NCBI GenBank assembly: GCA_023512255.1
Contig: JAILZY010000003.1
Span: 39,339 to 103,338 of the forward strand
Direction of reading: 5' to 3'
Source of the DNA: a bacterium
Lineage (GTDB): Bacteria; SZUA-182; DTGQ01
Length of the DNA: 64,000 bases
The translations under genes and the position numbers were made by a program. The notes under the pieces were generated by a model, which saw only the letters and a list, made by a program, of their open reading frames with translations, made no database searches and was not told the origin of the DNA. The first letter of the stretch is position 1. Each line of letters opens with the position of its first letter. Positions 1 through 64,000 of the stretch are shown one piece after another.

Positions 1-160
1 TCGGCTGCAGATCAATCAAAGCTGCCTGTTGAGAGGTATTGTAGGCTCTCACCTCAGCAATGATATTCGGCTCAGCGGCTGATGAGGCTCTCGGAGCAGT
101 TCCTAAAAACAGCGCCATTACAGCAAGTAATAAAAGGATTCGAAGCCATCTACTTTCCAC
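1..160 (-). CDS. Exported protein, N-terminal part only (cut by window edge)
   Basis: A minus-strand reading frame opens with GTG at 160 and runs off the left edge, giving 53 residues. A strong ribosome binding site (AGGAGG) lies about 8 bases before the GTG. The N-terminus is a clear signal peptide: ESRWLR, then the hydrophobic run ILLLLAVMALFLG, then a small-residue cleavage region (RASSAAE). The visible mature part starts EPNIIAEVRAYNTSQQAALI. That is too little to name a family; an AMIN-like or secretin-associated protein is conceivable but unproven. The function is unknown. Confidence 0.7.
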   Translation of the reverse strand, partial: MESRWLRILLLLAVMALFLGTAPRASSAAEPNIIAEVRAYNTSQQAALIDLQP

Positions 161-506
161 GTATTCTTCCTCCTCTCAGCAATTTAAAATTTTCTGGATA
201 AATATAAGCCATTGTTGGGTAATGCCATTGTTGGGTAATATAGATTGCATAATAAATATAATCGCAGAATAAATATGCATGATAAAAGATATTTCTTACT
301 GTAATAAAAAACTTTCAGGTGATAGGTTTAAAATATGGTTTCCTTGCCTAAACTTTCTCGATTGTGTAGTTTAAGAGATTTTGGCCACTCTTTTTGATAA
401 GCTGAAACCACAGAGGATAAAATAAAGAATGGAGATGAAAAAGATTGCTGAAAAACTTGAAACGATTCTGCTCTAATCCCCCCAAGCTCCCACATCTTCT
501 ATAATC
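161..506. other. Intergenic, no gene seen
   Basis: AT-rich spacer between two minus-strand exported-protein genes. It holds a short local repeat (ATTGTTGGGTAATG.. at about 212-237) but no convincing frame, terminator or RNA gene. It must contain the promoter of the gene ending at the window edge; I could not place it. Confidence 0.5.
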
Positions 507-1124
507 TCACCAATAGGGGCTTGCTGAGGCCCATGATGATTGCTGGGCATATTCAGATTTCCAGGGCAAGCTGGGAATATAGGGGCCGCCCTGATACGGC
601 AAGATACCACCTGGGGCATTCTGAGGAGGATTTATTCCAAGCAGACCAAAAACCAAAAACCGATCTTCCTTCTCAAGCACCCTTGCTCTGCTGGCCACTA
701 CTTGCTGCGAAGGTGCTGGAGCAGAAGTAGAATTCAAGGCAATGACCTCACCTCGGCTCAATTTGTAGGTTCTGTCGCCTGAAACCGCCTCCACCGCTCC
801 GCTCAGGCATCTGAATTTTCGATCAATTTCAGACTCATAGGCCAGCTCATCACCCTGATCAAGAATCAATTGGGTATCCTCCACTTCGACCACCGATGTC
901 CCTTCCAAAGAGATGACCCTGGTCTGAGGAGTGAGAAGAAGTTCTTTTTCCCCACCTTCACAGAAAATTCTCTCTCCATCAGGATTGATTAAAAGCAGCT
1001 TTCCTGTGTTTATCCGCACCACAGCTTTGATCTGTCCCTCAGCCGCAAGAGCAGTGGAAGATAAAAGCGCGGCTGCAAATAACATCACTAACACTCTACC
1101 TACTCTTTCCTTTCGCTTTTTCAT
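507..1124 (-). CDS. Secreted protein of unknown function
   Basis: The 205-residue product starts at an ATG preceded by a G-rich ribosome binding site (AAGGGGG). Residues 1-28 form a typical signal peptide (KKRKERVGR, hydrophobic core, cleavage near ALA-AEG). The next 100 residues are rich in short beta-strand-like stretches with a FecR-like flavour (TRVISLEGTSVVEVEDTQ), ending in a proline/glycine-rich tail (NPPQNAPGGILPYQGG) with aromatic residues. No catalytic motif is visible. A periplasmic or surface protein is likely; the family is not recognised. Its neighbour upstream of the window edge is also exported. Confidence 0.7.
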   Translation of the reverse strand: MKKRKERVGRVLVMLFAAALLSSTALAAEGQIKAVVRINTGKLLLINPDGERIFCEGGEKELLLTPQTRVISLEGTSVVEVEDTQLILDQGDELAYESEIDRKFRCLSGAVEAVSGDRTYKLSRGEVIALNSTSAPAPSQQVVASRARVLEKEDRFLVFGLLGINPPQNAPGGILPYQGGPYIPSLPWKSEYAQQSSWASASPYW

Positions 1125-1680
1125 GGTTCCCCCTTAAATGTAAATATAATATAATTTTTAGATTGATAAACAATGTGATACGCTTTTTCTCTCTCTATCT
1201 CACGGCTCACTCTGAAAAAAGGTTTTCTACCCTTCTTGCCCCTTTTATCAATAATATTCCAATTCACCGCCATTGAATTTATACTCTTTATACATCCAGT
1301 TGTCAATAACTATCTTCTACTTGATATATTATTTGAATTCTCTTCTTGTACTTTCACCCCACTCTCTTGGCTGTCAATCCTCATTTGATCAGGAAGAGCT
1401 GTCTGCTTATTTCTCTGACCTTCACCTCCTAGATAATGGACGTCATACTGCTTTTTGATTTGATTAACAGGTCAAAGAAGTAAATTTTTTGAGGAAAGTG
1501 TTTCTCGGAAAAATTTGCCAAACCTAGATCTTTTATCGGAGCAAAAGGTTAGTTTCATCGTGCATATACTTTTTCATTGCTTATGCTCAGGATGACCAAA
1601 AGTTAATAAGTTTCAATATTTCAATCAGTTACAAAAAATGAAAAAGTATAGAATCGTGGAAGTAAGGCTTTAAAAAAGCC
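1125..1680. other. Intergenic with a 14-bp inverted repeat
   Basis: No gene seen. Perfect inverted 14-mers at 1565-1578 (TATACTTTTTCATT) and 1637-1650 enclose about 58 bases, and a short hairpin AGGCTTT/AAAGCCT lies at 1665-1680, just before the family B repeat. The stretch looks like the remains of small palindromic elements rather than a gene. Confidence 0.5.
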
Positions 1681-1794
1681 TAATCGCTATATAACCAACC
1701 ATAATGATTTATAACCTTCTAGCCAAATAATTATTTAACTTGTCTATCGCTACCTCATTATGTCAAATTATAAACCTTTATGGTCAGGTACTTA
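1681..1794 (+). repeat. Family B dispersed palindromic repeat, copy 1
   Basis: About 114 bp whose ends are imperfect inverted repeats (AACCATAATGATTTATAACC at the left, TTATAAACCTTTATGGTC at the right). The inner sequence ATAATTATTT.ACTTGTC...GCTAC.TCATTATGTCAA is shared with the copy at 47351-47473 read on the other strand. It lies 15 bp past the stop of the DUF374 gene, so it may also act as a transcript end. No coding capacity; likely a MITE-type element. Confidence 0.7.
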
Positions 1795-1808
1795 TCCAGC
1801 GCCCTTAC

Positions 1809-2489
1809 TCAGTCGCCAAAATAGCGGTCTGCCTGCTCGGTGATCTGATTCAGCCGAGCTTCCAGGAGCTTGCGCTTTTCTTCGATGGCCAGACGATCCT
1901 CATCTGCACCAACCCATATCGGATCACCGAAGATAAATACCCCTCTAGCAAAGGGATAGGGAATGAAAAACCGGTCCCAGGTTGATAAAAATTTTCCTCG
2001 GCACGCACTGAAAGCCACCGGCACAAGGGGACAGCCGCTCAGGCGGGCCAGGAGGATGGCTCCGCTTTTGGCCTGCTGCCGTGGTCCCCTCGGTCCATCG
2101 GGAGCAATAGCCGCCTGAGAGCCTCTCTTTAGCTCTCTGGCAAGCTCCCGCAGGGCAGCTACCCCGTGCTGGCTGCTTGATCCCCGGACCGAATAATAGC
2201 CAAAATAGCGGATAATCCGACTGATCAGCTCTCCATCTCCATGCTGGCTGATCATCACTACTGCCCTTCGGCCAAGGCAGACCAGGGGCATCATCAGCAG
2301 CCGTCCATGCCAGAAGACATAGATGACTGCACCTCCCCTAGACCATAAATCATCGACCTTTTCCCTTCCGATCCACACCTTGCGCAGCGTCAGCCCTAAA
2401 ACCCTAATCAGCCAAGCCCCAAGCCAGGGAAAAAGCTCAAGATTGAGCAGCCTTTTTTTCCATTTTTTCCGAATCGTCTTCCAGCTCAC
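1809..2489 (-). CDS. DUF374-type lysophospholipid/lipid A acyltransferase
   Basis: The 226-residue protein belongs to the DUF374 branch of the LPLAT acyltransferases. Visible motifs are an N-terminal amphipathic/hydrophobic stretch (residues 17-37), the acyltransferase histidine in FWHGR (about 59-63), and PDGPRGPR (about 130-137), the substrate-binding block of the family. In Gram-negative bacteria these enzymes are thought to acylate Kdo2-lipid A or a phospholipid at the inner membrane. The gene overlaps the end of lpxB by 4 bp (ATGA-type), which indicates translational coupling and supports a role in lipid A assembly. The exact acceptor cannot be told from sequence. Confidence 0.88.
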   Translation of the reverse strand: MSWKTIRKKWKKRLLNLELFPWLGAWLIRVLGLTLRKVWIGREKVDDLWSRGGAVIYVFWHGRLLMMPLVCLGRRAVVMISQHGDGELISRIIRYFGYYSVRGSSSQHGVAALRELARELKRGSQAAIAPDGPRGPRQQAKSGAILLARLSGCPLVPVAFSACRGKFLSTWDRFFIPYPFARGVFIFGDPIWVGADEDRLAIEEKRKLLEARLNQITEQADRYFGD

Positions 2490-3835
2490 CGCTCAAGCAT
2501 CTCCATAACCACCTCAGCGGCCCGAGCAGCGCTTCCCGGCTCACCCAGTCGGTCCCTGATCTTTCGCAGCTCCCGGCGCATGTGCTCACGCCGCTTTTGA
2601 TCCTGCAAAATCTCCATAGCCAGAGAGGCGATTTTGTCTGCGTTAGCCTGATATTGAATCAACTCAGGAACGATTTTCTTCTCAGCCACCAGGTTGACCA
2701 GCCCGATATAAGGGACCCGAATCAGCATTCTCCCCAGGATATAGCTTAGCAGGGAGAGCCTATAGACCAGAATCATTGGGGTATTTAAAAGAGCGGTCTC
2801 CAGGGTAGCTGTGCCTGAGCTGACCAGGGCCAGATCAGCTACCCGGAGAATATCGTAGGTGCAGCTCTCTCGGCAGTGAATGGTAACTGATGGATATCGA
2901 CGAAGATAGGGCTCGACTACAGAGGGTTTGATCGTGGAAGCTAGGGCCAGCAGAAACTGAAGATCAGGTTTTTGCCTGATGAGCTTTTCGGCTGCTCCCA
3001 GCAGTTGAGGTAAAATCCGTGAGATCTCACTTTTTCGACTGCCCGGCAAAAGGGCAATGATCGGCCTTTTCGGATCAACGCCCAGACGGCGGCAAATCTC
3101 TTCCCGCATACTCGCAGACTCTGCCGGCTGTCTGCGGCTGTCTGACTGAGGCGACTCAGCCGACTGTGGCTCTTTTGGCTCTGCTCCTCTCCCTGGGGCT
3201 AACGCCAAGGGGTAGGGATTAATGCTCTCCATGCTAGGCTCTATCTCTCTTGGCTCTATCTCTCTCCCTGGGGCTATCTCTCCCCCGATCACATCCATCA
3301 GCGGATGGCCGATGAACCGCACATCCAGGCCGCATCCCTGGTATAGTGGAAGCTCAAAGGGAAAGATCACCAGCAGGGTATCCACAGTGCGAGCAATGGT
3401 CTTTATCCGCCATCTTCGCCAGGCCCACACCTGCGGACTTATATAGTAGAGCACCTTGATATGCTCACGTCTAGCCACCTTAGCCAGACGGAGATTGAAA
3501 TCAGGATAGTCGATCAGAATCAAAAGATCAGGCCGCTTGGTTCGAATGAATTGACACAGAGAGCGAAAGGTCTGCCGGATGGCCCGCCAATGGAGCATAA
3601 CCTCGCCAATGCCAACCACAGCCAGATCATCAATGCGGCGGAGCAGCCGCACTCCCACCTCCTGCATCCTGCTGCCGCCGATGCCAAAAAGCTGCGCTGC
3701 CGGGAGCCGCTCCAGGATCTGCCTGGCCAGATTGGCCGCGTGCAAGTCACCGGAAGCCTCACCGGCTACCATGAGAATCACTGCTGACGATGAGGTAGAA
3801 CGCTCTTCTATAGCCACTCCTCCAGGCTTTGGCAA
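2486..3835 (-). CDS. lpxB: Lipid-A-disaccharide synthase LpxB with an extra internal segment
   Basis: LpxB joins UDP-2,3-diacylglucosamine to lipid X, forming the lipid A disaccharide at the inner membrane. The frame carries the family's N-terminal [28 protein letters not shown] and [11 protein letters not shown] blocks and the C-terminal SSGTATLE block. At 449 residues it is about 65 longer than usual. The excess is a low-complexity Pro/Glu/Ser-rich insert (residues about 180-240) between the GHPLMDV block and [14 protein letters not shown]. The start is uncertain: the TTG at 3835 has no good ribosome binding site and overlaps the upstream gene by 28 bp; a later GTG (about 3817 or 3784) is possible. 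It is followed by DUF374 with a 4-bp overlap. Confidence 0.93.
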
Positions 3836-4905
3836 ACGTAAGCAATCTGCTCTAAGGTCATATCGGGAAAGATAGGAAGCGAGAGCACTTGCTGGCTAGC
3901 GGCAAGACTTTCAGGCAGATCCTCATCAGCATAGTTTAAGCCGCGATACACTTGCTGTTTGTGCACCGGAATCGGGTAGTGGACCGCAGTGGCTATCCCC
4001 TTGGCCCTCAGCGCCTCCTGGATTTCTGACCGGCGGCCCCTAACTCTGACGGTATATTGATTATAGACATGAAGGGCAAAATCTGCCTTATAGGGCGTGA
4101 CTGCCTTGCCAGCCAGCCGCTGATTATATTCAGCGGCCTTTTCGATCCGCAACCTACGGTTTTGATCAACCTCGGCCAGCTTTACCCGCAGGATAGCCGC
4201 CTGCAATTCATCCAACCGACTGTTGAACCCAAGCCTTACATGCACATATTTTTGCTCACTACCGTGGTCACGAAGCTGCCGCACTCTGGCCGCAACCTCT
4301 TCATCATTGGTCAAAACCATGCCGCCGTCTCCATAGCCGCCGAGATTCTTACTCGGGAAAAAGCTTAAGGCTCCTGCATCCCCTAAGGAGCCAACCTTTT
4401 TCCCCTTATATTCCGCACCAAAGGCCTGGGCACAATCCTCAATAACCTTCAGACCAAACTCTCTGGCTAGATCCAAAATTGGGTCCATATCCGCAGGCTG
4501 TCCATAGAGGTGGACAGGAAGAATCGCTTTGGTCTTTTTTGAAATCTTGGCCCGAATCTGTCCAGGATCAAGATTGTAGGTCCTAGGATCAATATCCACA
4601 AACACCGGTACCGCCCCAAGGTGAGAGATAGCCTCAGCCGTGGCTATAAAGGTAAAAGGCGTGGTAATGACCTCATCTTCCTGCCCTACTCCTACAGCCA
4701 TAAGAGCCAGCCGCAGGGCATCGGTTCCCGAAGCTACTCCGATGGCGTATCGGGTATTAATATAGGCGGCAATTTCCGCTTCCAAAGCTTCCACATTAGG
4801 CCCTAGAATAAAGCGGCCCGATTCCAAAACCCGCTCGATAGCCTTTTGAATCGGCTCTCTTAACCTGCGGTATTCTGCAACCAAGTCAACCATTGGTACA
4901 AACAT
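3808..4905 (-). CDS. DegT/DnrJ/EryC1-type sugar aminotransferase
   Basis: A PLP-dependent aminotransferase of the DegT/DnrJ/EryC1/StrS family, which puts an amino group on nucleotide-linked keto-sugars for LPS or glycan synthesis. Visible are [12 protein letters not shown] (cofactor phosphate site), [10 protein letters not shown] with the PLP-ring aspartate, and the Schiff-base lysine in [14 protein letters not shown]. The length of 365 residues is normal. ATG 4905 (MFVPMVDL) is chosen because GGAG lies 7 bases before it; an in-frame ATG at 4917 is possible but poorly placed. It sits directly before lpxB and may supply an amino sugar for lipid A or O-antigen, though the sugar cannot be deduced. 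Confidence 0.9.
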
Positions 4906-4955
4906 AATCCACTCCATTTATAATCAGGTATAATCAGGTTATCATAAGATAAGCT

Positions 4956-5981
4956 TCATGGCAAAGCAGATTTGGCCATTTTAGCTTTTAAGTCAATGAT
5001 TCTGCGGCTAGCCTGATCAATGGCTGATCTTATTTCCTCATCCTGCCAATATCCATCCATCAGCGCCTCCCAGACCTGAATCTGCCGATCCGGCTCATGG
5101 CAAACCAGCAGGATATCTACTCCCGCCCTGACCGCGGCCAGGGCAGTCTCCTTAGGGGTAAAGTGATTAGTGATGGCTCCCATAGTCAAATCATCTGTGA
5201 TCACTAGCCCCTGAAAACCGATTGTCTGCCGCAGCAGCCCTCGGATAATCTTTGGCGAGAGCGTGGCTGGATACTCTGAATCAAGCTGGGTATACTTGAT
5301 GTGAGCCGTCATAATGATTGAAAGCCCTGCCTCTTGTATGCCCCTGACAAAGGGGATAAGCTCCCGCTGCCTAAGTGTCTCCAGAGGGCAATCAGAGACA
5401 GGGAGCTCATGGTGTGAATCCACGCTGACATCGCCATGGCCGGGAAAATGCTTGCCGCAGGCCAGCACTCCGCCAGCATGAAATCCGGCGATCAGCCGCT
5501 CACCAAGAGCAGCTACGGCCTGGGCTTCAGTGCCGAGGCAGCGCCGAGCCAAAAGGGTATTTTGGGGATTAGACAGCACGTCCAGAACCGGAGCTAGGTT
5601 GACCGTCAGGCCAAGGTTAGCCAACTCGCAAGCCAAGCCGTATCCAAACTGAAAAGCCTCTTTCAGACCGCGATTTGCCAGCAGCACAGGATCAGGGTAT
5701 TGCTCAACCAGCCAAGGTATCCGCGACACCTTGCCTCCTTCCTGATCAATAGCCATTAGAATCGGAAATTCACTTCCCACCTGCCGGTTCCACTCCTGCA
5801 CATCCCGGCACAACTGCCTGACCTGATCCGGCTCGACGATATTGGCTGCAAATAGAATCAGGCCACCGACTTTCTGCTCCCTGATCATCCTGCGGACAGA
5901 ATCATTCAGTTCGGTCCCCGAAAACCCAAACATGAGCATCTGGCCGACTTTTTTTTGAAGCTCATCTCTACTGGAGGGCAT
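4956..5981 (-). CDS. nagZ: Beta-N-acetylhexosaminidase, GH3 family (NagZ-like)
   Basis: The 341-residue glycoside hydrolase family 3 enzyme resembles NagZ, which removes N-acetylglucosamine from muropeptides during cell-wall recycling. Diagnostic blocks are AIDQEGGKVSR, the KHFPGHGDVSVDSHHELP segment carrying the Asp-His acid/base pair, and VITDDLTMGAI with the nucleophile aspartate. No signal peptide is seen, as expected for a cytoplasmic NagZ. The ATG has AGGA 8 bases upstream. A 38-bp gap separates it from the aminotransferase, so it may head that minus-strand operon. Confidence 0.92.
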   Translation of the reverse strand: MPSSRDELQKKVGQMLMFGFSGTELNDSVRRMIREQKVGGLILFAANIVEPDQVRQLCRDVQEWNRQVGSEFPILMAIDQEGGKVSRIPWLVEQYPDPVLLANRGLKEAFQFGYGLACELANLGLTVNLAPVLDVLSNPQNTLLARRCLGTEAQAVAALGERLIAGFHAGGVLACGKHFPGHGDVSVDSHHELPVSDCPLETLRQRELIPFVRGIQEAGLSIIMTAHIKYTQLDSEYPATLSPKIIRGLLRQTIGFQGLVITDDLTMGAITNHFTPKETALAAVRAGVDILLVCHEPDRQIQVWEALMDGYWQDEEIRSAIDQASRRIIDLKAKMAKSALP

Positions 5982-6062
5982 TGGTGCATCCTGAAAAAGA
6001 TATTTTATTTTAAATAATTTAAATAAATCTAAAAATTTAATTATTAAAATAAATCTAAGAAT

Positions 6063-6887
6063 CTAATAAATCTTAAGCTTTGGATCTACTGCATCCCGCA
6101 AGCCATCACCGATAAAATTGAAGCCAAGAACCATAATCATAATGGCTAGGCCGGGGAAAGCAGTAAGATGCGGGCTACTGAGCAGCACTGATCTGCCCTC
6201 GTTCAGCATGGCTCCCCAACTTGGAGTCGGTGGCTGAACCCCAAGACCGAGAAAGCTCAAACCTGCTTCAGCCACAATATTGCCAGCCAGACCAAAGGTG
6301 GCCTGGACCATGATCGGGCCAAGAACATTGGGCAGGATATGGCCAAAGATGATCCTCATCGGACCAAGCCCCAGAGCCTTAGCTGCCAAGACGAATTCGG
6401 TCTCCCGCAAGGAAAGCACCTGCCCCCTGACCAGCCGGGCATAGCTTGCCCAGCCAATAAGCCCCAGGGTCAAGATGACATTATTAAGACTTGGCCCCAA
6501 TACAGCCATAAAGGCAATGGTCAGCAAAATTCCTGGGAAAGCCATCAGAATATCTACCACCCGCATTATCAGCCCGTCAACCCAGCCCCCATAATAGCCG
6601 GCCAGAGAGCCAAGGCTAAACCCGATCAACACAGCTATGGTTACAGTCGAAAATCCCACCCATACAGATATCCGGCTACCGTAGATCATCCGGCTGAGAA
6701 TGTCCCGACCAAGGCTGTCCCGGCCAAGGGGATACCCAGGGCTTGGTTTGGCCAGACGATAAGACAGATCAATCTGGTTAGGTGGGTGAGGAGCAAAGAG
6801 TGGGGCAAAAATAGCCGTAGCCATGATTGCTCCGATAATTATTAGGCCAAAGACCGCCAGCTTGTTTTTAAATAATCGGGTCAACAC
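6063..6887 (-). CDS. Dipeptide/oligopeptide ABC transporter permease, DppC type
   Basis: The 274-residue inner-membrane permease has the DppC/OppC layout. An N-terminal membrane helix (residues 8-32) is followed by the GYPLGRDSLGRDILSRMIYG block, then five further helices. The EAA loop that contacts the ATPase reads EFVLAAKALGLGPMRIIFGHILPN. Substrate families for such systems are di/oligopeptides or nickel. It starts at GTG 6887, 23 bp after hemL. The usual partners (DppB, DppA, DppD/F) are not in the window, so it is an orphan or works with subunits encoded elsewhere. The ribosome binding site is weak. Confidence 0.9.
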   Translation of the reverse strand: MLTRLFKNKLAVFGLIIIGAIMATAIFAPLFAPHPPNQIDLSYRLAKPSPGYPLGRDSLGRDILSRMIYGSRISVWVGFSTVTIAVLIGFSLGSLAGYYGGWVDGLIMRVVDILMAFPGILLTIAFMAVLGPSLNNVILTLGLIGWASYARLVRGQVLSLRETEFVLAAKALGLGPMRIIFGHILPNVLGPIMVQATFGLAGNIVAEAGLSFLGLGVQPPTPSWGAMLNEGRSVLLSSPHLTAFPGLAIMIMVLGFNFIGDGLRDAVDPKLKIY

Positions 6888-6909
6888 TGAAATTTTGGCT
6901 AAAAAGATT

Positions 6910-8205
6910 CTATTTCGCCAACCGAGCGAATACCGTATGGGCTGCGGCTAAAGTTCGTTCGATATCTTCATCTGAATGGGCCAGAGAAACAAAAACCGCT
7001 TCAAACTGTGATGGCGGCAGATAGATCCCCTCTTCCAGCATCCCCTGAAAATAGCGGGCAAACATCTCCTGATTAGACCGAAGGGCAGAGGCATAGTCGG
7101 TAACCTGCTCTTTGGTAAAAAAGAGAGTAAAGATCGAGCCTGCCCGATTCATCGACACCTCAAGCCCAAAAGCCCTGGCCGAGGCCAGAAGCCCATTAGC
7201 CAGCCGCTCTGCTCTTTCCTCAAGTTGCCGGTAAACTTCCGGTGAGGACAGAAGCTTCAAGGTGGCTAAGCCAGCGGCCATAGCCAGGGGATTCCCGGAC
7301 AAGGTCCCGGCCTGATAGATCGGCCCCAATGGAGCCAAAAATTGCATGATCTCTTTCTTGCCGCCAAAGGCACCTACTGGCAAGCCGCCGCCGATGATTT
7401 TCCCCAGACAGGTGAGGTCTGGTTTGATATGGTACAGCTCCTGGGCTCCTCCCTGACTCAACCTAAAGCCACTTATAACCTCATCAAAGATCAGGACAAT
7501 ATCATGCCTTTCAGTCAACTCCCGCAGGTCTTCAAGAAATCCCTTGCGGGGAAGAATCACGCCCATGTTTCCAGGCACAGGCTCTACAATGATACAGGCA
7601 ATATCTCGGCGAAAGTCCTGAAGAACACGGCTTACCTGATCAATATCGTTAAATGGCAAGGCAATCGTCTGATGAGCCAAACTGGTAGGAATACCACCAC
7701 TAGTGGGGACCCCCAGGGTTGTCGCTCCCGAGCCAGCCTTAACCAGCAAGCTGTCTACATGGCCATGATAGCACCCTTCAAACTTGATAATCTTATCACG
7801 GCCCTTATATCCTCTGGCCAGGCGAATGGCGCTCATGACCGCCTCGGTTCCAGAGTTAACCATCCTGACCTGCTCGATTGATGGAAACCTCTGGCAGATG
7901 AGCTGAGCCAGCTCAACTTCCAGGCTGGTCGAAGCCCCAAAGCTCAACCCATTTTCCGCCGCAGCCTGAATCGCCCGCACCACCTCCGGATGAGCATGCC
8001 CCAGGATCATCGGCCCCCAGGAGCCTACATAGTCAATGTATTCATTGCCATCAACATCGTAAATCTTTGATCCACTAGCCCGGTCGATAAACAGAGGATT
8101 TCCCCCTACTGCCTTGAAAGCTCGAACAGGACTATTGACCCCGCCCGGGATGTGCTTCTGGGCTTTTTCAAACCAATACTTTGATTTTTCTGTAACTTTT
8201 CCCAT
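6910..8205 (-). CDS. hemL: Glutamate-1-semialdehyde 2,1-aminomutase HemL
   Basis: HemL converts glutamate-1-semialdehyde to 5-aminolevulinate in the C5 route to tetrapyrroles, in the cytoplasm with PLP. The 431-residue frame contains the N-terminal [13 protein letters not shown] block, [25 protein letters not shown], the DEVISGFR cofactor aspartate and the Schiff-base lysine in [17 protein letters not shown] 8205 is chosen because AAGGAG lies 8 bases upstream and it gives the family's usual N-terminus; 12 additional upstream codons are open. The permease gene follows after 23 bp. No other heme gene is nearby. Confidence 0.95.
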
Positions 8206-8460
8206 AAAGATTCTCCTTCGAGAAGGAGAAGGGAGCAGCAAGCCTTTTATTATTTCCCCTCTCTTATCTTGTCTTGAGTGATGAAATTATAGGCTATCAT
8301 ATTCATTCTTCTCTCAGCTTGTCAACCTATTTTTTTCGGACTATTTTTTGGCCAAAGTTTTATAAGCCAAAATAATATCTTGGCTCAAAGTTTAAAATCT
8401 TGCCGGCAAGAGATTTTTTGACAATATCCGATCAAATTGGATATGATTCCACCACTAGTA

Positions 8461-8605
8461 TAAGGTGGTCTTTTCGCTAACAAAGTGCGCAAGCTGGGGG
8501 CGAACACAAGGGCCGCCCCTACAATTAGCTTATCCGCCCCTTCAATTTATAGCGTAATTGATCCGCTGCGCACTTGTGTTAAGCACTTGGCGAGAAAACC
8601 ACTTA
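8461..8605 (-). repeat. Family A palindromic element, copy 1
   Basis: About 145 bp upstream of hemL. One end reads GGTGGTCTTTTCGCTAAC and the other, reversed, AAGTGGTTTTCTCGCCAAG, forming imperfect terminal inverted repeats. Next to the second end lies the family core GCGCAGCGGATCAATTACGC, and the centre has GC-rich pieces (GTAGGGGCGG, GGGCGGCC) that can pair. The same ends and core occur near 27.7, 36.7, 37.4 and 55.7 kb. There is no coding capacity. MITE-like. Confidence 0.8.
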
Positions 8606-8673
8606 AGAAAGCTAGCCTGAAGTATGTAGGCAAATGGGCAGCGCGCCTTACTTGAGGCGAGGCTAGAAGCAAC

Positions 8674-8711
8674 CAAATGTCGAGTTATAAACCTTTATGG
8701 TCAGGCATTTA
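8674..8711 (+). repeat. Family B repeat, partial copy 2
   Basis: Only the right end of family B is present (GTCGAGTTATAAACCTTTAT then GGTCAGGCATTTA). It sits 22 bp beyond the stop of the lytic transglycosylase gene, the same position relative to a minus-strand gene as copy 1. It is a solo end or truncated element. Confidence 0.6.
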
Positions 8712-8733
8712 GAAGAATAAAGCGGGGAAGATG

Positions 8734-9531
8734 TCAGCCGTAATACTCTTCTTCAACCCGCAGAATATATTCTTGAGTCTCTTTTGGCAAGGCCTCTGGA
8801 CGGCTTTCAAGATTGCCCATGCCCCAGTTGTAGGCAGCCAGGGCAAGCCTCAAATTCCCCTGATAGCGGTCAAGCAGACGGCGCAGGTAGCATGTCCCCC
8901 CCCTGATGTTCTGAACAGGATCGAAGGGATCAGACACTCCAAGCTCAGCCGCAGTAGCTGGCATAAGCTGCATCAGCCCCTTAGCGCCAGCCGGTGATAC
9001 GGCCTTTGGGTCCCAATTGCTTTCAACCGCAATAATCGCCCTGACCAGCGCTGGATCAAGGCCATATTGGTTTGAAAATCTTGTGATAATCCCCTCAAGA
9101 TCATAACTTCCCATAAGGTAAGGCTTATCCGGATGTTCCTCATCTTTTAGGGGAGATTTCGAAGTCTCCCATACTTTCCTTGCGGCAGTATTTAATCTTT
9201 CCGTCTGTGGTAAGATAGTCAGCTCCCTCTTCTCTTGCCCTAAAGAGGAGATCGGCCACGGCAAAGATGAAAAGGCTGCCTCTGCTATCGTCGGCAAATA
9301 CGATTCTCTGCCTTTTGCTCTAGCCAGAATCATCTCCAAAGTCTTTGAGAGAAGCTCGATGGCCGCAAGCTCTAGCGGCCTATCCCCGCCGGCCTGATCA
9401 AGTAGGGAATCCCGAAGGATCGCTCCAAAGTCAGAGCATCCTACCCCTCCTTGCTGCCTTAACCATCCCCCCGTTGTCCCTTGCGCGGCCAGATGACCAA
9501 TGATTGCCCTCGAATTGATCTTGTTTACCAT
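8734..9531 (-). CDS. Lytic transglycosylase, SLT domain
   Basis: The C-terminal 125 residues are a soluble lytic transglycosylase (Slt70/MltC-type) domain: ALVRAIIAVESNWDPKAVSP with the catalytic glutamate, AKGLMQLMPATAAELGV, and AAYNWGMGNL. The enzyme cuts peptidoglycan between MurNAc and GlcNAc with 1,6-anhydro product formation. The N-terminal 130 residues are not recognised, and no signal peptide or lipobox is visible, unlike most SLT enzymes, so export by a non-Sec route or a flagellar/secretion link is possible. ATG 9531 was preferred over the TTG at 9561; both have weak ribosome binding sites. Confidence 0.85.
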   Translation of the reverse strand: MVNKINSRAIIGHLAAQGTTGGWLRQQGGVGCSDFGAILRDSLLDQAGGDRPLELAAIELLSKTLEMILARAKGRESYLPTIAEAAFSSLPWPISSLGQEKRELTILPQTERLNTAARKVWETSKSPLKDEEHPDKPYLMGSYDLEGIITRFSNQYGLDPALVRAIIAVESNWDPKAVSPAGAKGLMQLMPATAAELGVSDPFDPVQNIRGGTCYLRRLLDRYQGNLRLALAAYNWGMGNLESRPEALPKETQEYILRVEEEYYG

Positions 9532-9707
9532 ACCCCTGACAACCTCGCAAGACTTACTCAAAAGCCTCTTGTTTGTGGACCATAATCTTAATCCTAAGAT
9601 TTTAAAGCTCTTCTCCCTTTTCCCTTCCCTCTTCTCTTACTTCTTTTCACTTTCCTCTTGCCAAGACAATAAAAACATATCAGCGCTCAAAAATCCTCAC
9701 TGGTGCT

Positions 9708-10829
9708 TCACCACCCTAGGGAAAGCTGGACCACGTGTCTTCGATCGGCTCTCTGCCCAGCATAAGCGCCAACCTCCTCGGCATAATTGGCATAATCGAG
9801 CTTGAGTAACCAAAGATTCAACCCCACACCAGCAGTAGCATACCCCTGATATAGCCCAAGCCGCAAAGCCAATCGCTTCCCAAACCAGGATTCGGCCCCA
9901 AGGTGGACCCGACGGAAAAAATCGTCCTCATCTTCATTGACATTATGGGTAATGTCCACAAGATCGAGCCCGGCCTTCACCGAAATAATCCCCTGCTGGT
10001 AACTCAGCCCGGCGCCCAGATTAATCTGCTGCGGTATCTGTCCGGCATCACCAAGCTTAGTTCCACCGATATTTTGAATGACCAGGGCCAGGCTCGGTTT
10101 CAAAAAGCCAGAGAAGGTATAGATAGCCCCAAGGTCAAAACCAAGGCCTGAGCCCTCCCCCATGTCATCTTCGATAATCTGGTCGAAATCGTCACTGGCT
10201 ATCTGGGCAGCGGTGTAAGTCTCCTTAAGCTGCTGCCGCTTGACATACTTGGCGGCCACTCCTAGCCGCAAGGCATTATCTTGGAGAAAGCCAAAACCTG
10301 CCCCGCCGACTCCAGCCACATCAACCAGAACGTCAGCATCAACTTCCGGATACTGAGGGTTGTTGATCTCAGCACCGACCACTGCCTGCCCTAATACCCC
10401 AAACCCAAAATGCTGCTTGACAAAATGGGGAAAAAGGCAAGTCCTGACATGCTGATGCTCGCCCATATGCTTCCGCAGCAAAGCGGTAACCTCTCCTGTC
10501 TGGTCAAAATCCGTATCCTGAATGTCCTGATAAAGATCTTGGCCATTTTCTCCAATCTCAATCAGCGGATTCAGCACAGCAAAGCTTGCACCCGGCACCA
10601 TGTCAAGGCCAGCCGGGTTATAAAATAAGGCATTATGATCGTCGGCTAAAGCTGAAAACGCACCGCCCATCCCAAGTGGCCGCACCCCTCGAAAGAGGCT
10701 TGGCATCTCCCGCGCCTGGACGAAGACCGCGGCGGCCACCATATACATCATCACCATCAAGGGAATCATCAAGGTAATCATCAATGATCTAACTTTCACC
10801 ATACTGAAGCTGCAATCTGCTGTTTTCAT
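9708..10829 (-). CDS. PorV/UPF0164-type outer-membrane beta-barrel protein
   Basis: The 373-residue protein has a long signal peptide (to about AQAREM, residue 40) followed by the signature RGVRPLGMGGAFSALADDHN and ALFYNPAGLDMV, typical of PorV/PorQ/FadL-like barrels. Alternating hydrophobic strands continue to a C-terminal QLSLGW, with the terminal aromatic residue common to outer-membrane barrels. It probably forms a pore or a secretion-associated shuttle in the outer membrane. A good ribosome binding site (AAGGAGAATA) precedes the ATG. It lies 77 bp after a lipoprotein gene on the same strand, probably in one operon. Confidence 0.8.
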   Translation of the reverse strand: MKTADCSFSMVKVRSLMITLMIPLMVMMYMVAAAVFVQAREMPSLFRGVRPLGMGGAFSALADDHNALFYNPAGLDMVPGASFAVLNPLIEIGENGQDLYQDIQDTDFDQTGEVTALLRKHMGEHQHVRTCLFPHFVKQHFGFGVLGQAVVGAEINNPQYPEVDADVLVDVAGVGGAGFGFLQDNALRLGVAAKYVKRQQLKETYTAAQIASDDFDQIIEDDMGEGSGLGFDLGAIYTFSGFLKPSLALVIQNIGGTKLGDAGQIPQQINLGAGLSYQQGIISVKAGLDLVDITHNVNEDEDDFFRRVHLGAESWFGKRLALRLGLYQGYATAGVGLNLWLLKLDYANYAEEVGAYAGQRADRRHVVQLSLGW

Positions 10830-10906
10830 AATATACTTATTCTCCTTGAATAGCTTCTCCGCAAGCTATCTTACGGGCATCTTCTAATAAAGTCCGTTTC
10901 TTTACT

Positions 10907-11776
10907 TTAATAGATATTAGGCCAAATGAGATGGTTGAGATAGTTTGAAAGATCAGTAGAATCTACAAAATTATCCCCAGAAAAGCCTATATCTTTCAAA
11001 AACTTGCTAAACTCCCGATCTATATCATTCTTGTTGTTATCCCTAACCTCCTCTATGCCTATTAAATTCCCTCCACTTAGGGCATTAACTCCATCCTGCA
11101 CCATCCAAAGGTCATCGTTCAAACCAGGGGGGAGGCTGCTCAGCTCAATTTTATTAATCCCCTTGGCATCAAGAGCTTGTTTAATCCCATTAGTGGTCAG
11201 AGGAATAGGCATAAGGTTATATTCCCGGCCAATAGCCAAAGAAATACTTAAAATAGCATGTATGGCCGCATAGATCCCTCTCTGGAGCCGCAAATCATCG
11301 CTGCCTGAATAGCTCCTTGCCCGCAAGCGGCTTTGGGTGTTCACACTGCCAGCACCAAGAACAAGCAAAGCTTGGGCAACCAGAGAGACTTTATTGTTAA
11401 GATCATCTTCGGTTAGCTTTTCCCCAAAAATACCACCAATAATATCAAAGGCATCCACATCATGGCCACCTTCATCATTCTTAGCAAACTCATCGAGCAG
11501 CTTGAGGGTATCAAATCCAGCCTTTCCAATGTAAGCTGAGGCGAGATAGCGGCGCTCTTGATCGGAAAGATTGCTCCTGCCTCCCAAAGTGGCAATAACC
11601 GCATCGAAATTTCCCGAATTCAAATCCTGCCTGGCCTGCTCTATCCTAGCCTCCTGGCCGCTATCGTCAGCTATGCCCTCAAACAGGTTAGTGTCGCCGC
11701 ACCCTTGCAAGAGAAGCAAGATAGCCAAGATAGATATAAAGAAACTGCCAAATGCTGCCAAAGGTTTCCTTTTCAT
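10907..11776 (-). CDS. Putative lipoprotein of unknown function
   Basis: A 289-residue protein with a lipoprotein signal: charged KRKP, hydrophobic stretch, then LLLLQGCGD, with C26 as the likely lipidated residue. The mature protein is mostly helical. A short TPR-like segment follows the signal (IEQARQDLNSGNFDAVIATL, then DQERRYLASAYIGKAGFD). GGAGG lies 7 bases before the ATG. It is transcribed just ahead of the PorV-like barrel gene, suggesting a shared outer-membrane role. I do not recognise a named family. Confidence 0.72.
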   Translation of the reverse strand: MKRKPLAAFGSFFISILAILLLLQGCGDTNLFEGIADDSGQEARIEQARQDLNSGNFDAVIATLGGRSNLSDQERRYLASAYIGKAGFDTLKLLDEFAKNDEGGHDVDAFDIIGGIFGEKLTEDDLNNKVSLVAQALLVLGAGSVNTQSRLRARSYSGSDDLRLQRGIYAAIHAILSISLAIGREYNLMPIPLTTNGIKQALDAKGINKIELSSLPPGLNDDLWMVQDGVNALSGGNLIGIEEVRDNNKNDIDREFSKFLKDIGFSGDNFVDSTDLSNYLNHLIWPNIY

Positions 11777-12119
11777 AAACTACCTCCTGGATATATGTAC
11801 GGGGATATATGTCGCGTACGGATATAATTGTTTAGTGTATGGATATAATTGTGTAGATGTTGTTTCTGAAATTTAAAAATTAGATTCCATCAGCAAACTG
11901 CGCTGCCCCTTTTCTTTTTTTCGACCTTTCACTTCACAAACATCGGGGGTATCTGAGCTAAGTTTTCCCTGTCCAGAGAATTTCGGCCTTTAACTGTCCA
12001 GCCGTTGAGGAAATAAACAAAAGTGCAGTGCAGCCCAAAATTTAACCTTGATTTTAACATAAAAAATGGAAGATAATCTAGGCAAATCTCATTATCTTAA
12101 AAATAATGGAGGCTTGACC
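11777..12119. other. Divergent intergenic region
   Basis: Separates the minus-strand lipoprotein operon from plus-strand sixA, so it must hold two promoters. A short direct repeat (GGATATA.T.G..TA) occurs at about 11790-11850. I see no RNA gene or clear regulatory motif. Confidence 0.5.
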
Positions 12120-12593
12120 ATGAAACTATATCTTATCCGACATGCCCAGCCAAAAAGCCAGGAGGAAGACCCCCGCAGACCTCTCTCCGAATCGGGGCGA
12201 GAGAGCATGAGGAGGATTTGCGAACATGTAGCCAGACTGAATCTAGCCATAGCCGAGATCTGGCACAGTAGCAAAGAGCGAGCCAGAGAAACGGCGCAGA
12301 TTCTAGCTGAGACACTTGCTCTTGGCCCGCAGAGCTTAAAAGAGCACCCAGGGCTTGGCCCCAGCGATGAGGTCGGTCCGATCAAAGACTGGCTGGCAGA
12401 TGAAAATGCTGACCTAGCTCTTGTTGGCCACCTTCCCTTTCTTGGCAAGCTAGCTTCACTCCTGCTGTGCAGTTCAGAAGAGGCCGACCTGATCAATTTC
12501 ACTATGGGCAGCATAGTCTGCCTAAGCAGAGATGAACATAACAGGTGGGCTATTGACTGGATGATAACTCCAGACATTATCCTAAAGAGATGA
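12120..12593 (+). CDS. sixA: Phosphohistidine phosphatase SixA
   Basis: The 157-residue histidine-phosphatase-superfamily protein has the phosphoacceptor in YLIRHAQPKS (H8 region), the arginines of SSKERARETA, and the second catalytic histidine in LVGHLPFLGKLAS. SixA-type enzymes remove phosphate from histidine-containing phosphotransfer domains. ATG 12120 is supported by GGAGG 7 bases upstream. It is followed 21 bp later by a DUF2905 gene. The two-component genes at 15.8-20.3 kb are possible partners, but that link is inference. Confidence 0.88.
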   Translation: MKLYLIRHAQPKSQEEDPRRPLSESGRESMRRICEHVARLNLAIAEIWHSSKERARETAQILAETLALGPQSLKEHPGLGPSDEVGPIKDWLADENADLALVGHLPFLGKLASLLLCSSEEADLINFTMGSIVCLSRDEHNRWAIDWMITPDIILKR

Positions 12594-12614
12594 TTCAGTA
12601 GGGATGGCGAGAGT

Positions 12615-12845
12615 ATGAATACCTTAACTCCGATCGGCAGGCTGCTAATCATCAGCGGAATCATTCTGGTAATTATAGGCCTCTTGACTATATACGGCTC
12701 CAGAATCCCCTTTATTGGCCGACTGCCTGGCGACATCTATATCAAAAGGGACAATTTCACCTTTTACTTCCCACTAGCCAGCAGCATTGTGGTCAGCATT
12801 ATTTTGACCCTGATTTTGTTCCTCATCAGTAAATTTACCAGGTAA
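12615..12845 (+). CDS. DUF2905 small membrane protein
   Basis: A 76-residue protein with two membrane helices (about 7-28 and 52-72) flanking the family signature RIPFIGRLPGDIYIKRDNF. DUF2905 proteins are widespread and uncharacterised. In many genomes they neighbour ruvB/queA or small enzymes; here the neighbour is sixA, 21 bp upstream, so the two are probably cotranscribed. The start is supported by a GCGAGAG stretch before the ATG. Confidence 0.88.
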   Translation: MNTLTPIGRLLIISGIILVIIGLLTIYGSRIPFIGRLPGDIYIKRDNFTFYFPLASSIVVSIILTLILFLISKFTR

Positions 12846-12906
12846 AATTTCACTAGGCAGACTGTCCTTCAAGGGAATCCCAAGGGAGGCCTCTCCCCTT
12901 AATTCC

Positions 12907-13797
12907 TCATCCGCCATCTGGATTAGCATAACAGTAGAGGCAGTTATGACGGCAGGGTTGAAGATGATAAGAGCCGATATCGCGGGAGAGTTTGCATCTG
13001 CACCCTTGAGCATGGCGCTGCCCGTAGTCAATTTGCAGGCAGAGGCGGCCGCCGAAGAGCTTTTGGAAAAAGTCATTTGGAATACATGAGCTTGGTCTGA
13101 TCCGTGAATCTGAAGGGAGAAGGCTCACTAACTCCTCCTCGCAGCAGGTGTAAAGATCAAGGGAGAGTGCGGCCAGCTTTTTTTCCATCTCAAGAAGAAT
13201 TTTAATTTGCTCCTCAATTCCCGGATAGATAAACTTAAATCCGGGACGACTGCGAATGCGCCTTCGAATCTTGCCGTAATCATCCATGAAGCTGGTTATG
13301 CATCGTCTAATTCCCAGGCGGCTAAGGGCTTGGGCTATGCGGTCAAAATCCTGAAGATTGTCGCACACCTTTTCCCCAGGCTCATGCTGATAAAAACAGA
13401 TAGGGTCAAACCTCCAAGCGATAACCTGAGGGCCAAATTCCCGGCTCAAATCCTGGGCTTGCCTAAGTCTCTCATCAAGAGGTGGGATGGCTGGCTCAAG
13501 AAGCCGATCTTCAGAGTTTATAGTAAACTGAAAAAACAGGTTAAATCCTCGTCTGATCAGCTCCTGTCCATATCGGGCAGCTAAAAAAGGGCCAAAATTC
13601 TTTGACCAAAAGACAATGGTGTGAACCTTGTCAGCAGTGGCTGCTACAGTCATCATCTGCCCAGAGACCGGATTTGGCACCGTAAAACTTCCCCGTTCAA
13701 TTCTCTCCATAAACCAATCCATGTAAAAAGCCGGAATATCAGTTCTCCTGGAAGCAGAAATGACTATCTTTTCAATCTCATCTTTGAATCCCTTCAT
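12907..13797 (-). CDS. DUF1848 family protein
   Basis: The 296-residue protein opens with ISASRRTDIPAFYMDWFMER, and contains TIVFWSKNFGPF and AWRFDPICFY, all hallmarks of DUF1848. The C-terminus carries a cysteine cluster (CRCKLSRDIGSYHLQPCRHN followed by CLYCYAN) that probably binds an iron-sulfur cluster; the family has been compared with radical-SAM-like TIM barrels, but its reaction is unknown. ATG 13797 is preferred because AGGAG lies 8 bases upstream; the frame is open another 18 codons through palindromic DNA that is unlikely to be coding. Convergent with DUF2905. Confidence 0.85.
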   Translation of the reverse strand: MKGFKDEIEKIVISASRRTDIPAFYMDWFMERIERGSFTVPNPVSGQMMTVAATADKVHTIVFWSKNFGPFLAARYGQELIRRGFNLFFQFTINSEDRLLEPAIPPLDERLRQAQDLSREFGPQVIAWRFDPICFYQHEPGEKVCDNLQDFDRIAQALSRLGIRRCITSFMDDYGKIRRRIRSRPGFKFIYPGIEEQIKILLEMEKKLAALSLDLYTCCEEELVSLLPSDSRIRPSSCIPNDFFQKLFGGRLCLQIDYGQRHAQGCRCKLSRDIGSYHLQPCRHNCLYCYANPDGG

Positions 13798-13813
13798 TAA
13801 ATTAACTCCTGTT

Positions 13814-13945
13814 GGTTGGAAGGAACCCTTTTGAAAAAGGGTTCCTTCCAAACCATCCTCCTAAAACTTTAATAGCTAGGCTATTAAAGTTTTAGGAAAA
13901 GGGTGATAAGGGGAAAACCCTTTTTCAAAAGGGTTTTCCCCTTAT
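13814..13945. repeat. Cluster of three strong hairpins, together one nested palindrome
   Basis: Stem 1: GGTTGGAAGGAACCCTTTT (13814-13832) pairs with 13834-13853 with one bulged base. Stem 2: CTAAAACTTTAATAG (13861-13875) pairs perfectly with 13881-13895, 5-base loop. Stem 3: ATAAGGGGAAAACCCTTTT (13906-13924) pairs perfectly with 13927-13945, 2-base loop. Parts of stem 1 and stem 3 are also reverse complements of each other (AACCCTTTTGAAAAAGGGTT versus its complement), so the whole 130 bp can fold as one cruciform. It lies between divergent DUF1848 and radical SAM genes. Probably an inserted palindromic element; a regulatory role is possible. Confidence 0.85.
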
Positions 13946-13994
13946 TTTACTCCTCGCGATTGACATTTGAAAGGCATTTTCATAGAATCGGCCC

Positions 13995-15755
13995 ATGAAA
14001 ATCATGCTCATTACCCTTCCTTTTTTTAATCCTGCCGAGCCGCCCGGCCAGCTTGCCTTACTCAAGTCGCTGTGGCAGCAGGAGCAGCCAGAATGTACGG
14101 TCATAGCCTTTGATGCCAATATTGATTTTCTAAACTATGTCCTGCGCGGCGACTATCTCAGGGAGCGGCTGGCTGCCTTCACCGCCACAAAGCCGTCTGC
14201 CCGCCAGCTAACACGGGCCAGGCGGGCCTGCTTGCAAATTGAGCGGGCTCAGGCCGCACTCGGCTCAGCCGAAGGATATCGCTCACTCGGTCGCTATCTT
14301 GCCTTTGTTAACTGCCTGAACGATGCCCTAAGGCTAGTGTTTGCTACGCATCCTGAGCTGGCAATCTCGTTGACTAACTTCCGGCTGCTTCCCTTTGCGG
14401 CAGTGGATCTAGCCAATAACCTGCGCTTTGCTAGCCAAAGCCCCTACCCTCCCTTTGATGACTGGTGCGCCGGCCAACTTTTCCCCAAGATCGAGCAGCA
14501 TCGGCCTGAGATCATAGCCTTCTCCCTGACCTATCTCTCCCAGCTCTTTCCCACGCTCTTGGTAGCGGCAAGGCTCAAAGCCCGCTTTCCCAAAATTGTG
14601 CGAATCATTGGCGGCGGACTGATCAACTGCTACCGTAGCCGGCCACGGCAGAGCCTGGCACTGCTTGGCGCACTCTTTGACTGGATTATCTTTGGCCGGG
14701 CAAAAGAGCTCGGCTCTGCTATTCCCTGGTCTTGGCTCCTTAGACCGCAAAAAACCGCGGCCAAAATGAACCCTTTTCTTGAAACCTCAGACCTTATGCC
14801 CGATCTTCCTGCCCCTGACTATGGAGATTTTGATTTATCCAGCTATTTTTCTCCGCTTCCTACTCTGCCCTATGCCACCAGTCTTGGTTGCTACTGGAGC
14901 CGGTGCGCCTTCTGCCCTGATGCGGGTCGAAGCCCCCATATCAGCGGCAGCAGGGAGCTTGCCCGCAACCTGAAAAAAACCCTGCTCAGCCACCCAGGAG
15001 CGCTTTTTCACTTCACTGATCCGGCTGTTCCGCCGACCAATATGGAAATTATCGCTGATGTTTTTGCCGGGCAAGGTGCGTCCTATTATTCCTTTGTCCG
15101 CTTTGAGAGCTGCTTTGAGGATGCTGCACTCGTCAGGCGACTTTCCTCCTCAGGATGCAGGATGCTACAATTTGGCTTAGAAAGCGCCTCAGAGCGGCTG
15201 CTATCCTTGAGCCAAAAAGGGATCGATCTTAGACGAGCTGAGAGGATTCTGGCGCTTTCAGCTCAAGAAAAAATCCTAAACTATGTCTACCTTCTCTTTG
15301 GCCTGCCTTCGGAAACCGAACAGGACCGAAACCAAAGTCTCGAATTTATTATCAGAAATCATCACACTGTTCATTTCATAAACCCCAGCCTGATGAATTT
15401 ACCAATCGGAAGCCCTATGGAAAGAGAGCCAGAGCGGTTTTTCATTGACTGGACCTATGAATTAGCCACTGAATTAGCCACGGCCAGCGGCAGCAGTGGT
15501 CTGGCCGATGAAGATGATGGGGAAGATCAGGGAGGAAAATCGCAGGCTGGCCCTAATCAGGAGGCTGAAAGAGCAGGCTCCCCCTTTAGCCTGTATAAGG
15601 GGTTTATCTCTCAAGGAGAAAATACCCGAGTATCGGCCCGGCGTTTTCTTGAGAAGGTGTTTTTCCCTCATCCCCTGGTGGCTTCAATCATGAGGCATGA
15701 TCCGCCCTTCTTTCGGGCAGCTCATGCTCTTTTCTTTGGTCCCTTAAAGTGGTAA
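13995..15755 (+). CDS. Cobalamin-binding-type radical SAM protein
   Basis: The 586-residue protein has the order of B12-dependent radical SAM enzymes: an N-terminal Rossmann-like part (about 1-230; LITLPFFNPAEPPGQ, IIAFSLTYLSQL, RIIGGGLINCYR) and a radical SAM barrel from about 285. The cluster motif reads GCYWSRCAFC (C299, C304, C307), that is CX4CX2C, one residue longer than the canonical CX3CX2C. FGLESASERLLSLSQKGI and YVYLLFGLPSETEQDR are standard later strands. The canonical DXHXXG cobalamin ligand is not evident. A charged, low-complexity stretch (residues 495-530) precedes the C-terminus. The substrate is unknown. Its stop is 10 bp from the convergent activator gene. Confidence 0.82.
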   Translation: MKIMLITLPFFNPAEPPGQLALLKSLWQQEQPECTVIAFDANIDFLNYVLRGDYLRERLAAFTATKPSARQLTRARRACLQIERAQAALGSAEGYRSLGRYLAFVNCLNDALRLVFATHPELAISLTNFRLLPFAAVDLANNLRFASQSPYPPFDDWCAGQLFPKIEQHRPEIIAFSLTYLSQLFPTLLVAARLKARFPKIVRIIGGGLINCYRSRPRQSLALLGALFDWIIFGRAKELGSAIPWSWLLRPQKTAAKMNPFLETSDLMPDLPAPDYGDFDLSSYFSPLPTLPYATSLGCYWSRCAFCPDAGRSPHISGSRELARNLKKTLLSHPGALFHFTDPAVPPTNMEIIADVFAGQGASYYSFVRFESCFEDAALVRRLSSSGCRMLQFGLESASERLLSLSQKGIDLRRAERILALSAQEKILNYVYLLFGLPSETEQDRNQSLEFIIRNHHTVHFINPSLMNLPIGSPMEREPERFFIDWTYELATELATASGSSGLADEDDGEDQGGKSQAGPNQEAERAGSPFSLYKGFISQGENTRVSARRFLEKVFFPHPLVASIMRHDPPFFRAAHALFFGPLKW

Positions 15756-15765
15756 AAAGGGGAGG

Positions 15766-17187
15766 CTAAGCGTATCCTGTTGCTCCTCCATACTGCTTCA
15801 GGAGTGCGTACAGTCGTGAGCGAGACAGGCCAGAGAGGCGGCAGGCGGCTTTGATATCGCCTCCTGAAAGCGCCATTAAATTGTTAAGATAGTGGCGCTC
15901 GGCTTCAGCCAGGGCTGCTGCCCGAAACTCTCCCAGAGTGGGGAATTCTTCTGATGAGAGGCTTATTGTACCCTTTGCTTGCTGCTCGCTGGGGTTAGCT
16001 CTCTGGCTGAGTGAGGCTCTGGCTACATAGACTCGAATATAGGTTGGCAGGTGTTTAGGGAACAGAACCCGATCATGACCTGCTGCGGCTAGGGCTCGCT
16101 CTATCGTATTCACCAGTTCTCTGACGTTTCCAGGCCAGGGATAGAGAGCCAGGACATCGAAAAATTCTGGTGAGCATTCCTTTTTAGGCAGCTCATAGCG
16201 GCTGCAAAGTCTGTCAAGGTGATACCTGGCTAGCTCTTTTATATCCTCCCTTCGCTCTCTGAGAGCTGGAAGCTCAATGATGAACGAGCGAAGCCGAAAC
16301 AAAAGGTCCTTCCGAAATTGCCCATCCTGGGCCATTCGATCAAGATCTCGGTTGGTGGCGGCCACAAGTCTGAAATCGGTCGGGATTTCCTCTCTGCTGC
16401 CCAGGGGACGAACAAGGCGTTCCTGGAGAACCCGCAGGAAAGTTTTCTGAATAGGTAGCGGGAGCTCACCCACCTCATCAAGGAAAAGGGTGCCTCCATC
16501 AGCCTGCTTGATCAACCCTTCCTTGGTGTGGTCTGCTCCAGTGAAGGCTCCCTTCACATATCCAAACAGTACACTTTCCACCAGGGTTTCGGGAAGAGCG
16601 GTGCAATCGACAACCACAAAATTGTTCTGCGCCCGCCTGCTGTTTTCGTGGATGGCCCGGGCAAAGAGCTCCTTGCCAGTGCCGGTCTCACCAGTAATTA
16701 AAACACTGGCTTCACTGTTTGCTGCTTGGGCCAGAAGATCAAAACAGGCTCTCATGGCTGGGCTGTCCCCGATAATGCCTTCTCGTTTCAAAGCTACAGC
16801 CGGTTTTGCGGCTTTCTTCTCTTGCCGATACTGGAGAGCACGAACAAGTGGGACAGCCATCGCCTTGATCGAAGATGGCTTCTCAAGGTAATCCCAGGCA
16901 CCATATTTAATGGCCAGCTCAGCGCCATCAGGGTCCCCAGCTCCAGTAATAATAATAACCTCAGGAGAGGAGGCGGTCGCCCGAAGTTTTGGCAGGATGT
17001 CCAGCCCGTTTCCATCCGGCATCTGAACATCGAGAAAGGCGACATCAAATGCTTCCGATACAGCCTTTTTCAATCCATCCTCGAGAGTATGAGCACAGAC
17101 AACCTCAACCTCTCCCCTTCGCTTTACCATACAGGAGAGCATCTTACACATACTCTGATCATCATCAATAATCAGCACCTTAGCCAT
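15766..17187 (-). CDS. Sigma-54-dependent response regulator, NtrC family
   Basis: The 473-residue protein has a receiver domain (residues 3-118, acidic pocket IIDDD, phosphoacceptor D53, K103), an AAA+ domain with Walker A GETGTGKE (166-173) and the sigma-54 contact loop GAFTGA (213-218), and a C-terminal Fis-type helix-turn-helix (GDIKAACRLSGLSRSRLYAL). Such proteins open sigma-54 promoters when phosphorylated. ATG 17187 gives the normal receiver start; 48 further upstream codons are open but overlap the preceding gene. It lies 20 bp after a decayed hybrid kinase and 1.9 kb from an intact one, either of which may have been its partner. Confidence 0.95.
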   Translation of the reverse strand: MAKVLIIDDDQSMCKMLSCMVKRRGEVEVVCAHTLEDGLKKAVSEAFDVAFLDVQMPDGNGLDILPKLRATASSPEVIIITGAGDPDGAELAIKYGAWDYLEKPSSIKAMAVPLVRALQYRQEKKAAKPAVALKREGIIGDSPAMRACFDLLAQAANSEASVLITGETGTGKELFARAIHENSRRAQNNFVVVDCTALPETLVESVLFGYVKGAFTGADHTKEGLIKQADGGTLFLDEVGELPLPIQKTFLRVLQERLVRPLGSREEIPTDFRLVAATNRDLDRMAQDGQFRKDLLFRLRSFIIELPALRERREDIKELARYHLDRLCSRYELPKKECSPEFFDVLALYPWPGNVRELVNTIERALAAAGHDRVLFPKHLPTYIRVYVARASLSQRANPSEQQAKGTISLSSEEFPTLGEFRAAALAEAERHYLNNLMALSGGDIKAACRLSGLSRSRLYALLKQYGGATGYA

Positions 17188-17206
17188 AGCGACGCGGTTT
17201 CCTTTT

Positions 17207-18767
17207 TCATCCCCGTGCCGGTGCCGATAATACACTCCTGACCGTCTGAGCCATCTGCGGCAAATCAATCGGCTTGAAGAGTAGATCCTTGATCCCAAGG
17301 TCCTTGATCCTCTCCGGCGTGGCCTCCTCATGGAATCCGGTGCACAGGATGATCGGGATATCAGGTCGCATGGTCATCAGCTCCCTGGCTAGGTCCGTGC
17401 CGCTTATGTCTGGCATTACCTGGTCAACAATCACCAGATCAAATCCCTGAGGCTGGGCCCGAAAGGCTTCCAAAGCCTCAAGACCACTCGTTTTCAAAAA
17501 AACCTTATAGCCAAGATAAGCCAGCATCTTTTGCTCAACATAAGCCACAGATTCCTCATCATCAATTAAAAGAATGCTCTCCTCTTGCCCCCGTGGAAGA
17601 GAGGCCAACGGATTGACTTTTGGGAGCTCCCCAGGGCCTTTCCCGGCTGCCCTCTCAGGACATCGCTTGCTTCTTCTGTTGAGCATATCCTTAGCTTGAC
17701 GAGTAGCCTTTAGAATCTCAAATAGGTGAGGCAAAGCTGGATTGTTCTTGGGTATTTCCTCTACTGCCAGCTCTGTATAGCCCATAATGAAGGCTAGGAT
17801 ATTATTAAGATCATGGATAAGAGTTTCAGACAGAGAAGGATAAGGCACCTTCTCTAATTCCCTGATTTGCTCTAAATCGAACTTCTCCTTGATATCTGAA
17901 ATCATTCGTTTTCCCACACCATGTCTCCTTCCGTTGATCCGCTTGCGCCATTTCAATCCACCAACCGATGATTTCCTTTGGTCTGCCATCGCTATCTCTC
18001 ATCAATCCAAGCACATTGTGCACCAGGCGATAGGTGCCATCTCTATGTTGAAACCTGTAGCCAAGGGTATGGTATTCCTGCTCCATCAGGTGGGACATGA
18101 CCTCAAAGACACGAGGGGCATCCTGGGGATGGAGATGATTAATCCAAAACTTGGGATCATCCAAAAATTCCTCTGGTTCAAAGCCGAAAAGGGTCTTTAC
18201 CTTCTAGCTGACAAAGGTCAGAGAATAATCAGCCTGAGGCTGGCAGGCATAAATGACCACCTGTTGGGTAATTAGGGCAGGCGGCCATCGCCGACTCTCT
18301 GCCTCTTTATAATTCACTACTTGGCATTCATTGCTGATGTCAGTAAGAAAGGCATAGTAATACTGGATATGTCCTTCAAAGTCACAGACCGGATGAACGA
18401 GCATCTCTACCACTACTTTCGATCCGTCCTGACGGATATACTCTATCCCGTAAAGCTGTGGCTGCCCGCCGATAAGAGGTAGATATTCCCCTGCTTCAGC
18501 TTCTGTTTTCTGGGCCAGCAAAGGCATAAGATTCATGCTCCAGTCCATGCTTCGCAATTCCTCTTCGCCGAAGCCCAGTAGCTGGCAGCATGAGCGGTTA
18601 AAAGCGATGATTCGTCCATCAAGATAGCCTGCCCAAAAGGGCTGTGAGGTACGCCGACAGATATCAGCCAAAAGGCGCAGCCGCTCCTGCTCTTCATTCT
18701 CAGACTCGACATACCCCATTCTTATCCACTCTTTTTCAGCCCGCGACGCGGCTATTTCACGGTTCAT
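17207..18767 (-). pseudogene. Decayed hybrid histidine kinase (PAS-PAS-HisKA-receiver, ATPase domain missing)
   Basis: Three fragments line up as one former gene. 18204-18767 encodes a PAS domain and the start of a second one, ending TFVS-stop. The same frame continues after this single TAG (18204-18206) as KVKTLFGFEPEEFLDD and FWINHLHPQDAPRVF, completing the second PAS fold to about 17900. The remainder is in another frame (17207-17989): a dimerisation helix with the phospho-histidine in HDLNNILAFIMGYTELA, directly joined near KDMLNRRSK to a complete receiver (LLIDDEES, DLVIVDQVMPD, CTGF, KPI). The HATPase catalytic domain, which should lie between them, is absent. A nonsense codon, a frameshift and a deletion point to decay. 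The receiver part could still be translated from ATG about 17908 (AAGGAG upstream). Confidence 0.78.
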
Positions 18768-19083
18768 AAAATTCACCTGCCTTAAAATTCATCAGCCTTA
18801 GATTTTTTGTTTTCCAAGTGACGAAAATACAAAAACATAATCAAAGAAGAGTGCATAAACCTGATGTTCATTGATGACTCATTATCATTATCGGCATAGC
18901 AGGCTGTTGAATTTGGGCTATCCGAAAGGGGGCGGACTCGGCGCGGCGATTTGTCATGCCTCCACAGGGGGACGTTCGCTTAGCACTCACGGCGGATTGG
19001 CCAGGAGATTGGCTTAAGTTCATGCCTAAAGGGGGTATTCGGTAGGACAGATTACTACTACTAACCCCTGCGCTGGGTTAGGC
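18768..19083. other. Intergenic, no gene seen
   Basis: Spacer between the intact hybrid kinase (stop at 19084) and the decayed kinase. Moderately GC-rich in its second half (GGGGGCGGACTCGGCGCGGCG near 18927), with no open frame of note and no recognised RNA or terminator. Confidence 0.45.
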
Positions 19084-20289
19084 TCATGCCCTCAGGGTGG
19101 CTGAGATTGTCGTGTAGAGCTCTTCCAATTCAAAGGGTTTGCAGAGTATGGCAGACACTCCAAGGCTACTTAGCAACCCCTGATTTGAGTCTGCTGCTGC
19201 GCCGCTCATGACTATTTTCCTTGGCCTGGCCGATTCAGGGAGGGTGGAATTGATCATCTCAAGGAGCCCCTCTCCCGGCATATCCTGTAACTTGAGATCA
19301 AGAAGTATCAGATCGTAATTTTTTTTCCGAATCATCCGAAGCCCATCACTCCCCGCTCCCACAGCATCTACCTCGGCCCCTTGCAGCTTAAGGGCTTTTT
19401 TGATTATCTGTCTGATACTTGGCTCATCATCAATAATTAAAATTCTCCTCCCCTGCAAACGAAAGGTCTTGGTAGAGGTCGATAAAGGTGGCAGATCGTC
19501 CTCCGGGCAGCAGCCATTATCATGGGCTGAGACTGCATTGAGAGGCAGAAAGATAGTAAAGGTCGTCCCTTCGCCTGGCTGGCTTGATACTTTGATCGAT
19601 CCACCATGATCCTCTATGATCCTCTTAGCCATGGCCAAACCAAGACCACTGCCACCTAATATCCCCCCCGCCGCCTCAGCGCTCTGCTGCGCCTTGGTGG
19701 TAAAGAAGGGGGAAAAGATTCTGGCTTGATTCTCGATCGGGATTCCACAGCCAGTATCGGATACCTTTACCAGGGCAAAACCTGCCTCTTGACCAGTTTC
19801 GATGCTAAGGACCTTCCTCGCTGTTTTGGCCATAGCTTGTTGAGCATTTAGATAAAGGTTTAAGAGAACCTGGCTGATCTGATCTGGATCAAGGAGGAGA
19901 GAAACTGTAGGCTGATGGTGAATAACCCAAAGCTTGATCCCCACCCTCTTGAGCTGCGGAGAAACTATCTGTAGGCTTTCCTGAACCAGGGGAGACAATT
20001 CAGTGAGCACCTTTTTCGCCTTCGGGGGGCTGTTGTCTGGATGTAAAAGCTGTCGGGCCAAAGAGGCAAGGTTTTGGCTGAGGCTGCGGATGGTTTTAAG
20101 CTCTTTTTCAAGCTCAAGGGAAAGCTTTCGCTCAAAGAATATGAACTCTATGTGTCCAGAGAGGATCGCGGCCAGATTATTCAATTCATGAGCCACCTCC
20201 CGCGCCCGCTGCTCCATAGCCGAGAGCTGACCAGGCGCGGGGTAGCTTGCCTGGTCATCGAGAATATTTTTCACCCTCTGCCCTCCCAT
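19084..20289 (-). CDS. Hybrid histidine kinase (HisKA-HATPase-receiver), cytoplasmic
   Basis: The 401-residue protein has a dimerisation/phosphoacceptor helix (H34 in EVAHELNNLAAILSGH), an ATPase domain with N box LNLYLNAQQA, G1 DTGCGIP, F-box FSPFFTT and G2 GSGLGLAMAKRI, and a C-terminal receiver (IIDDEPSIRQII, LILLDLKL, VMSGA, CKPFE). No membrane segment or sensor domain is visible, so the input is intracellular or via a partner. It lies upstream of the decayed kinase and the NtrC-type regulator on the same strand and is the likely kinase of that pair. The start is uncertain: neither ATG 20289 nor ATG 20217 has a clear ribosome binding site. Confidence 0.92.
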   Translation of the reverse strand: MGGQRVKNILDDQASYPAPGQLSAMEQRAREVAHELNNLAAILSGHIEFIFFERKLSLELEKELKTIRSLSQNLASLARQLLHPDNSPPKAKKVLTELSPLVQESLQIVSPQLKRVGIKLWVIHHQPTVSLLLDPDQISQVLLNLYLNAQQAMAKTARKVLSIETGQEAGFALVKVSDTGCGIPIENQARIFSPFFTTKAQQSAEAAGGILGGSGLGLAMAKRIIEDHGGSIKVSSQPGEGTTFTIFLPLNAVSAHDNGCCPEDDLPPLSTSTKTFRLQGRRILIIDDEPSIRQIIKKALKLQGAEVDAVGAGSDGLRMIRKKNYDLILLDLKLQDMPGEGLLEMINSTLPESARPRKIVMSGAAADSNQGLLSSLGVSAILCKPFELEELYTTISATLRA

Positions 20290-20332
20290 ATTATCATCAG
20301 GATCATCACTCCTGGCTACGACGCCGTCAAAA

Positions 20333-20560
20333 GCTCAACCCCTCTGCTCGCTCGCGCGGGGGCTTTTTATCTCTCGACCCATTCAACCCCTCCCTGAACG
20401 CCCTCTGCTCGCTCGCGCGGGGGCTTTTTACGAACCACGAATGAACACTAATTCACACAAGCTCAACCCCCTGCTCGCCCGCTGCGCGGGGCGTAGGTTT
20501 TAGCAGGTCAAGCTGGCATATGGCGCTCAACCCCTCTGCTCGCTCGCGCGGGGCTTGTGG
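20333..20560 (+). repeat. Four GC-rich hairpin repeats spaced about 61-66 bp
   Basis: Four similar units contain CTGCTCGCTCGCGCGGGG: core positions 20344, 20405, 20471 and 20536. Copies 1, 3 and 4 begin GCTCAACCCC; copies 1 and 2 end GGGGGCTTTTT. Each has a CCCC/GGGG stem around a GC-rich loop, and copies 1-2 look like plus-strand intrinsic terminators. Spacers (about 27-30 bp) are unrelated; one contains ACCACGAATGAACACTAATT. The region lies between the kinase start and the PEBP gene end, both minus strand, so a plus-strand terminator serves no annotated gene. There are no cas genes. Degenerate repeats rule against CRISPR. Confidence 0.8.
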
Positions 20561-20584
20561 TAATGCACACCCCAAAGTGGCCAG

Positions 20585-21031
20585 CTACCTGCTTTTTTCC
20601 CTCGAATATAGGCCGATCAGCTCGGCTGTGGCCAAGGTATTTTTCTGTATCTCCTTCTGAAAGTTCATCCTATTGATGTCTTTAAGCTCCTTGGCCTTTA
20701 GGGCGTAAAGGGTAAAGAAGTAACGGTGGGTACCTGAGGGTGGGCAGGGACCTCCGTAGCTTCTCCTGCCAAAGTCATTGGCAACCTCCTTTGCTCCCGG
20801 GGGCAGTGGCCCGCCTTCAGGAATTTCAGAAACATTCTTGGGAATATCGTATACTAGCCAGTGGATGAAATTCCCTCCCGGCGCATCTGGATCGGTCAAG
20901 GAAAGCGCAAAACTTGCGGTTTCTGCCGGTGCGTCAGACCAGGATAGGTGTGGAGAAATATTTGGGCCATCACAGGTATAGGTGGCAGGTATCCTCTGCT
21001 GATGTTGAAAGCTCTTGCTAAGCAATTTCAT
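20585..21031 (-). CDS. YbhB/YbcL family phosphatidylethanolamine-binding-like protein
   Basis: The 148-residue protein matches the Raf-kinase-inhibitor/PEBP fold: PATYTCDGPNISPHLSW, SLTDPDAPGGNFIHWLVYDI and the anion-pocket segment FGRRSYGGPCPPSGTHRYFF. Bacterial members are small soluble proteins of unclear role. ATG 21031 is chosen because AAGGAG sits 7 bases upstream and it matches the normal length of about 150 residues; the frame is open another 53 codons. It follows the large exported protein on the same strand after 82 bp, so it may be cotranscribed. Confidence 0.92.
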   Translation of the reverse strand: MKLLSKSFQHQQRIPATYTCDGPNISPHLSWSDAPAETASFALSLTDPDAPGGNFIHWLVYDIPKNVSEIPEGGPLPPGAKEVANDFGRRSYGGPCPPSGTHRYFFTLYALKAKELKDINRMNFQKEIQKNTLATAELIGLYSREKSR

Positions 21032-21113
21032 GGTATTCTCCTTGCCATCAATAACCACATCACGGCTTTTATGGTAAATGAGAAAAAGACATATAAACTT
21101 ATCGTCTAAAGAG

Positions 21114-23879
21114 TCAATTTTTACTGCATAGCATCTTCTGGCAATGCCAAGATGTGCCATCCCATCTGGCAGTATAGAGAATCCAGTCATCGGCGCTGTC
21201 TACTCTTCCGTCTTGATCCTGAGCCCAAACCACCAAAGGTTTTCGATCCACGGTATAGGTAAGCACAGGGGATTCAGCCCAAGCAGCCCTGGAAATGATT
21301 CTGGGTGAAGACCACTGGCTGCCATTCCACAGTGAGCCGAAGACACAGAAGCCCTTGCCTGAGCGGTTGATCCACACAGCCGCTATCTCACCATTAGGAC
21401 CTGCGGCCAGAGCAACCTCCTCATTAATGCCGGAAAGTTCAGCCACAGGAGCAGGTTCTGTCCACTCTCCCTCTATCCGCTGAGAATACAAAAGATTCGA
21501 TTTACTCAAGGCCTGAGCAATCTCTTCAACTGAAGAGCGCTCATAATCAAGGCCGTCATTTGAGGAACTTGACCAGACAGCCATAGGGTTTCCAAAACTG
21601 TCAAAGACCAGGGCCGGATGGTGATGGAATTCAACCTCACGGGTTATCTCAACTGGGGTCAGCCAGCCAGCCTCAGCATTATAGGTGGCGGCATAAATTT
21701 TACTGCCAAGGCTTGAGGCAGCTAATGCTTTGGCCCAGACGACCATGACCTCTCCCGACTGGCTCCTGGCCAAAGCAGGAAGCCCATCATTGTAGATATC
21801 AGATGAGATATCCCCTAGCACGCTTTTCCCTTCATACACAGCACCACATCCTACCAGAGGCTCCTTGACCAGCTCAAGCATCTCATCTACCATAGTCTTC
21901 CCATCAGCCATGATCTGAGTTATGGTCTTGGTCAGACTATCTTTCCTCGATTGCACTGCCAAGGATTTGGGAGACAGGTTTGTTCTTTTTAAATTTTTAA
22001 AGTATGAAGAATTAGGATCAGCCCACCATCTGCTGCCTCTTGGGTAGTGCTGCCGTCGGGCTGTCCGACTTCCACCAGGCGAGGCATTTGGATCTTGCCA
22101 TCTGCCGCTCAGCTCTTCCAGGGTATAAGACTTATTGAATCTTCCCACCAGGCCAGCCCAATCTCTGCCAAATCTGACTGCTCCGCTCAGACTAAGACTT
22201 GGTATCCAGTCAACCGAGTAACCTTGAGCCGAAAAGCTATGGTTTATTGAGTAGCTGCCTGCCAGAAGAATAAACCCTTGAAATCTATCCTCCAAAGCAT
22301 TGAAAACCTCTTGCGGCCCCAGGCCGACGACAAACTGGGTTACAGACTCCCGAGGCTTCTCAAGGCTCTTTGGCCTTCTGATATAGTTATAGGCTATACC
22401 TGCTGCCCCGGCTATGCCTACCCTGACGGTAGCAAGCCTGTCCCCACAGACAATCAAAGGGTGAGGGTGAGAGAGGCAAAGAAAGGTATCACTTCCACCC
22501 CAGGCAGCGATCGTCTGCTGAACCTCCCCCAAAGAAGCATGATCAGTGCTTATGGCCGCCTGATTGGAGGAAAAGAGGTTAAAACCCAAAGAAAGATGAG
22601 GGCCTAAAGTTAGTTCAGCCGTCAACTCACCAAGAGCATGGGGAGTCAAAATAGGCGAAGGATCACGAGGAGTAAGACCCAAATCGCCGCAAAGAAAACT
22701 CGATACTTTCACATCAACGCTATTTCCCAAAACAGGGATAGCTGGCGGCAGATTGATGGTGAAGCTACTCAGAGCGATTTCCACACATCCCAAAGGGGCA
22801 TAAGGGGAAATAGGCCCGACGAGATCAAGGGGATCTTCGGCCATCTGCCCTACCCAATTTGAGGGTGGCTCATCCAAAGCTGCCTCATCAGCTTTGGATC
22901 GGGCATCTTCAGACCGAGGAGCGGCCTTGCCCACGCGGTGGGCATCGACAGCTTCGGTCAAATGGGAGCCCTGAGGAGGAGCCTGCTCACGGCTGGCTGA
23001 GGCTTGCGCCAAAACCAGAAGGTGATTTTCGGCGACCTGGCGGGCTGCCGCAGCCTGAGCCCCAGTAGCTGATGCTGCTTCTAAGACCGGCAGTCGGCCT
23101 GATAAAGGGGCTATCGCCTGTCCCCTATCTCCATCTCCATTCAGAGGCAGACTGCTGCCCGAGCCAATTACCTGATAGTAGAGGTCGGCATCATCCTCAA
23201 AAGATGCCCGCTGGAGCCAGAGCACAAGAGGATGGCCGCCTTGGTCTGTGGTCAGAGCGATGCCGTAGTCATCATGGCTATCGCTGGTCAAATCTTGTGG
23301 CCTGCTCCAGCTTATCCCCCCATCCTCAGTAAGAGTGCCTTCTGAGCTGATGATTTTTTTAGGAGCAGTAAGGGATTCCCAGGCACAAAAAAGACTCGCT
23401 GATCTCTTTTGATCAGCCGATGTGTTCTGGTCCGCAGACTCACTCCCCTTCATGGACTGCAACAGGCAGAGCAAAATCGGGCGATTTCCCCCATCCCCTG
23501 GTATTTTCCCGCTCCTGGCCCACTTTCCCTGCCGGTTGATTGCCCAAAAGAGTTCATTACCATGCTCCCAAACCAAATATATATTGCCTTGGCCATCATT
23601 GGCCAGCGAGGGGTTATGATCTGGTACCTTATTCTGCCTTTCACCTGAGAGGCTCTTTTTTCTGAGATTTGAAACAGGTGCGGATAGCCGAAAAATCTCT
23701 TTTGTCTTTTTACCGCAAGATTCTCCTTCGCTAAATTCTGCCCCACCGCTTGCTCCTGTTCGCCCTAAGGCCCTTCTTCTTCCCCCTATTGCCTTGGCTG
23801 GAGTTGGCCGGCTTAAGAGCATGGTAAGGGCTAAGATAATGAAAATAAAACTTTTTCTCTTCAGGTTGTTAAGACACAT
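21114..23879 (-). CDS. Large exported protein with beta-propeller-like VW repeats
   Basis: The 921-residue protein has a signal peptide (LKRKSFIFIILALTMLLS, cleavage near AKA-IG, residue 31). Two regions carry repeats ending in a hydrophobic-V-W motif: residues 85-250 (IYLVWE, LFCAWE, PLVLWLQ) and 690-920 (VMVVWAK, PMAVWSS, IAAVWIN, PLVVWAQ), typical of BNR/sialidase-like propeller blades. Between them lie an Ala-rich linker (about 265-340) and a beta-rich middle part (about 360-600) with repeated SLSGAVRFG and GPHLSLGFN style strands, possibly a barrel. No catalytic residues of true sialidases are evident. The start is supported by AGGAG 9 bases before the ATG. The function is unknown; periplasmic or surface location. 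Confidence 0.75.
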   Translation of the reverse strand: MCLNNLKRKSFIFIILALTMLLSRPTPAKAIGGRRRALGRTGASGGAEFSEGESCGKKTKEIFRLSAPVSNLRKKSLSGERQNKVPDHNPSLANDGQGNIYLVWEHGNELFWAINRQGKWARSGKIPGDGGNRPILLCLLQSMKGSESADQNTSADQKRSASLFCAWESLTAPKKIISSEGTLTEDGGISWSRPQDLTSDSHDDYGIALTTDQGGHPLVLWLQRASFEDDADLYYQVIGSGSSLPLNGDGDRGQAIAPLSGRLPVLEAASATGAQAAAARQVAENHLLVLAQASASREQAPPQGSHLTEAVDAHRVGKAAPRSEDARSKADEAALDEPPSNWVGQMAEDPLDLVGPISPYAPLGCVEIALSSFTINLPPAIPVLGNSVDVKVSSFLCGDLGLTPRDPSPILTPHALGELTAELTLGPHLSLGFNLFSSNQAAISTDHASLGEVQQTIAAWGGSDTFLCLSHPHPLIVCGDRLATVRVGIAGAAGIAYNYIRRPKSLEKPRESVTQFVVGLGPQEVFNALEDRFQGFILLAGSYSINHSFSAQGYSVDWIPSLSLSGAVRFGRDWAGLVGRFNKSYTLEELSGRWQDPNASPGGSRTARRQHYPRGSRWWADPNSSYFKNLKRTNLSPKSLAVQSRKDSLTKTITQIMADGKTMVDEMLELVKEPLVGCGAVYEGKSVLGDISSDIYNDGLPALARSQSGEVMVVWAKALAASSLGSKIYAATYNAEAGWLTPVEITREVEFHHHPALVFDSFGNPMAVWSSSSNDGLDYERSSVEEIAQALSKSNLLYSQRIEGEWTEPAPVAELSGINEEVALAAGPNGEIAAVWINRSGKGFCVFGSLWNGSQWSSPRIISRAAWAESPVLTYTVDRKPLVVWAQDQDGRVDSADDWILYTARWDGTSWHCQKMLCSKN

Positions 23880-24195
23880 GGTGAGGTTCTCCTGGGTAAC
23901 CTTGTTTTTCGATATCTTTTGTATCTTGTATTTTATCTTTTATATGTTTTTATCCATTCTTTCCTGTTAACCTCTTCAAAATCGGCTCTTTTTAACACAA
24001 GTTATTACCACTTAAGCCACGATAATTACACAATTATTAGTCTAAAAAAACTCTATTTTTACCTTTTATTTTTCCGCCTTGACTGAAGCCTGCCCTTCAT
24101 GTTATCTTGACCCTGTGAGTGTAAGGTTATTTTTTTCATCAACATTGAAACACTCTCAAATTAACATTACCTATCCGGTAATGGGAGAATTAATA
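23880..24195. other. Divergent intergenic region
   Basis: Between the exported 921-residue gene (minus) and the sspB-like gene (plus). AT-rich, with no RNA or repeat recognised. The plus-strand frame is open from 24079, but the likely start with a ribosome binding site is at 24196. Confidence 0.45.
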
Positions 24196-24687
24196 ATGGA
24201 CATGGACAATGATGATCTACGGCTCCAGCTCAATGAACTCAAGAAGCATACCTTCTACGAATTACTCAATCTAGCTGGCAGGGTCTATATTCTGGTCAAA
24301 TATTCCGAAGGGGTGATTATAGGTACCAGGGGCTTTCTCCCCGAGGAGAAAGAACACGGCCTGGTTCTGGTCTTGAATACCAAGATGAATTTCACCTGGG
24401 ACGAGGAGGGGATTTCAGTCAAGCTGGTCTTTGGAGAGACCCCGCACAAGTGTTTTATTCCAGCTGATAATATCCTGGCTATCTATTCCCCTGAATTGAA
24501 CTCACAGCTCATCATAGGGCCACAGCAGGCCGCAGAAGCCAATACTGCTTCGCTCAAGAGCCAAGGGAGAGCCTCAAAAAGGGGAGCCAAAGGGGCCGAC
24601 AAGGTGAGACTAGAGCCTTCATGTGATGGGGAGGACAACAGGAAAAACAAGGTTGTCCGAGTTGATTTTCAGAAGAAGAAAAAATAA
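24196..24687 (+). CDS. SspB-like ClpXP adaptor/specificity factor
   Basis: The 163-residue product resembles the SspB family. A helix (QLNELKKHTFYELLNLAGRV) leads to a beta-rich core including LVLVLNTKMNFTWDEEGIS, VKLVFGETPHKCFIPADNIL and AIYSPE, followed by a charged, flexible C-terminus ending VVRVDFQKKKK, similar to the ClpX-binding tail of SspB. SspB delivers ssrA-tagged proteins to ClpXP. ATG 24196 is selected by GGGAG 8 bases upstream; an in-frame ATG lies at 24079. The C-terminal tail overlaps the start of ttcA by about 62 bp, suggesting coupled translation. The assignment rests on pattern recognition and is not certain. Confidence 0.68.
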   Translation: MDMDNDDLRLQLNELKKHTFYELLNLAGRVYILVKYSEGVIIGTRGFLPEEKEHGLVLVLNTKMNFTWDEEGISVKLVFGETPHKCFIPADNILAIYSPELNSQLIIGPQQAAEANTASLKSQGRASKRGAKGADKVRLEPSCDGEDNRKNKVVRVDFQKKKK

Positions 24688-25411
24688 CCTTATCCGCAAA
24701 ACCGGCCAGGCGATTGCTGATTTTCATCTAATTCAAAGCGGTGATAACATCCTGCTCGCCCTCTCAGGAGGGAAAGACAGTCTGGCCCTGCTTGAAATCT
24801 TGCTTTATCTTCAAAGAAAGGCTCCGGTTAAATTTTCCTTAACTGCCTGTACCATTGATGAAGGCTTTGGAGGCTTTCAAACCGAGCGGATCGCTGATCA
24901 TTGCCGTCAAAGAAAAGTACCCTTTATCCTGAGGAAGGGAAAAATCCTGGATATCCTCCAGGAAAAGAATCTCTCTGGCCCTCATTTTTGTTCCCTGTGC
25001 GCCAGGCTGCGCCGGGGAACCCTCTATACTCTTGCCCGAGAGCAGGGATTTAACAAAATCGCCCTGGCTCACCATGCGGATGACTTTATCGAAACGCTCC
25101 TGCTCGATCTCTTCTATGCAGGATCATTCTGGAAGATGCCGGTTAGTCTGGCCTCCGAACGCCGGAAAGAGGTGGTTATTCGGCCTCTGGTCTATGTCTA
25201 TGAGGAGGAGATTGAGCGCTTTTGCCAAGATCAAGACCTTGTTCCCATTCCTCACCCCTGTCCCTTTACTGAGGGAGGTTTTTCCCACCGAAGCCGAATT
25301 AAGCAGTGGCTGAAAGAGTTGTCCAAGACCAATTCGGCGATCAAGGGGAACCTGCTGAGCGCAGTTATCAGGGGGCAAAAGACCGAAGCTTGTGCCAAGC
25401 AGCAGTTTTAA
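24626..25411 (+). CDS. ttcA: TtcA-type tRNA 2-thiocytidine synthase
   Basis: An adenylating PP-loop enzyme of about 261 residues: ILLALSGGKDSLALLEIL is the PP-loop, HFCSLCARLRRGTLY is the CXXC pair, and ALAHHADDFIETLLLDLFY is the family's metal/ATP region. TtcA adds sulfur to cytidine 32 of some tRNAs using an iron-sulfur cluster. The third cluster cysteine is likely the one in HPCPFTEGGFSHRSRIKQWL, although the context differs from the CGSQ form of enterobacteria, so another tRNA thiolase of the TtcA/TtuA group is possible. The start is uncertain (GTG 24623, ATG 24626 or a later codon); the gene overlaps the sspB-like gene. Confidence 0.85.
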   Translation: MGRTTGKTRLSELIFRRRKNNLIRKTGQAIADFHLIQSGDNILLALSGGKDSLALLEILLYLQRKAPVKFSLTACTIDEGFGGFQTERIADHCRQRKVPFILRKGKILDILQEKNLSGPHFCSLCARLRRGTLYTLAREQGFNKIALAHHADDFIETLLLDLFYAGSFWKMPVSLASERRKEVVIRPLVYVYEEEIERFCQDQDLVPIPHPCPFTEGGFSHRSRIKQWLKELSKTNSAIKGNLLSAVIRGQKTEACAKQQF

Positions 25412-25924
25412 ACCCACCCCTAAGTCTAGGGACGGCCCTTTGTGGTCGCCAAAATTGCGCTATTTTTTAGCAAAAAACCATTTAGCATGATATCTAATAA
25501 ATGATCGAATATATATAAAAATGTATATAAAAAGAGATGAAATGTATATAATATAGGTATATAATATAGGTGAGGACATGAGTAAAAGCTCAAACATTGG
25601 GTATATAACATAAGGTAATAAAAAAGTTTTCCAGGTAGTCAAAAAATAAATTCGTGCCGATTCATTCTCTTGAGAGATAGCTTGAAGGATAAGTAAGTAA
25701 TAAGTAAGTAAGATGTTTACTGACGGGAGAGAAAAAGAGGTATGGCAACATACCCAGTGGTTAACCACCGAACCAGATAAATCTTGCACCGTGGCTTTTG
25801 AGCAGCAGACTCAAGGAAGAGCAGTAGACTCAAGGAAGATGGGGGTAAACGGGCGAGATCAACGATTCTCAAGGGATAATAAACTTATTTTTCCCCTTGA
25901 GATGTTTAAAGAGGAGAGATAAAA
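25412..25924. other. AT-rich intergenic with simple repeats
   Basis: No convincing gene. It contains short tandem motifs: GTATATAATATAG twice near 25543-25570 and AAGTAAGTAATAAGTAAGTAAG near 25689-25710. Small frames on both strands have biased, low-complexity translations and no good ribosome binding site. The promoter of the DUF378 gene should lie here. Confidence 0.5.
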
Positions 25925-26134
25925 ATGAAGAGATTTACATGGTTCGATTGGCTAGCTTTAACCCTGCTCATTATCGGCGCCCTTAACTGGGGACTGGTAG
26001 GGTTCTTTAATTATAATCTGGTGAGCGCTATCTTTGGTCCTGCGTTGTCAAGGATAATTTATGCGATCGTTGGACTGACTGGATTGTACGCCATTATCAG
26101 CGGACTTTCACGTATGGCTCGCAAAGAACCGTAA
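25925..26134 (+). CDS. DUF378 small membrane protein
   Basis: A 69-residue protein with two membrane helices (about 9-30 and 41-62) and the family signature DWLALTLLIIGALNWGLVGF and GLTGLYAI. DUF378 proteins are common in bacteria and archaea and have no assigned function. GAGGAG precedes the ATG by about 8 bases. It appears monocistronic and is followed by a strong hairpin at 26177. Confidence 0.92.
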   Translation: MKRFTWFDWLALTLLIIGALNWGLVGFFNYNLVSAIFGPALSRIIYAIVGLTGLYAIISGLSRMARKEP

Positions 26135-26176
26135 GCTATCTTACTACCTTAACACCAAAAGCTAGTCTCTCTTATG

Positions 26177-26221
26177 AAGAGGCTGGATGTGGGGATAAAT
26201 TCCCTCACATCCAGCCTCTTT
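26177..26221 (+). terminator. Strong hairpin, probable terminator after the DUF378 gene
   Basis: AAGAGGCTGGATGTG (26177-26191) pairs perfectly with 26206-26220, with GGG/CCC extending the stem towards a short AT loop. The following bases (TACTCCTC) are not a classic U-run, so termination strength is uncertain. Confidence 0.7.
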
Positions 26222-26346
26222 ACTCCTCTCGAATTCTCCTTATATCAAAAGATACCTTCCTTGGCTAAAGCAAGCTAAGAGTTTATCTTAGGCTGATAAT
26301 TTCTTGCCCCCTATAAACGACGGTTTTTGGAATAACTCTTCTAATC

Positions 26347-26577
26347 TTAAAGTGAGCACTCATTACAGAGGGTATCTTCATCCGCGACTTGACAAAAGGG
26401 GCAGGATTGGTAAAAGTTATAGTTAATACTGTGGTCATTTTCTACCGTTCCTGCTAACACTAGCGGCTCTATCTTGCTGACTTTTAACATTGTGTCTAAC
26501 ATTGTGTAAAGATTATTCTCTTCCCTCTCCGTATAGGTATTCTTCTCTTCACTCCCTAATGGATATGCCTGGCCCAT
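26347..26577 (-). CDS. Small possible zinc-ribbon-like protein
   Basis: A 76-residue minus-strand frame whose C-terminus is YQSCPFCQVADEDTLCNECS, giving two CXXC pairs 11 residues apart, as in small zinc ribbons. The N-terminal half is charged and polar; a middle helix reads MLDTMLKVSKIEPLVLAG. GGGAG lies about 11 bases before the ATG; an internal ATG at 26502 is an alternative. No family recognised. The paired cysteines are what makes it more than a chance frame. Confidence 0.4.
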   Translation of the reverse strand: MGQAYPLGSEEKNTYTEREENNLYTMLDTMLKVSKIEPLVLAGTVENDHSINYNFYQSCPFCQVADEDTLCNECSL

Positions 26578-27516
26578 TATACTATACTCTCCCTTGGCCT
26601 ATACTGTGCTATTTCTAAGGATACTCTCTCTTAATCTATTTTTCTTGCTTTTAACCATACAACTCACTCCCCATATAATGCGGGTGCTGGTATCGAGTCG
26701 CTGGATTCCCCCCTCTCACTCACTTCCCGCAATACGGGTTGTGAAACTCTCCGCAAAGAAAACTTTTATTAATCCATAGGCTACTCACCCCCTGCCATTA
26801 GTTTCTTGCCAAAAGGCGCTCTTACGGTATTGACAGAGAAACACTCTTCAAGCCTAAATAGAGAAAGCTTCCACTATAGCGGTAGGGATACTGTTGCCTT
26901 CTTTAGAGCTTCCAGGAAACCTAAGATTAATCAACAGGTTTTGTGGAAACTATTAATAGCTGTACTGGATGAATAGAGTATCAGCCAAAGAATAACAGAG
27001 CTGAAAAATGACAACTGGCAGGAACAATTCGCTATCCCCCCTATTTTATTCCCCTTTTTTACTCCCCCTATCTGGCGGCATTCTTTATATAATGCAATAA
27101 TCGTGCCTCGCTCATAACTTGCTCTCTATTTAAGAGATTGTCGTTGTAATATAGGCAATTATTTAATAGTTACAATTTTTCACCATTACTATATTATTAA
27201 TTAGACAATGAAATAGTTTTCATATTTATGATTTATAACATATTGTTAACTCAGAGTATTATATCATTTTACAGATATCTTATCGGTTATGAAATTTTTT
27301 TCCTATTCAGCTATCAGCCTTTTCTTATCTTCAACGCTTAAGCAGGGGCAGCTTTTTTAAGGCCTTTCATTTTCTCTTCTGAAGCTGTCCTATATATGAC
27401 GAAGGGTTTTAAATAAATTTATCATTTCATCTTTTCTGGGATTTATCTGGTTTTTCCCTTAAAAATTTTAGACGGACATTCTATCGCCTGCCTTACACCG
27501 ATTACCCATTTTTGTC
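26578..27516. other. Gene-poor stretch with a possible coding remnant
   Basis: No intact gene. A plus-strand frame at 26773-27117, broken by one TAG at 26974, reads like protein (FFRASRKPKINQQVLWKLL, IAVLDE, stop, SISQRITELKNDNWQEQF) and may be a decayed gene piece. Around 26660-26750 two related motifs, CCCCATATAATGCGGG and CCCGCAATACGGG, occur about 60 bases apart. The part from 27140 to 27310 is very AT-rich. Confidence 0.4.
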
Positions 27517-27621
27517 CTATGCACTTCGTATTTCGATGACAGGTCCGCTATGGTCGTCTATTCCTTTATTGCTGCCAGAAATACCTTGGCCATAAACTCT
27601 GGGCTGAAACTGTTCTTTCAT
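27517..27621 (-). CDS. Possible 34-residue small protein
   Basis: The ATG at 27621 is preceded by a perfect ribosome binding site (AAGGAGGG, 7 bases away) and opens a 34-residue frame, MKEQFQPRVYGQGISGSN to IEIRSA. This spacing is the main support. The coding region stops soon, so it may be a genuine small protein or the stump of a gene broken further downstream. A family A palindromic element lies 16 bp upstream of the start, between the gene and any promoter. No family recognised. Confidence 0.35.
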   Translation of the reverse strand: MKEQFQPRVYGQGISGSNKGIDDHSGPVIEIRSA

Positions 27622-27636
27622 CTTCATCCCTCCTTA

Positions 27637-27761
27637 CCTTAGTGGTCCTCTCGCTAAGTACGTAACACAATTGCACAGCGGATCAATTACGCTATCAACT
27701 GTAGGGGCGGCTCTAAGGGCCGCCCAAATTGCGCACTTTGTTAGCGAAAGAACCACTTAGG
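27637..27761 (+). repeat. Family A palindromic element, copy 2
   Basis: About 125 bp. The left end is CTTAGTGGTCCTCTCGCTAA; the right end, reversed, is CCTAAGTGGTTCTTTCGCTA. The left arm carries the family core CAGCGGATCAATTACGCTAT and the centre a GGGGCGGC...GGGCCGCCC hairpin. Terminal bases CTTAG/CTTAGG may reflect a short target duplication. It lies between a possible 34-residue gene and the glnB promoter region. Confidence 0.85.
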
Positions 27762-27982
27762 ATCGTTCTGGTATGCCTGGGATGAATCTTGACACTGGTC
27801 CGAAAATCCTGTCTATATGCTCTTCTTTTTTATTTGTCTCGATCCTAGCAGTAGTGCCTGATAATTGGCAGACGCTATATAAGGTCACTATACCCGTAGT
27901 AAAATGTCAGCGAGTAGTTTAATAATAATAAAAACAAATTGTTATCGAGCTATTCTTTTGTATATTTTCCTTCTATCAATCC

Positions 27983-27998
27983 TGGCACACCCCTTGCA
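27983..27998 (+). promoter_or_regulatory. Sigma-54 (-24/-12) promoter for glnB-amtB
   Basis: TGGCACACCCCTTGCA matches the sigma-54 consensus TGGCACN5TTGCW exactly, with correct GG-to-GC spacing. It lies 104 bp before the glnB ATG. This implies nitrogen-responsive control by an NtrC-type activator binding upstream. No activator site could be pinned down. Confidence 0.93.
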
Positions 27999-28047
27999 TC
28001 AAAATATAGTAAAAAAGAAAGAAATGTTTTCTTTCTTAAGTTATTAA

Positions 28048-28440
<393 letters not shown>

Positions 28441-28460
28441 CTAATATAAAGGGAAGAACA

Positions 28461-29999
28461 ATGAAAAGGCAAAAACTTATAGCTTATTTCTTTCTGGCAT
28501 TCTTTTTCCTATGTATATCAATATGCACCTCAGGTAAGGTTCTGGCTGCCAGCGATCCGGTCGGAACAGCGACAGGTAAGGCGGCTGACCTTGGAGTTGA
28601 TGCCGGTACCCTGACGATAGGGAAACTGGCTGATTTTGTTGGCCATAATACGATCTCCATCAATTTCATGTGGTTGCTGCTGACCGGCTTTTTAGTCATG
28701 TTTATGCAGGCCGGATTCGCCTTGGTAGAGACCGGCTTCTGCCGGGCCAAGAGTGCGGCTGAAACCATGATGATGAATTTTATTGTCTATGCCATTGGTA
28801 TGACTGGCTATTGGATCTGCGGCTATGCACTGCAAATGGGAGGCGTCGGAGGTTTTGCCTCGTTAGGCGGAGGAGCTGCCCTGAGCAAGGAGATCACCAT
28901 CACCCTGTTTGGGAAACCTTTTGGTCTCTTTGGTGGAACGGGCTTTTTTCTAGCAGGAGCATCCTATGACGTAGCCATATTTGCCATGTTCCTCTTCCAG
29001 ATGGTATTTATGGATACAGCTGCGACCATTCCCACCGGAGCTATGGCTGAGAGATGGAAGTTCTCGAACTTTTGCATATTCGGACTATTCATGTCCATGC
29101 TGATCTATCCCCTTTACGGCAACTGGGTCTGGGGCGGAGGATGGCTAGCAAAACTGGGAGAAAACTTCGGCCTTGGGCACGGTATGGTAGACTTTGCCGG
29201 CTCTTCGGTTGTTCATTGCGTGGGAGGTACAGCTGCACTTGCCGGAGCTATAGTCCTGGGGCCCAGGGTTGGGAAATATAATAAAGATGGGACTCCCAAT
29301 GCCATACCGGGACACGATATCCCAATGGCCATTCTAGGGACCTTCATCCTGGCCTTCGGCTGGTTCGGATTCAACCCAGGCAGCACTCTGGCTGGTGTGG
29401 ACCTGCGGCTGGCAGTGGTAGCGGTCAATACCATGCTAGCTTCAGCAGCCGGAGCCCTCAGCGCCATGCTTTACATGTGGTATACCACCGGCAAACCCGA
29501 TCCTAGCATGTCCGCCAACGGCATGCTGGCCGGCCTAGTGGCCATCACCGCCCCCTGCGCCTTTGTCAACAGCATCTCTGCCTTTATCATCGGCGCCATA
29601 GCTGGAGTGCTGGTCATCTGGAGCGTATACTTCGTGGAGCGAGTCCTTAAGGTGGATGACCCGGTAGGAGCGGTTTCAGTACACGGAGTCAATGGAATCT
29701 GGGGATGCCTGGCTTTGGGAATCTTTGCCGACGGCAAATATGGTGCAGGTTGGAATGGTGTGGAAGGGACCGTACGGGGTCTTCTCTATGGCGATGCCTC
29801 ACAATTTATAGCCCAGTTGATTGGCTGCCTGGTCTGTTTTACTTTTGTCTTCGTCAGTTTCTATGCATTCTTCAAGATCAGCGACCTTCTAGTCGGAATC
29901 AGAGTAAGCAAAGAGACGGAAATCGAAGGGCTGGACATCCCTGAAGTTGGAGCCCTTGCCTATCCTGATTTTCAAACAATAGTATCTTCTGAATTATAA
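28461..29999 (+). CDS. amtB: Ammonium transporter Amt
   Basis: The 512-residue inner-membrane ammonium channel has a signal peptide-like N-terminus (RQKLIAYFFLAFFFLCISIC, cleavage near LAA), then about 11 membrane helices starting at WLLLTGFLVMFMQAGFALVE. Conserved family blocks include ETGFCRAKSA, DVAIFAMFLFQMVFMDTAAT, DFAGSSVVHCVGGTAALAGA with the first pore histidine, and DDPVGAVSVHGVNGIWG with the second. It is cotranscribed with glnB from a sigma-54 promoter, so it is probably induced under nitrogen limitation and gated by the P-II protein. The C-terminal cytoplasmic tail is normal. Confidence 0.96.
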   Translation: MKRQKLIAYFFLAFFFLCISICTSGKVLAASDPVGTATGKAADLGVDAGTLTIGKLADFVGHNTISINFMWLLLTGFLVMFMQAGFALVETGFCRAKSAAETMMMNFIVYAIGMTGYWICGYALQMGGVGGFASLGGGAALSKEITITLFGKPFGLFGGTGFFLAGASYDVAIFAMFLFQMVFMDTAATIPTGAMAERWKFSNFCIFGLFMSMLIYPLYGNWVWGGGWLAKLGENFGLGHGMVDFAGSSVVHCVGGTAALAGAIVLGPRVGKYNKDGTPNAIPGHDIPMAILGTFILAFGWFGFNPGSTLAGVDLRLAVVAVNTMLASAAGALSAMLYMWYTTGKPDPSMSANGMLAGLVAITAPCAFVNSISAFIIGAIAGVLVIWSVYFVERVLKVDDPVGAVSVHGVNGIWGCLALGIFADGKYGAGWNGVEGTVRGLLYGDASQFIAQLIGCLVCFTFVFVSFYAFFKISDLLVGIRVSKETEIEGLDIPEVGALAYPDFQTIVSSEL

Positions 30000-30026
30000 T
30001 ATTGATATACTATAATTTTACACTTT

Positions 30027-30100
30027 CCGTCATTCCTGCGCAAGTGCAGAATCCACAAGACCTTGATATTATCGGATTATCGCTTTCGTGGGAATGACGG
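30027..30100. repeat. REP-like palindrome
   Basis: A 74-bp element with ends CCGTCATTCCTGCGCAAGTG and, reversed, CCGTCATTCCCACGAAAGCG, the widespread GTCATTCC..GCGAAAG type of bacterial intergenic repeat. It begins 28 bp after amtB and may serve as a transcript end or mRNA-stabilising hairpin. A related core occurs inside the element at 52.6 kb. Confidence 0.75.
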
Positions 30101-30280
30101 GGGTGGTTAATACAAAATTTCAATATCTTAAAACATTTCGCTCTTATTTATTGGCTACCATTGAAATACATAACCCTAATAAGAGCTAAGCCCCTTCGAG
30201 GGTTTATGGTTGTTCTGATATAGGGTTTATGGTGTCTGATATATAAGAGCGATTCATATTTATCCGGGTAAGTTCATAAT

Positions 30281-31555
30281 TTGAATGAGCAATTTCCCCT
30301 AGCTATGAACCCTCGCTTGACCACAGAGGAGCAGATCATTCTTCAGTATGCTGTTCCTCATAATCTGGATAAAGATCCATTTCTCAGCCTGGCTAGGAAA
30401 GCACCTGAGAGGTGGAATAAGGTTAACTGGGATCAGGTGCTAGAGCTAGCCCTTTCCCACGATGTTTTCCCAGCGGTTTATCAGCATCTAGAAAAGAGTG
30501 GCTGGGAGCAGATACCTGATGAGTCAGTGGCTAAATTTCGTAGGCAGTGGGGCCAACATCTGGCCCGAAATATTATTCTCTCCGATGAGCTGAATCGGAT
30601 TTTGGGGCTTTTTGATAGAGAGGGCATCAAGGCGATCCCTCTGAAAGGCGTTCTTTTGGCAGGATTATTCTATCCTGAGATATCCTTGCGATCTTTTAGC
30701 GATCTGGATATTTGGGTTAGAGCAGCGGATATCAGCAGGGCAGGGCAGATCCTTCAGCAGAGCGGCTATCGAGAATGGTTTCACCTCAATGGAGGTGGTC
30801 CAATAGAAAATGTTTGCGATCTTTTATTCTATCGGCCTCTACCTTCAGGTCCTAGGATAAGTGTTGAACTTCACCACGGTTTGCTAAAAACGAGGGATTA
30901 TCCAGCTATTCCTGAAGAGAAGTGGTGGCATCAGGCTCAGGAGGTATGGGTTAGCGGACAGCATTATTTTTCCCTTGCTCCGGCGGATATGCTCATGTAT
31001 CTAACCATAAAGATCCATGATTCAGCCTATTGTTATCTAAAACAATTTATTGACTTACATCAGCTTCTGATCTTCTGGGGTCATAAGCTGGATTGGGAAT
31101 ATATCTTTCAGACAGCTCAAAAGGCAAGAATCCTGAATAATCTTTTTTTTGTTCTTTTCACTCTGGAACATCTGTTTGGTCCCACTGATAGTTTCCCAGC
31201 ACTGTATCGGCAGGTTAAACCTCCGATGGGTAGTTGGCGCATCCATATTTTAGAACATATTCTTAATCGGCAAACGATTATCCGCGGCCGCTATGGTCGC
31301 GATCTTAGAAAAGGGTTCTGCTTGCTTCTGAACGATCGGCTGGCTGACTCAATCACCTCCACCCTGAGAGTTTTTTTCCCATCAACCAGAGCAATCTGTG
31401 CCCGCTATCTTATCATGCCTCACTCCAAAAGGTTTTATCTCTACTATGGCTTAAATCCCCTATTAATTATTTACTGGCTGCTACGAGGTTTAGTGGTCAA
31501 ATCAAGGGATGGAGACGGACTTGGAGCGCTCCTTGGGCCATGGAATCAAAAATAA
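30281..31555 (+). CDS. Putative nucleotidyltransferase (PF14907-type)
   Basis: The 424-residue protein resembles the uncharacterised nucleotidyltransferase family NTP_transf_5. LFDREGIKAIPLKGVLLAGL is followed by RSFSDLDIWVRAADISRA, with the two metal-binding aspartates in SDLDIWV, and then SVELHHGL. C-terminal parts are mostly helical. Family members often sit in polysaccharide or peptide-modification loci and their products are unknown. The start is uncertain: TTG 30281 and ATG 30305 both lack a clear ribosome binding site. Upstream (30199-30245) the motif AGGGTTTATGGT..TCTGATAT occurs twice. It appears to be a single-gene unit. Confidence 0.75.
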   Translation: MNEQFPLAMNPRLTTEEQIILQYAVPHNLDKDPFLSLARKAPERWNKVNWDQVLELALSHDVFPAVYQHLEKSGWEQIPDESVAKFRRQWGQHLARNIILSDELNRILGLFDREGIKAIPLKGVLLAGLFYPEISLRSFSDLDIWVRAADISRAGQILQQSGYREWFHLNGGGPIENVCDLLFYRPLPSGPRISVELHHGLLKTRDYPAIPEEKWWHQAQEVWVSGQHYFSLAPADMLMYLTIKIHDSAYCYLKQFIDLHQLLIFWGHKLDWEYIFQTAQKARILNNLFFVLFTLEHLFGPTDSFPALYRQVKPPMGSWRIHILEHILNRQTIIRGRYGRDLRKGFCLLLNDRLADSITSTLRVFFPSTRAICARYLIMPHSKRFYLYYGLNPLLIIYWLLRGLVVKSRDGDGLGALLGPWNQK

Positions 31556-31775
31556 CTCCTCAAGGTATTCCCTTTTAACCAATCTCTTAGATATTCCCCA
31601 CATCCTTGATATTCTCTGCATCCTCCTTTTTAAGGAGTTTTTAGAATTCCCGCCTGACCACTAAACCATAAACAAAATCTTCCCTCCTTCCTAAAAAGCT
31701 TCTTGCTGCTCGATTAGCTTTCTCGATCAGCTTTAAAGCGTCTATCTCCCCCCTAACACAAAATTTTCCCTTCCC

Positions 31776-32777
31776 CTATAGAGCCTTTTCCCGGAAGCTA
31801 TGGAGCGATTTCATATAATTAGCTCGCTCGAAAGCAGCCGGATCTTCCACTGATTTTTGACTCATACTTCCCTTTAACTGACCGATAGAAATATATTCTT
31901 TCTTCTCCATCCAGGCTTCTATACCCCGTAGAATAGTGCTAAGGTGCGCTATTCCATTGCGCAGGAGTGCTGAGCAGAGCATAGCTACATCAGCGCCTGC
32001 CATCAGCGCCTTTATGGCATCTTCCGCCGTATGGATGCCGCTGGTAATAGCTAGACTGCATGAGATTCGGCTATAAAGAATAGCTACCCACCGCAGAGGA
32101 AGCCGCAGGTCATCGGAAGTGCTCAAGGTTATCTGTGGCACTACCTCAAGATTTTCAAGATCAAAATCTGGCTGGTAAAAGCGGTTGAAGAGCACCAAGC
32201 CGTCTGCACCAGCCTCAACCAGGGCTTTGGCCATGGCTGCCGTTGAGCTGAAGTAAGGGTTTAATTTCATGGCTAGCGGAATCCTGACCCTCTGTTTCAT
32301 GGCTCGCAGAAGATCAAGATAGAGGGCCTCGACTCTAGTTCCCGACAAGTTTGGGTTGGTTGGCAGGTAGTAGGCATTAAGCTCCAGAGCATCGGCCCCG
32401 GCCTCCTCGATTTGTTCGGCAATCTTGAGCCACCCGCCGACAGTAACTCCGTTTAGGCTAGCTATAATCGGAATGTCTACTGACTCTTTGGCCTTGCGGA
32501 TATGCTTTAGGTATTCTTCCGGCCCAAGGTGATACTCCTTGGGTTCGGGAAAGTAGGAGAGCGCTTCGGGGAACCATTCGTAGTGATAGCTCGTGTAATA
32601 GTTTAGCTCTAAGGTCTCATGGGTTAGCTGCTCCTCAAAGAGTGAGGGGAGAACAATGGCTGAGGCTCCGGCATCTTCTAAGGCTTTGATTTTGTCGATT
32701 TCCTCCCCCAGGGGGGAAGAGGAGGGAACCAGGGGATTTTTTAGACATAATCCTAAATAAGTGGTTGATAGATCCAT
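31776..32777 (-). CDS. Dihydroorotate dehydrogenase-like flavoprotein
   Basis: The 333-residue TIM-barrel protein belongs to the DHOD-like proteins (FMN-binding superfamily): [58 protein letters not shown], and the phosphate-binding [20 protein letters not shown]. The active-site base of true pyrimidine DHODs is not evident, so it may not make orotate. Genes of this type commonly sit beside nifJ in anaerobes, as here (72 bp after nifJ on the same strand), suggesting a role linked to pyruvate or ferredoxin metabolism. That link is inferred from context. Confidence 0.85.
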
Positions 32778-32849
32778 GGTTTTTAAAATCCTCGATTATT
32801 CATAAATTATCTTGATTATTCATAAATTATTCATACTCTCTGCTCTTTA

Positions 32850-35800
32850 TTAATGTGGTGGATATTCAAGTTTGGCCAGCTGCTCGTAAATATGGAAGCG
32901 GCAGTTTACATCCCTCTGAGCTAGCTCAAGGAGCCGTCTGGCCTCATCAGGTTTAGTTTTGGTCAGCATCTTATATCGATTTTCCAGATAGGCGTACTCT
33001 TCCAGGGGAATCTGGGGCGGTTTGGAATCAAGGATGAGGGGATTTAGTCCCTCCTTGAGGCGATCCGGGTTAAAGCGAAACAGATTCCAGTAGCCACTGT
33101 TCACGGCTGCCTTCTGGTTAGTCAGGGCCAGGCTGGTATTGATTCCCTGACCAATACAGTGGCAGTATGCGATTATCATAGAGGGGCCGTCATACTGCTC
33201 AGCCTCGACCAGTGCCTTGACGGTTTGCTGATCATCAGCCCCAAAGGCCACCTTGGCTACGTAGACGTAGCCATAGGACATAGCCATCATAGCCAGATCC
33301 TTTTTGGGCAGATACTTCCCGCCGGCAGCGAACTTAGCCACAGCAGCCCTTGGGGTTGCTTTGGACATCTGGCCGCCAGTATTGGAATAGACCTCGGTAT
33401 CAAGGACCAGGAGATTGACATTCCGCTTGGCGGCAAGGACATGGTCCAGGCCATCGAAATCAATATCATAGGCCCAGCCATCTCCGCCCACGATCCAGAC
33501 GACCTTTTTGACCAGATAGTCAGCTAGACTCTCCAGATGCCTGACTTCAGGCGATTGGAGCAGTTTCAATTTCTCCCTGAGCACCTTGACCCGCTCCCTT
33601 TGATCAGCAATTTCCCGCTCATTGTTTTGAGGCGCCTCCAAGATAGCCGAAGCCAGCCTGTCGCCTACCTTTCCGGCTAGCCGTTGCAATAAGGCTCTGG
33701 CCTGCTGAGTGTGCTTGTCAATAGCCAGACGCAGGCCAAAACCAAACTCAGCATTATCTTCAAACAGGGGATTGTTCCAGGCCGGCCCTCTGCCTTCACT
33801 GTTCTTGGTCCAGGGCGTGGTTGGCAGATTCCCACCATAGATGGATGAGCAGCCTGTGGCATTGCCGATAACTGCTCGATCACCAAACAATTGGCTAATT
33901 AGCCGCAAGTACTGGGTTTCCCCGCAGCCGGCACAGGCCCCTGAGTATTCAAAGAGTGGCTGGAGGAATTGGACTCCCTTCACGGTGCTGATGTTGATTC
34001 TGGTTCTATCCGGGTCAGGGATGCTCAGGAAAAATTCATAATTTTTCGCCTCTTCCTCCCGCCGTGGGAGCTGGGGATAAAGGTTAATGGCCCGCAGCCT
34101 GGTTTCTTTTTTATTTTTGGCAGGACAGGCCTGAACGCACAGACCGCAGCCAGTGCAATCTTCTGGGGCCACCTGGACGGTGAATTTCATACCTGCGAAA
34201 TCCTTCCCCTTATAATCTGCTGACTTGAAGCCCTTCGGTGCTCCGGCCAGGTATTGAGGATCATAAACCTTAGTTCGAATGGTAGCATGGGGGCAGACAA
34301 AAGAGCAGCAGTTACATTGAATGCAGACCTCAGGATCCCAGACCGGAATCTGTAGGGCGATGTTTCGCTTCTCGTATTGACTGGTGCCAGAAGGGTAGGT
34401 TCCATCAGCAGGCATGGCACTGACTGGAAGCTCATCTCCCCGGCCAGCTATTATTTTAGCCACTACTCGGCGCACAAATTCGGGAGCCTCCTTCGGGATC
34501 AAGGGCTTTTTCTTCATGCCCTGGGCAGAGCTTTCTTGAGGAGTGGTGCTCTCGGCGGCTTCGGCCTCTGCTGTCTCCTCCTCAGCTAGGATTGGCGGTC
34601 GGTCGAAGGTAGCGGTAACTTTATCCGGTATTGGCACTTGGTAGAGATTGGCCAGGGCATGATCTACTGCTTTGAAATTCATCTGGACAATCTCTTCACC
34701 CTTTTTCCCATAGCTTTCCCAAATCGCCTCCTTGATTTTGGCTATAGCCTCATCCCTGGGGAGAACACCGGAGATAGCGAAAAAGCAGGTTTGCATAATG
34801 GTATTGATCCTAACCCCTAATTGGCATTCCTTGGCTACCTTGAAAGCGTCGATGGTGTAAAATTTCATTTTCTTATCGATAAGCTGCTGTTGATCTGAGC
34901 GGGGAAGGGTATCCCAGACCTTATCAGGGCCAGCCGGGCTGTTTAGTAGAAAGGTAGCTCCTTCACTTGCTGCAGACAGCATATCGTAGCGCTCGAGAAA
35001 TACCGGCTGGTGGCAAGCAATGAAATTGGCCCGCTGAATTAGGTAGGAAGAGTGGATCGGCTTTTTCCCGAACCGAAGATGGGAAATTGTTACTGAGCCG
35101 GCTTTTTTTGAGTCGTAGACAAAATACCCTTGGGCATAGTTGTCGGTTCCCTCACCAATGATCTTGATGCTATTTTTATTGGCACTTACCGTGCCATCAG
35201 CTCCAAGGCCATAGAAAATGGCTCGGATTGTATCCTCGCTCTCAATGGTAAATGAGGGATCATAGTCAATGCTGGTGTGGGTAAGATCATCATTGATGCC
35301 GAGGGTAAAATGATTCTTAGGCCGATCTTTTTTCATTTCCTCAAATAGGCCAAGGATCATGGCCGGAGTGAACTCTTTGGAGCCGATGCCGTATCGTCCG
35401 CCAATGATTTTAGGCAGAGAGGAGAAAGGGGCTGTGCCATCAGCTATAGCTTCATAAACTGCGGCGATCACATCGAGGTAGAGCGGCTCGCCAATGCTGC
35501 CCGGCTCCTTGGTTCGATCAAGCACAGCTAAGGTCTTTGTGCTTGCTGGCAGAGCCTTAATAAAATGCCTGATAGAGAAAGGGCGATAGAGATGTACCCT
35601 AACCAGACCAACCCTCTCTCCCCGATCAACCAGCCAGTCTACGGTTTCCTGAACTACTTCAGCCCCAGAGCCCATGAGGACGATAATCAGCTCGGCATCG
35701 CTCGCACCATGATAGTCAAACAGGTGATAGTGCCTGCCGACCAGGTCAGCGAAGCGGTCCATGGTTTTTTGGACAATATCAGGGCAGGCCAGGTAGTATG

Positions 35801-36500
35801 GATTGGCGGCCTCGCGGCTTTGAAAATAGACATCAGGGTTTTGGGATGTCCCTCTGATGAAGGGATTATCCGGTGAAAGTGCTCGGCTTCGGTGGGCTAG
35901 AACCAGATCATCATTGATCATGGCAGAGAAGTCATCTCGGCTGAGCTGCTCGATTTTATTTATCTCGTGAGAGGTGCGAAAGCCATCGAAAAAGTGCAAA
36001 AAAGGCACTCGTGACTCTAGGGTAGCTGCCTGGGCAATTAGGGCAAGGTCCATAGCCTCCTGAACCGAGCCGGAAGCCAGTAAGGCAAAGCCTGTAGCTC
36101 TGGCGGCCATGACATCGCTATGATCGCCAAAAATGGACAGTGCCTGGCAGGCAATGGATCGGGCGGCAATGTGGAACACGGTCGGGGTTAGTTCTCCAGC
36201 AATTTTATACATATTGGGGATCATCAGGAGTAGCCCCTGTGAAGCGGTAAAGGTGGTACTTAGGGCGCCGGCCTGCAAGGCTCCATGGATAGCTGCCGCG
36301 GCTCCTTTCTCGCTTTGCATTTCATTTACTACCGGCACGATTCCCCAGATATTGGTTTGTCCTGCCTCAGACCATTCATCGGCCAGCTCGGCCATGGGCG
36401 ATGAGGGAGTTATCGGATAAATCGCGATGATTTCATTCGTTTGATGAGCCACATAGGCCGCAGCCTCATTGCCATCAATGGTTACCATTCGCCTAGCCAT
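32850..36500 (-). CDS. nifJ: Pyruvate:ferredoxin (flavodoxin) oxidoreductase
   Basis: The 1216-residue single-chain enzyme oxidises pyruvate to acetyl-CoA and CO2, reducing ferredoxin or flavodoxin. In order: an N-terminal domain (DGNEAAAYVAHQTNEIIAIY, ITPSSPMAELADEWS), the domain II/III region with YGLGADGTVSANKNSIKIIG, a ferredoxin-like domain with two four-iron motifs (CIQCNCCSFVCPH and CTGCGLCVQACPAK), and a thiamine-diphosphate domain (YSGACAGCGETQYLRL, IGNATGCSSIYGG, DTEVYSNTGGQMSKATPRA) with the proximal-cluster cysteines. An acidic, Ser/Thr/Ala-rich linker precedes the ferredoxin domain. The length is normal. GGAGG lies 11 bases before the ATG. It marks anaerobic carbon metabolism. 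Confidence 0.97.
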   Translation of the reverse strand: MARRMVTIDGNEAAAYVAHQTNEIIAIYPITPSSPMAELADEWSEAGQTNIWGIVPVVNEMQSEKGAAAAIHGALQAGALSTTFTASQGLLLMIPNMYKIAGELTPTVFHIAARSIACQALSIFGDHSDVMAARATGFALLASGSVQEAMDLALIAQAATLESRVPFLHFFDGFRTSHEINKIEQLSRDDFSAMINDDLVLAHRSRALSPDNPFIRGTSQNPDVYFQSREAANPYYLACPDIVQKTMDRFADLVGRHYHLFDYHGASDAELIIVLMGSGAEVVQETVDWLVDRGERVGLVRVHLYRPFSIRHFIKALPASTKTLAVLDRTKEPGSIGEPLYLDVIAAVYEAIADGTAPFSSLPKIIGGRYGIGSKEFTPAMILGLFEEMKKDRPKNHFTLGINDDLTHTSIDYDPSFTIESEDTIRAIFYGLGADGTVSANKNSIKIIGEGTDNYAQGYFVYDSKKAGSVTISHLRFGKKPIHSSYLIQRANFIACHQPVFLERYDMLSAASEGATFLLNSPAGPDKVWDTLPRSDQQQLIDKKMKFYTIDAFKVAKECQLGVRINTIMQTCFFAISGVLPRDEAIAKIKEAIWESYGKKGEEIVQMNFKAVDHALANLYQVPIPDKVTATFDRPPILAEEETAEAEAAESTTPQESSAQGMKKKPLIPKEAPEFVRRVVAKIIAGRGDELPVSAMPADGTYPSGTSQYEKRNIALQIPVWDPEVCIQCNCCSFVCPHATIRTKVYDPQYLAGAPKGFKSADYKGKDFAGMKFTVQVAPEDCTGCGLCVQACPAKNKKETRLRAINLYPQLPRREEEAKNYEFFLSIPDPDRTRINISTVKGVQFLQPLFEYSGACAGCGETQYLRLISQLFGDRAVIGNATGCSSIYGGNLPTTPWTKNSEGRGPAWNNPLFEDNAEFGFGLRLAIDKHTQQARALLQRLAGKVGDRLASAILEAPQNNEREIADQRERVKVLREKLKLLQSPEVRHLESLADYLVKKVVWIVGGDGWAYDIDFDGLDHVLAAKRNVNLLVLDTEVYSNTGGQMSKATPRAAVAKFAAGGKYLPKKDLAMMAMSYGYVYVAKVAFGADDQQTVKALVEAEQYDGPSMIIAYCHCIGQGINTSLALTNQKAAVNSGYWNLFRFNPDRLKEGLNPLILDSKPPQIPLEEYAYLENRYKMLTKTKPDEARRLLELAQRDVNCRFHIYEQLAKLEYPPH

Positions 36501-36530
36501 ATACTCTTGATCCTCCAGTTTTTTCTCAAT

Positions 36531-36586
36531 AAAAACTATACTTTTGCGGAAAATTTCTAAAAACTACACTCTTCCGGTAAAATTTC
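36531..36586 (-). promoter_or_regulatory. 28-bp tandem repeat upstream of nifJ
   Basis: Two adjacent imperfect copies (AAAAACTATACTTTTGCGG... and AAAAACTACACTCTTCCGG..., each ending AAAATTTC) lie at 36531-36558 and 36559-36586, about 30 bp upstream of the nifJ ATG. Their position in the 5' region suggests an operator or promoter element. No known regulator motif is recognised. Confidence 0.5.
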
Positions 36587-36635
36587 ATGGTTTTTCATGA
36601 AAATTCATCCCTTCATCCAAAGCCATCGGTTAGCG

Positions 36636-36766
36636 CTAAGCGGTTTTTTCGCCAAGTGCGTAACACAAGTTGCGCAGCGGATCAATTACGCTATCAATTG
36701 TAGCCTGCGGACCTTGTGCCCCGCCGGCGGCTTGCGCTAACTTTGTTAGCGAAAAGACCACTCAGT
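36636..36766 (+). repeat. Family A palindromic element, copy 3
   Basis: About 130 bp. The left end is AGCGGTTTTTTCGCCAAGTG, followed by the core GCGCAGCGGATCAATTACGC and TATCAATTGTAG; the right end, reversed, is TGAGTGGTCTTTTCGCTAAC. Flanks GGTTAGCG and AGTTAGCCGC are themselves partly inverted. It lies upstream of nifJ, in the same relation as copy 1 to hemL. Confidence 0.85.
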
Positions 36767-37175
36767 TAGCCGCTAGGCTAGCTCTATCCTGCCACCATCA
36801 ACCAACCGGGGCAAAGTCTCATAGGAACAGCCAGGCCCTTTCCAGCCTGATCGAACCAATCATATTGCTCCGTCGCACAGGGTGGATTATGACTATTATT
36901 TCGGCTTAAGATGTTAATATACGTGCGCTTGAAATAGTTTAAATTTATTATGCCATCTTCTTGGTTTTCAGGCGTTGCTCAGGATTGACATATCCTTTAA
37001 AATATGATAAAAACATGGCCTAAATATAGGCTTTATCTCTGATTGAGGTTAGTCTGGTAAGAAATCCTGGCCATAAAACCTCATCGGTCCCGCCTTTTTT
37101 GGGGTTATTGCTTTTGCTCAAGATTGGGAATAAGGCGGTAGGATTTGTTAGATAAGCTTTTTAGCTTTTTGAAAT
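36767..37175. other. Intergenic, no gene seen
   Basis: Between the family A element and the tandem repeat before tRNA-Arg. A small hairpin GTTAGCCGCTAGGCTAGC lies at 36765-36782. The ORFs here are short and start without ribosome binding sites. No RNA family recognised. Confidence 0.45.
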
Positions 37176-37219
37176 GGGGTATGATAGATAATTGACGGGG
37201 GTATGATAGATAATTGACG
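37176..37219 (+). repeat. Perfect 22-bp tandem duplication abutting tRNA-Arg
   Basis: GGGGTATGATAGATAATTGA plus CG occurs at 37176-37197 and again, identically, at 37198-37219, whose last base is the first base of the tRNA. Each copy contains a -10-like TATGAT. The duplication doubles a promoter-like element or marks an insertion/recombination event at the tRNA 5' end. Confidence 0.8.
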
Positions 37220-37292
37220 CGCCCATGGCTCAGTTGGATAGAGCGACGGACTACGGATCCGTAGGTCGGGGGTTCGAATCCCTCTGGGCGCA
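37219..37292 (+). tRNA. tRNA-Arg (anticodon ACG)
   Basis: Cloverleaf of 74 nt. Acceptor GCGCCCA pairs with TGGGCGC (37285-37291), with discriminator A. The D arm contains GGCTCAGTTGGATAGAGC, the anticodon stem is ACGGA/TCCGT with loop CTACGGA (anticodon ACG), and the T arm is GGGGGTTCGAATCCCTC. CCA is not encoded. A strong terminator follows. Confidence 0.97.
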
Positions 37293-37301
37293 CTTAATAA
37301 A

Positions 37302-37346
37302 AACAAGGGGATTCGGCATAATCAATCCGAATTCCCTTGTTTTTTG
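37302..37346 (+). terminator. Intrinsic terminator after tRNA-Arg
   Basis: AACAAGGGGATTCGG pairs with CCGAATTCCCTTGTT (one mismatch), 10-base loop, followed by TTTTTG. Classic rho-independent terminator 10 bp after the tRNA. Confidence 0.92.
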
Positions 37347-37408
37347 TGGGCATGTGTGGCGGTTTTTAAATTGTCTAAGCCAGTTTTCTCCTCCAGGATT
37401 TTCATGGC

Positions 37409-37432
37409 ATTTTGTTAACGAAAAAACCACTA
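37409..37432 (+). repeat. Family A solo end
   Basis: TTTTGTTAACGAAAAAACCACT matches the right-hand terminus of family A (CTTTGTTAGCGAAAAGACCACT in copy 3). It lies 7 bp beyond the stop of the minus-strand TPR protein gene. No partner end is seen nearby. Either a remnant or a single-ended derivative. Confidence 0.6.
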
Positions 37433-37438
37433 ATTTTG

Positions 37439-39145
37439 TCAGGGGATGGAGTATTTTGGAGGGCAATTTTTGGATTTTGAAAAATTTACCCCCTGATTAT
37501 CATTGCTCTTTATCCGCTTTCCCTTACGGCCTAACCCGATTACGAGACTTGAATGGCTGTGGTGCAAAGAGCCAGATTCGAGCTTCTGTGCCATTCTATA
37601 ATGGGCATCGGCCTCATCGAATCTGCCCTGAGCAGCCAGCAAACACCCGAGATTGTAGTGAGCCAGGGCCCAATCAGGCTTGATCTTAATGGCCTGCCGA
37701 TAGTGGGCCTCAGCCTCAGTAAGCTTTTTTTGTTTACTCAGAACAAAGCCAAGGTTGTTATGAGCGCATGCATAGTCAGGCTTAATCCTTATCGCCTCGG
37801 CATAGTGGATTGCGGCCTCCTGGTATCTTCCCTCAGCAGCCAGAGCTACACCAAGGTTATAGTGAGCCAGATAGTTATTTGCAGTTACAGCTAGGGCGTG
37901 CTCAAAGAGGGTAAGGCTGTTTTTCCAGTACCTTACCTGATGAGCTGTACAGATCATCAGGTAGAGAATGACAGCCGAGGCGGATGCAGACAGAGTCGCT
38001 ATTTGATATCGCCTGCACCATTTGGCTGTAAGCTCAAAGGCTGCCCAGACAGCCATGATAAGCAGCCCGATGCTTGGCACATAGGTATAGCGATCAGCCA
38101 TGCTTTGCCTTCCTACCTGCACTAGTCCGATAACTGGTAGCAGAGTAATAAGATACCACAGCCAGCCTACGAGCAGATAGGGTTGCGTTTTGGCCACAGC
38201 GACGGCCAGAGCAGACAGCCCAACAATCAGCAGAGCAGATGCAGCCACCTGCCACCACGGCCAGCTCATCGGATATGGATAAAAAACCGCAAATTGATTT
38301 GGCCAAATTAGCTTAACCAGGTAGCGACCATACGATACCAAGGCATTAATCAGCCGCACCTTCAGAGGAATAGCTTTCAGAGAGGCTACGGCTCCGGCCC
38401 GGTGCTGAGCGATGAGGGTTACGAGGCTTACAATTCCTGAAATAGCCAGCAGGGGGAGCTTTTCCAGAACTAGGCTGATCAGCCCGGCACTTACTCCTGC
38501 TTTTGGAAATCGGTTCAGCGGCCAGTGATCGAGCAGCAGCAGAACGAGCGGTAAGCTCACCAGCATTGGTTTGGCCAAAAGGCCAAGACAAAAGAAGGCA
38601 AAAGCTACTAAATACCTTCTTAGCGTAGGAAGCCGGCTGTAGCGAGCCCAGGCCCAGATGGTCAACATCCCCAAAAAGGTACTAAGAACATCTTTTCGTT
38701 CAGCTATCCAGGCCACTGACTCCACACGGAGAGGATGCAGGGCAAATAAGGCAGCCACCAGGGCGCTTGGCCAGAGCGCGGCGGATATTAGGTGTAGGAC
38801 CCAAAACAGCAGCAGGGTATTAGCCAGGTGAAACAGAAGGTTGCTCAGGTGATGACCAGCAGGATTCAACCCGAAGAGCTGACAATCAATCATGTGCGAT
38901 AGCCAGGTCAGAGGGATATAGTTACCTCCGTGCAGGGTAGTAAAAGCCCACTTGATTCCATGACCGGTTAGCCCAGCTTTGATATGATCATTTTCCACCA
39001 CAAACTGATGGTCATCAAAGTTGACAAAGCCACAGCCGCACACCTTGACAAAAGCAGTCAAGGTGAGAGAAACGAGAGCTATAGCAATGAGAATCTGCTT
39101 GCTAAGCTGCCCAGTTAGGAGAGCTGTCTTGAGATGATGGTTCAT
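37439..39145 (-). CDS. GT-C (PMT-like) membrane protein with C-terminal TPRs
   Basis: The 568-residue protein has about 10-11 membrane helices in the first 390 residues. It resembles bacterial homologues of TMTC/O-mannosyltransferase-type GT-C enzymes: an early NFDDHQFV carrying the acidic pair typical of the first periplasmic loop, NYIPLTWLSHMIDCQLFGLN, HHLSNLLFHLANTLLL, LFALHPLRVESVAWIAERKD and LLAKPMLVSLPLVLLLLDHW. The C-terminal part has three canonical TPRs (YLAHYNLGVALAAEGRYQEA, YACAHNNLGFVLSKQKKLTE, WALAHYNLGCLLAAQGRFDE). It probably transfers a sugar from a lipid carrier to proteins outside the membrane. The substrate is unknown. The last 30 residues are polar and poorly conserved-looking. 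Confidence 0.82.
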   Translation of the reverse strand: MNHHLKTALLTGQLSKQILIAIALVSLTLTAFVKVCGCGFVNFDDHQFVVENDHIKAGLTGHGIKWAFTTLHGGNYIPLTWLSHMIDCQLFGLNPAGHHLSNLLFHLANTLLLFWVLHLISAALWPSALVAALFALHPLRVESVAWIAERKDVLSTFLGMLTIWAWARYSRLPTLRRYLVAFAFFCLGLLAKPMLVSLPLVLLLLDHWPLNRFPKAGVSAGLISLVLEKLPLLAISGIVSLVTLIAQHRAGAVASLKAIPLKVRLINALVSYGRYLVKLIWPNQFAVFYPYPMSWPWWQVAASALLIVGLSALAVAVAKTQPYLLVGWLWYLITLLPVIGLVQVGRQSMADRYTYVPSIGLLIMAVWAAFELTAKWCRRYQIATLSASASAVILYLMICTAHQVRYWKNSLTLFEHALAVTANNYLAHYNLGVALAAEGRYQEAAIHYAEAIRIKPDYACAHNNLGFVLSKQKKLTEAEAHYRQAIKIKPDWALAHYNLGCLLAAQGRFDEADAHYRMAQKLESGSLHHSHSSLVIGLGRKGKRIKSNDNQGVNFSKSKNCPPKYSIP

Positions 39146-39192
39146 AATGGTTCATAGAAGTCATAGAAGGCGTGTATTGTCTAAAGGCGTGG

Positions 39193-39972
39193 TCATTTCG
39201 ATTTAAGTAATTCTGATTCATCGGCAAACATTTGTATAGCTCGGGCCAGGTCCTGGTGCGTATCGATATCAACCCAGCGGCGCTGACCGGTCAGAACCGG
39301 AGTAAATCGCACTGCATCCTCGGCCAGAAGATCTCGGATCAGGACCTCATAGCGATCAGCGGTCAGGCCGAGGTTGAAATGGAGGTTGAGACGAGGCATC
39401 AGGTGTTGGCGTAAAAAATCAAACGATAATTTATAAGCATTTACAGGTTTATAGACCTTTGACAGGTCAAGATTAGGATATTTCTCTGGCTCCCAATCTA
39501 AAATCATTTTATCCACTAGTCCGCTATTGTCAAGAGAAACTAGAGGGCTACACATAAGATTGGGATTCAAGCGATCAACGGCCATAGCATTTTGATGCGG
39601 ACAGGAGGCAAGGTCAGGCAAAATTCCTTCTTCTAAAAACGTATCTCCTTCAAGTAGCAGAATGTCCGAGTAGAAAAAAGCTTGGGCATACCAGAGCGAA
39701 GCAAGATTATTGGCATATCCATAGAGGGGATTTTCTAGGAAGGTAACCTGAAGACCCCGATAGTGGATGCCGATTCTCTGACGGATGACGTTGCCCAGAT
39801 AGCCGATCACAATAGCCACATGTTCGATGCCCGAGCGGGAAAGATTCTGCAAGATGTGGTCGAGAATCGTGGTCTGGGCAATAGGAATTAGACTCTTGGG
39901 TATGGTTTGAGTCAAGGGAAGCAGGCGTTTCCCCTGACCCGCGGCTAAAATAACAGCAGTATCAACAGGCAT
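39193..39972 (-). CDS. LicC-like sugar/choline-phosphate nucleotidyltransferase
   Basis: The 259-residue protein has the nucleotidyltransferase signature AVILAAGQGKRLLPLTQTIP, KSLIPIAQTTILDHIL, and the metal-binding LLLEGDTFLEEG. The central LDNSGLVDKMILDWEPEKYP and PVNAYKLSFDFLRQHL are typical of LicC/phosphonate cytidylyltransferase-type enzymes, which activate phosphocholine, aminoethylphosphonate or sugar phosphates with CTP. GAGGGG lies upstream of the ATG. It precedes the TPR/GT-C gene on the same strand by 47 bp, so the two may make and attach a surface decoration; the substrate is not predictable. Confidence 0.82.
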   Translation of the reverse strand: MPVDTAVILAAGQGKRLLPLTQTIPKSLIPIAQTTILDHILQNLSRSGIEHVAIVIGYLGNVIRQRIGIHYRGLQVTFLENPLYGYANNLASLWYAQAFFYSDILLLEGDTFLEEGILPDLASCPHQNAMAVDRLNPNLMCSPLVSLDNSGLVDKMILDWEPEKYPNLDLSKVYKPVNAYKLSFDFLRQHLMPRLNLHFNLGLTADRYEVLIRDLLAEDAVRFTPVLTGQRRWVDIDTHQDLARAIQMFADESELLKSK

Positions 39973-40196
39973 ATTTTTTCCCCTCTCATATTATTTTTAT
40001 CGTCTCATCCTGGGTTTTCACCAGTTTAAAATGAAGAAAAGGAATAAGTGCAAGGTGAATGGAAAATAATGGAAAATAGATGGCTTGCGATGAAAAGTTA
40101 TGATAAAAAAGAGCCGATGAAATGGTTTTCGAGCCAAAAAGAAGCCCAAAAAAAGAGAGTGGCTGCGGTCAACTTCAAAAATCAATGGAGGAAATA

Positions 40197-41687
40197 ATGA
40201 AAAGAAATTATCCACTTCTCTTTATTTTCTGTCTTATTGGAGTCGGCATTTTCTTCTCGTGCGCAGATTCACAAGCTTTGATGAGGAAAGCCACCCTTTC
40301 TGATCTTATCAATAAGGCCGGGCATATCTGCTATGGGCAGGTTGTAGACCTCAAGAGTGAATGGGATGAAAACATGACCTCTATCTCTACAATAGTCAGG
40401 CTATCAGTTTTTGAGAGGCTGAAGGGCTCCGCGGCTTCTGGCTCCCTCAGCTTCAAGGTAGAGGGAGGAGTTGTGGGAGAAATTGGCCAAAAGAATTCAA
40501 ACAGTCCGCTCTTTTGGCCTAATGAGCGGGTGATTGTGTTTATTGATCCTCAATATCGGCTAGTTGATGAGTTTCAAGGTAAGTTTCAGGTACGGGATGG
40601 AGTTGTAGTTGAGCGAGGCTTGCTGCTCTCTGCCTTTTTGACAGAGATCAAGGATATTCTCTGTGGTAAGGGTGAGGGAAACTTCTTCCCTCGGGCTGCA
40701 GAGCGACTTTGGCCTGTTGACTCTGCTAGGAGCGATTATTCGATTTCCCCATATCGATGGTGTCAGGAAAATCCGATGGGAGAAGATTTTTACTTCCATC
40801 TCAGGACCACTGAAAACTATCGGGCTGCCTGCCTTGAGGCGGCCTTAACCTGGAATTCAAGTGGTGCTTGCTTTCAATTTTCCTATGGTGGTCTCACTCA
40901 AATCTCAGGGACTGTTTTTGACGGGGTCAATGTCATTTACTGGGATAGCCAATTGCCCGACCAAACGCTGGCCCAGACTACTTACTGGTTCAATGCCTCA
41001 ACCGGATGCATGCTTGAGGTTGACTGTGGGTTCAACGACCGGCTGGCTTGGAGCACTAACGGAGAGGAATCAGCCTATGATGTTCAGACTTGCATGCTTC
41101 ACGAATTCGGGCACTATCTTTCCCTAGACCACAGTCAGGACCCCGCGGCTATTATGTATCCTTATTATTCAGGCATAAAAAGATCTTTGAGCGATGATGA
41201 TAAGGCCGGAATTATCCGTATGTATGGAAGATGCGAGCCGGGAGAGGAGGAGCCAACCTGGGAGTATGTCTATCAGTTTTCATTAGTCTCACCTGACAAT
41301 CTTGCCCTTCTCAGGGAGTATCGGGATCAGGTATTGCGCCGTTATCCGAATGGTAATGAGCAAATCAAGCGACTTTACTCTCAATCTCATGAATTAATGA
41401 GGGTATTGATTTCAAACCCTAGGCTTATTATTCAGGCCCGGCAGCTTATTGAGAAAAATCTGCCTGAAATCCAAAAAGTGGTCAATCATCAGGAGGCTGT
41501 TTTGCAGGACCAGGAGGCAGTCTATGCTTTTTTGGATAGTCTGGCCTCTGCTTCGGGTTCGGGATCATACATCAGGATGCGGGTTTGGCTCAATGGACTG
41601 AAGCGAGAGTTGAGACTGTGCCAGCGCACCGGCGGCAAATTCTACGGCCTGCGGGTCAGGAGGTTAGGGGCAAGGCACAGGTCTTAG
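40197..41687 (+). CDS. Secreted matrixin-type zinc metalloprotease
   Basis: The 496-residue protein has a signal peptide (KRNYPLLFIFCLIGVGIFFS) ending near C23, which could be a lipidation site although the lipobox is imperfect. The protease domain has the metzincin zinc site HEFGHYLSLDH (H302, E303, H306, H312) followed by the Met-turn AAIMYPYYSG, as in matrixins. The pre-domain (30-180) contains beta-strand-like segments, possibly a propeptide. The C-terminal 110 residues are helical and charged. GGAGG 6 bases upstream supports ATG 40197. It may process the surface proteins encoded at 45-52 kb, but this is only suggested by proximity. Confidence 0.85.
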   Translation: MKRNYPLLFIFCLIGVGIFFSCADSQALMRKATLSDLINKAGHICYGQVVDLKSEWDENMTSISTIVRLSVFERLKGSAASGSLSFKVEGGVVGEIGQKNSNSPLFWPNERVIVFIDPQYRLVDEFQGKFQVRDGVVVERGLLLSAFLTEIKDILCGKGEGNFFPRAAERLWPVDSARSDYSISPYRWCQENPMGEDFYFHLRTTENYRAACLEAALTWNSSGACFQFSYGGLTQISGTVFDGVNVIYWDSQLPDQTLAQTTYWFNASTGCMLEVDCGFNDRLAWSTNGEESAYDVQTCMLHEFGHYLSLDHSQDPAAIMYPYYSGIKRSLSDDDKAGIIRMYGRCEPGEEEPTWEYVYQFSLVSPDNLALLREYRDQVLRRYPNGNEQIKRLYSQSHELMRVLISNPRLIIQARQLIEKNLPEIQKVVNHQEAVLQDQEAVYAFLDSLASASGSGSYIRMRVWLNGLKRELRLCQRTGGKFYGLRVRRLGARHRS

Positions 41688-41690
41688 TTA

Positions 41691-41911
41691 GGGTCTGTCC
41701 GAAATTGACTAACTTATTGACAATATTATGTTAATTAGTATTATTACAGGTAAGAGTTCGTAACCATTTGAAATAATTATTAATTTTTCATCTATTTCAT
41801 CCGATTTTTAACGAGTTTCTGTTCACTTATATATATGTGTCTGTTACCTATATATTTGATTTTGCTCATTATAGGTGTAATCCCAAAAGTCATTTTTTCG
41901 GACAGACACTA
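41691..41911. mobile_element. 220-bp non-autonomous element with TCTGTCCG ends
   Basis: The left end is GGGTCTGTCCGAAATTGACT and the right end, reversed, AGTGTCTGTCCGAAAAAATG, imperfect inverted repeats. Flanking direct repeats GTTAGGGGCAAGGCACAGG (41663) and GTTAGGGGCAAGGCAAAAG (41912) extend about 25 bp with a few mismatches. The left copy contains the stop of the protease gene. The interior is AT-rich and non-coding. This looks like a MITE-type insertion; the length of the direct repeats is unusual for a target duplication. Confidence 0.75.
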
Positions 41912-42280
41912 GTTAGGGGCAAGGCAAAAGCTTTAGAAATAGGGAACTTGCGGCTGCGGTGGAGTAATAGGGTAGTGGGCAAATATCGGCAAAAAATTTT
42001 GATATTTCTCTTTACCTTGGGTTTTGATTTTGATATACTGATTTTTCAAAATAAAAATTCAGAGAAGATGATGATCTATAGGTCATCGATCAGGCTGGTC
42101 AGAACATTGACCGTCTAACCATACTTTTGTCCATATTTTCCATGAAAAAATCCGAAGTATATAGTTCGAAATATTTTATGCCAAAATATTTTGTTTTGAA
42201 TTAATTAAAAATTAATCCAAAAATATTTTAATAAATAGCTGGCAAGTTTTATTATTCAGAAGGGAAAAGGGGGAAATTTC
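41912..42280. other. Intergenic before the glgB pair
   Basis: It starts with the second direct repeat of the 220-bp element and becomes strongly AT-rich (AAATATTTTA motifs at about 42160-42235). No gene supported. It should hold the promoter for the unknown gene at 42281. Confidence 0.45.
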
Positions 42281-42991
42281 ATGGAATTAAAGAGGGAGTT
42301 TTTTCCAAAGGTTAAAAAAACGGTCATGCCGAGACCAGAGGTCAGGCCGCAGACCGATGTCCTGGGGATATCAGGAACAGTTCGGGCTTCTGAGGCTACT
42401 ATTTATGGCCCCAACTGGTATCATGATCCCGAACAGGATCTGATTGAAATTTGGGATGCTGGCCCAGCACTTTGTTTTCGGGATGTTCTGCCGAAAAAGG
42501 ACAAATACGCCAAGGAAAATCTCTACCTTAAGCTTTCTCTTGCCTACCGGACTACGGAAAATGCCTTTGTCAACATCCGCACCTTTTCTGGTAATCATGT
42601 TACCCTGCCAAACGCTGTGCATGGGGCTATGTATGAGGATCCATACACCTTTTACTGGGTTACCGATGATTGCACTATTAACATTAATTCTATCTATCGC
42701 GATGAACGGATATGGATCCAGCGGGTCGATTGGGAATGGGTTAGTCGGGAAATTATTTACGATGATGAGCTTTCGTATAAAGACCCCTATCTTTATCGGA
42801 CTAAGGAAGAGGTGGATGCCCTGTATGTCCCCAAGCCGATCAATGATGATTTGGTCAAGGAATTTCTGATAAAGAAGATAAAAGAGGATCATACCTTTGC
42901 CAAACGCTGTATGCTCTTGCTCAATGGAGATGCCCTGCTGCAGAATGATCTAGTTACTCTTTATCAGAATCTTGGCCTTCATTCAGATTGA
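42281..42991 (+). CDS. Protein of unknown function upstream of glgB
   Basis: A 236-residue soluble protein; no signal peptide or membrane segment. The N-terminus is basic (LKREFFPKVKKTVMPRPEVR), then a mostly beta region rich in aromatic residues (YGPNWYHDPEQDLIEIWDAG, PYTFYWVTDDCTININSIY, WIQRVDWEWVSREIIYDDEL), then a helical C-terminus. The aromatic density suggests a carbohydrate-binding role. A purine-rich GGGAAAAGGGGG tract precedes the ATG. It is followed by glgB after 131 bp on the same strand, so involvement in glycogen metabolism is plausible. I do not recognise the family. Confidence 0.8.
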   Translation: MELKREFFPKVKKTVMPRPEVRPQTDVLGISGTVRASEATIYGPNWYHDPEQDLIEIWDAGPALCFRDVLPKKDKYAKENLYLKLSLAYRTTENAFVNIRTFSGNHVTLPNAVHGAMYEDPYTFYWVTDDCTININSIYRDERIWIQRVDWEWVSREIIYDDELSYKDPYLYRTKEEVDALYVPKPINDDLVKEFLIKKIKEDHTFAKRCMLLLNGDALLQNDLVTLYQNLGLHSD

Positions 42992-43122
42992 ATCAAAGCT
43001 GTTATTCATCCTTATTTCTCAACTCAGGGTCATGGTCAGGTGTGATGTTCAACCCTTAAATCTTGCAGGTAGAGAAGAAAACATGAGCTTGTCCTCATCA
43101 ACAGCAGGGGGGAAAATAGCGG

Positions 43123-45009
43123 ATGGATTCAAGCAAATTGCGGTCTATTCCTGAGCTGGATCTTTATCTTTTCAATATAGGAGAACATCGCAGGATCCAC
43201 AAATTTCTCGGAGCCCATCTGATTGAAGGAGGGGTCCGGTTTGCTGTCTGGGCGCCAAACGCCCAGCGGGTTTCAGTAGTAGGTAGCTTTAACAATTGGA
43301 ATATTCACGCTCACCCTATGGAGCGACGAGGCGGCACAGGAGTCTGGGAGTTATTTATTCCGGGGCTTCATCATGGGATTTTTTATAAGTTTGCCATCCT
43401 AAAGCCTGAAGGAAGGTGGGAATTTCGGATAGATCCCTTTGCCCGATTCATACAAAATGATGAAAACCGTACCCCGATTTTGACCGAGACCTACTATGAA
43501 TTTAAGCACCCAAAGGTAATCTTGGCTGATAAGTTCAGCAGTCCCTTGAATATCTTTGAGGTTCACCCTTTATCTTGGCGGCATAGGGGTGGGCGGCCTC
43601 TCAGTTATCTTGAGCTGATTGATGAGCTGGTGCCCTATGTCAAATATATGGAATATACCCATGTTGAACTTATGGGGATTTTAGAGCATCCCTATATCCC
43701 CTCTTGGGGATATCAGGTGATTGGATTTTATGCTCCCACCTCTCGGATGGGAACTCCTACGGAATTCAAACAGCTGATCGACGCTTTTCATCAAGCTGGG
43801 ATTGGGGTGATCTTGGACATCGTCCTGGTTCATTTCCCCAAGGATGCCACCGGTCTTGCCTTTTACGATAATGATAGTCATCTGTTTGAGAGCCCGATTC
43901 CAGAGCGGAAAATGACTGCCTGGGATACTTTCTACTTTGATTTTGGCCGCAATGAGGTTAAAAGCTTTCTCATTTCCTGCCTTTTCCATTGGATTGAGGA
44001 ATTTTATATCGATGGCTTTCGGTTCGATGCTGCCGGCCAATTTCATTATTATGAATTTTCTTCTGATCAGAAATACCGCGAATTTTTACAGCGATATGGA
44101 AACTGTCATAATCCAGAAGGGTTTCGGTTCATGCAATCCATGAACTGGGCAGTTAAGGAGGAGCATCCCGAGACGATTCTCATCGCTGAAGACTCAACCA
44201 TTGCGAGCGGCGTCACCAGGCCGGTAGAGTATGGCGGTCATGGCTTTGATTATAAGTGGGATTTAGGCTGTACCTCACACATGATGAAATATTTCCGCCG
44301 CCCTTATAGCCAGAGAAGCACTGTCTACGGAGACCTCACCTATCCCATGCTCTATCATCATACGGAAAATTTTATTCTTCCTCTCGCTCATGATGAAGTT
44401 GTTCATATGAAAAGGACCATGGTCAATAAAACAGAGGATCTTAGTGAATTTGAAAAATTTGCTAATCTCAGGCTACTCTACCTTTTGCAATTTGGCTATC
44501 CGCATAAAAAACTTCTGTTTATGGGCCAGGAATTCGGCCAGAAAAATGAATGGAATGAGCAGCAGCCCCTGTCTTGGGACTCTACCTGGGATCATCTCCA
44601 CCGATCCATGCAATGGTTTGTCAAGCGGTTGAATGAGGTTTACAAATACATTCCGGCCATGCACGAAGGTGATAATATTCTGAATGGGTTCGAGTGGATC
44701 GAGTGTCAGAATTATCGACAGAATATCCTTGCCTTTATCCGTTATGATAAAAATTATCGTGATTTTGTGGTCTATCTGATTAATCTTTCTAAAGAGTATT
44801 TTGAAGATTTTCGGCTTGGAGTCCCTTTTGCCGGTAAATACTACAAGGTGATCGACACCGATGCTCAGGAGTTTGGAGGAAATGGTCATAACTGGATTAA
44901 TGAATATGAGGCTGTAAATCAACCAGCCTTCCATCATCAGAATAGCTTTAGTACCAAGCTACTTCCTTTGCATGGCATGATCTTTAAGTCTCTGGATGTC
45001 TGGCGGTGA
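43123..45009 (+). CDS. glgB: 1,4-alpha-glucan branching enzyme
   Basis: The 628-residue protein has an N-terminal CBM48 domain (FAVWAPNAQRVSVVGSFNNW) and a GH13 barrel. The catalytic nucleophile is D302 in GFRFDAAGQF, the acid/base E356 in ILIAEDST, and the transition-state aspartate D424 in LPLAHDEVVH; the branching-enzyme hallmarks YTHVELMGILEHPYIPSWGY and GQEFGQKNEWNEQQPLSW are present. The enzyme makes alpha-1,6 branches in glycogen. The ribosome binding site is a GGGGGG tract about 11 bases before the ATG. Other glg genes are absent from the window. A strong bidirectional terminator follows. Confidence 0.94.
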   Translation: MDSSKLRSIPELDLYLFNIGEHRRIHKFLGAHLIEGGVRFAVWAPNAQRVSVVGSFNNWNIHAHPMERRGGTGVWELFIPGLHHGIFYKFAILKPEGRWEFRIDPFARFIQNDENRTPILTETYYEFKHPKVILADKFSSPLNIFEVHPLSWRHRGGRPLSYLELIDELVPYVKYMEYTHVELMGILEHPYIPSWGYQVIGFYAPTSRMGTPTEFKQLIDAFHQAGIGVILDIVLVHFPKDATGLAFYDNDSHLFESPIPERKMTAWDTFYFDFGRNEVKSFLISCLFHWIEEFYIDGFRFDAAGQFHYYEFSSDQKYREFLQRYGNCHNPEGFRFMQSMNWAVKEEHPETILIAEDSTIASGVTRPVEYGGHGFDYKWDLGCTSHMMKYFRRPYSQRSTVYGDLTYPMLYHHTENFILPLAHDEVVHMKRTMVNKTEDLSEFEKFANLRLLYLLQFGYPHKKLLFMGQEFGQKNEWNEQQPLSWDSTWDHLHRSMQWFVKRLNEVYKYIPAMHEGDNILNGFEWIECQNYRQNILAFIRYDKNYRDFVVYLINLSKEYFEDFRLGVPFAGKYYKVIDTDAQEFGGNGHNWINEYEAVNQPAFHHQNSFSTKLLPLHGMIFKSLDVWR

Positions 45010-45032
45010 ATTCTGCTGTTTTTTGGGAAACA

Positions 45033-45074
45033 AAAAACCGGAAGGAGAGCTTTTTGTTCATCCTTCCGGTTTTT
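45033..45074. terminator. Bidirectional terminator between glgB and the Gly/Tyr-rich gene
   Basis: AAAAACCGGAAGGA pairs perfectly with TCCTTCCGGTTTTT, with a 14-base loop. A-run before and T-run after allow termination in both directions, matching the convergent genes on either side. Confidence 0.92.
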
Positions 45075-45121
45075 AAGGTGCATCAGAACTGAATCTACAT
45101 CAGAACTGAATCATAACTGAA

Positions 45122-45832
45122 TCAGACAATGATCGGGACGGGATTGGCCAGTGATAAGCCAACGGTACCGGTGTCGACTCTCAGATACAGAGGATCATGA
45201 ATGGTATAGGTTCCGGTAATAAAGCTTGGAGAGGTGAGGGTACAGCTATAATCCACGGTATAGGTAACCAGTTTAGCCAGGTCAAAATACGTGCCGGTCA
45301 GGGTGAATCCGGTAGCGCTGTTTAGGCCGGAGACACTGATCGGGACTGGAACAAGCTTGTTTAGGAGAAGCCCAGCGGTTCCAGATATGGTTAGCGTGCC
45401 TGGAGTATAGAGGAGCTGAAAATCAGCCGTCCCGCTGTTTAGGGTAACATAGCTTACCCAGGTACCGCTCCAGCTTCCAGTGGGGTTTGGCAAAGGAGGA
45501 ATTATAGTTGTGGTTGTTAGCGGTGCCTGAGCCTGGCGGATCATCTGTCCTGAATCTATGCCTGGGGCAAGTCCATACAAGCCAGCCAGGCCGTATAAGC
45601 CCCCTAGGCCGTATAAGCCGGCCAGACCGCCGTAGAGGCCATATGGACTGAATGCACCACCATATAAACCATAGCCTACTACCCCATATCCGTAATATGG
45701 GCTTGCTAAGCCAAATCCGCTAATACCTGCAAGCCCCCCACCGTAATACGCCGGGGCATTTTGGCTAATAGCCATAGACACTGCTAAAAGGAGAAAAAAC
45801 ATAAAAATTACTTTTGCTCTCACGAACCTCAT
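45122..45832 (-). CDS. Secreted Gly/Tyr-rich protein, paralogue 1
   Basis: A 236-residue exported protein. The signal peptide (RFVRAKVIFMFFLLLAVSMA, cleavage near SQNAPA-YY) is followed by about 65 residues dominated by G, Y, L and A in motifs such as YGGGLAGISGFG, YGLYGG and LYGLAGLYGL. After a short linker comes a C-terminal beta-rich domain of about 120 residues beginning LPNPTGSWSGTWVSYVTLNS and ending near YLRVDTGTVGLSLANP. The same domain ends the paralogue at 46001, so the pair arose by tandem duplication. The Gly/Tyr tract resembles structural or self-assembling sequences. GGGAGG before ATG 45832 sets the start. The function is unknown; surface or matrix role is inferred. Confidence 0.82.
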   Translation of the reverse strand: MRFVRAKVIFMFFLLLAVSMAISQNAPAYYGGGLAGISGFGLASPYYGYGVVGYGLYGGAFSPYGLYGGLAGLYGLGGLYGLAGLYGLAPGIDSGQMIRQAQAPLTTTTIIPPLPNPTGSWSGTWVSYVTLNSGTADFQLLYTPGTLTISGTAGLLLNKLVPVPISVSGLNSATGFTLTGTYFDLAKLVTYTVDYSCTLTSPSFITGTYTIHDPLYLRVDTGTVGLSLANPVPIIV

Positions 45833-45944
45833 AGTACATACCTCCCTTTTCCAAAACATCCCACAAACTAGAAGGAGGAGCAGGGAGCGAGGTTTATCAC
45901 ATCGCTTAAAGCCCCCAACCTTCGCCAAGAAAACAGCAGCTTAG

Positions 45945-45983
45945 GGTGAATTTATCTTCACCTTACCCTTGTTTTAAAAGGGT
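45945..45983 (-). terminator. Two small hairpins between the paralogous genes
   Basis: GGTGAA/TTCACC (45945-45962) and TACCCTT/AGGGTA (45964-45983) follow the stop of the gene at 46001 on the minus strand. Neither is followed by a long T-run, so they could be a weak terminator or processing site within an operon. Confidence 0.5.
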
Positions 45984-46000
45984 AGCTTCTGGCCTTAGTC

Positions 46001-46933
46001 TCAGATGACCAGGCTTAAATTAAACTCACCCGCATCACTCTTGAGATATAGGGCATCATGGATTAAATACGTTCCGGCGAGAAAAGATGGAGAAACCAAA
46101 GTGCAGGCATACTCAGCGTAGTAAGTTACCAGGCTAGTGGGGTCAAGATAGCTGCCGCTTAGAGTGAAGCCAGTCGCCGTGTTCAATCCAGAGACCGTAA
46201 TGGGTAACGGTATCAGCTTGTTCAGCAAAAGCCCTGCGGTTCCAGAAACAGTTAGAGTCAAGGGGTTATAGGTAAGATTGAAATTGGCAATACCCCCTTT
46301 TAGGGTAATGTAGCTCAGCCAGGTGCCGCTCCAGGTACCGGTGGGATTTGGCAATGCCGGGACAGCGGACACAGAGCTGGTAGAAGTCGAGGTTGTAGGC
46401 AGGGTCAGCCCCGAGCTGAGAAGTACTTGGGCTTCTCTGGACAGCGGATTAATACCTTCACCTAAACCATATCTACCCAGCAGGCCGCCGTAGAGGCCGC
46501 CGTATAGACCACCGTAGAGACCATACAGGCTGCTCCCATAAAGACCATACAACCCGCCATATAAGCTACTACCATAGAGGCCGCCATATAAACCATACAA
46601 TCCGCCATATAGGCCGAGACTGCCGCCATATAGACCTAGCCCACCATACCCACCATACAGGCCACCGTACCCGCCATACAGGCCACCATACCCGCCATAC
46701 AGGCCACCATATAGACCGCCGTATAGACCACCATAGAGACCGTACAACCCACCGTACAGCCCACTGCTGTAGTATACAGTTCCCAGGCTGGATCCGCTGC
46801 CTGTGATGCTACCGATGCCATAACCATATAGGCCGCCGCCATAGTAGCCTTGCGCACCTGTACCATATAAAGCTAATGATATAACTAATGCCAGAAATAC
46901 TGCCCAACGTGCTTTCTCTCTCAAAAGCCTCAT
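46001..46933 (-). CDS. Secreted Gly/Tyr-rich repeat protein, paralogue 2
   Basis: A 310-residue exported protein with the same plan as its neighbour but a much longer repeat. The signal peptide (LREKARWAVFLALVISLALY) is followed by about 130 residues of tandem YGGLYG, YGGYGGL and LYGLYGG units, then a linker with Ser/Thr, then the same C-terminal beta domain (LPNPTGTWSGTWLSYITLKG through YLKSDAGEFNLSLVI). The coding DNA of the tract is itself an imperfect repeat, which would allow length change by slippage. GGGAG 10 bases before ATG 46933 sets the start. Probably a surface fibre, adhesive or matrix protein; this is inferred from composition only. Confidence 0.82.
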   Translation of the reverse strand: MRLLREKARWAVFLALVISLALYGTGAQGYYGGGLYGYGIGSITGSGSSLGTVYYSSGLYGGLYGLYGGLYGGLYGGLYGGYGGLYGGYGGLYGGYGGLGLYGGSLGLYGGLYGLYGGLYGSSLYGGLYGLYGSSLYGLYGGLYGGLYGGLLGRYGLGEGINPLSREAQVLLSSGLTLPTTSTSTSSVSAVPALPNPTGTWSGTWLSYITLKGGIANFNLTYNPLTLTVSGTAGLLLNKLIPLPITVSGLNTATGFTLSGSYLDPTSLVTYYAEYACTLVSPSFLAGTYLIHDALYLKSDAGEFNLSLVI

Positions 46934-47350
46934 GCCCAAATTACTCCCTTCATTTTTGAATACGAAAAATACGCTCATACTTCAAGTTTCACTTTGAATC
47001 TCACAATTTCTCACCGTAATCTTCTCTACAATACGATTTCGCTCTCACCTCCTTCAGGTTTTTTCAAATGGGGTAATATTGGCCTTGAGCAGATCGCGGA
47101 TCATAGATTGGTTTTATGGTCAATATACCCACTTCTAGCGGTCATATCCCATTAACCTGAAAATGATCAAGATGGGGAAACCAGAGGTCAACTAGGTCGA
47201 AGAATCAACTAGGTCAAACAAGAATGCAACCCGCGACGATCGGAAGGATTAACCGCAATTTCATAAATATCATACATTCATACATAATAAGCACATTCAT
47301 ACATAATAAGCAATTCATAAGCAATCACCACCACCAGGGGAAGTAACCAG
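46934..47350. other. Upstream region with a 19-bp tandem repeat
   Basis: No gene. CATTCATACATAATAAGCA occurs twice in perfect tandem (47275-47293, 47294-47312) with a partial third copy to 47323. An unused strong ribosome-binding-like AAGGAGGTGAG lies on the minus strand near 47047-47057. This region should hold the promoter of the Gly/Tyr-rich gene. Confidence 0.55.
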
Positions 47351-47473
47351 TAAGTGCCCGACCATCAAGGTTTATAACTTGACATAATGACGTAGCCCTG
47401 GACAAGTGAAATAATTATCCTGGCCAGGATGTTATAACCATTGATGTTATAACCAGTAATGGTTGGTCGCTTA
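47351..47473 (-). repeat. Family B dispersed palindromic repeat, copy 3 (complete)
   Basis: The 123-bp element has imperfect inverted ends about 27 bp long: TAAGTGCCCGACCATCAAGG at the left and, reversed, TAAGCGACCAACCATTACTG at the right. The interior shares ATAATTATTTCACTTGTC and CATTATGTCAAGTTATAAAC (read on the minus strand) with copy 1. No coding capacity. Confidence 0.8.
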
Positions 47474-47801
47474 TGTGGTGTAAAACTTAATAAAAAAATT
47501 AAAGACTACGGTTTACCTCTCCCTGCTGATTGATTAAGAGTTTAGCGTTTATCTAAAAAAACGACGCTGCAAGGTTAAAAAACCTTACGCTCTCTGTTTG
47601 TACTTTTTAGAGAAGGGATGATACAATTATTTAATGTCAGGAGATGATAGTAGGGTGTCAGGATATGATGATATTATTATATCCTGACATTATGATATAA
47701 TATTTATTAATATTATAATTATAATATATTGATGTAATAATATCGCTAAATGGTTGATATGTTCAGAGTAATGTTGTCAACCTGATACCATTAAACTTCG
47801 C
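47474..47801. other. AT-rich intergenic with a hairpin
   Basis: No gene. TGTCAGGATAT pairs with ATATCCTGACA at about 47657-47690. The stretch 47690-47750 is almost purely A/T (TATTATAATTATAATATATT). It lies downstream of the HYR protein gene. Confidence 0.5.
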
Positions 47802-47835
47802 GGGGGCTGATCGGATGATCCCCAATCAAGCCCCC
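47802..47835 (-). terminator. GC-rich hairpin after the HYR protein gene
   Basis: GGGGGCTGAT pairs with ATCAAGCCCCC (one bulge) 31 bp downstream of the minus-strand stop at 47866. The following T-run is poor. Probable transcript end. Confidence 0.65.
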
Positions 47836-47865
47836 ACTGAAACCCTAAGCTTAAACCCTAAACGC

Positions 47866-50800
47866 CTACTTTACGGTTGACTGCTTAACCGATTGCATCG
47901 CCGGCTGCACAGTCTGCTGAGCTGGCTGCTGCTGGGCTAGCTGGGCTGGCTGAGCTGGAACGGTGCTTGTCTGCTGGGTTGATTGGGCCACTGGCTGTTG
48001 CACGGGCTGCTGGGCCGGCTGTTCTAGCTGCTGCTGTCCAGGCTGCTGGATCGCCGGCTGCACGGTTTGTTGAGCTGGCTGGGCTGGCTGAGCTGGCTGC
48101 TGCGCTTGCTGAGCTGGCTGCTGCGCTGGCTGGGCTGACTGCTGGGTTGATTGCTTTATCGGAGGATTAATCGGCGACTGCCCTGGCGGCGGAACAGGAG
48201 TGCGGGGTGGGGGAAGTACCCGATAGATGTAGTCAGCGCCAAAGAATTTGCAACTTATCCCCCGGTACTTGAATAAGCCATTCACTTCAAAATAGTCATC
48301 AATAGGAACCTCAGTAACCTTAGACCGGTTGAATCTGCAGATAGAGGTGTGCTCTACCCAATCGTGGTTAATCTGATCTGCCACCGCTCCATCGGCAACT
48401 GCCTCATATATAGTTAGAGCATCATAAGGAGAGGGAAAGTGGATAAAAGCGACAAAAGTAGTTGCCCCTATTTTTTGAATCTCATCCTTGATCACTAGTT
48501 GATCTCCAGTCAGTCTAAGAACTACCTCAAACTGCACCGAGGCTGACCCCACATTGCCGCACTCATCCGTGGCAACTACCGTGATTGTATTTTGTCCGAC
48601 TAGCTCAGCCATATTGAGTGAAATTGGAGGGTGGGGACTAAGATAAATCGGTGCAGCCCCATTATTGGAAAGCTTGACCACAACTTCTGGATCGGGGTCA
48701 CAGTTATCAATCACAGTGTAATCGAGAGCGACTATGTCAGTGGTGAAATATTTCACTGCTAACGGCTTGATAGTGACAGATGGACTTTCCTCATCAAGGA
48801 CAGTTACCTTGAAGCTGCAAGTGGCTGTATTTCCATAACTATCCGTAGCTGTATAGGTTACCAGGGTTCCTTGAGCACTGTCTTTGCATTCTGCAGGGAA
48901 GAAATCACCAGGCTTATGGGTGCTTTCTACGGTTACCGGACCACAATTGTCGCTAAAGACCGGTGGGGTCCAGGAAACCTTTGCACCGCATACCCCAGGC
49001 TCATTTCTGACGGTTATGTCAGTCGGACACCCGTTGATAATCATAGGCCCTATGGTATCCGAAACCGTTACTGTGAAACTACACTCTTGCTTATTCCCAC
49101 AGTCATCTGTAGCTGTGTAGATAACTTTCGTCGTGCCGATGGGGAAAAAATCACCCGGCTCATGGTTACTGGTTACGGTTACCGAGCCGCAATTGTCCCT
49201 AAAGGTTTGGGGAATCCAGAAAACTTTTGCCCCGCAGGCTTCAGGATCAGCACTTACAGTTATATCATCCGGACAGCCGCTGACCATAGGCGCTTCCTTA
49301 TCGAGCACTATAACTCTGAAGCTACAGCTTGCTTCATTCCCATACTCATCTCTGGCCGTGTAGGTAACTATGGTTCCTTTGGCCTCACTTTCGCATTCTG
49401 CGGGGAAGAAATCACCAGGATTATGGGTGCTGGTTACGGTTACCGGACCGCAATCGCCAACAAAGGTTGGTGGGATCCAAAATACCTTTGCCCCGCACTC
49501 TCCAGCCTGGTTATTTACCGTGATGTCAGGCGGACAGGGTTCGATCGGCGTAATTAGACCAATTCCTCCCCCTTCAACCGTTATATTAAATTCGCAAGGG
49601 GCGGCCTCATTGCCAGAGCTATCCTTGGCTGTGTAGATAACTTTAGTTGTTCCAACTGGAAAGGAGTCCCCAGGGACTACATTCTCCCGCTTTGTGCCGT
49701 CAGGATATATAGCAATGCTTGTTACGATTACCTGACAATTGTCCTTAAAGACAGGCGGAGTCCAGCTTACTGGAGACTCTTTTCCGCATATGCCACTTAC
49801 ATTGATATTACCTGGACAGTCGCTGATAAGTATAGGAGCAATTTTGTCCACCACCGTTACTGTAGCTGTGCAGGTGCTCTGATTGCCGCTGGTGTCAATG
49901 ACGGTCAGGGTAACCAGATTGGGGCCAATATTGTCGCAGGTGAAGGTATCTGGGAAGACCTCCATTTTGGCAATGCCGCAATTGTCGGCTGAGCCATTAT
50001 CTACATCCTGGGGGTTGATAGAGACCTGGCCGCTGGCATCAAGCTGCACGGTGATGTTCTTACACCTGGCCTCAGGGGGAATGGGATCCACTACCGTTAC
50101 TGTAGCTGTGCAGGTGCTCTGATTGCCGCTGGTATCAGTTACGGTCAGGATAACCAGATTGGGGCCAATATTGTCGCAGGTGAAGGTATCAGGGAAGACC
50201 TCCATTTTGGCAATACCGCAATTATCAGATGAGCCATTATCTACATCCTGGGGGTTGATTATAGCCTTGCCGCTGGCATCAAGCTGCACGGTGATATCCT
50301 TGGCTATGCACAGGGATAGTTCGCTGTCTTTGACTGTAACAGTAAAGGTACAGCTTATCGGAATTCCGCAATTATCCACCGCTTCATAGGTAACTTCCGT
50401 TGTCCCAACCTCAAAGAAACTGCCAGGGTTATGGGTGCTAGTTACCTTCAGGCTGCAATCATCGACAAATTTTGGTGGAGTCCAATCAACCCGCGCTCCA
50501 CACTTTCCTGGTTCATTATCTTGGGGTGGGATGTTGGTCGGGCAATATTCAATGGATGGGCCATCGTTTACGATCGGTAGGGTAAAGGTGCACTCGGCGA
50601 CGATTCCATCTACATCCTGAGCCGTGTAAGTAACTATAGGCCCTGTAGCACCACATTCTATGGGAAATAGATCACCAGGCTTATGATTACTAATTACCGT
50701 CACCGGACCGCAGACACCAAAGTCTGGCTCAGGCCAGAATACTTGTGCCTTGCACTCTTCAGTAATCTTATTGATGGTGATATCAGATGGAGTTGGACAG

Positions 50801-52236
50801 TAGGGCAGGCAGCAGATGCGCCGCTCATCAGCTACGGTCGTGGGCGGAGTCTGATCAGAAGTGATGGTGGCGAAGTTGGTGATGTACTCCATTTGGGGAA
50901 GAGCAGGGTTTACCAGGACCGTCACTTGAACGCAACGCGGGGGGGACCCGCCCGGCAAATCGCCGAGATGCCAAGTTACAGTATTAGTTGCAGGATCATA
51001 GACTCCGCCATCAGTTGCTGAGATAAAACTTACTTTGCTGGGATCTGGCAAGTTATCGACAATTTTTATATTGGTAACGTCAAAGTCTTTTTTCTCCTCA
51101 CTTCCATAGCAGATCGAATAAGTCATCTCTTCCCCTGCGTTCACACATTCTGACTCAGGAATTTTAAGATTAAGTGGATTATAGCTGATATTTCCAATAC
51201 TCAAAGCGGCTGGATTTCCAATTATACCTGTATTGTGTACTAGAGTGAATGGAATGTCAGGAGCGGGAGGATTGGCCGGATTCGGATCCCAGATAGTTAA
51301 GTCATCACCAGTGCATCCCCCAGTAACATATAGATAGCCTGTAATCTCATCCACTCCAAGACCCATACCGCCATGATCCAAGCCGACTTTTCTCATATCC
51401 ATTATCGTTTCTGATCCAGTGGTTATATCATACTTACTTATTATAGTGAAGCCATCGCGGCCAAAGAGATTTCTTAATCCAAAGCAACACTCCTCCTTAG
51501 CTAAGTCAGGGGCTGTCGTATAGATAATTTTTCTTCTCCTGTCAACTGCAATACCGCAGGGGACAATACTTGGTTTATAACTTAAGACCTCATTCCAGGT
51601 ATTGGTGTCAAATCCTTTGACCATTTTGCCTTTGGAATCTGCTACATAGAGCACTCCCTCTCTCTCATCAAGGGCAATGCCAAACATACCAGAAACTCCA
51701 GCCAGAGCTTTGGGATAGCCAGCTCTCAGTCTCATAGCTCGAGCATCCACAATAACATTATCAGGATCTTGCGCATTGATATAATTAGGATCCCAGTCAT
51801 AGACATAAATGTCTGGGGTATTCCTTTTTACAATGTAGACGATATTATTCTTATCATCTACATCAATTCCAGCCAGATTGCGAACCGGCTTGCCAGAGGC
51901 GTCAAGCACTACCACCTTTCCCAAGGATCTCATACTAACCGCATTTACCAGTTCGATGGCAGGATCATTACCCGGTACATTAAATTCATCCGTTATAAAC
52001 AGGGTGGCTGAATCTGCATCAACTCCCATCCCGGAAGGTTCTTGAACAAATGATAAATTATAGGTAGCCTGATAGGTTACTGTTCCATCAGGGTTAATAT
52101 TCCAAGCATCAAACTGGTTTATATGATGGTTAGCTAACATATACAGTGACTTTGCCGAACCGGCTGCTGGTATGACTAAAGCAATCAGCAGCACTGCCCA
52201 GAGAGAAAAAAATTTTTTTAAGCTACGGTACCTCAT
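47866..52236 (-). CDS. Giant secreted HYR-repeat protein with beta-propeller and Gln/Pro tail
   Basis: The 1456-residue protein has a signal peptide (KKFFSLWAVLLIALVIPAAG, cleavage near GSA-KS). Residues about 30-370 form an NHL/YVTN-like propeller (GMGVDADSATLFITDEF, GIALDEREGVLYVADSKG, GLGVDEITGYLYVTGG). Next is a DUF11-type beta domain (MTYSICYGSEEKK to NFATITSD). Then at least eight HYR-type Ig-like repeats follow (pattern CP.DITV...CGAKV.W.PP.F.DNCG, ending GTTKVIYTA.D..GN), a final Ig-like unit, a short C-terminal domain, and a low-complexity tail (1342-1456) of Gln, Pro and Ala. Two adjacent units are nearly identical at DNA level (240-bp period). No anchor motif is visible. Probably an adhesin or matrix protein. 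Confidence 0.85.
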   Translation of the reverse strand: MRYRSLKKFFSLWAVLLIALVIPAAGSAKSLYMLANHHINQFDAWNINPDGTVTYQATYNLSFVQEPSGMGVDADSATLFITDEFNVPGNDPAIELVNAVSMRSLGKVVVLDASGKPVRNLAGIDVDDKNNIVYIVKRNTPDIYVYDWDPNYINAQDPDNVIVDARAMRLRAGYPKALAGVSGMFGIALDEREGVLYVADSKGKMVKGFDTNTWNEVLSYKPSIVPCGIAVDRRRKIIYTTAPDLAKEECCFGLRNLFGRDGFTIISKYDITTGSETIMDMRKVGLDHGGMGLGVDEITGYLYVTGGCTGDDLTIWDPNPANPPAPDIPFTLVHNTGIIGNPAALSIGNISYNPLNLKIPESECVNAGEEMTYSICYGSEEKKDFDVTNIKIVDNLPDPSKVSFISATDGGVYDPATNTVTWHLGDLPGGSPPRCVQVTVLVNPALPQMEYITNFATITSDQTPPTTVADERRICCLPYCPTPSDITINKITEECKAQVFWPEPDFGVCGPVTVISNHKPGDLFPIECGATGPIVTYTAQDVDGIVAECTFTLPIVNDGPSIEYCPTNIPPQDNEPGKCGARVDWTPPKFVDDCSLKVTSTHNPGSFFEVGTTEVTYEAVDNCGIPISCTFTVTVKDSELSLCIAKDITVQLDASGKAIINPQDVDNGSSDNCGIAKMEVFPDTFTCDNIGPNLVILTVTDTSGNQSTCTATVTVVDPIPPEARCKNITVQLDASGQVSINPQDVDNGSADNCGIAKMEVFPDTFTCDNIGPNLVTLTVIDTSGNQSTCTATVTVVDKIAPILISDCPGNINVSGICGKESPVSWTPPVFKDNCQVIVTSIAIYPDGTKRENVVPGDSFPVGTTKVIYTAKDSSGNEAAPCEFNITVEGGGIGLITPIEPCPPDITVNNQAGECGAKVFWIPPTFVGDCGPVTVTSTHNPGDFFPAECESEAKGTIVTYTARDEYGNEASCSFRVIVLDKEAPMVSGCPDDITVSADPEACGAKVFWIPQTFRDNCGSVTVTSNHEPGDFFPIGTTKVIYTATDDCGNKQECSFTVTVSDTIGPMIINGCPTDITVRNEPGVCGAKVSWTPPVFSDNCGPVTVESTHKPGDFFPAECKDSAQGTLVTYTATDSYGNTATCSFKVTVLDEESPSVTIKPLAVKYFTTDIVALDYTVIDNCDPDPEVVVKLSNNGAAPIYLSPHPPISLNMAELVGQNTITVVATDECGNVGSASVQFEVVLRLTGDQLVIKDEIQKIGATTFVAFIHFPSPYDALTIYEAVADGAVADQINHDWVEHTSICRFNRSKVTEVPIDDYFEVNGLFKYRGISCKFFGADYIYRVLPPPRTPVPPPGQSPINPPIKQSTQQSAQPAQQPAQQAQQPAQPAQPAQQTVQPAIQQPGQQQLEQPAQQPVQQPVAQSTQQTSTVPAQPAQLAQQQPAQQTVQPAMQSVKQSTVK

Positions 52237-52562
52237 AGATTACATTTCCTCACCTTATAGTACATTAGAGTACATTTAGTTTAATTTTCAATCATTTTCC
52301 CCCCTGTAAGCTGGTTGACAGATATAATATTTTACTTATCTATCTAGTTAGCAAATTAATTGAATTTAATTTAAAGCTTACAATTTACTTCACCTCCTTG
52401 AAGCCTTCTTCATCATGCCCATTGATTTCACTTATGATCAAGATAAAGATATATGATCAAAAGACAAGGAGATAAACCAAAGACTTCGGTTGCTCAAAGT
52501 TGCAATTGAAGCTATTGTAATTAATAATTTTTTATAATTAAAAAATAATAAGAGATATATAT
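52237..52562. other. Upstream region of the HYR protein gene
   Basis: AT-rich, no gene. A strong ribosome-binding-like AAGGAGGTGAAG occurs on the minus strand near 52390-52401 without a frame after it, like the one upstream of the Gly/Tyr-rich gene. Promoter expected here, not pinned down. Confidence 0.45.
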
Positions 52563-52737
52563 AAATTTACCTTGCTACCGGACACATTTTATCTTCCGGT
52601 TTTGTATACGCCTGAAAGTGCAGGCATTTCGTGTCATTTTCGCGTGGGCGGGAATCCAGAGGGTTGCTGCAATTATACATGGATTATCACTTTCGCGGGC
52701 ATAACGATAAAAAAGTGTCCGGTAGTGAAAAATTTAC
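52563..52737. repeat. Composite palindromic element with GTGTCCGGTAG ends
   Basis: The left end is CTACCGGACACATTTTATC and the right end, reversed, CACTACCGGACACTTTTTTA, with a flanking TAAATTT match extending it. Inside lies a REP-type core (CGCGTGGGCGGGAATCCAG and GGATTATCACTTTCGCGGGC) related to the element at 30027. So it is a REP nested in, or part of, a larger MITE-like unit. No coding capacity. Confidence 0.75.
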
Positions 52738-52979
52738 TTAATTTAATTTTAAATTAATTAAAATCATTTATCAAGTAAAAAAGATAAAAAATTTATATAC
52801 AATAATTTTTGAATAAAATATAAAAATAAACAATAAATTAAAATTTTTGAGAAATTTTTTGATGGGAAGTTTTTTGATAAGAGCAAAAAGCGTTTGAGCT
52901 TCGGGTCTTAGCTTTAGAAGATAGGAATTTTTTAGAAGATGATATGAATTTTTATGATCTTATGAGGGGATAAGCTTCT
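52738..52979. other. Very AT-rich spacer
   Basis: Long A/T runs (TTTAATTTTAAATTAATTAA and similar), no gene or repeat family member seen. Downstream of the P-type ATPase stop. Confidence 0.45.
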
Positions 52980-55682
52980 TCAAGGGTGAGCGAATCTGGA
53001 TTTTCGCACTTTTTTCACTACCTCCATTGCCCAGAGCGGGAATGAGGACACAGCCAATACCAGCACCCAGTCAAAAAGTGCGAGAGGCCGAGTCTTGAAT
53101 ATCGACTGCAAGGATGGTACATACACGGCCGCCATCTGCAGGAGGAAGGAAATTCCAGCGGCAAGAATCAATTTCCTATTGGTGAAAAATCCGATCTTGA
53201 ACAGGGATTCGCTCATGTGTCGGCAATTAAAGGAGTGGAAAAGCTGCGAGCAGGCCAGAACGATAAAGGCTGCTGTTCTGGCACAGCTTAGGCTTTCTTT
53301 TTCGATAAACAGAACAAAGCTGAAAGCAAGCAGACTGCAAGCAGCTATGAAAGAGCCCTGAAAAATAATTACCCATACCCGGCTCTTGCTGATTATTGCT
53401 TCATGGGCAGGACGGGGTGGCCGACTCATGATATTCGGGTCAACAGGATCAACACCCAGCGCCAGAGCAGGCAGCCCATCAGTTACCAGATTTATCCATA
53501 GGATATGTATCGGCAGCAAGGGTACTGGCATTCCGAAAAGTGAGGCCACCAGCATAACCAATATCTCGCCCGCATTACAAGAGAGCAGATAGTGAATAAA
53601 TTTTTTGATGTTATCATAAATGCCTCGCCCCTCTTCAACCGCAGCCACGATGGAAGCAAAATTATCATCCGTGATCACCATATCAGAAACCTCTTTGGTG
53701 ACGTCGGTTCCGGTTATGCCCATGGCTACGCCGATGTCTGCCTCTCTTAAGGCTGGCGCATCGTTGACGCCATCGCCAGTCATGGCCACAATATCCCCTT
53801 GTTTTCGCCAGGCGCGAACAACCCGAAGCTTATGTTCCGGTGAGACGCGGGCATAGACAGCGATTTTTTTCACTTTTTGGCAAAGCTCATCCTCGCTCAA
53901 AGCATCGAGCTCATCACCGGTTAGGGCGAGTGAATCCTTCTCGAAAAATCCTAACTGCCGGGCGATGGCCATGGCCGTATTCTTGTGATCGCCAGTAATC
54001 ATGACCGTTTTAATACCCGCGCTCTTACACTTTTTGATAGCCTCTCGAACCTCTTCCCTTGCCGGGTCGATCATGGCCACAAGCCCAAGGAATATAAGAT
54101 CTTTTTCAATCATCTTGGCTCCATAGTCTGTCGGAGCCACATCGAATATTCGATAAGCCAGGGCCAGAACCCGCATGGCCTGATTAGCCATCTCAGTGTT
54201 GACCTGCAGTATCTTGTCTCGCTCATTTTGGCTCAATGCCTCCACCGCGGCGCCTCTTTCGAGGCTAATGCAGTCGTTTAGCAGGATATCAGGGGCTCCT
54301 TTCACAAAAGCCACAAATCTGCCATCTTTGCTTTTGCAGATCACGGTCATTTTTTTCCGGTCAGAATCAAAAGGAATCTCTTCAACCAGTGGAAATTCCT
54401 CCTCCAGCTTGCTTTTCCATAATCCCAGCTTAGCTGCTGCGGTCAGAATAGCCCCTTCGGTCGGATCTCCAATTATTTTGTATAGGCCGCACTCTTCAAC
54501 CAGGTGGGACCCGTTGCACAGTGCTCCACAGGTGAAAAGCTTATGCAATTGCGGGTAATCCGAAGGGTTGATGGGCTTGTCTGCGACCAGAAATTCCCCA
54601 TTTGGGGTATATCCGATTCCTGTTACCCGAAAAAGGGTATCGCCGGCGTAAACCTCCTGAATGGTCATTTCGTTTTTGGTTAAGGTTCCGGTTTTATCCG
54701 AACAGATAACCGTGGCTGAGCCAAGAGATTCTACCGAGGGGAGTTTTCTGATGAGCGCATGGCGCTTGACCATTCTCTGAACGCCCAGAGCCAAGGCTAT
54801 GGTTACTACTGCCGGAAGCCCTTCTGGTATAGAGGCTACCGCTAGGCTTACGGCGGTGAGGAACATATCGAGCAGCTTTCCCCCACGAAGGATGCCGAGC
54901 AGGAAGATAAGGCCTACCAGTACAAAACATAAATATACTATCCACTTACCGAACTGCTCTAGCCTCTTTTGCAGTGGTGTTGATTCGTGCTCAATCTCTT
55001 GAATCATACCAGCAATCTTACCAAGCTCGGTCTGCATGCCAGTCTCGACCACCACTGCCTTGGCTTTGCCCGAGACCACAGATGTGCCTAAATAGATCAT
55101 GTTTGCTCGGTCAGCTAGCGGAATTCCCTTTTCCTCAAGGGCTAGGGTTGTCTTAGCTACCGGATTCGATTCTCCGGTCAAGCTGGCCTCCTGGGTGGCA
55201 AACCCAGGAGTTAAGGAAATTAGGCGGCAGTCAGCAGGCACATGATCGCCTGCCTCCAGCGTAATCAGGTCTCCAATCACCAGATCAGCAGACGGCACGA
55301 TCATCTGCTTTCCATCCCGGATAACTTTAGAGGTAGGGCTTGAGAGCTTTTTTAAGGCTGCCAGGGACTTTTCAGCTCGATATTCCTGGATAAAGCCCAA
55401 AATGGCATTGAGAACAATAATTACCACAATAGCCAGGGCATCAACCCACTCCCTTAAGAACCCTGAGACAAGGGCGGCACTGATTAGGATCCAGACAATG
55501 AAATCCTGAAACTGGGAAAGAAATATCCGCCAAGGGCCAGGTCCCTTTTTCTCCTTAAGCTGGTTTGGCCCATATTTTTCCAGCCTGACTCTGGCCTCCT
55601 GCTGACTGAGCCCAGAGAGCAGGTCCGTAGCCAGCAAGGCTCCAAGCTCACTGGTCTCAATTTGCCACCATTGCCTGGTCAT
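52980..55682 (-). CDS. Calcium-type P-type ATPase (P2A, SERCA/PMR1-like)
   Basis: The 900-residue cation pump. An N-terminal cytoplasmic part (LSGLSQQEARVRLEKYGPNQ) and two helices precede the actuator motif TGES; the helix-4 ion site is IPEGLPAVV; the phosphorylated aspartate is D329 in CSDKTGTLT; the nucleotide-binding KGAPD and hinge GDGVNDAP follow, then six C-terminal helices. The PEGLP motif and overall length fit P2A calcium pumps, although manganese or other cations are possible. It would export calcium from the cytoplasm. It lies downstream of secF on the same strand with a small family A derivative in between. Confidence 0.93.
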   Translation of the reverse strand: MTRQWWQIETSELGALLATDLLSGLSQQEARVRLEKYGPNQLKEKKGPGPWRIFLSQFQDFIVWILISAALVSGFLREWVDALAIVVIIVLNAILGFIQEYRAEKSLAALKKLSSPTSKVIRDGKQMIVPSADLVIGDLITLEAGDHVPADCRLISLTPGFATQEASLTGESNPVAKTTLALEEKGIPLADRANMIYLGTSVVSGKAKAVVVETGMQTELGKIAGMIQEIEHESTPLQKRLEQFGKWIVYLCFVLVGLIFLLGILRGGKLLDMFLTAVSLAVASIPEGLPAVVTIALALGVQRMVKRHALIRKLPSVESLGSATVICSDKTGTLTKNEMTIQEVYAGDTLFRVTGIGYTPNGEFLVADKPINPSDYPQLHKLFTCGALCNGSHLVEECGLYKIIGDPTEGAILTAAAKLGLWKSKLEEEFPLVEEIPFDSDRKKMTVICKSKDGRFVAFVKGAPDILLNDCISLERGAAVEALSQNERDKILQVNTEMANQAMRVLALAYRIFDVAPTDYGAKMIEKDLIFLGLVAMIDPAREEVREAIKKCKSAGIKTVMITGDHKNTAMAIARQLGFFEKDSLALTGDELDALSEDELCQKVKKIAVYARVSPEHKLRVVRAWRKQGDIVAMTGDGVNDAPALREADIGVAMGITGTDVTKEVSDMVITDDNFASIVAAVEEGRGIYDNIKKFIHYLLSCNAGEILVMLVASLFGMPVPLLPIHILWINLVTDGLPALALGVDPVDPNIMSRPPRPAHEAIISKSRVWVIIFQGSFIAACSLLAFSFVLFIEKESLSCARTAAFIVLACSQLFHSFNCRHMSESLFKIGFFTNRKLILAAGISFLLQMAAVYVPSLQSIFKTRPLALFDWVLVLAVSSFPLWAMEVVKKVRKSRFAHP

Positions 55683-55716
55683 CTTATTTTTATTCCTTGC
55701 CTCCTTATTGGTCCCT

Positions 55717-55773
55717 TTAGTTGGTCCCTCTCGCCAACAAAAATGCGCAATTTTGGGCGAAAAAACAACTTAT
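55717..55773. repeat. Family A mini-element (about 57 bp)
   Basis: AGTTGGTCCCTCTCGCCAAC at the left and, reversed, ATAAGTTGTTTTTTCGCCCA at the right, with only AAAAATGCGCAATTTT between. It is the two family ends fused with the interior missing. It overlaps the last codons of secF (stop at 55770). Confidence 0.7.
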
Positions 55774-56786
55774 CCTTTCTTAGCTGATTTTTGAGCCTTA
55801 TCCATAGCCGCGATTTTACTAGTCGTTGTTTTCGCTCCGTGAGTGGCCATTCGGCTGCTTGCTGAAGCCGTGGCCGCCTGTGCTCTGGCTTTCTCCTTCT
55901 CGTGAACCCAAAGAGCAATCGGGCTGGCAATAAAAATGGTTGAGTAGCACCCAGTAATTACGCCAATAACCATACAGAAAGCAAAATCATTGATTACCTG
56001 TCCGCCAAACAGAAACAAAGAAATAGCCACAAAGAAGGTGGTCAAAGCTGTCAGCAGGGTACGGGCTAGACACTCATTAACCGAGGTGTTGAGGATTTCA
56101 GAGAGAGTGTTTCCGCCCCGCTTCAATCGGAGATTTTCGCGGACACGGTCATAAATAACGATCGTATCATTAATGGAATATCCGATAATGGTCAACAGGG
56201 CCGCGAGCACAGTCAGACTGAATTCTCTGTTGGTCAGGGAGATTGCCCCTATGGTAATGAGAACATCGTGAGCCAAGGCCGCAATGCCGCCTACGGCAAA
56301 GGCAAAGTCAAACCGCCACCAGGCATAAATTAAAATACCTCCCAGGGCCAGAATCATGGCCCACAGCCCCTTGGTCCGCAGATCCGCTCCTACCTTCGGA
56401 CCAACCATCTCTACCCGACGGATTTCAAATTCCTGCTGAGGAAAACTCTTAGCCAGCGCCTTTTTGATATCTTCACTCAATCCTTCAAGGGAGCTGGTTG
56501 TCTTTTGCATACTAATGAGAACCTCGTTATCAGTTTTTGCTCCAATTTGTTGAATAGTGATCTCACCCAGGTTAAGTTCTCCCAGAGACTTACGAATTTT
56601 AGCCAAATCAACAGTTCCTTTTAGGAATTTTACCTGGATGATTGTACCACCAGCAAAATCAACTCCAAACTTCGGTCCTCTGACCACCAGTGAGATCAGC
56701 CCAAGAATAATCAGCAGGGATGACCCCAGAAAGGCCCATTTGCGGGCTCCCATGAAATCATAGTGTGCATTTTTAAATAATCTCAT
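55770..56786 (-). CDS. secF: Protein translocase subunit SecF
   Basis: The 338-residue inner-membrane protein works with SecD and YajC to use proton-motive force in Sec export. Six membrane helices are present, with the family motifs GVDFAGGTIIQVKF in the periplasmic domain and IGYSINDTIVIYDRVRENLR. The C-terminus carries an extra Ala/Ser/Lys-rich tail of about 45 residues (KARAQAATASASSRM...) beyond the usual end. GGAGG precedes the ATG by 8 bases. It follows secD after 78 bp. The family A mini-element abuts the stop codon. Confidence 0.96.
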   Translation of the reverse strand: MRLFKNAHYDFMGARKWAFLGSSLLIILGLISLVVRGPKFGVDFAGGTIIQVKFLKGTVDLAKIRKSLGELNLGEITIQQIGAKTDNEVLISMQKTTSSLEGLSEDIKKALAKSFPQQEFEIRRVEMVGPKVGADLRTKGLWAMILALGGILIYAWWRFDFAFAVGGIAALAHDVLITIGAISLTNREFSLTVLAALLTIIGYSINDTIVIYDRVRENLRLKRGGNTLSEILNTSVNECLARTLLTALTTFFVAISLFLFGGQVINDFAFCMVIGVITGCYSTIFIASPIALWVHEKEKARAQAATASASSRMATHGAKTTTSKIAAMDKAQKSAKKG

Positions 56787-56864
56787 TATTAAATCCTCCG
56801 TTTTGGACTATTTTTCAATTTAAATTTATAATTTATAATTTTTATATAAATAAATATATTGAAA

Positions 56865-58460
56865 CTATATGCTGAGCTTGGTGATATTTCTCTTGAGCAA
56901 GAGCCAATCAAAGATAAAATGGGTCAGGACAACGGCAGTGAATACTCCGCTGATCAAGCCAACGCTCAAGGTAACGGCAAAACCCTTAATCGGTCCGGTA
57001 CCAAATATATACAGGATGATGGCCGCAATCACATTGGTCATGGCAGAATCCCAGACCGCCGAAAATGCCTTATTATACCCTGCTGAGATAGCCGCTCCGG
57101 CTGTTTTTCCCAAATCGAGCTCTTCTCGAATCCGCTCGAAGATAATAACAATATTATCCATAGCCATACCAACGGTTAGGACAATTCCGGCAATGCCGGG
57201 CATGGTGAGCGTAGCTCTGAAGGCGGCCATAAAGGCAAGGACGATAAGAACGTTTAAAAAGGTGGCAATATTGGCTATGATGCCGGACAGATTATAATAG
57301 AGAAGTGTAAACACAATAACCAGTACGGTTCCAATAATAAAAGAGATAATTCCCATCCGAATGGAATCATATCCTAAGGAAGGGCCAACAGTTCGTTGCT
57401 CCAGAATCTCAACCGGAGCTGGAAGTGCACCTGCCCGCAACACAATGGCTAGATCTCTAGCCTCTTCATCGGTGAAGTTGCCGGTAATCTGAGCTCTGCC
57501 GCCGCCGATTTTTTCACGTATTACCGGTGCTGAGTAGACATTATCATCCAGAATAATGGCTAGACGCTTGCCTACATTTTCCCCAGTGATCTGCTCAAAC
57601 AGCATGGCTCCTACTTTGTTAAAGGTCATAGTAACATAGGGGGTGCCAAATTCTCCCGGCTGTACCCTGGCATCAGTTAGGAGATTTCCGGTCATGAGAG
57701 CGGTTTTCTTCAGAAGGTAGGGTTTTTTCACTATTTGACCGGTAACCTTATCCCGAGATCGCTCATATAGAATTTCGCTTCCCTCAGGGATATCCCCTTG
57801 CAGGGCCTTATCGAGGCTGTGCTCCTCATCTACGAGCTTGAATTCCAGTTGAGCCGTTTTACCGATCAGATCAATAGCCCTTTGCGTATCTTTTATGCCC
57901 GGCAACTGGACAAGGATTTGATCCTCTCCCTGTTTGGCTACTGTCGGCTCGGCAACCCCAAACTGATCGATTCGGTCGGTGATGGTTTTTCTGGCCTGCT
58001 CAATAGTTGACTCGCGAAGGCGGGCAATCTCTGCTTCCTTGAAGGTTAGTAAAAATTTCGTCTCTGACCCCTGGTAAGGATGGGTGATCGTAAAATTGAA
58101 ATAGTCATTGAGAATTTCCTGAACCTTGGGCACAAAATCGGCTTTTACCAGATTCAACTCTATGGACCGCCGATCAATCCGTTTGATGTAATCATAGACC
58201 GCACCCTTTTTCTGAATCTCGTCTTTCAGGGCGCTGACTGTACCTTCAAGGGCATTTTCAATCGCTTTCTCCAATTTTACCCCTAAGACCAGGTGCATGC
58301 CTCCCTGCAAATCAAGCCCCAGATGAATCTTCTCTGTAGGTAGAGGTTTCCTCCACCAGTATGGAAGCTTAGACCCCAGAAACGTCGGTATGACGTATAT
58401 TACAGATAACAAGATAACAATAGTTATGAGCCAGAATCTCCACTTGAGGTTACTTTTCAC
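56865..58460 (-). CDS. secD: Protein translocase subunit SecD
   Basis: The 531-residue partner of SecF. After an N-terminal helix comes LGLDLQGGMHLVLGV, a large periplasmic domain with TDRIDQFGVAEPTVAKQG and DQILVQLPGIKD, then helices with AIVLRAGALPAPVEILEQRT and GMAMDNIVIIFERIREEL. The length is normal. It starts at GTG 58460 with GGAGG 9 bases upstream. It lies 145 bp downstream of an HD-domain gene, all in the direction tgt to secF. Confidence 0.97.
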   Translation of the reverse strand: MKSNLKWRFWLITIVILLSVIYVIPTFLGSKLPYWWRKPLPTEKIHLGLDLQGGMHLVLGVKLEKAIENALEGTVSALKDEIQKKGAVYDYIKRIDRRSIELNLVKADFVPKVQEILNDYFNFTITHPYQGSETKFLLTFKEAEIARLRESTIEQARKTITDRIDQFGVAEPTVAKQGEDQILVQLPGIKDTQRAIDLIGKTAQLEFKLVDEEHSLDKALQGDIPEGSEILYERSRDKVTGQIVKKPYLLKKTALMTGNLLTDARVQPGEFGTPYVTMTFNKVGAMLFEQITGENVGKRLAIILDDNVYSAPVIREKIGGGRAQITGNFTDEEARDLAIVLRAGALPAPVEILEQRTVGPSLGYDSIRMGIISFIIGTVLVIVFTLLYYNLSGIIANIATFLNVLIVLAFMAAFRATLTMPGIAGIVLTVGMAMDNIVIIFERIREELDLGKTAGAAISAGYNKAFSAVWDSAMTNVIAAIILYIFGTGPIKGFAVTLSVGLISGVFTAVVLTHFIFDWLLLKRNITKLSI

Positions 58461-58605
58461 CTTATTCCCTCCTTAAGAAAAACTTGGTTCGATTATTTTT
58501 TCGTAGTTAATAGCTTAGTAGTTAATAGATTATAAAGATATTATGGGCACTTCTTATGAATTGGTCATAAGATCAATGCAGAGACTGGGCTGCTTTACAG
58601 ACAGC

Positions 58606-59274
58606 CTAAAGCAGCTTGTTCCCATTGATGATTAACTCAAATTCACAAGAGAGTACCTTAGCTGCCTTTCGGCAAATAATCATTCTTGATAAAAAAATTT
58701 CAAAATATTCCATGACTTGCGAAATCTCGGTATTAATTTTGATCAGCAGCGAGATAGTTCGATTTTTTTTTGAAACATGCACATTGGAGCGCTCGGCTGC
58801 ATAATTAACCCGATCGTGGATATCAAAGTTGATGAACCGAGTGGTTCTGACCCGGGAACGATGAACATCTGCTTTATCTGCCAGAATGAGGGCCGCGGCA
58901 ATTTCGCTGGTTGGCTGGCCGCACTCTTCTTCGTGGTTGCCGATAGCCTCCATGATGCCTACGATTTCCATGCTCGGCATACCCAATTCTGACAGGATGC
59001 TGTGGGCGATAATAGCTCCCGACTGGCCATGATTCACCCGTCCACATACATTTCCGATGTCATGCAAGAATCCAGCCACACCAGCCAAGCGGACAAGATC
59101 TTGGGGATAGCCTAATGAGCGCAATATTTTTTGACTGAAGATAGCCGTGATGGTTGCATGTCGCAGCCCATGCTCTGTGTAGCCAATTCCCTCAAGGTGC
59201 TTATCGGCTCGCTCTAGGTAGATTCGGACCTTGGGATTATCTTTCAAAATCTTAACATCAATAATAGGCTCCAA
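58606..59274 (-). CDS. HD-domain phosphohydrolase
   Basis: A 222-residue protein with an HD metal-binding fold: GLRHATITAIFSQKILRSLG, GFLHDIGN (the HD pair), AIIAHSILSELGMP and GNHEEECGQPTSEIAAALIL, ADKADVHRSRVR. Close relatives are found in many anaerobic bacteria and have no assigned substrate; a nucleotide phosphohydrolase or phosphodiesterase is expected. It starts at TTG 59274 with AAGGGG upstream, 15 bp after yajC, so it is part of the sec gene cluster. Residues 170-222 form a separate beta-type tail. Confidence 0.88.
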   Translation of the reverse strand: MEPIIDVKILKDNPKVRIYLERADKHLEGIGYTEHGLRHATITAIFSQKILRSLGYPQDLVRLAGVAGFLHDIGNVCGRVNHGQSGAIIAHSILSELGMPSMEIVGIMEAIGNHEEECGQPTSEIAAALILADKADVHRSRVRTTRFINFDIHDRVNYAAERSNVHVSKKNRTISLLIKINTEISQVMEYFEIFLSRMIICRKAAKVLSCEFELIINGNKLL

Positions 59275-59289
59275 ACCAAGACCCCTTTT

Positions 59290-59619
59290 TCAGGTTCCTT
59301 CTTCTCTTTTGATGGCGATGGCATTTTTAGCGATATCAATTTTTACCTTATCCGCGATCTGGAGGCTGACTATATCATCGCTGATGCCAACGATCACGCC
59401 ATAGATGCCGCCGGTAGTGATAACCTTGTCTCCCTTTTTCAGACTGGCCCGCATCTCCTGTAGTTTTCTCTGCTGTTTTTGCTGAGGGCGTATTAGGAGA
59501 AAGTAGAAGATGATAAAGATGAGGATCATAACGATTAGCGGGGCAGCGCCAAAGCCCCCGCTAGGCTGTTGCTGACTAGTCGGTGCGTTCGCAGCCATAG
59601 CAAAAATTAAATAAAGCAT
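59290..59619 (-). CDS. yajC: Preprotein translocase subunit YajC
   Basis: The 109-residue single-span membrane protein of the SecDF complex. After a short Ala/Gln-rich N-terminus comes the helix APLIVMILIFIIFYFLLIRP, then QQKQQRKLQEMRASLKKGDK and VITTGGIYGVIVGI, the classical YajC sequence. AAGGAG precedes the ATG by about 8 bases. It is 24 bp downstream of tgt, the widely conserved tgt-yajC order. Confidence 0.96.
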   Translation of the reverse strand: MLYLIFAMAANAPTSQQQPSGGFGAAPLIVMILIFIIFYFLLIRPQQKQQRKLQEMRASLKKGDKVITTGGIYGVIVGISDDIVSLQIADKVKIDIAKNAIAIKREEGT

Positions 59620-59643
59620 AATCAGCTCCTTTTCGATCTCATG

Positions 59644-60792
<1,149 letters not shown>

Positions 60793-60924
60793 TCATGTAG
60801 ATTTTGCTGAAGATCCTGACCCTACTTTATTCCTTTGTTTTTGGAGAAGGAGTTTTAAGATAAGGAAGAGGAGGGATTTTGCTTCATGAGAATAAACCAG
60901 AAAAACCTTATCTGGCCCGATTGG

Positions 60925-61482
60925 TTAAATTTCCATAATCTCCTTTTCTTTTGCGAGACATGATTCTCCAATTTTTTCTATGTAATTATCAGTGATTTTT
61001 TGGACCTCTTTTAAGGCTGCGTGATATTCATCTTCAGTAATCTCTTTGGATTTTTCCATTTCCTTTAGCTTATCATTGGCTTCCCGGCGGATATTTCGGA
61101 TGGCAACTTTGGCCTCTTCAGCGATATTGCGAACATTTTTGGCAAGCTGCTTTCGCCGCTCTTCGGTAAGCATAGGGATAGTCAATCTGATAACCTTGCC
61201 ATCATTAGTTGGGTGGATACCAAGATCTGATTTTAAAATCGCCTTTTCAATTTGATTAAGAATGGTAATATCCCACGGCTGGATGACTAAGGTTCGCGGA
61301 TCAGGAACAGAGATCGAAGCCATTTGATTGATAGGAGTGGGGGTTCCGTAATAGTCAACCTTGATTCCATCCAGCAAAGCGGCCGAAGCTCTCCCTGTCC
61401 GGACCTGGTTAAATTCCCTCCTTAAACCCTCAATTCGCTGGGTCATCTTTTTTTCTATCTCATCATAGATCGCCAGTCGCAT
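60925..61482 (-). CDS. frr: Ribosome recycling factor
   Basis: The 185-residue protein splits the ribosome after termination together with EF-G. Family blocks include LRREFNQVRTGRASAALLDG, VDYYGTPTPINQMASISVPD, LVIQPWD and LTEERRKQLAKNVRNIAEEA. GAGGAG precedes the ATG by 8 bases. It begins 2 bp after pyrH, the standard bacterial order rpsB-tsf-pyrH-frr. Confidence 0.98.
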   Translation of the reverse strand: MRLAIYDEIEKKMTQRIEGLRREFNQVRTGRASAALLDGIKVDYYGTPTPINQMASISVPDPRTLVIQPWDITILNQIEKAILKSDLGIHPTNDGKVIRLTIPMLTEERRKQLAKNVRNIAEEAKVAIRNIRREANDKLKEMEKSKEITEDEYHAALKEVQKITDNYIEKIGESCLAKEKEIMEI

Positions 61483-61484
61483 TC

Positions 61485-62204
61485 TTAATCTCCTCTGACA
61501 ATTGAGCCGATTTTTTCCCCCAAGATAATCTTTCGGATATTCCCCTTTTGCTTAAAATTGAAAACAATAATAGGCAGGTGATTATCCATACACAGTGAAA
61601 TAGCCGTACTGTCCATGACGCTGAGTTGTTTTTTCAAGACATCCATATAAGTCAATTCTTCGTATTTTACAGCTTCTTTATCTTTTAAGGGATCAGAGCT
61701 GTATATGCCATCGACTTTGGTCGCCTTCAGGATAACTTCTGCACCGATTTCAATGGCCCGCAAGGCCGCGGCCGTATCCGTAGTAAAATAAGGGTTTCCT
61801 GTCCCTCCTGCCAGAATGACCACCCGTCCCTTCTCCAGATGACGAATAGCTCGGCGACGAATATAAGGCTCGGCCAACTGGTGCATCTCAATAGCAGTCA
61901 GAACCCTGGTGTAGAGGCCGATTTTTTCCAATGCTCCCTGCAAGGCCAGTCCGTTGATAACCGTAGCCAGCATTCCCATGTAATCTGCCGAGGTCTTCTC
62001 AACGCATTCCACATCTCCCGATGAGCCGCGATAGATGTTGCCACCGCCGATCACGACCGCGATTTCAACCCCAAGGTCCCTTACCCCTTTGATTTCCTCA
62101 GCGATAGCGGTTACCGTTGCATTGTCAATACCATAGGCTTTCTCACCCTTCAGAGCCTCTCCGCTGAGTTTAAGCAAGATTCTTCGGAATCGTCTTCTAT
62201 CCAT
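61485..62204 (-). CDS. pyrH: UMP kinase
   Basis: The 239-residue amino-acid-kinase-fold enzyme phosphorylates UMP to UDP in pyrimidine synthesis. Signatures: [69 protein letters not shown]. The ribosome binding site is weak; expression likely depends on coupling in the rpsB-tsf-pyrH-frr operon. The length is normal. Confidence 0.98.
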
Positions 62205-62238
62205 GCAGGCACCATACTTTTTAATCTTACTTTTTATC

Positions 62239-62844
62239 TTACTCAGCTAGTTCCCCAAGCTCATAGCGGGCAAAACGGGAGATAGTGATATTTTCACCAA
62301 GCTGGGCAATCTTATCGGTAATAAGGGATTTGACCGTTTTGGTATCATCTTTAATAAAGGGTTGATCCAGCAGGCATACCTTAGCGTAAAAACCTTTTTC
62401 CAGTTTCCCCTCGATAATCTTCATCAGAATCTCTTCAGGTTTCTTGGTGTCCCCAATTTGGGCTCTGACGATTTCTTTTTCTTTTTCAATGCATTCTGCC
62501 GGCACATCCTCTCTTGATACATAGAGTGGTTTGGAGGCGGCAATCTGCATGGCGATATCTTTAGCTAACTCCTGAAAATCGCGTGTTCTGGCTACAAAAT
62601 CTGTCTCACAGTTAATTTCAAGCAATACCCCAATCTTTCCGTTCCCATGGATATACGAGGTAACTAGTCCCTGTTTGGTTGCTCGCCCGGCCTTTTTGGC
62701 TGCGGTAGCCAATCCCTTTTTCCGCAGGTATTCGATAGCCTTTTCCATGTCTCCGCCTGTCTCTTCCAAGGCCTGCTTGCAATCCATAAAACCAATGCCG
62801 GTTTTGGTCCGTAACTCCTTTACCTGTTGAGCCGAAATACTCAT
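62239..62844 (-). CDS. tsf: Elongation factor Ts
   Basis: The 201-residue nucleotide exchange factor for EF-Tu, of the short type (about 200 residues, with a single exchange subdomain) found in many non-proteobacterial lineages; E. coli Ts is 283. Family signature: [66 protein letters not shown] precedes the ATG. 53 bp downstream of rpsB. Confidence 0.98.
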
Positions 62845-62897
62845 TCAATATCTCCCTCTTGTTTTGATCTCACCTTATGACGAAACTAAGCTTAAGA

Positions 62898-63665
62898 CTA
62901 TTGCTGAGCAGCAGCACCAGCCTCCTGTTCATTCATCTGTTCATCTTGCTCACTTCGGGCAGCCATCTCGGCATTAGCCACAAATTCAGCATTTCCTTCA
63001 ATGACCGCATCGGCAATTTTACTGGTGATCAATTTGATTGACCGAATGGCATCATCATTACCTGGAATGACGTAATCAATCCCCTCAGGATCGCAATTGG
63101 TGTCAACAATGGCAATCACGGGAATTTCCAGTTTGTTGGCCTCACTTACGGCAATCCTTTCCCGTTTTGGGTCAACCACGAAAATTGCCCCTGGCAGTTT
63201 ATTCATGTCCCGAATGCCCTCTAGGACTCTTTTCATCTTTTCATATTGCTTTTCCAATTTCAGTACTTCTTTTTTGGGTAGAGATTCAAAGATTCCACTG
63301 CTTTTCATCTCTTCCAACTTTTTCATTCGCTCAATACTCTTTCGAATGGTCTCGAAATTGGTCAGCATGCCACCTAACCACCGGTGCCGGACATAGAACA
63401 TTCCACACCGCTGGCTTTCCTCTACAATGGCGTCCTGGGCCTGCTTTTTGGTACCTACAAAAAGTATGCTCTCTCCTTGGGCTACCACATCGCGGGCAAA
63501 TTGATACGCCTCTTTAAACTTGCGCAAAGTCTTTTGAAGATCAATAATATAGATTCCGTTCCTTTCCCCGAAGATATACTTCTTCATCCGAGGATGCCAT
63601 CTCTTCGACTGATGACCGAAATGGACGCCTGCCTCTAAGAGTTGTTTCATTGATACTTTCAGCAA
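62898..63665 (-). CDS. rpsB: Small-subunit ribosomal protein S2
   Basis: The 255-residue S2 protein: [71 protein letters not shown] and [20 protein letters not shown]. It starts at TTG 63665, chosen because GGGAGG lies 9 bases upstream; the ATG at 63650 lacks a ribosome binding site. The C-terminal 30 residues are Gln/Ala/Glu-rich. It heads the rpsB-tsf-pyrH-frr operon and has a clear sigma-70-type promoter about 70 bp upstream. Confidence 0.97.
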
Positions 63666-63734
63666 TAAGGTCGCCTCCCTTAGCTATAAGGTTATTGTTT
63701 ATGTTAAATAACAGGTTAAATATAGCGACTATAA

Positions 63735-63763
63735 AATATATCATAGTAGGGAAAGATCTGCAA
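63735..63763 (-). promoter_or_regulatory. Sigma-70-type promoter for rpsB
   Basis: On the minus strand: TTGCAG (63763-63758), 17-base spacer, TATATT (63740-63735), each a close match to consensus. The expected start would be near 63728, leaving a 5' leader of about 60 bases before the TTG start. Such a short leader leaves little room for an S2 autoregulatory structure. Confidence 0.75.
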
Positions 63764-63842
63764 GGATTATTACAGATGTTCCCCATGTTGAAAAAATAAT
63801 GTTGAAAATATAAAGGGGAGGAGAGAAAATAAAGAGAGAAGA

Positions 63843-63950
63843 AAGTTACCGTGGGTTTCTTTCTTCTCTCTCTTCTTTCTTTTAAGATTAGGGAGTCGGC
63901 AGGTCTCCCACCGGCTCCCTCCAATTAATCACTCCAATCCACGGTAACTT
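63843..63950. repeat. 108-bp inverted-repeat structure upstream of rpsB
   Basis: AAGTTACCGTGG (63843-63854) and its exact complement at 63939-63950 enclose a polypyrimidine tract (TTTCTTTCTTCTCTCTCTTC) and a GGGAGTCGG/CCGGCTCCC hairpin (63891-63919). It ends 17 bp before a plus-strand start codon. It may be a palindromic element or the leader structure of the plus-strand gene. Confidence 0.65.
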
Positions 63951-63966
63951 AGGAGAGGAGGTGATT

Positions 63967-64000
63967 ATGATGAGCTCATTAGTGAGCCCACATATAATTA
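63967..64000 (+). CDS. Start of a plus-strand gene, cut by window edge
   Basis: ATGATG at 63967 and 63970 follows a perfect ribosome binding site (GAGGAGGTGATT). Only MMSSLVSPHII is visible before the window ends. The product cannot be named. The strong site and the palindromic leader just upstream make a real gene likely. Divergent from rpsB. Confidence 0.5.
   Translation, partial: MMSSLVSPHII

Follow-up and report, generated by a model that had tools for sequence, protein, structure and literature searches.

Secreted Gly/Tyr/Leu-tract proteins with a predicted eight-stranded C-terminal barrel form a gene family in one order of uncultured bacteria

Spidroins carry a secretion signal, a long Gly-rich repetitive region and a conserved non-repetitive C-terminal domain, they occur as several paralogues, and their C-terminal domain is helical. 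One published passage describes this domain as required for fibre assembly (PMC11143275). In the squid ring teeth proteins (suckerins), which are also secreted and form a set of paralogous proteins, Gly/Tyr-rich YGGLYGG-type soft segments alternate with crystal-forming Ala/Val/Ser/Thr/His blocks. The soft segment has been given as STGTLSYGYGGLYGGLYGGLGYG, and it has been characterized as amorphous and self-healing, with hydrogen-bonding by Tyr (PMC4555047, PMC6393770).

Here we describe two neighbouring minus-strand genes of a bacterial contig, located in a stretch of 64,000 nucleotides that is referred to as the window (Table 1). A preliminary description of this DNA had presented them as tandem paralogues, each with a signal peptide, a Gly/Tyr tract and a shared C-terminal beta domain, and this observation is confirmed. 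For gene 1 a longer ORF with a TTG start was set aside, and the form with the ATG start was taken. Both signal peptides have a basic-hydrophobic N-terminus and a signal-peptidase-like junction; the tract starts right at the presumed signal-peptidase site, and in many members of the family described below the signal is likewise followed directly by YYG. The two tracts differ in length as had been proposed, with about 60 and 123 residues in place of the 65 and 130 first given. The N-terminal region of gene 2 (165 residues) is composed of 35% Gly, 20% Leu, 18% Tyr and 12% Ser. It lacks Cys and Trp and has four charged residues, and the tract of gene 2 contains a run of 100 residues made up of G, Y, L and S only. 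The C-terminal domain comprises approximately 117 residues and is 67% identical between genes 1 and 2.

Table 1. Features of the gene pair and its surroundings (positions within the window)
Feature	Position	Strand	Remarks
Gene 1, secreted tract + barrel protein, 236 aa	45122..45832	-	ATG start; syntenic orthologue in sister species
Gene 1 signal peptide, residues 1-28, NAPA/YYGG	45749..45832	-	Predicted by sequence reading; AxA/YY junction in many paralogues
Gene 1 Gly/Tyr/Leu/Ala tract, about 60 residues	45569..45748	-	
Gene 1 linker, Thr/Pro-rich	45494..45568	-	
Gene 1 C-terminal barrel domain	45125..45493	-	
Gene 2, secreted tract + barrel protein, 310 aa	46001..46933	-	Syntenic orthologue in sister species
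Gene 2 signal peptide, residues 1-29, GAQG/YYGG	46847..46933	-	Predicted by sequence reading
Gene 2 Gly/Tyr/Leu tract, about 123 residues	46478..46846	-	Includes YGGLYGGLYGGL
Gene 2 linker, end Ser/Thr-rich	46355..46477	-	
Gene 2 C-terminal eight-stranded barrel domain	46004..46354	-	AlphaFold model; avidin-like fold matches
glgB-like branching enzyme, convergent with the pair	43123..45009	+	GH13 match; synteny kept in sister species, 93% identity
Distal SD-like element AAGGAGGTG, 120 nt upstream of gene 2 start	47046..47054	-	Enriched in family leaders
Same distal element, upstream of HYR-domain surface protein gene	52391..52399	-	Among few non-family carriers

The C-terminal domain is repeated many times in the window's genome, where 18 copies were found by single-sequence search and 20 by profile (19-20), genes 1 and 2 being two of the 20. 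A further 11 secreted tract proteins of this genome do not have the barrel domain, which brings the tract genes to at least 31 in all. When 97 genomes were searched, the domain profile was present in five, all from a single order of uncultured bacteria: the genome itself (19-20 copies), one of the same genus (25), two of the same family (9 and 2) and one of the same order (7); no match was obtained in four genomes of the same class nor in the rest of the 97. A DNA pattern for GLYGGLYG matched 115 times in the window's genome and its reversed version 0 times, so these tracts are not due to chance. Among 386 genomes scanned, the five that bear the domain gave 115, 98, 12, 2 and 20 matches, and the other 381 gave one lone match; that genome is also matched once by the reversed control. 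Scanning contigs with the domain of gene 2 alone returned no match; with the domain alignment, six loci were recovered in the MAGs CSMAG_150, CSMAG_2299 and Zod_Metabat.896, of which the first two names fit the cold-seep catalogue (PMC10491686) and the third the Zodletone Spring MAGs (PMC8248873). Placement of the lineage in phylum CSSED10-310 was not supported: Zod_Metabat.896 is missing from the MAGs of the corresponding paper. Searches of the domain against Pfam, NCBIfam, PHROGs and PDB sequences gave no usable match, which bears out the earlier statement that no named family has this combination. By these searches, genes 1 and 2 belong to a previously unnamed, order-specific domain family of 20 genes in this genome.

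The members of this group are modular. A middle module (SPFGLQNMYY...QIAPLLGIAGLY...LFP) is common to some tract proteins without the domain and to some domain proteins, hence these three kinds of module (tract, middle and C-terminal) occur in mixed combinations. The barrel stops 0-4 residues before the C-terminus in most members, and it is also found on proteins with other N-terminal regions, for example Pro/Ala/Tyr-rich ones; both features would agree with a C-terminal sorting or anchoring domain, similar to other conserved C-terminal secretion signals, whose functional cargo would be the tract. We consider this role unlikely, given that the barrel is missing from no fewer than 11 of the secreted tract proteins in this genome, that 19-128 residues follow it in some members, and that partner machinery was not found.

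Two types of protein from this group have features of their own. A barrel-less secreted tract protein with a single terminal heme-type CxxCH site is encoded at L128:3737-4486 (G000 C157), L137:3662-4411 and L132:1801-2607; the site is CTQCH in the window's genome and is kept as CTQCH and CVQCH in two other genomes, and a Pfam search with this protein gave no match. At L128:1786-2781 and L137:1842-2936 there is a secreted protein, kept in the sister species, in which SYGSYGYSPYG repeats are followed by a GLYG tract, that is, another low-complexity composition within the same group.

The AlphaFold model of the gene 2 domain is all-beta and forms an eight-stranded meander barrel (pLDDT 94.9, pTM 0.87), in agreement with the beta domain proposed in the preliminary description; for a member that is 24% identical the same eight strands were obtained, with models that agree less (best 88.5). 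Strand 1 bears an invariant G/W pattern, and strands 2-8 have one more hydrophobic face with conserved glycine and an opposite face of Thr/Ser/Asn. By analogy with the avidin match the hydrophobic face would point inward, and nearly all members terminate in Ile/Val; outer-membrane beta barrels have an aromatic C-terminal beta-signal and a hydrophobic exterior that faces the lipid. Among natural folds, avidins match best (Foldseek E 3.9e-4, TM 0.66-0.71 to monomeric streptavidin; Z about 12, 12.2, in the VIA structure search), and other structural neighbours are the Cap15 barrel, a quinohemoprotein amine dehydrogenase domain and designed barrels (VIA), as well as NHBA (Foldseek). De novo designed barrels match the model as well as avidins do, so the match is a general one, of fold only, as the other structural neighbours show too.

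The domain resembles avidin and streptavidin (PF01382) in its predicted eight-stranded meander barrel with a GxW start, but it has no sequence-profile similarity to them (12-15% identity). The avidin profile PF01382 gave 0 matches in 9 genomes at E<=10 and none among 18 domains, and the profile-profile comparison of the barrel domain with avidin (hhalign) returned a probability of 0.4%. We take W79, W92 and W108, in strands 5-7, to be the biotin-site tryptophans of streptavidin; they are absent from the barrel domain of the window, whose only tryptophans are W9 and W13, both in strand 1. The positions of the polar biotin contacts N23 and D128 may be occupied by G11 and F112, going by an ungapped reading of the ends aligned by VIA (model 2-118 on chain 14-134). 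Membership of the avidin family was rejected, given that profile, hhalign and biotin-site tryptophans all fail. The profile search and structure prediction that had been suggested for this domain have returned an avidin-like fold without the biotin-site tryptophans, and by sequence no known family.

An eight-stranded barrel with avidins as its best natural fold matches could bind a small molecule or a glycan, as in avidins or calycins, the tract being only a sticky spacer or display arm. The genomic neighbourhood offers a possible link to such a ligand, given that alpha-glucan genes lie near several family loci. Besides the glgB-like gene next to the window pair, the single phosphorylase of the genome is placed between the C118 copies and two GH13 genes lie beside the C26 copy; in another family of the order a phosphorylase adjoins a family copy, and in another genus a GH13 gene does so. 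The corresponding loci (GH13, glucan phosphorylase) are, besides that of the window, L149:10810-12573, L154:4869-9860, L191:774-2510 and L188:6627-7928. The association was spotted post hoc and is no more than suggestive. In addition, the conserved face is hydrophobic with glycine and has no conserved polar pocket-lining residues, and the tryptophans are confined to strand 1, without those of the biotin site in strands 5-7; we regard ligand binding as improbable. Other genes around family copies encode candidate subtilisin-like secreted proteases, judged by eye (L151:5906-7867, L154:2971-4935 and L065:5910-7649), and near the pair in the window there is a secreted-looking protein with a matrixin (M10) metallopeptidase domain (40122-41687).

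Within the set of papers searched, LYGGLYG-type strings occur in those on squid ring teeth protein. The identity to the soft segment reaches 14 consecutive residues (YGYGGLYGGLYGGL) in four domain paralogues, 12 in gene 2 and 6 in gene 1; this literal match supports the earlier remark that the composition resembles that of self-assembling material. In contrast to the squid proteins, crystal-forming blocks are missing from the gene 2 tract, and the bacterial family has a folded C-terminal domain. The likeness is one of convergent low-complexity sequence, not of homology, and the squid segment is the best available guide to the physical behaviour of the tract. The bacterial genes also follow the general spidroin layout; nonetheless, their C-terminal domain is a predicted all-beta barrel in place of a helical domain, the tract motif differs, the proteins are far shorter and there is no sequence relation.

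The family is old. Each of the 20 copies pairs with a gene of the sister species as its reciprocal best match, with domain identities of 69-93%, and because of these orthologues the duplications must be old. A tree built from 59 domains shows no sister pair among the copies of this genome, and it places the split between genes 1 and 2 before the divergence from another genus; in the sister species the pair also adjoins glgB. For the orthologous domains dS is 0.6-1.65 and dN/dS 0.04-0.19 (0.08 for gene 1 and 0.04 for gene 2). On this evidence each copy has a single, stable orthologue and evolves under purifying selection.

It had been proposed that slippage within the repeats generates surface variation. 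Tract length, whose invariance across strains had been named as an argument against this proposal, does differ between species: in the window pair the N-terminal regions of the orthologues measure 165 vs 155 and 86 vs 74 residues, and in other cases 67 vs 110 and 101 vs 140. One tandem pair (C118; L142:2266-4154, G000) shares a 333-nt tract with one mismatch, its domains being 61% identical, which would also suit phase- or length-variable surface antigens. However, the homogeneous DNA repeat of slippage-driven phase-variable genes was not found. The repeat is weak at the DNA level, where Tandem Repeats Finder detected nothing beyond short, imperfect arrays (12, 21 and 24 bp); the 14 LYGG units of gene 2 are encoded by 13 different 12-mers, and in none of the 11 tracts tested (p 0.06-0.96) did adjacent units resemble each other more than distant units did. 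Slippage switching is disfavoured because the units are scrambled at synonymous sites, and the stable orthologues also speak against it. The tracts orthologous to the C118 pair are 69% identical in the sister species, and the near-identity within the pair, for which gene conversion or a short-read assembly error may account, points to gene conversion rather than slippage. We rejected the slippage reading, which we find very improbable.

Upstream of gene 2, whose own SD is in place, lies a second SD-like element, which the orthologous leader retains despite indels around it (Table 1). Perfect GGAGGTG-type sites off the SD position occur in 13 of 30 family leaders vs 3 of 162 neighbouring genes used as controls, with start codons picked by rule (p about 1e-9, an after-the-fact value because the element came from an unguided dyad search). 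In the sister species they occur in 7 of 15 family and 4 of 104 control leaders (p about 3e-5, equally after the fact, in a test that uses orthologues and is not fully independent), and shuffled leaders give 0.4 and 0.3. The element is absent from 17 of the 30 family leaders, among them the one of gene 1, and its enrichment does not extend to two more distant genomes (1/13). No other common element stood out in the dyad search of upstream regions, and Rfam reported only a tRNA in the window. The sites are mostly about 85-190 nt upstream of the chosen start; a start codon follows at SD distance in 1 of 13, and on this ground a leader ORF was rejected. STAB-SD 5' mRNA stabilisers are also perfect SD-like leader sequences, far from the start codon and rarely followed by one; they are mentioned in a passage of PMC3997798 that cites Agaisse and Lereclus (1996). 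Stabilisers of this type prolong the half-life of the mRNA and lie close to its 5' end. The present sites, read in the DNA, differ from STAB-SD in their distance and in being common to one secreted protein family. By analogy, a STAB-SD-type stabilisation of the mRNA may be supposed. Among the few carriers outside the family is the gene of a 1456-aa surface protein with HYR domains (Pfam PF02494; 47866-52236), with the element 162 nt upstream, a 240-bp internal tandem duplication (49847-50295) and a Gln/Pro-rich tail.

The reading that we favour, with about even chances, is a family of abundant structural proteins that associate with themselves in the envelope or outside the cell. Once the signal peptide is removed the mature protein would start directly with the GLYGG tract, a flexible and almost charge-free chain that may self-associate through tyrosine and hydrogen bonding, as the squid soft segment does. 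The barrel would act as a folded, soluble cap. It may maintain the solubility of the chain, or register or anchor it, a role like that of the spidroin terminal domain despite the different fold. Many paralogues of varied tract length and cap might be expressed together and blend into a material outside the cell or in the envelope, and the distal SD-like site could stabilise the mRNA, with a high output suited to a structural protein. The self-assembling reading is plausible and has been strengthened, and the tract proteins would have an adhesive or structural function. Against it, low-complexity tracts converge easily, and the crystal-forming blocks of the squid type were not seen; no route for export across the outer membrane was identified. 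A broader proposal, which we put forward only tentatively and as somewhat doubtful, is that this order builds a silk- or sucker-tooth-like extracellular material from about 30 paralogues, with sticky GLYGG tracts capped by an avidin-fold barrel, by a heme-carrying domain or by nothing, and with bulk output through the mRNA-stabilising leader element.

If true, this would be an independently reached bacterial counterpart of a structural protein of animals that already serves as an engineered material, and the family would offer natural tract and cap variants for materials work. The domain family is missing from Pfam and NCBIfam, and the leader element would be one for mRNA stability in a little-known lineage. 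For the uncultured organism itself, the family represents roughly 1% of the genes, as estimated from genome size.
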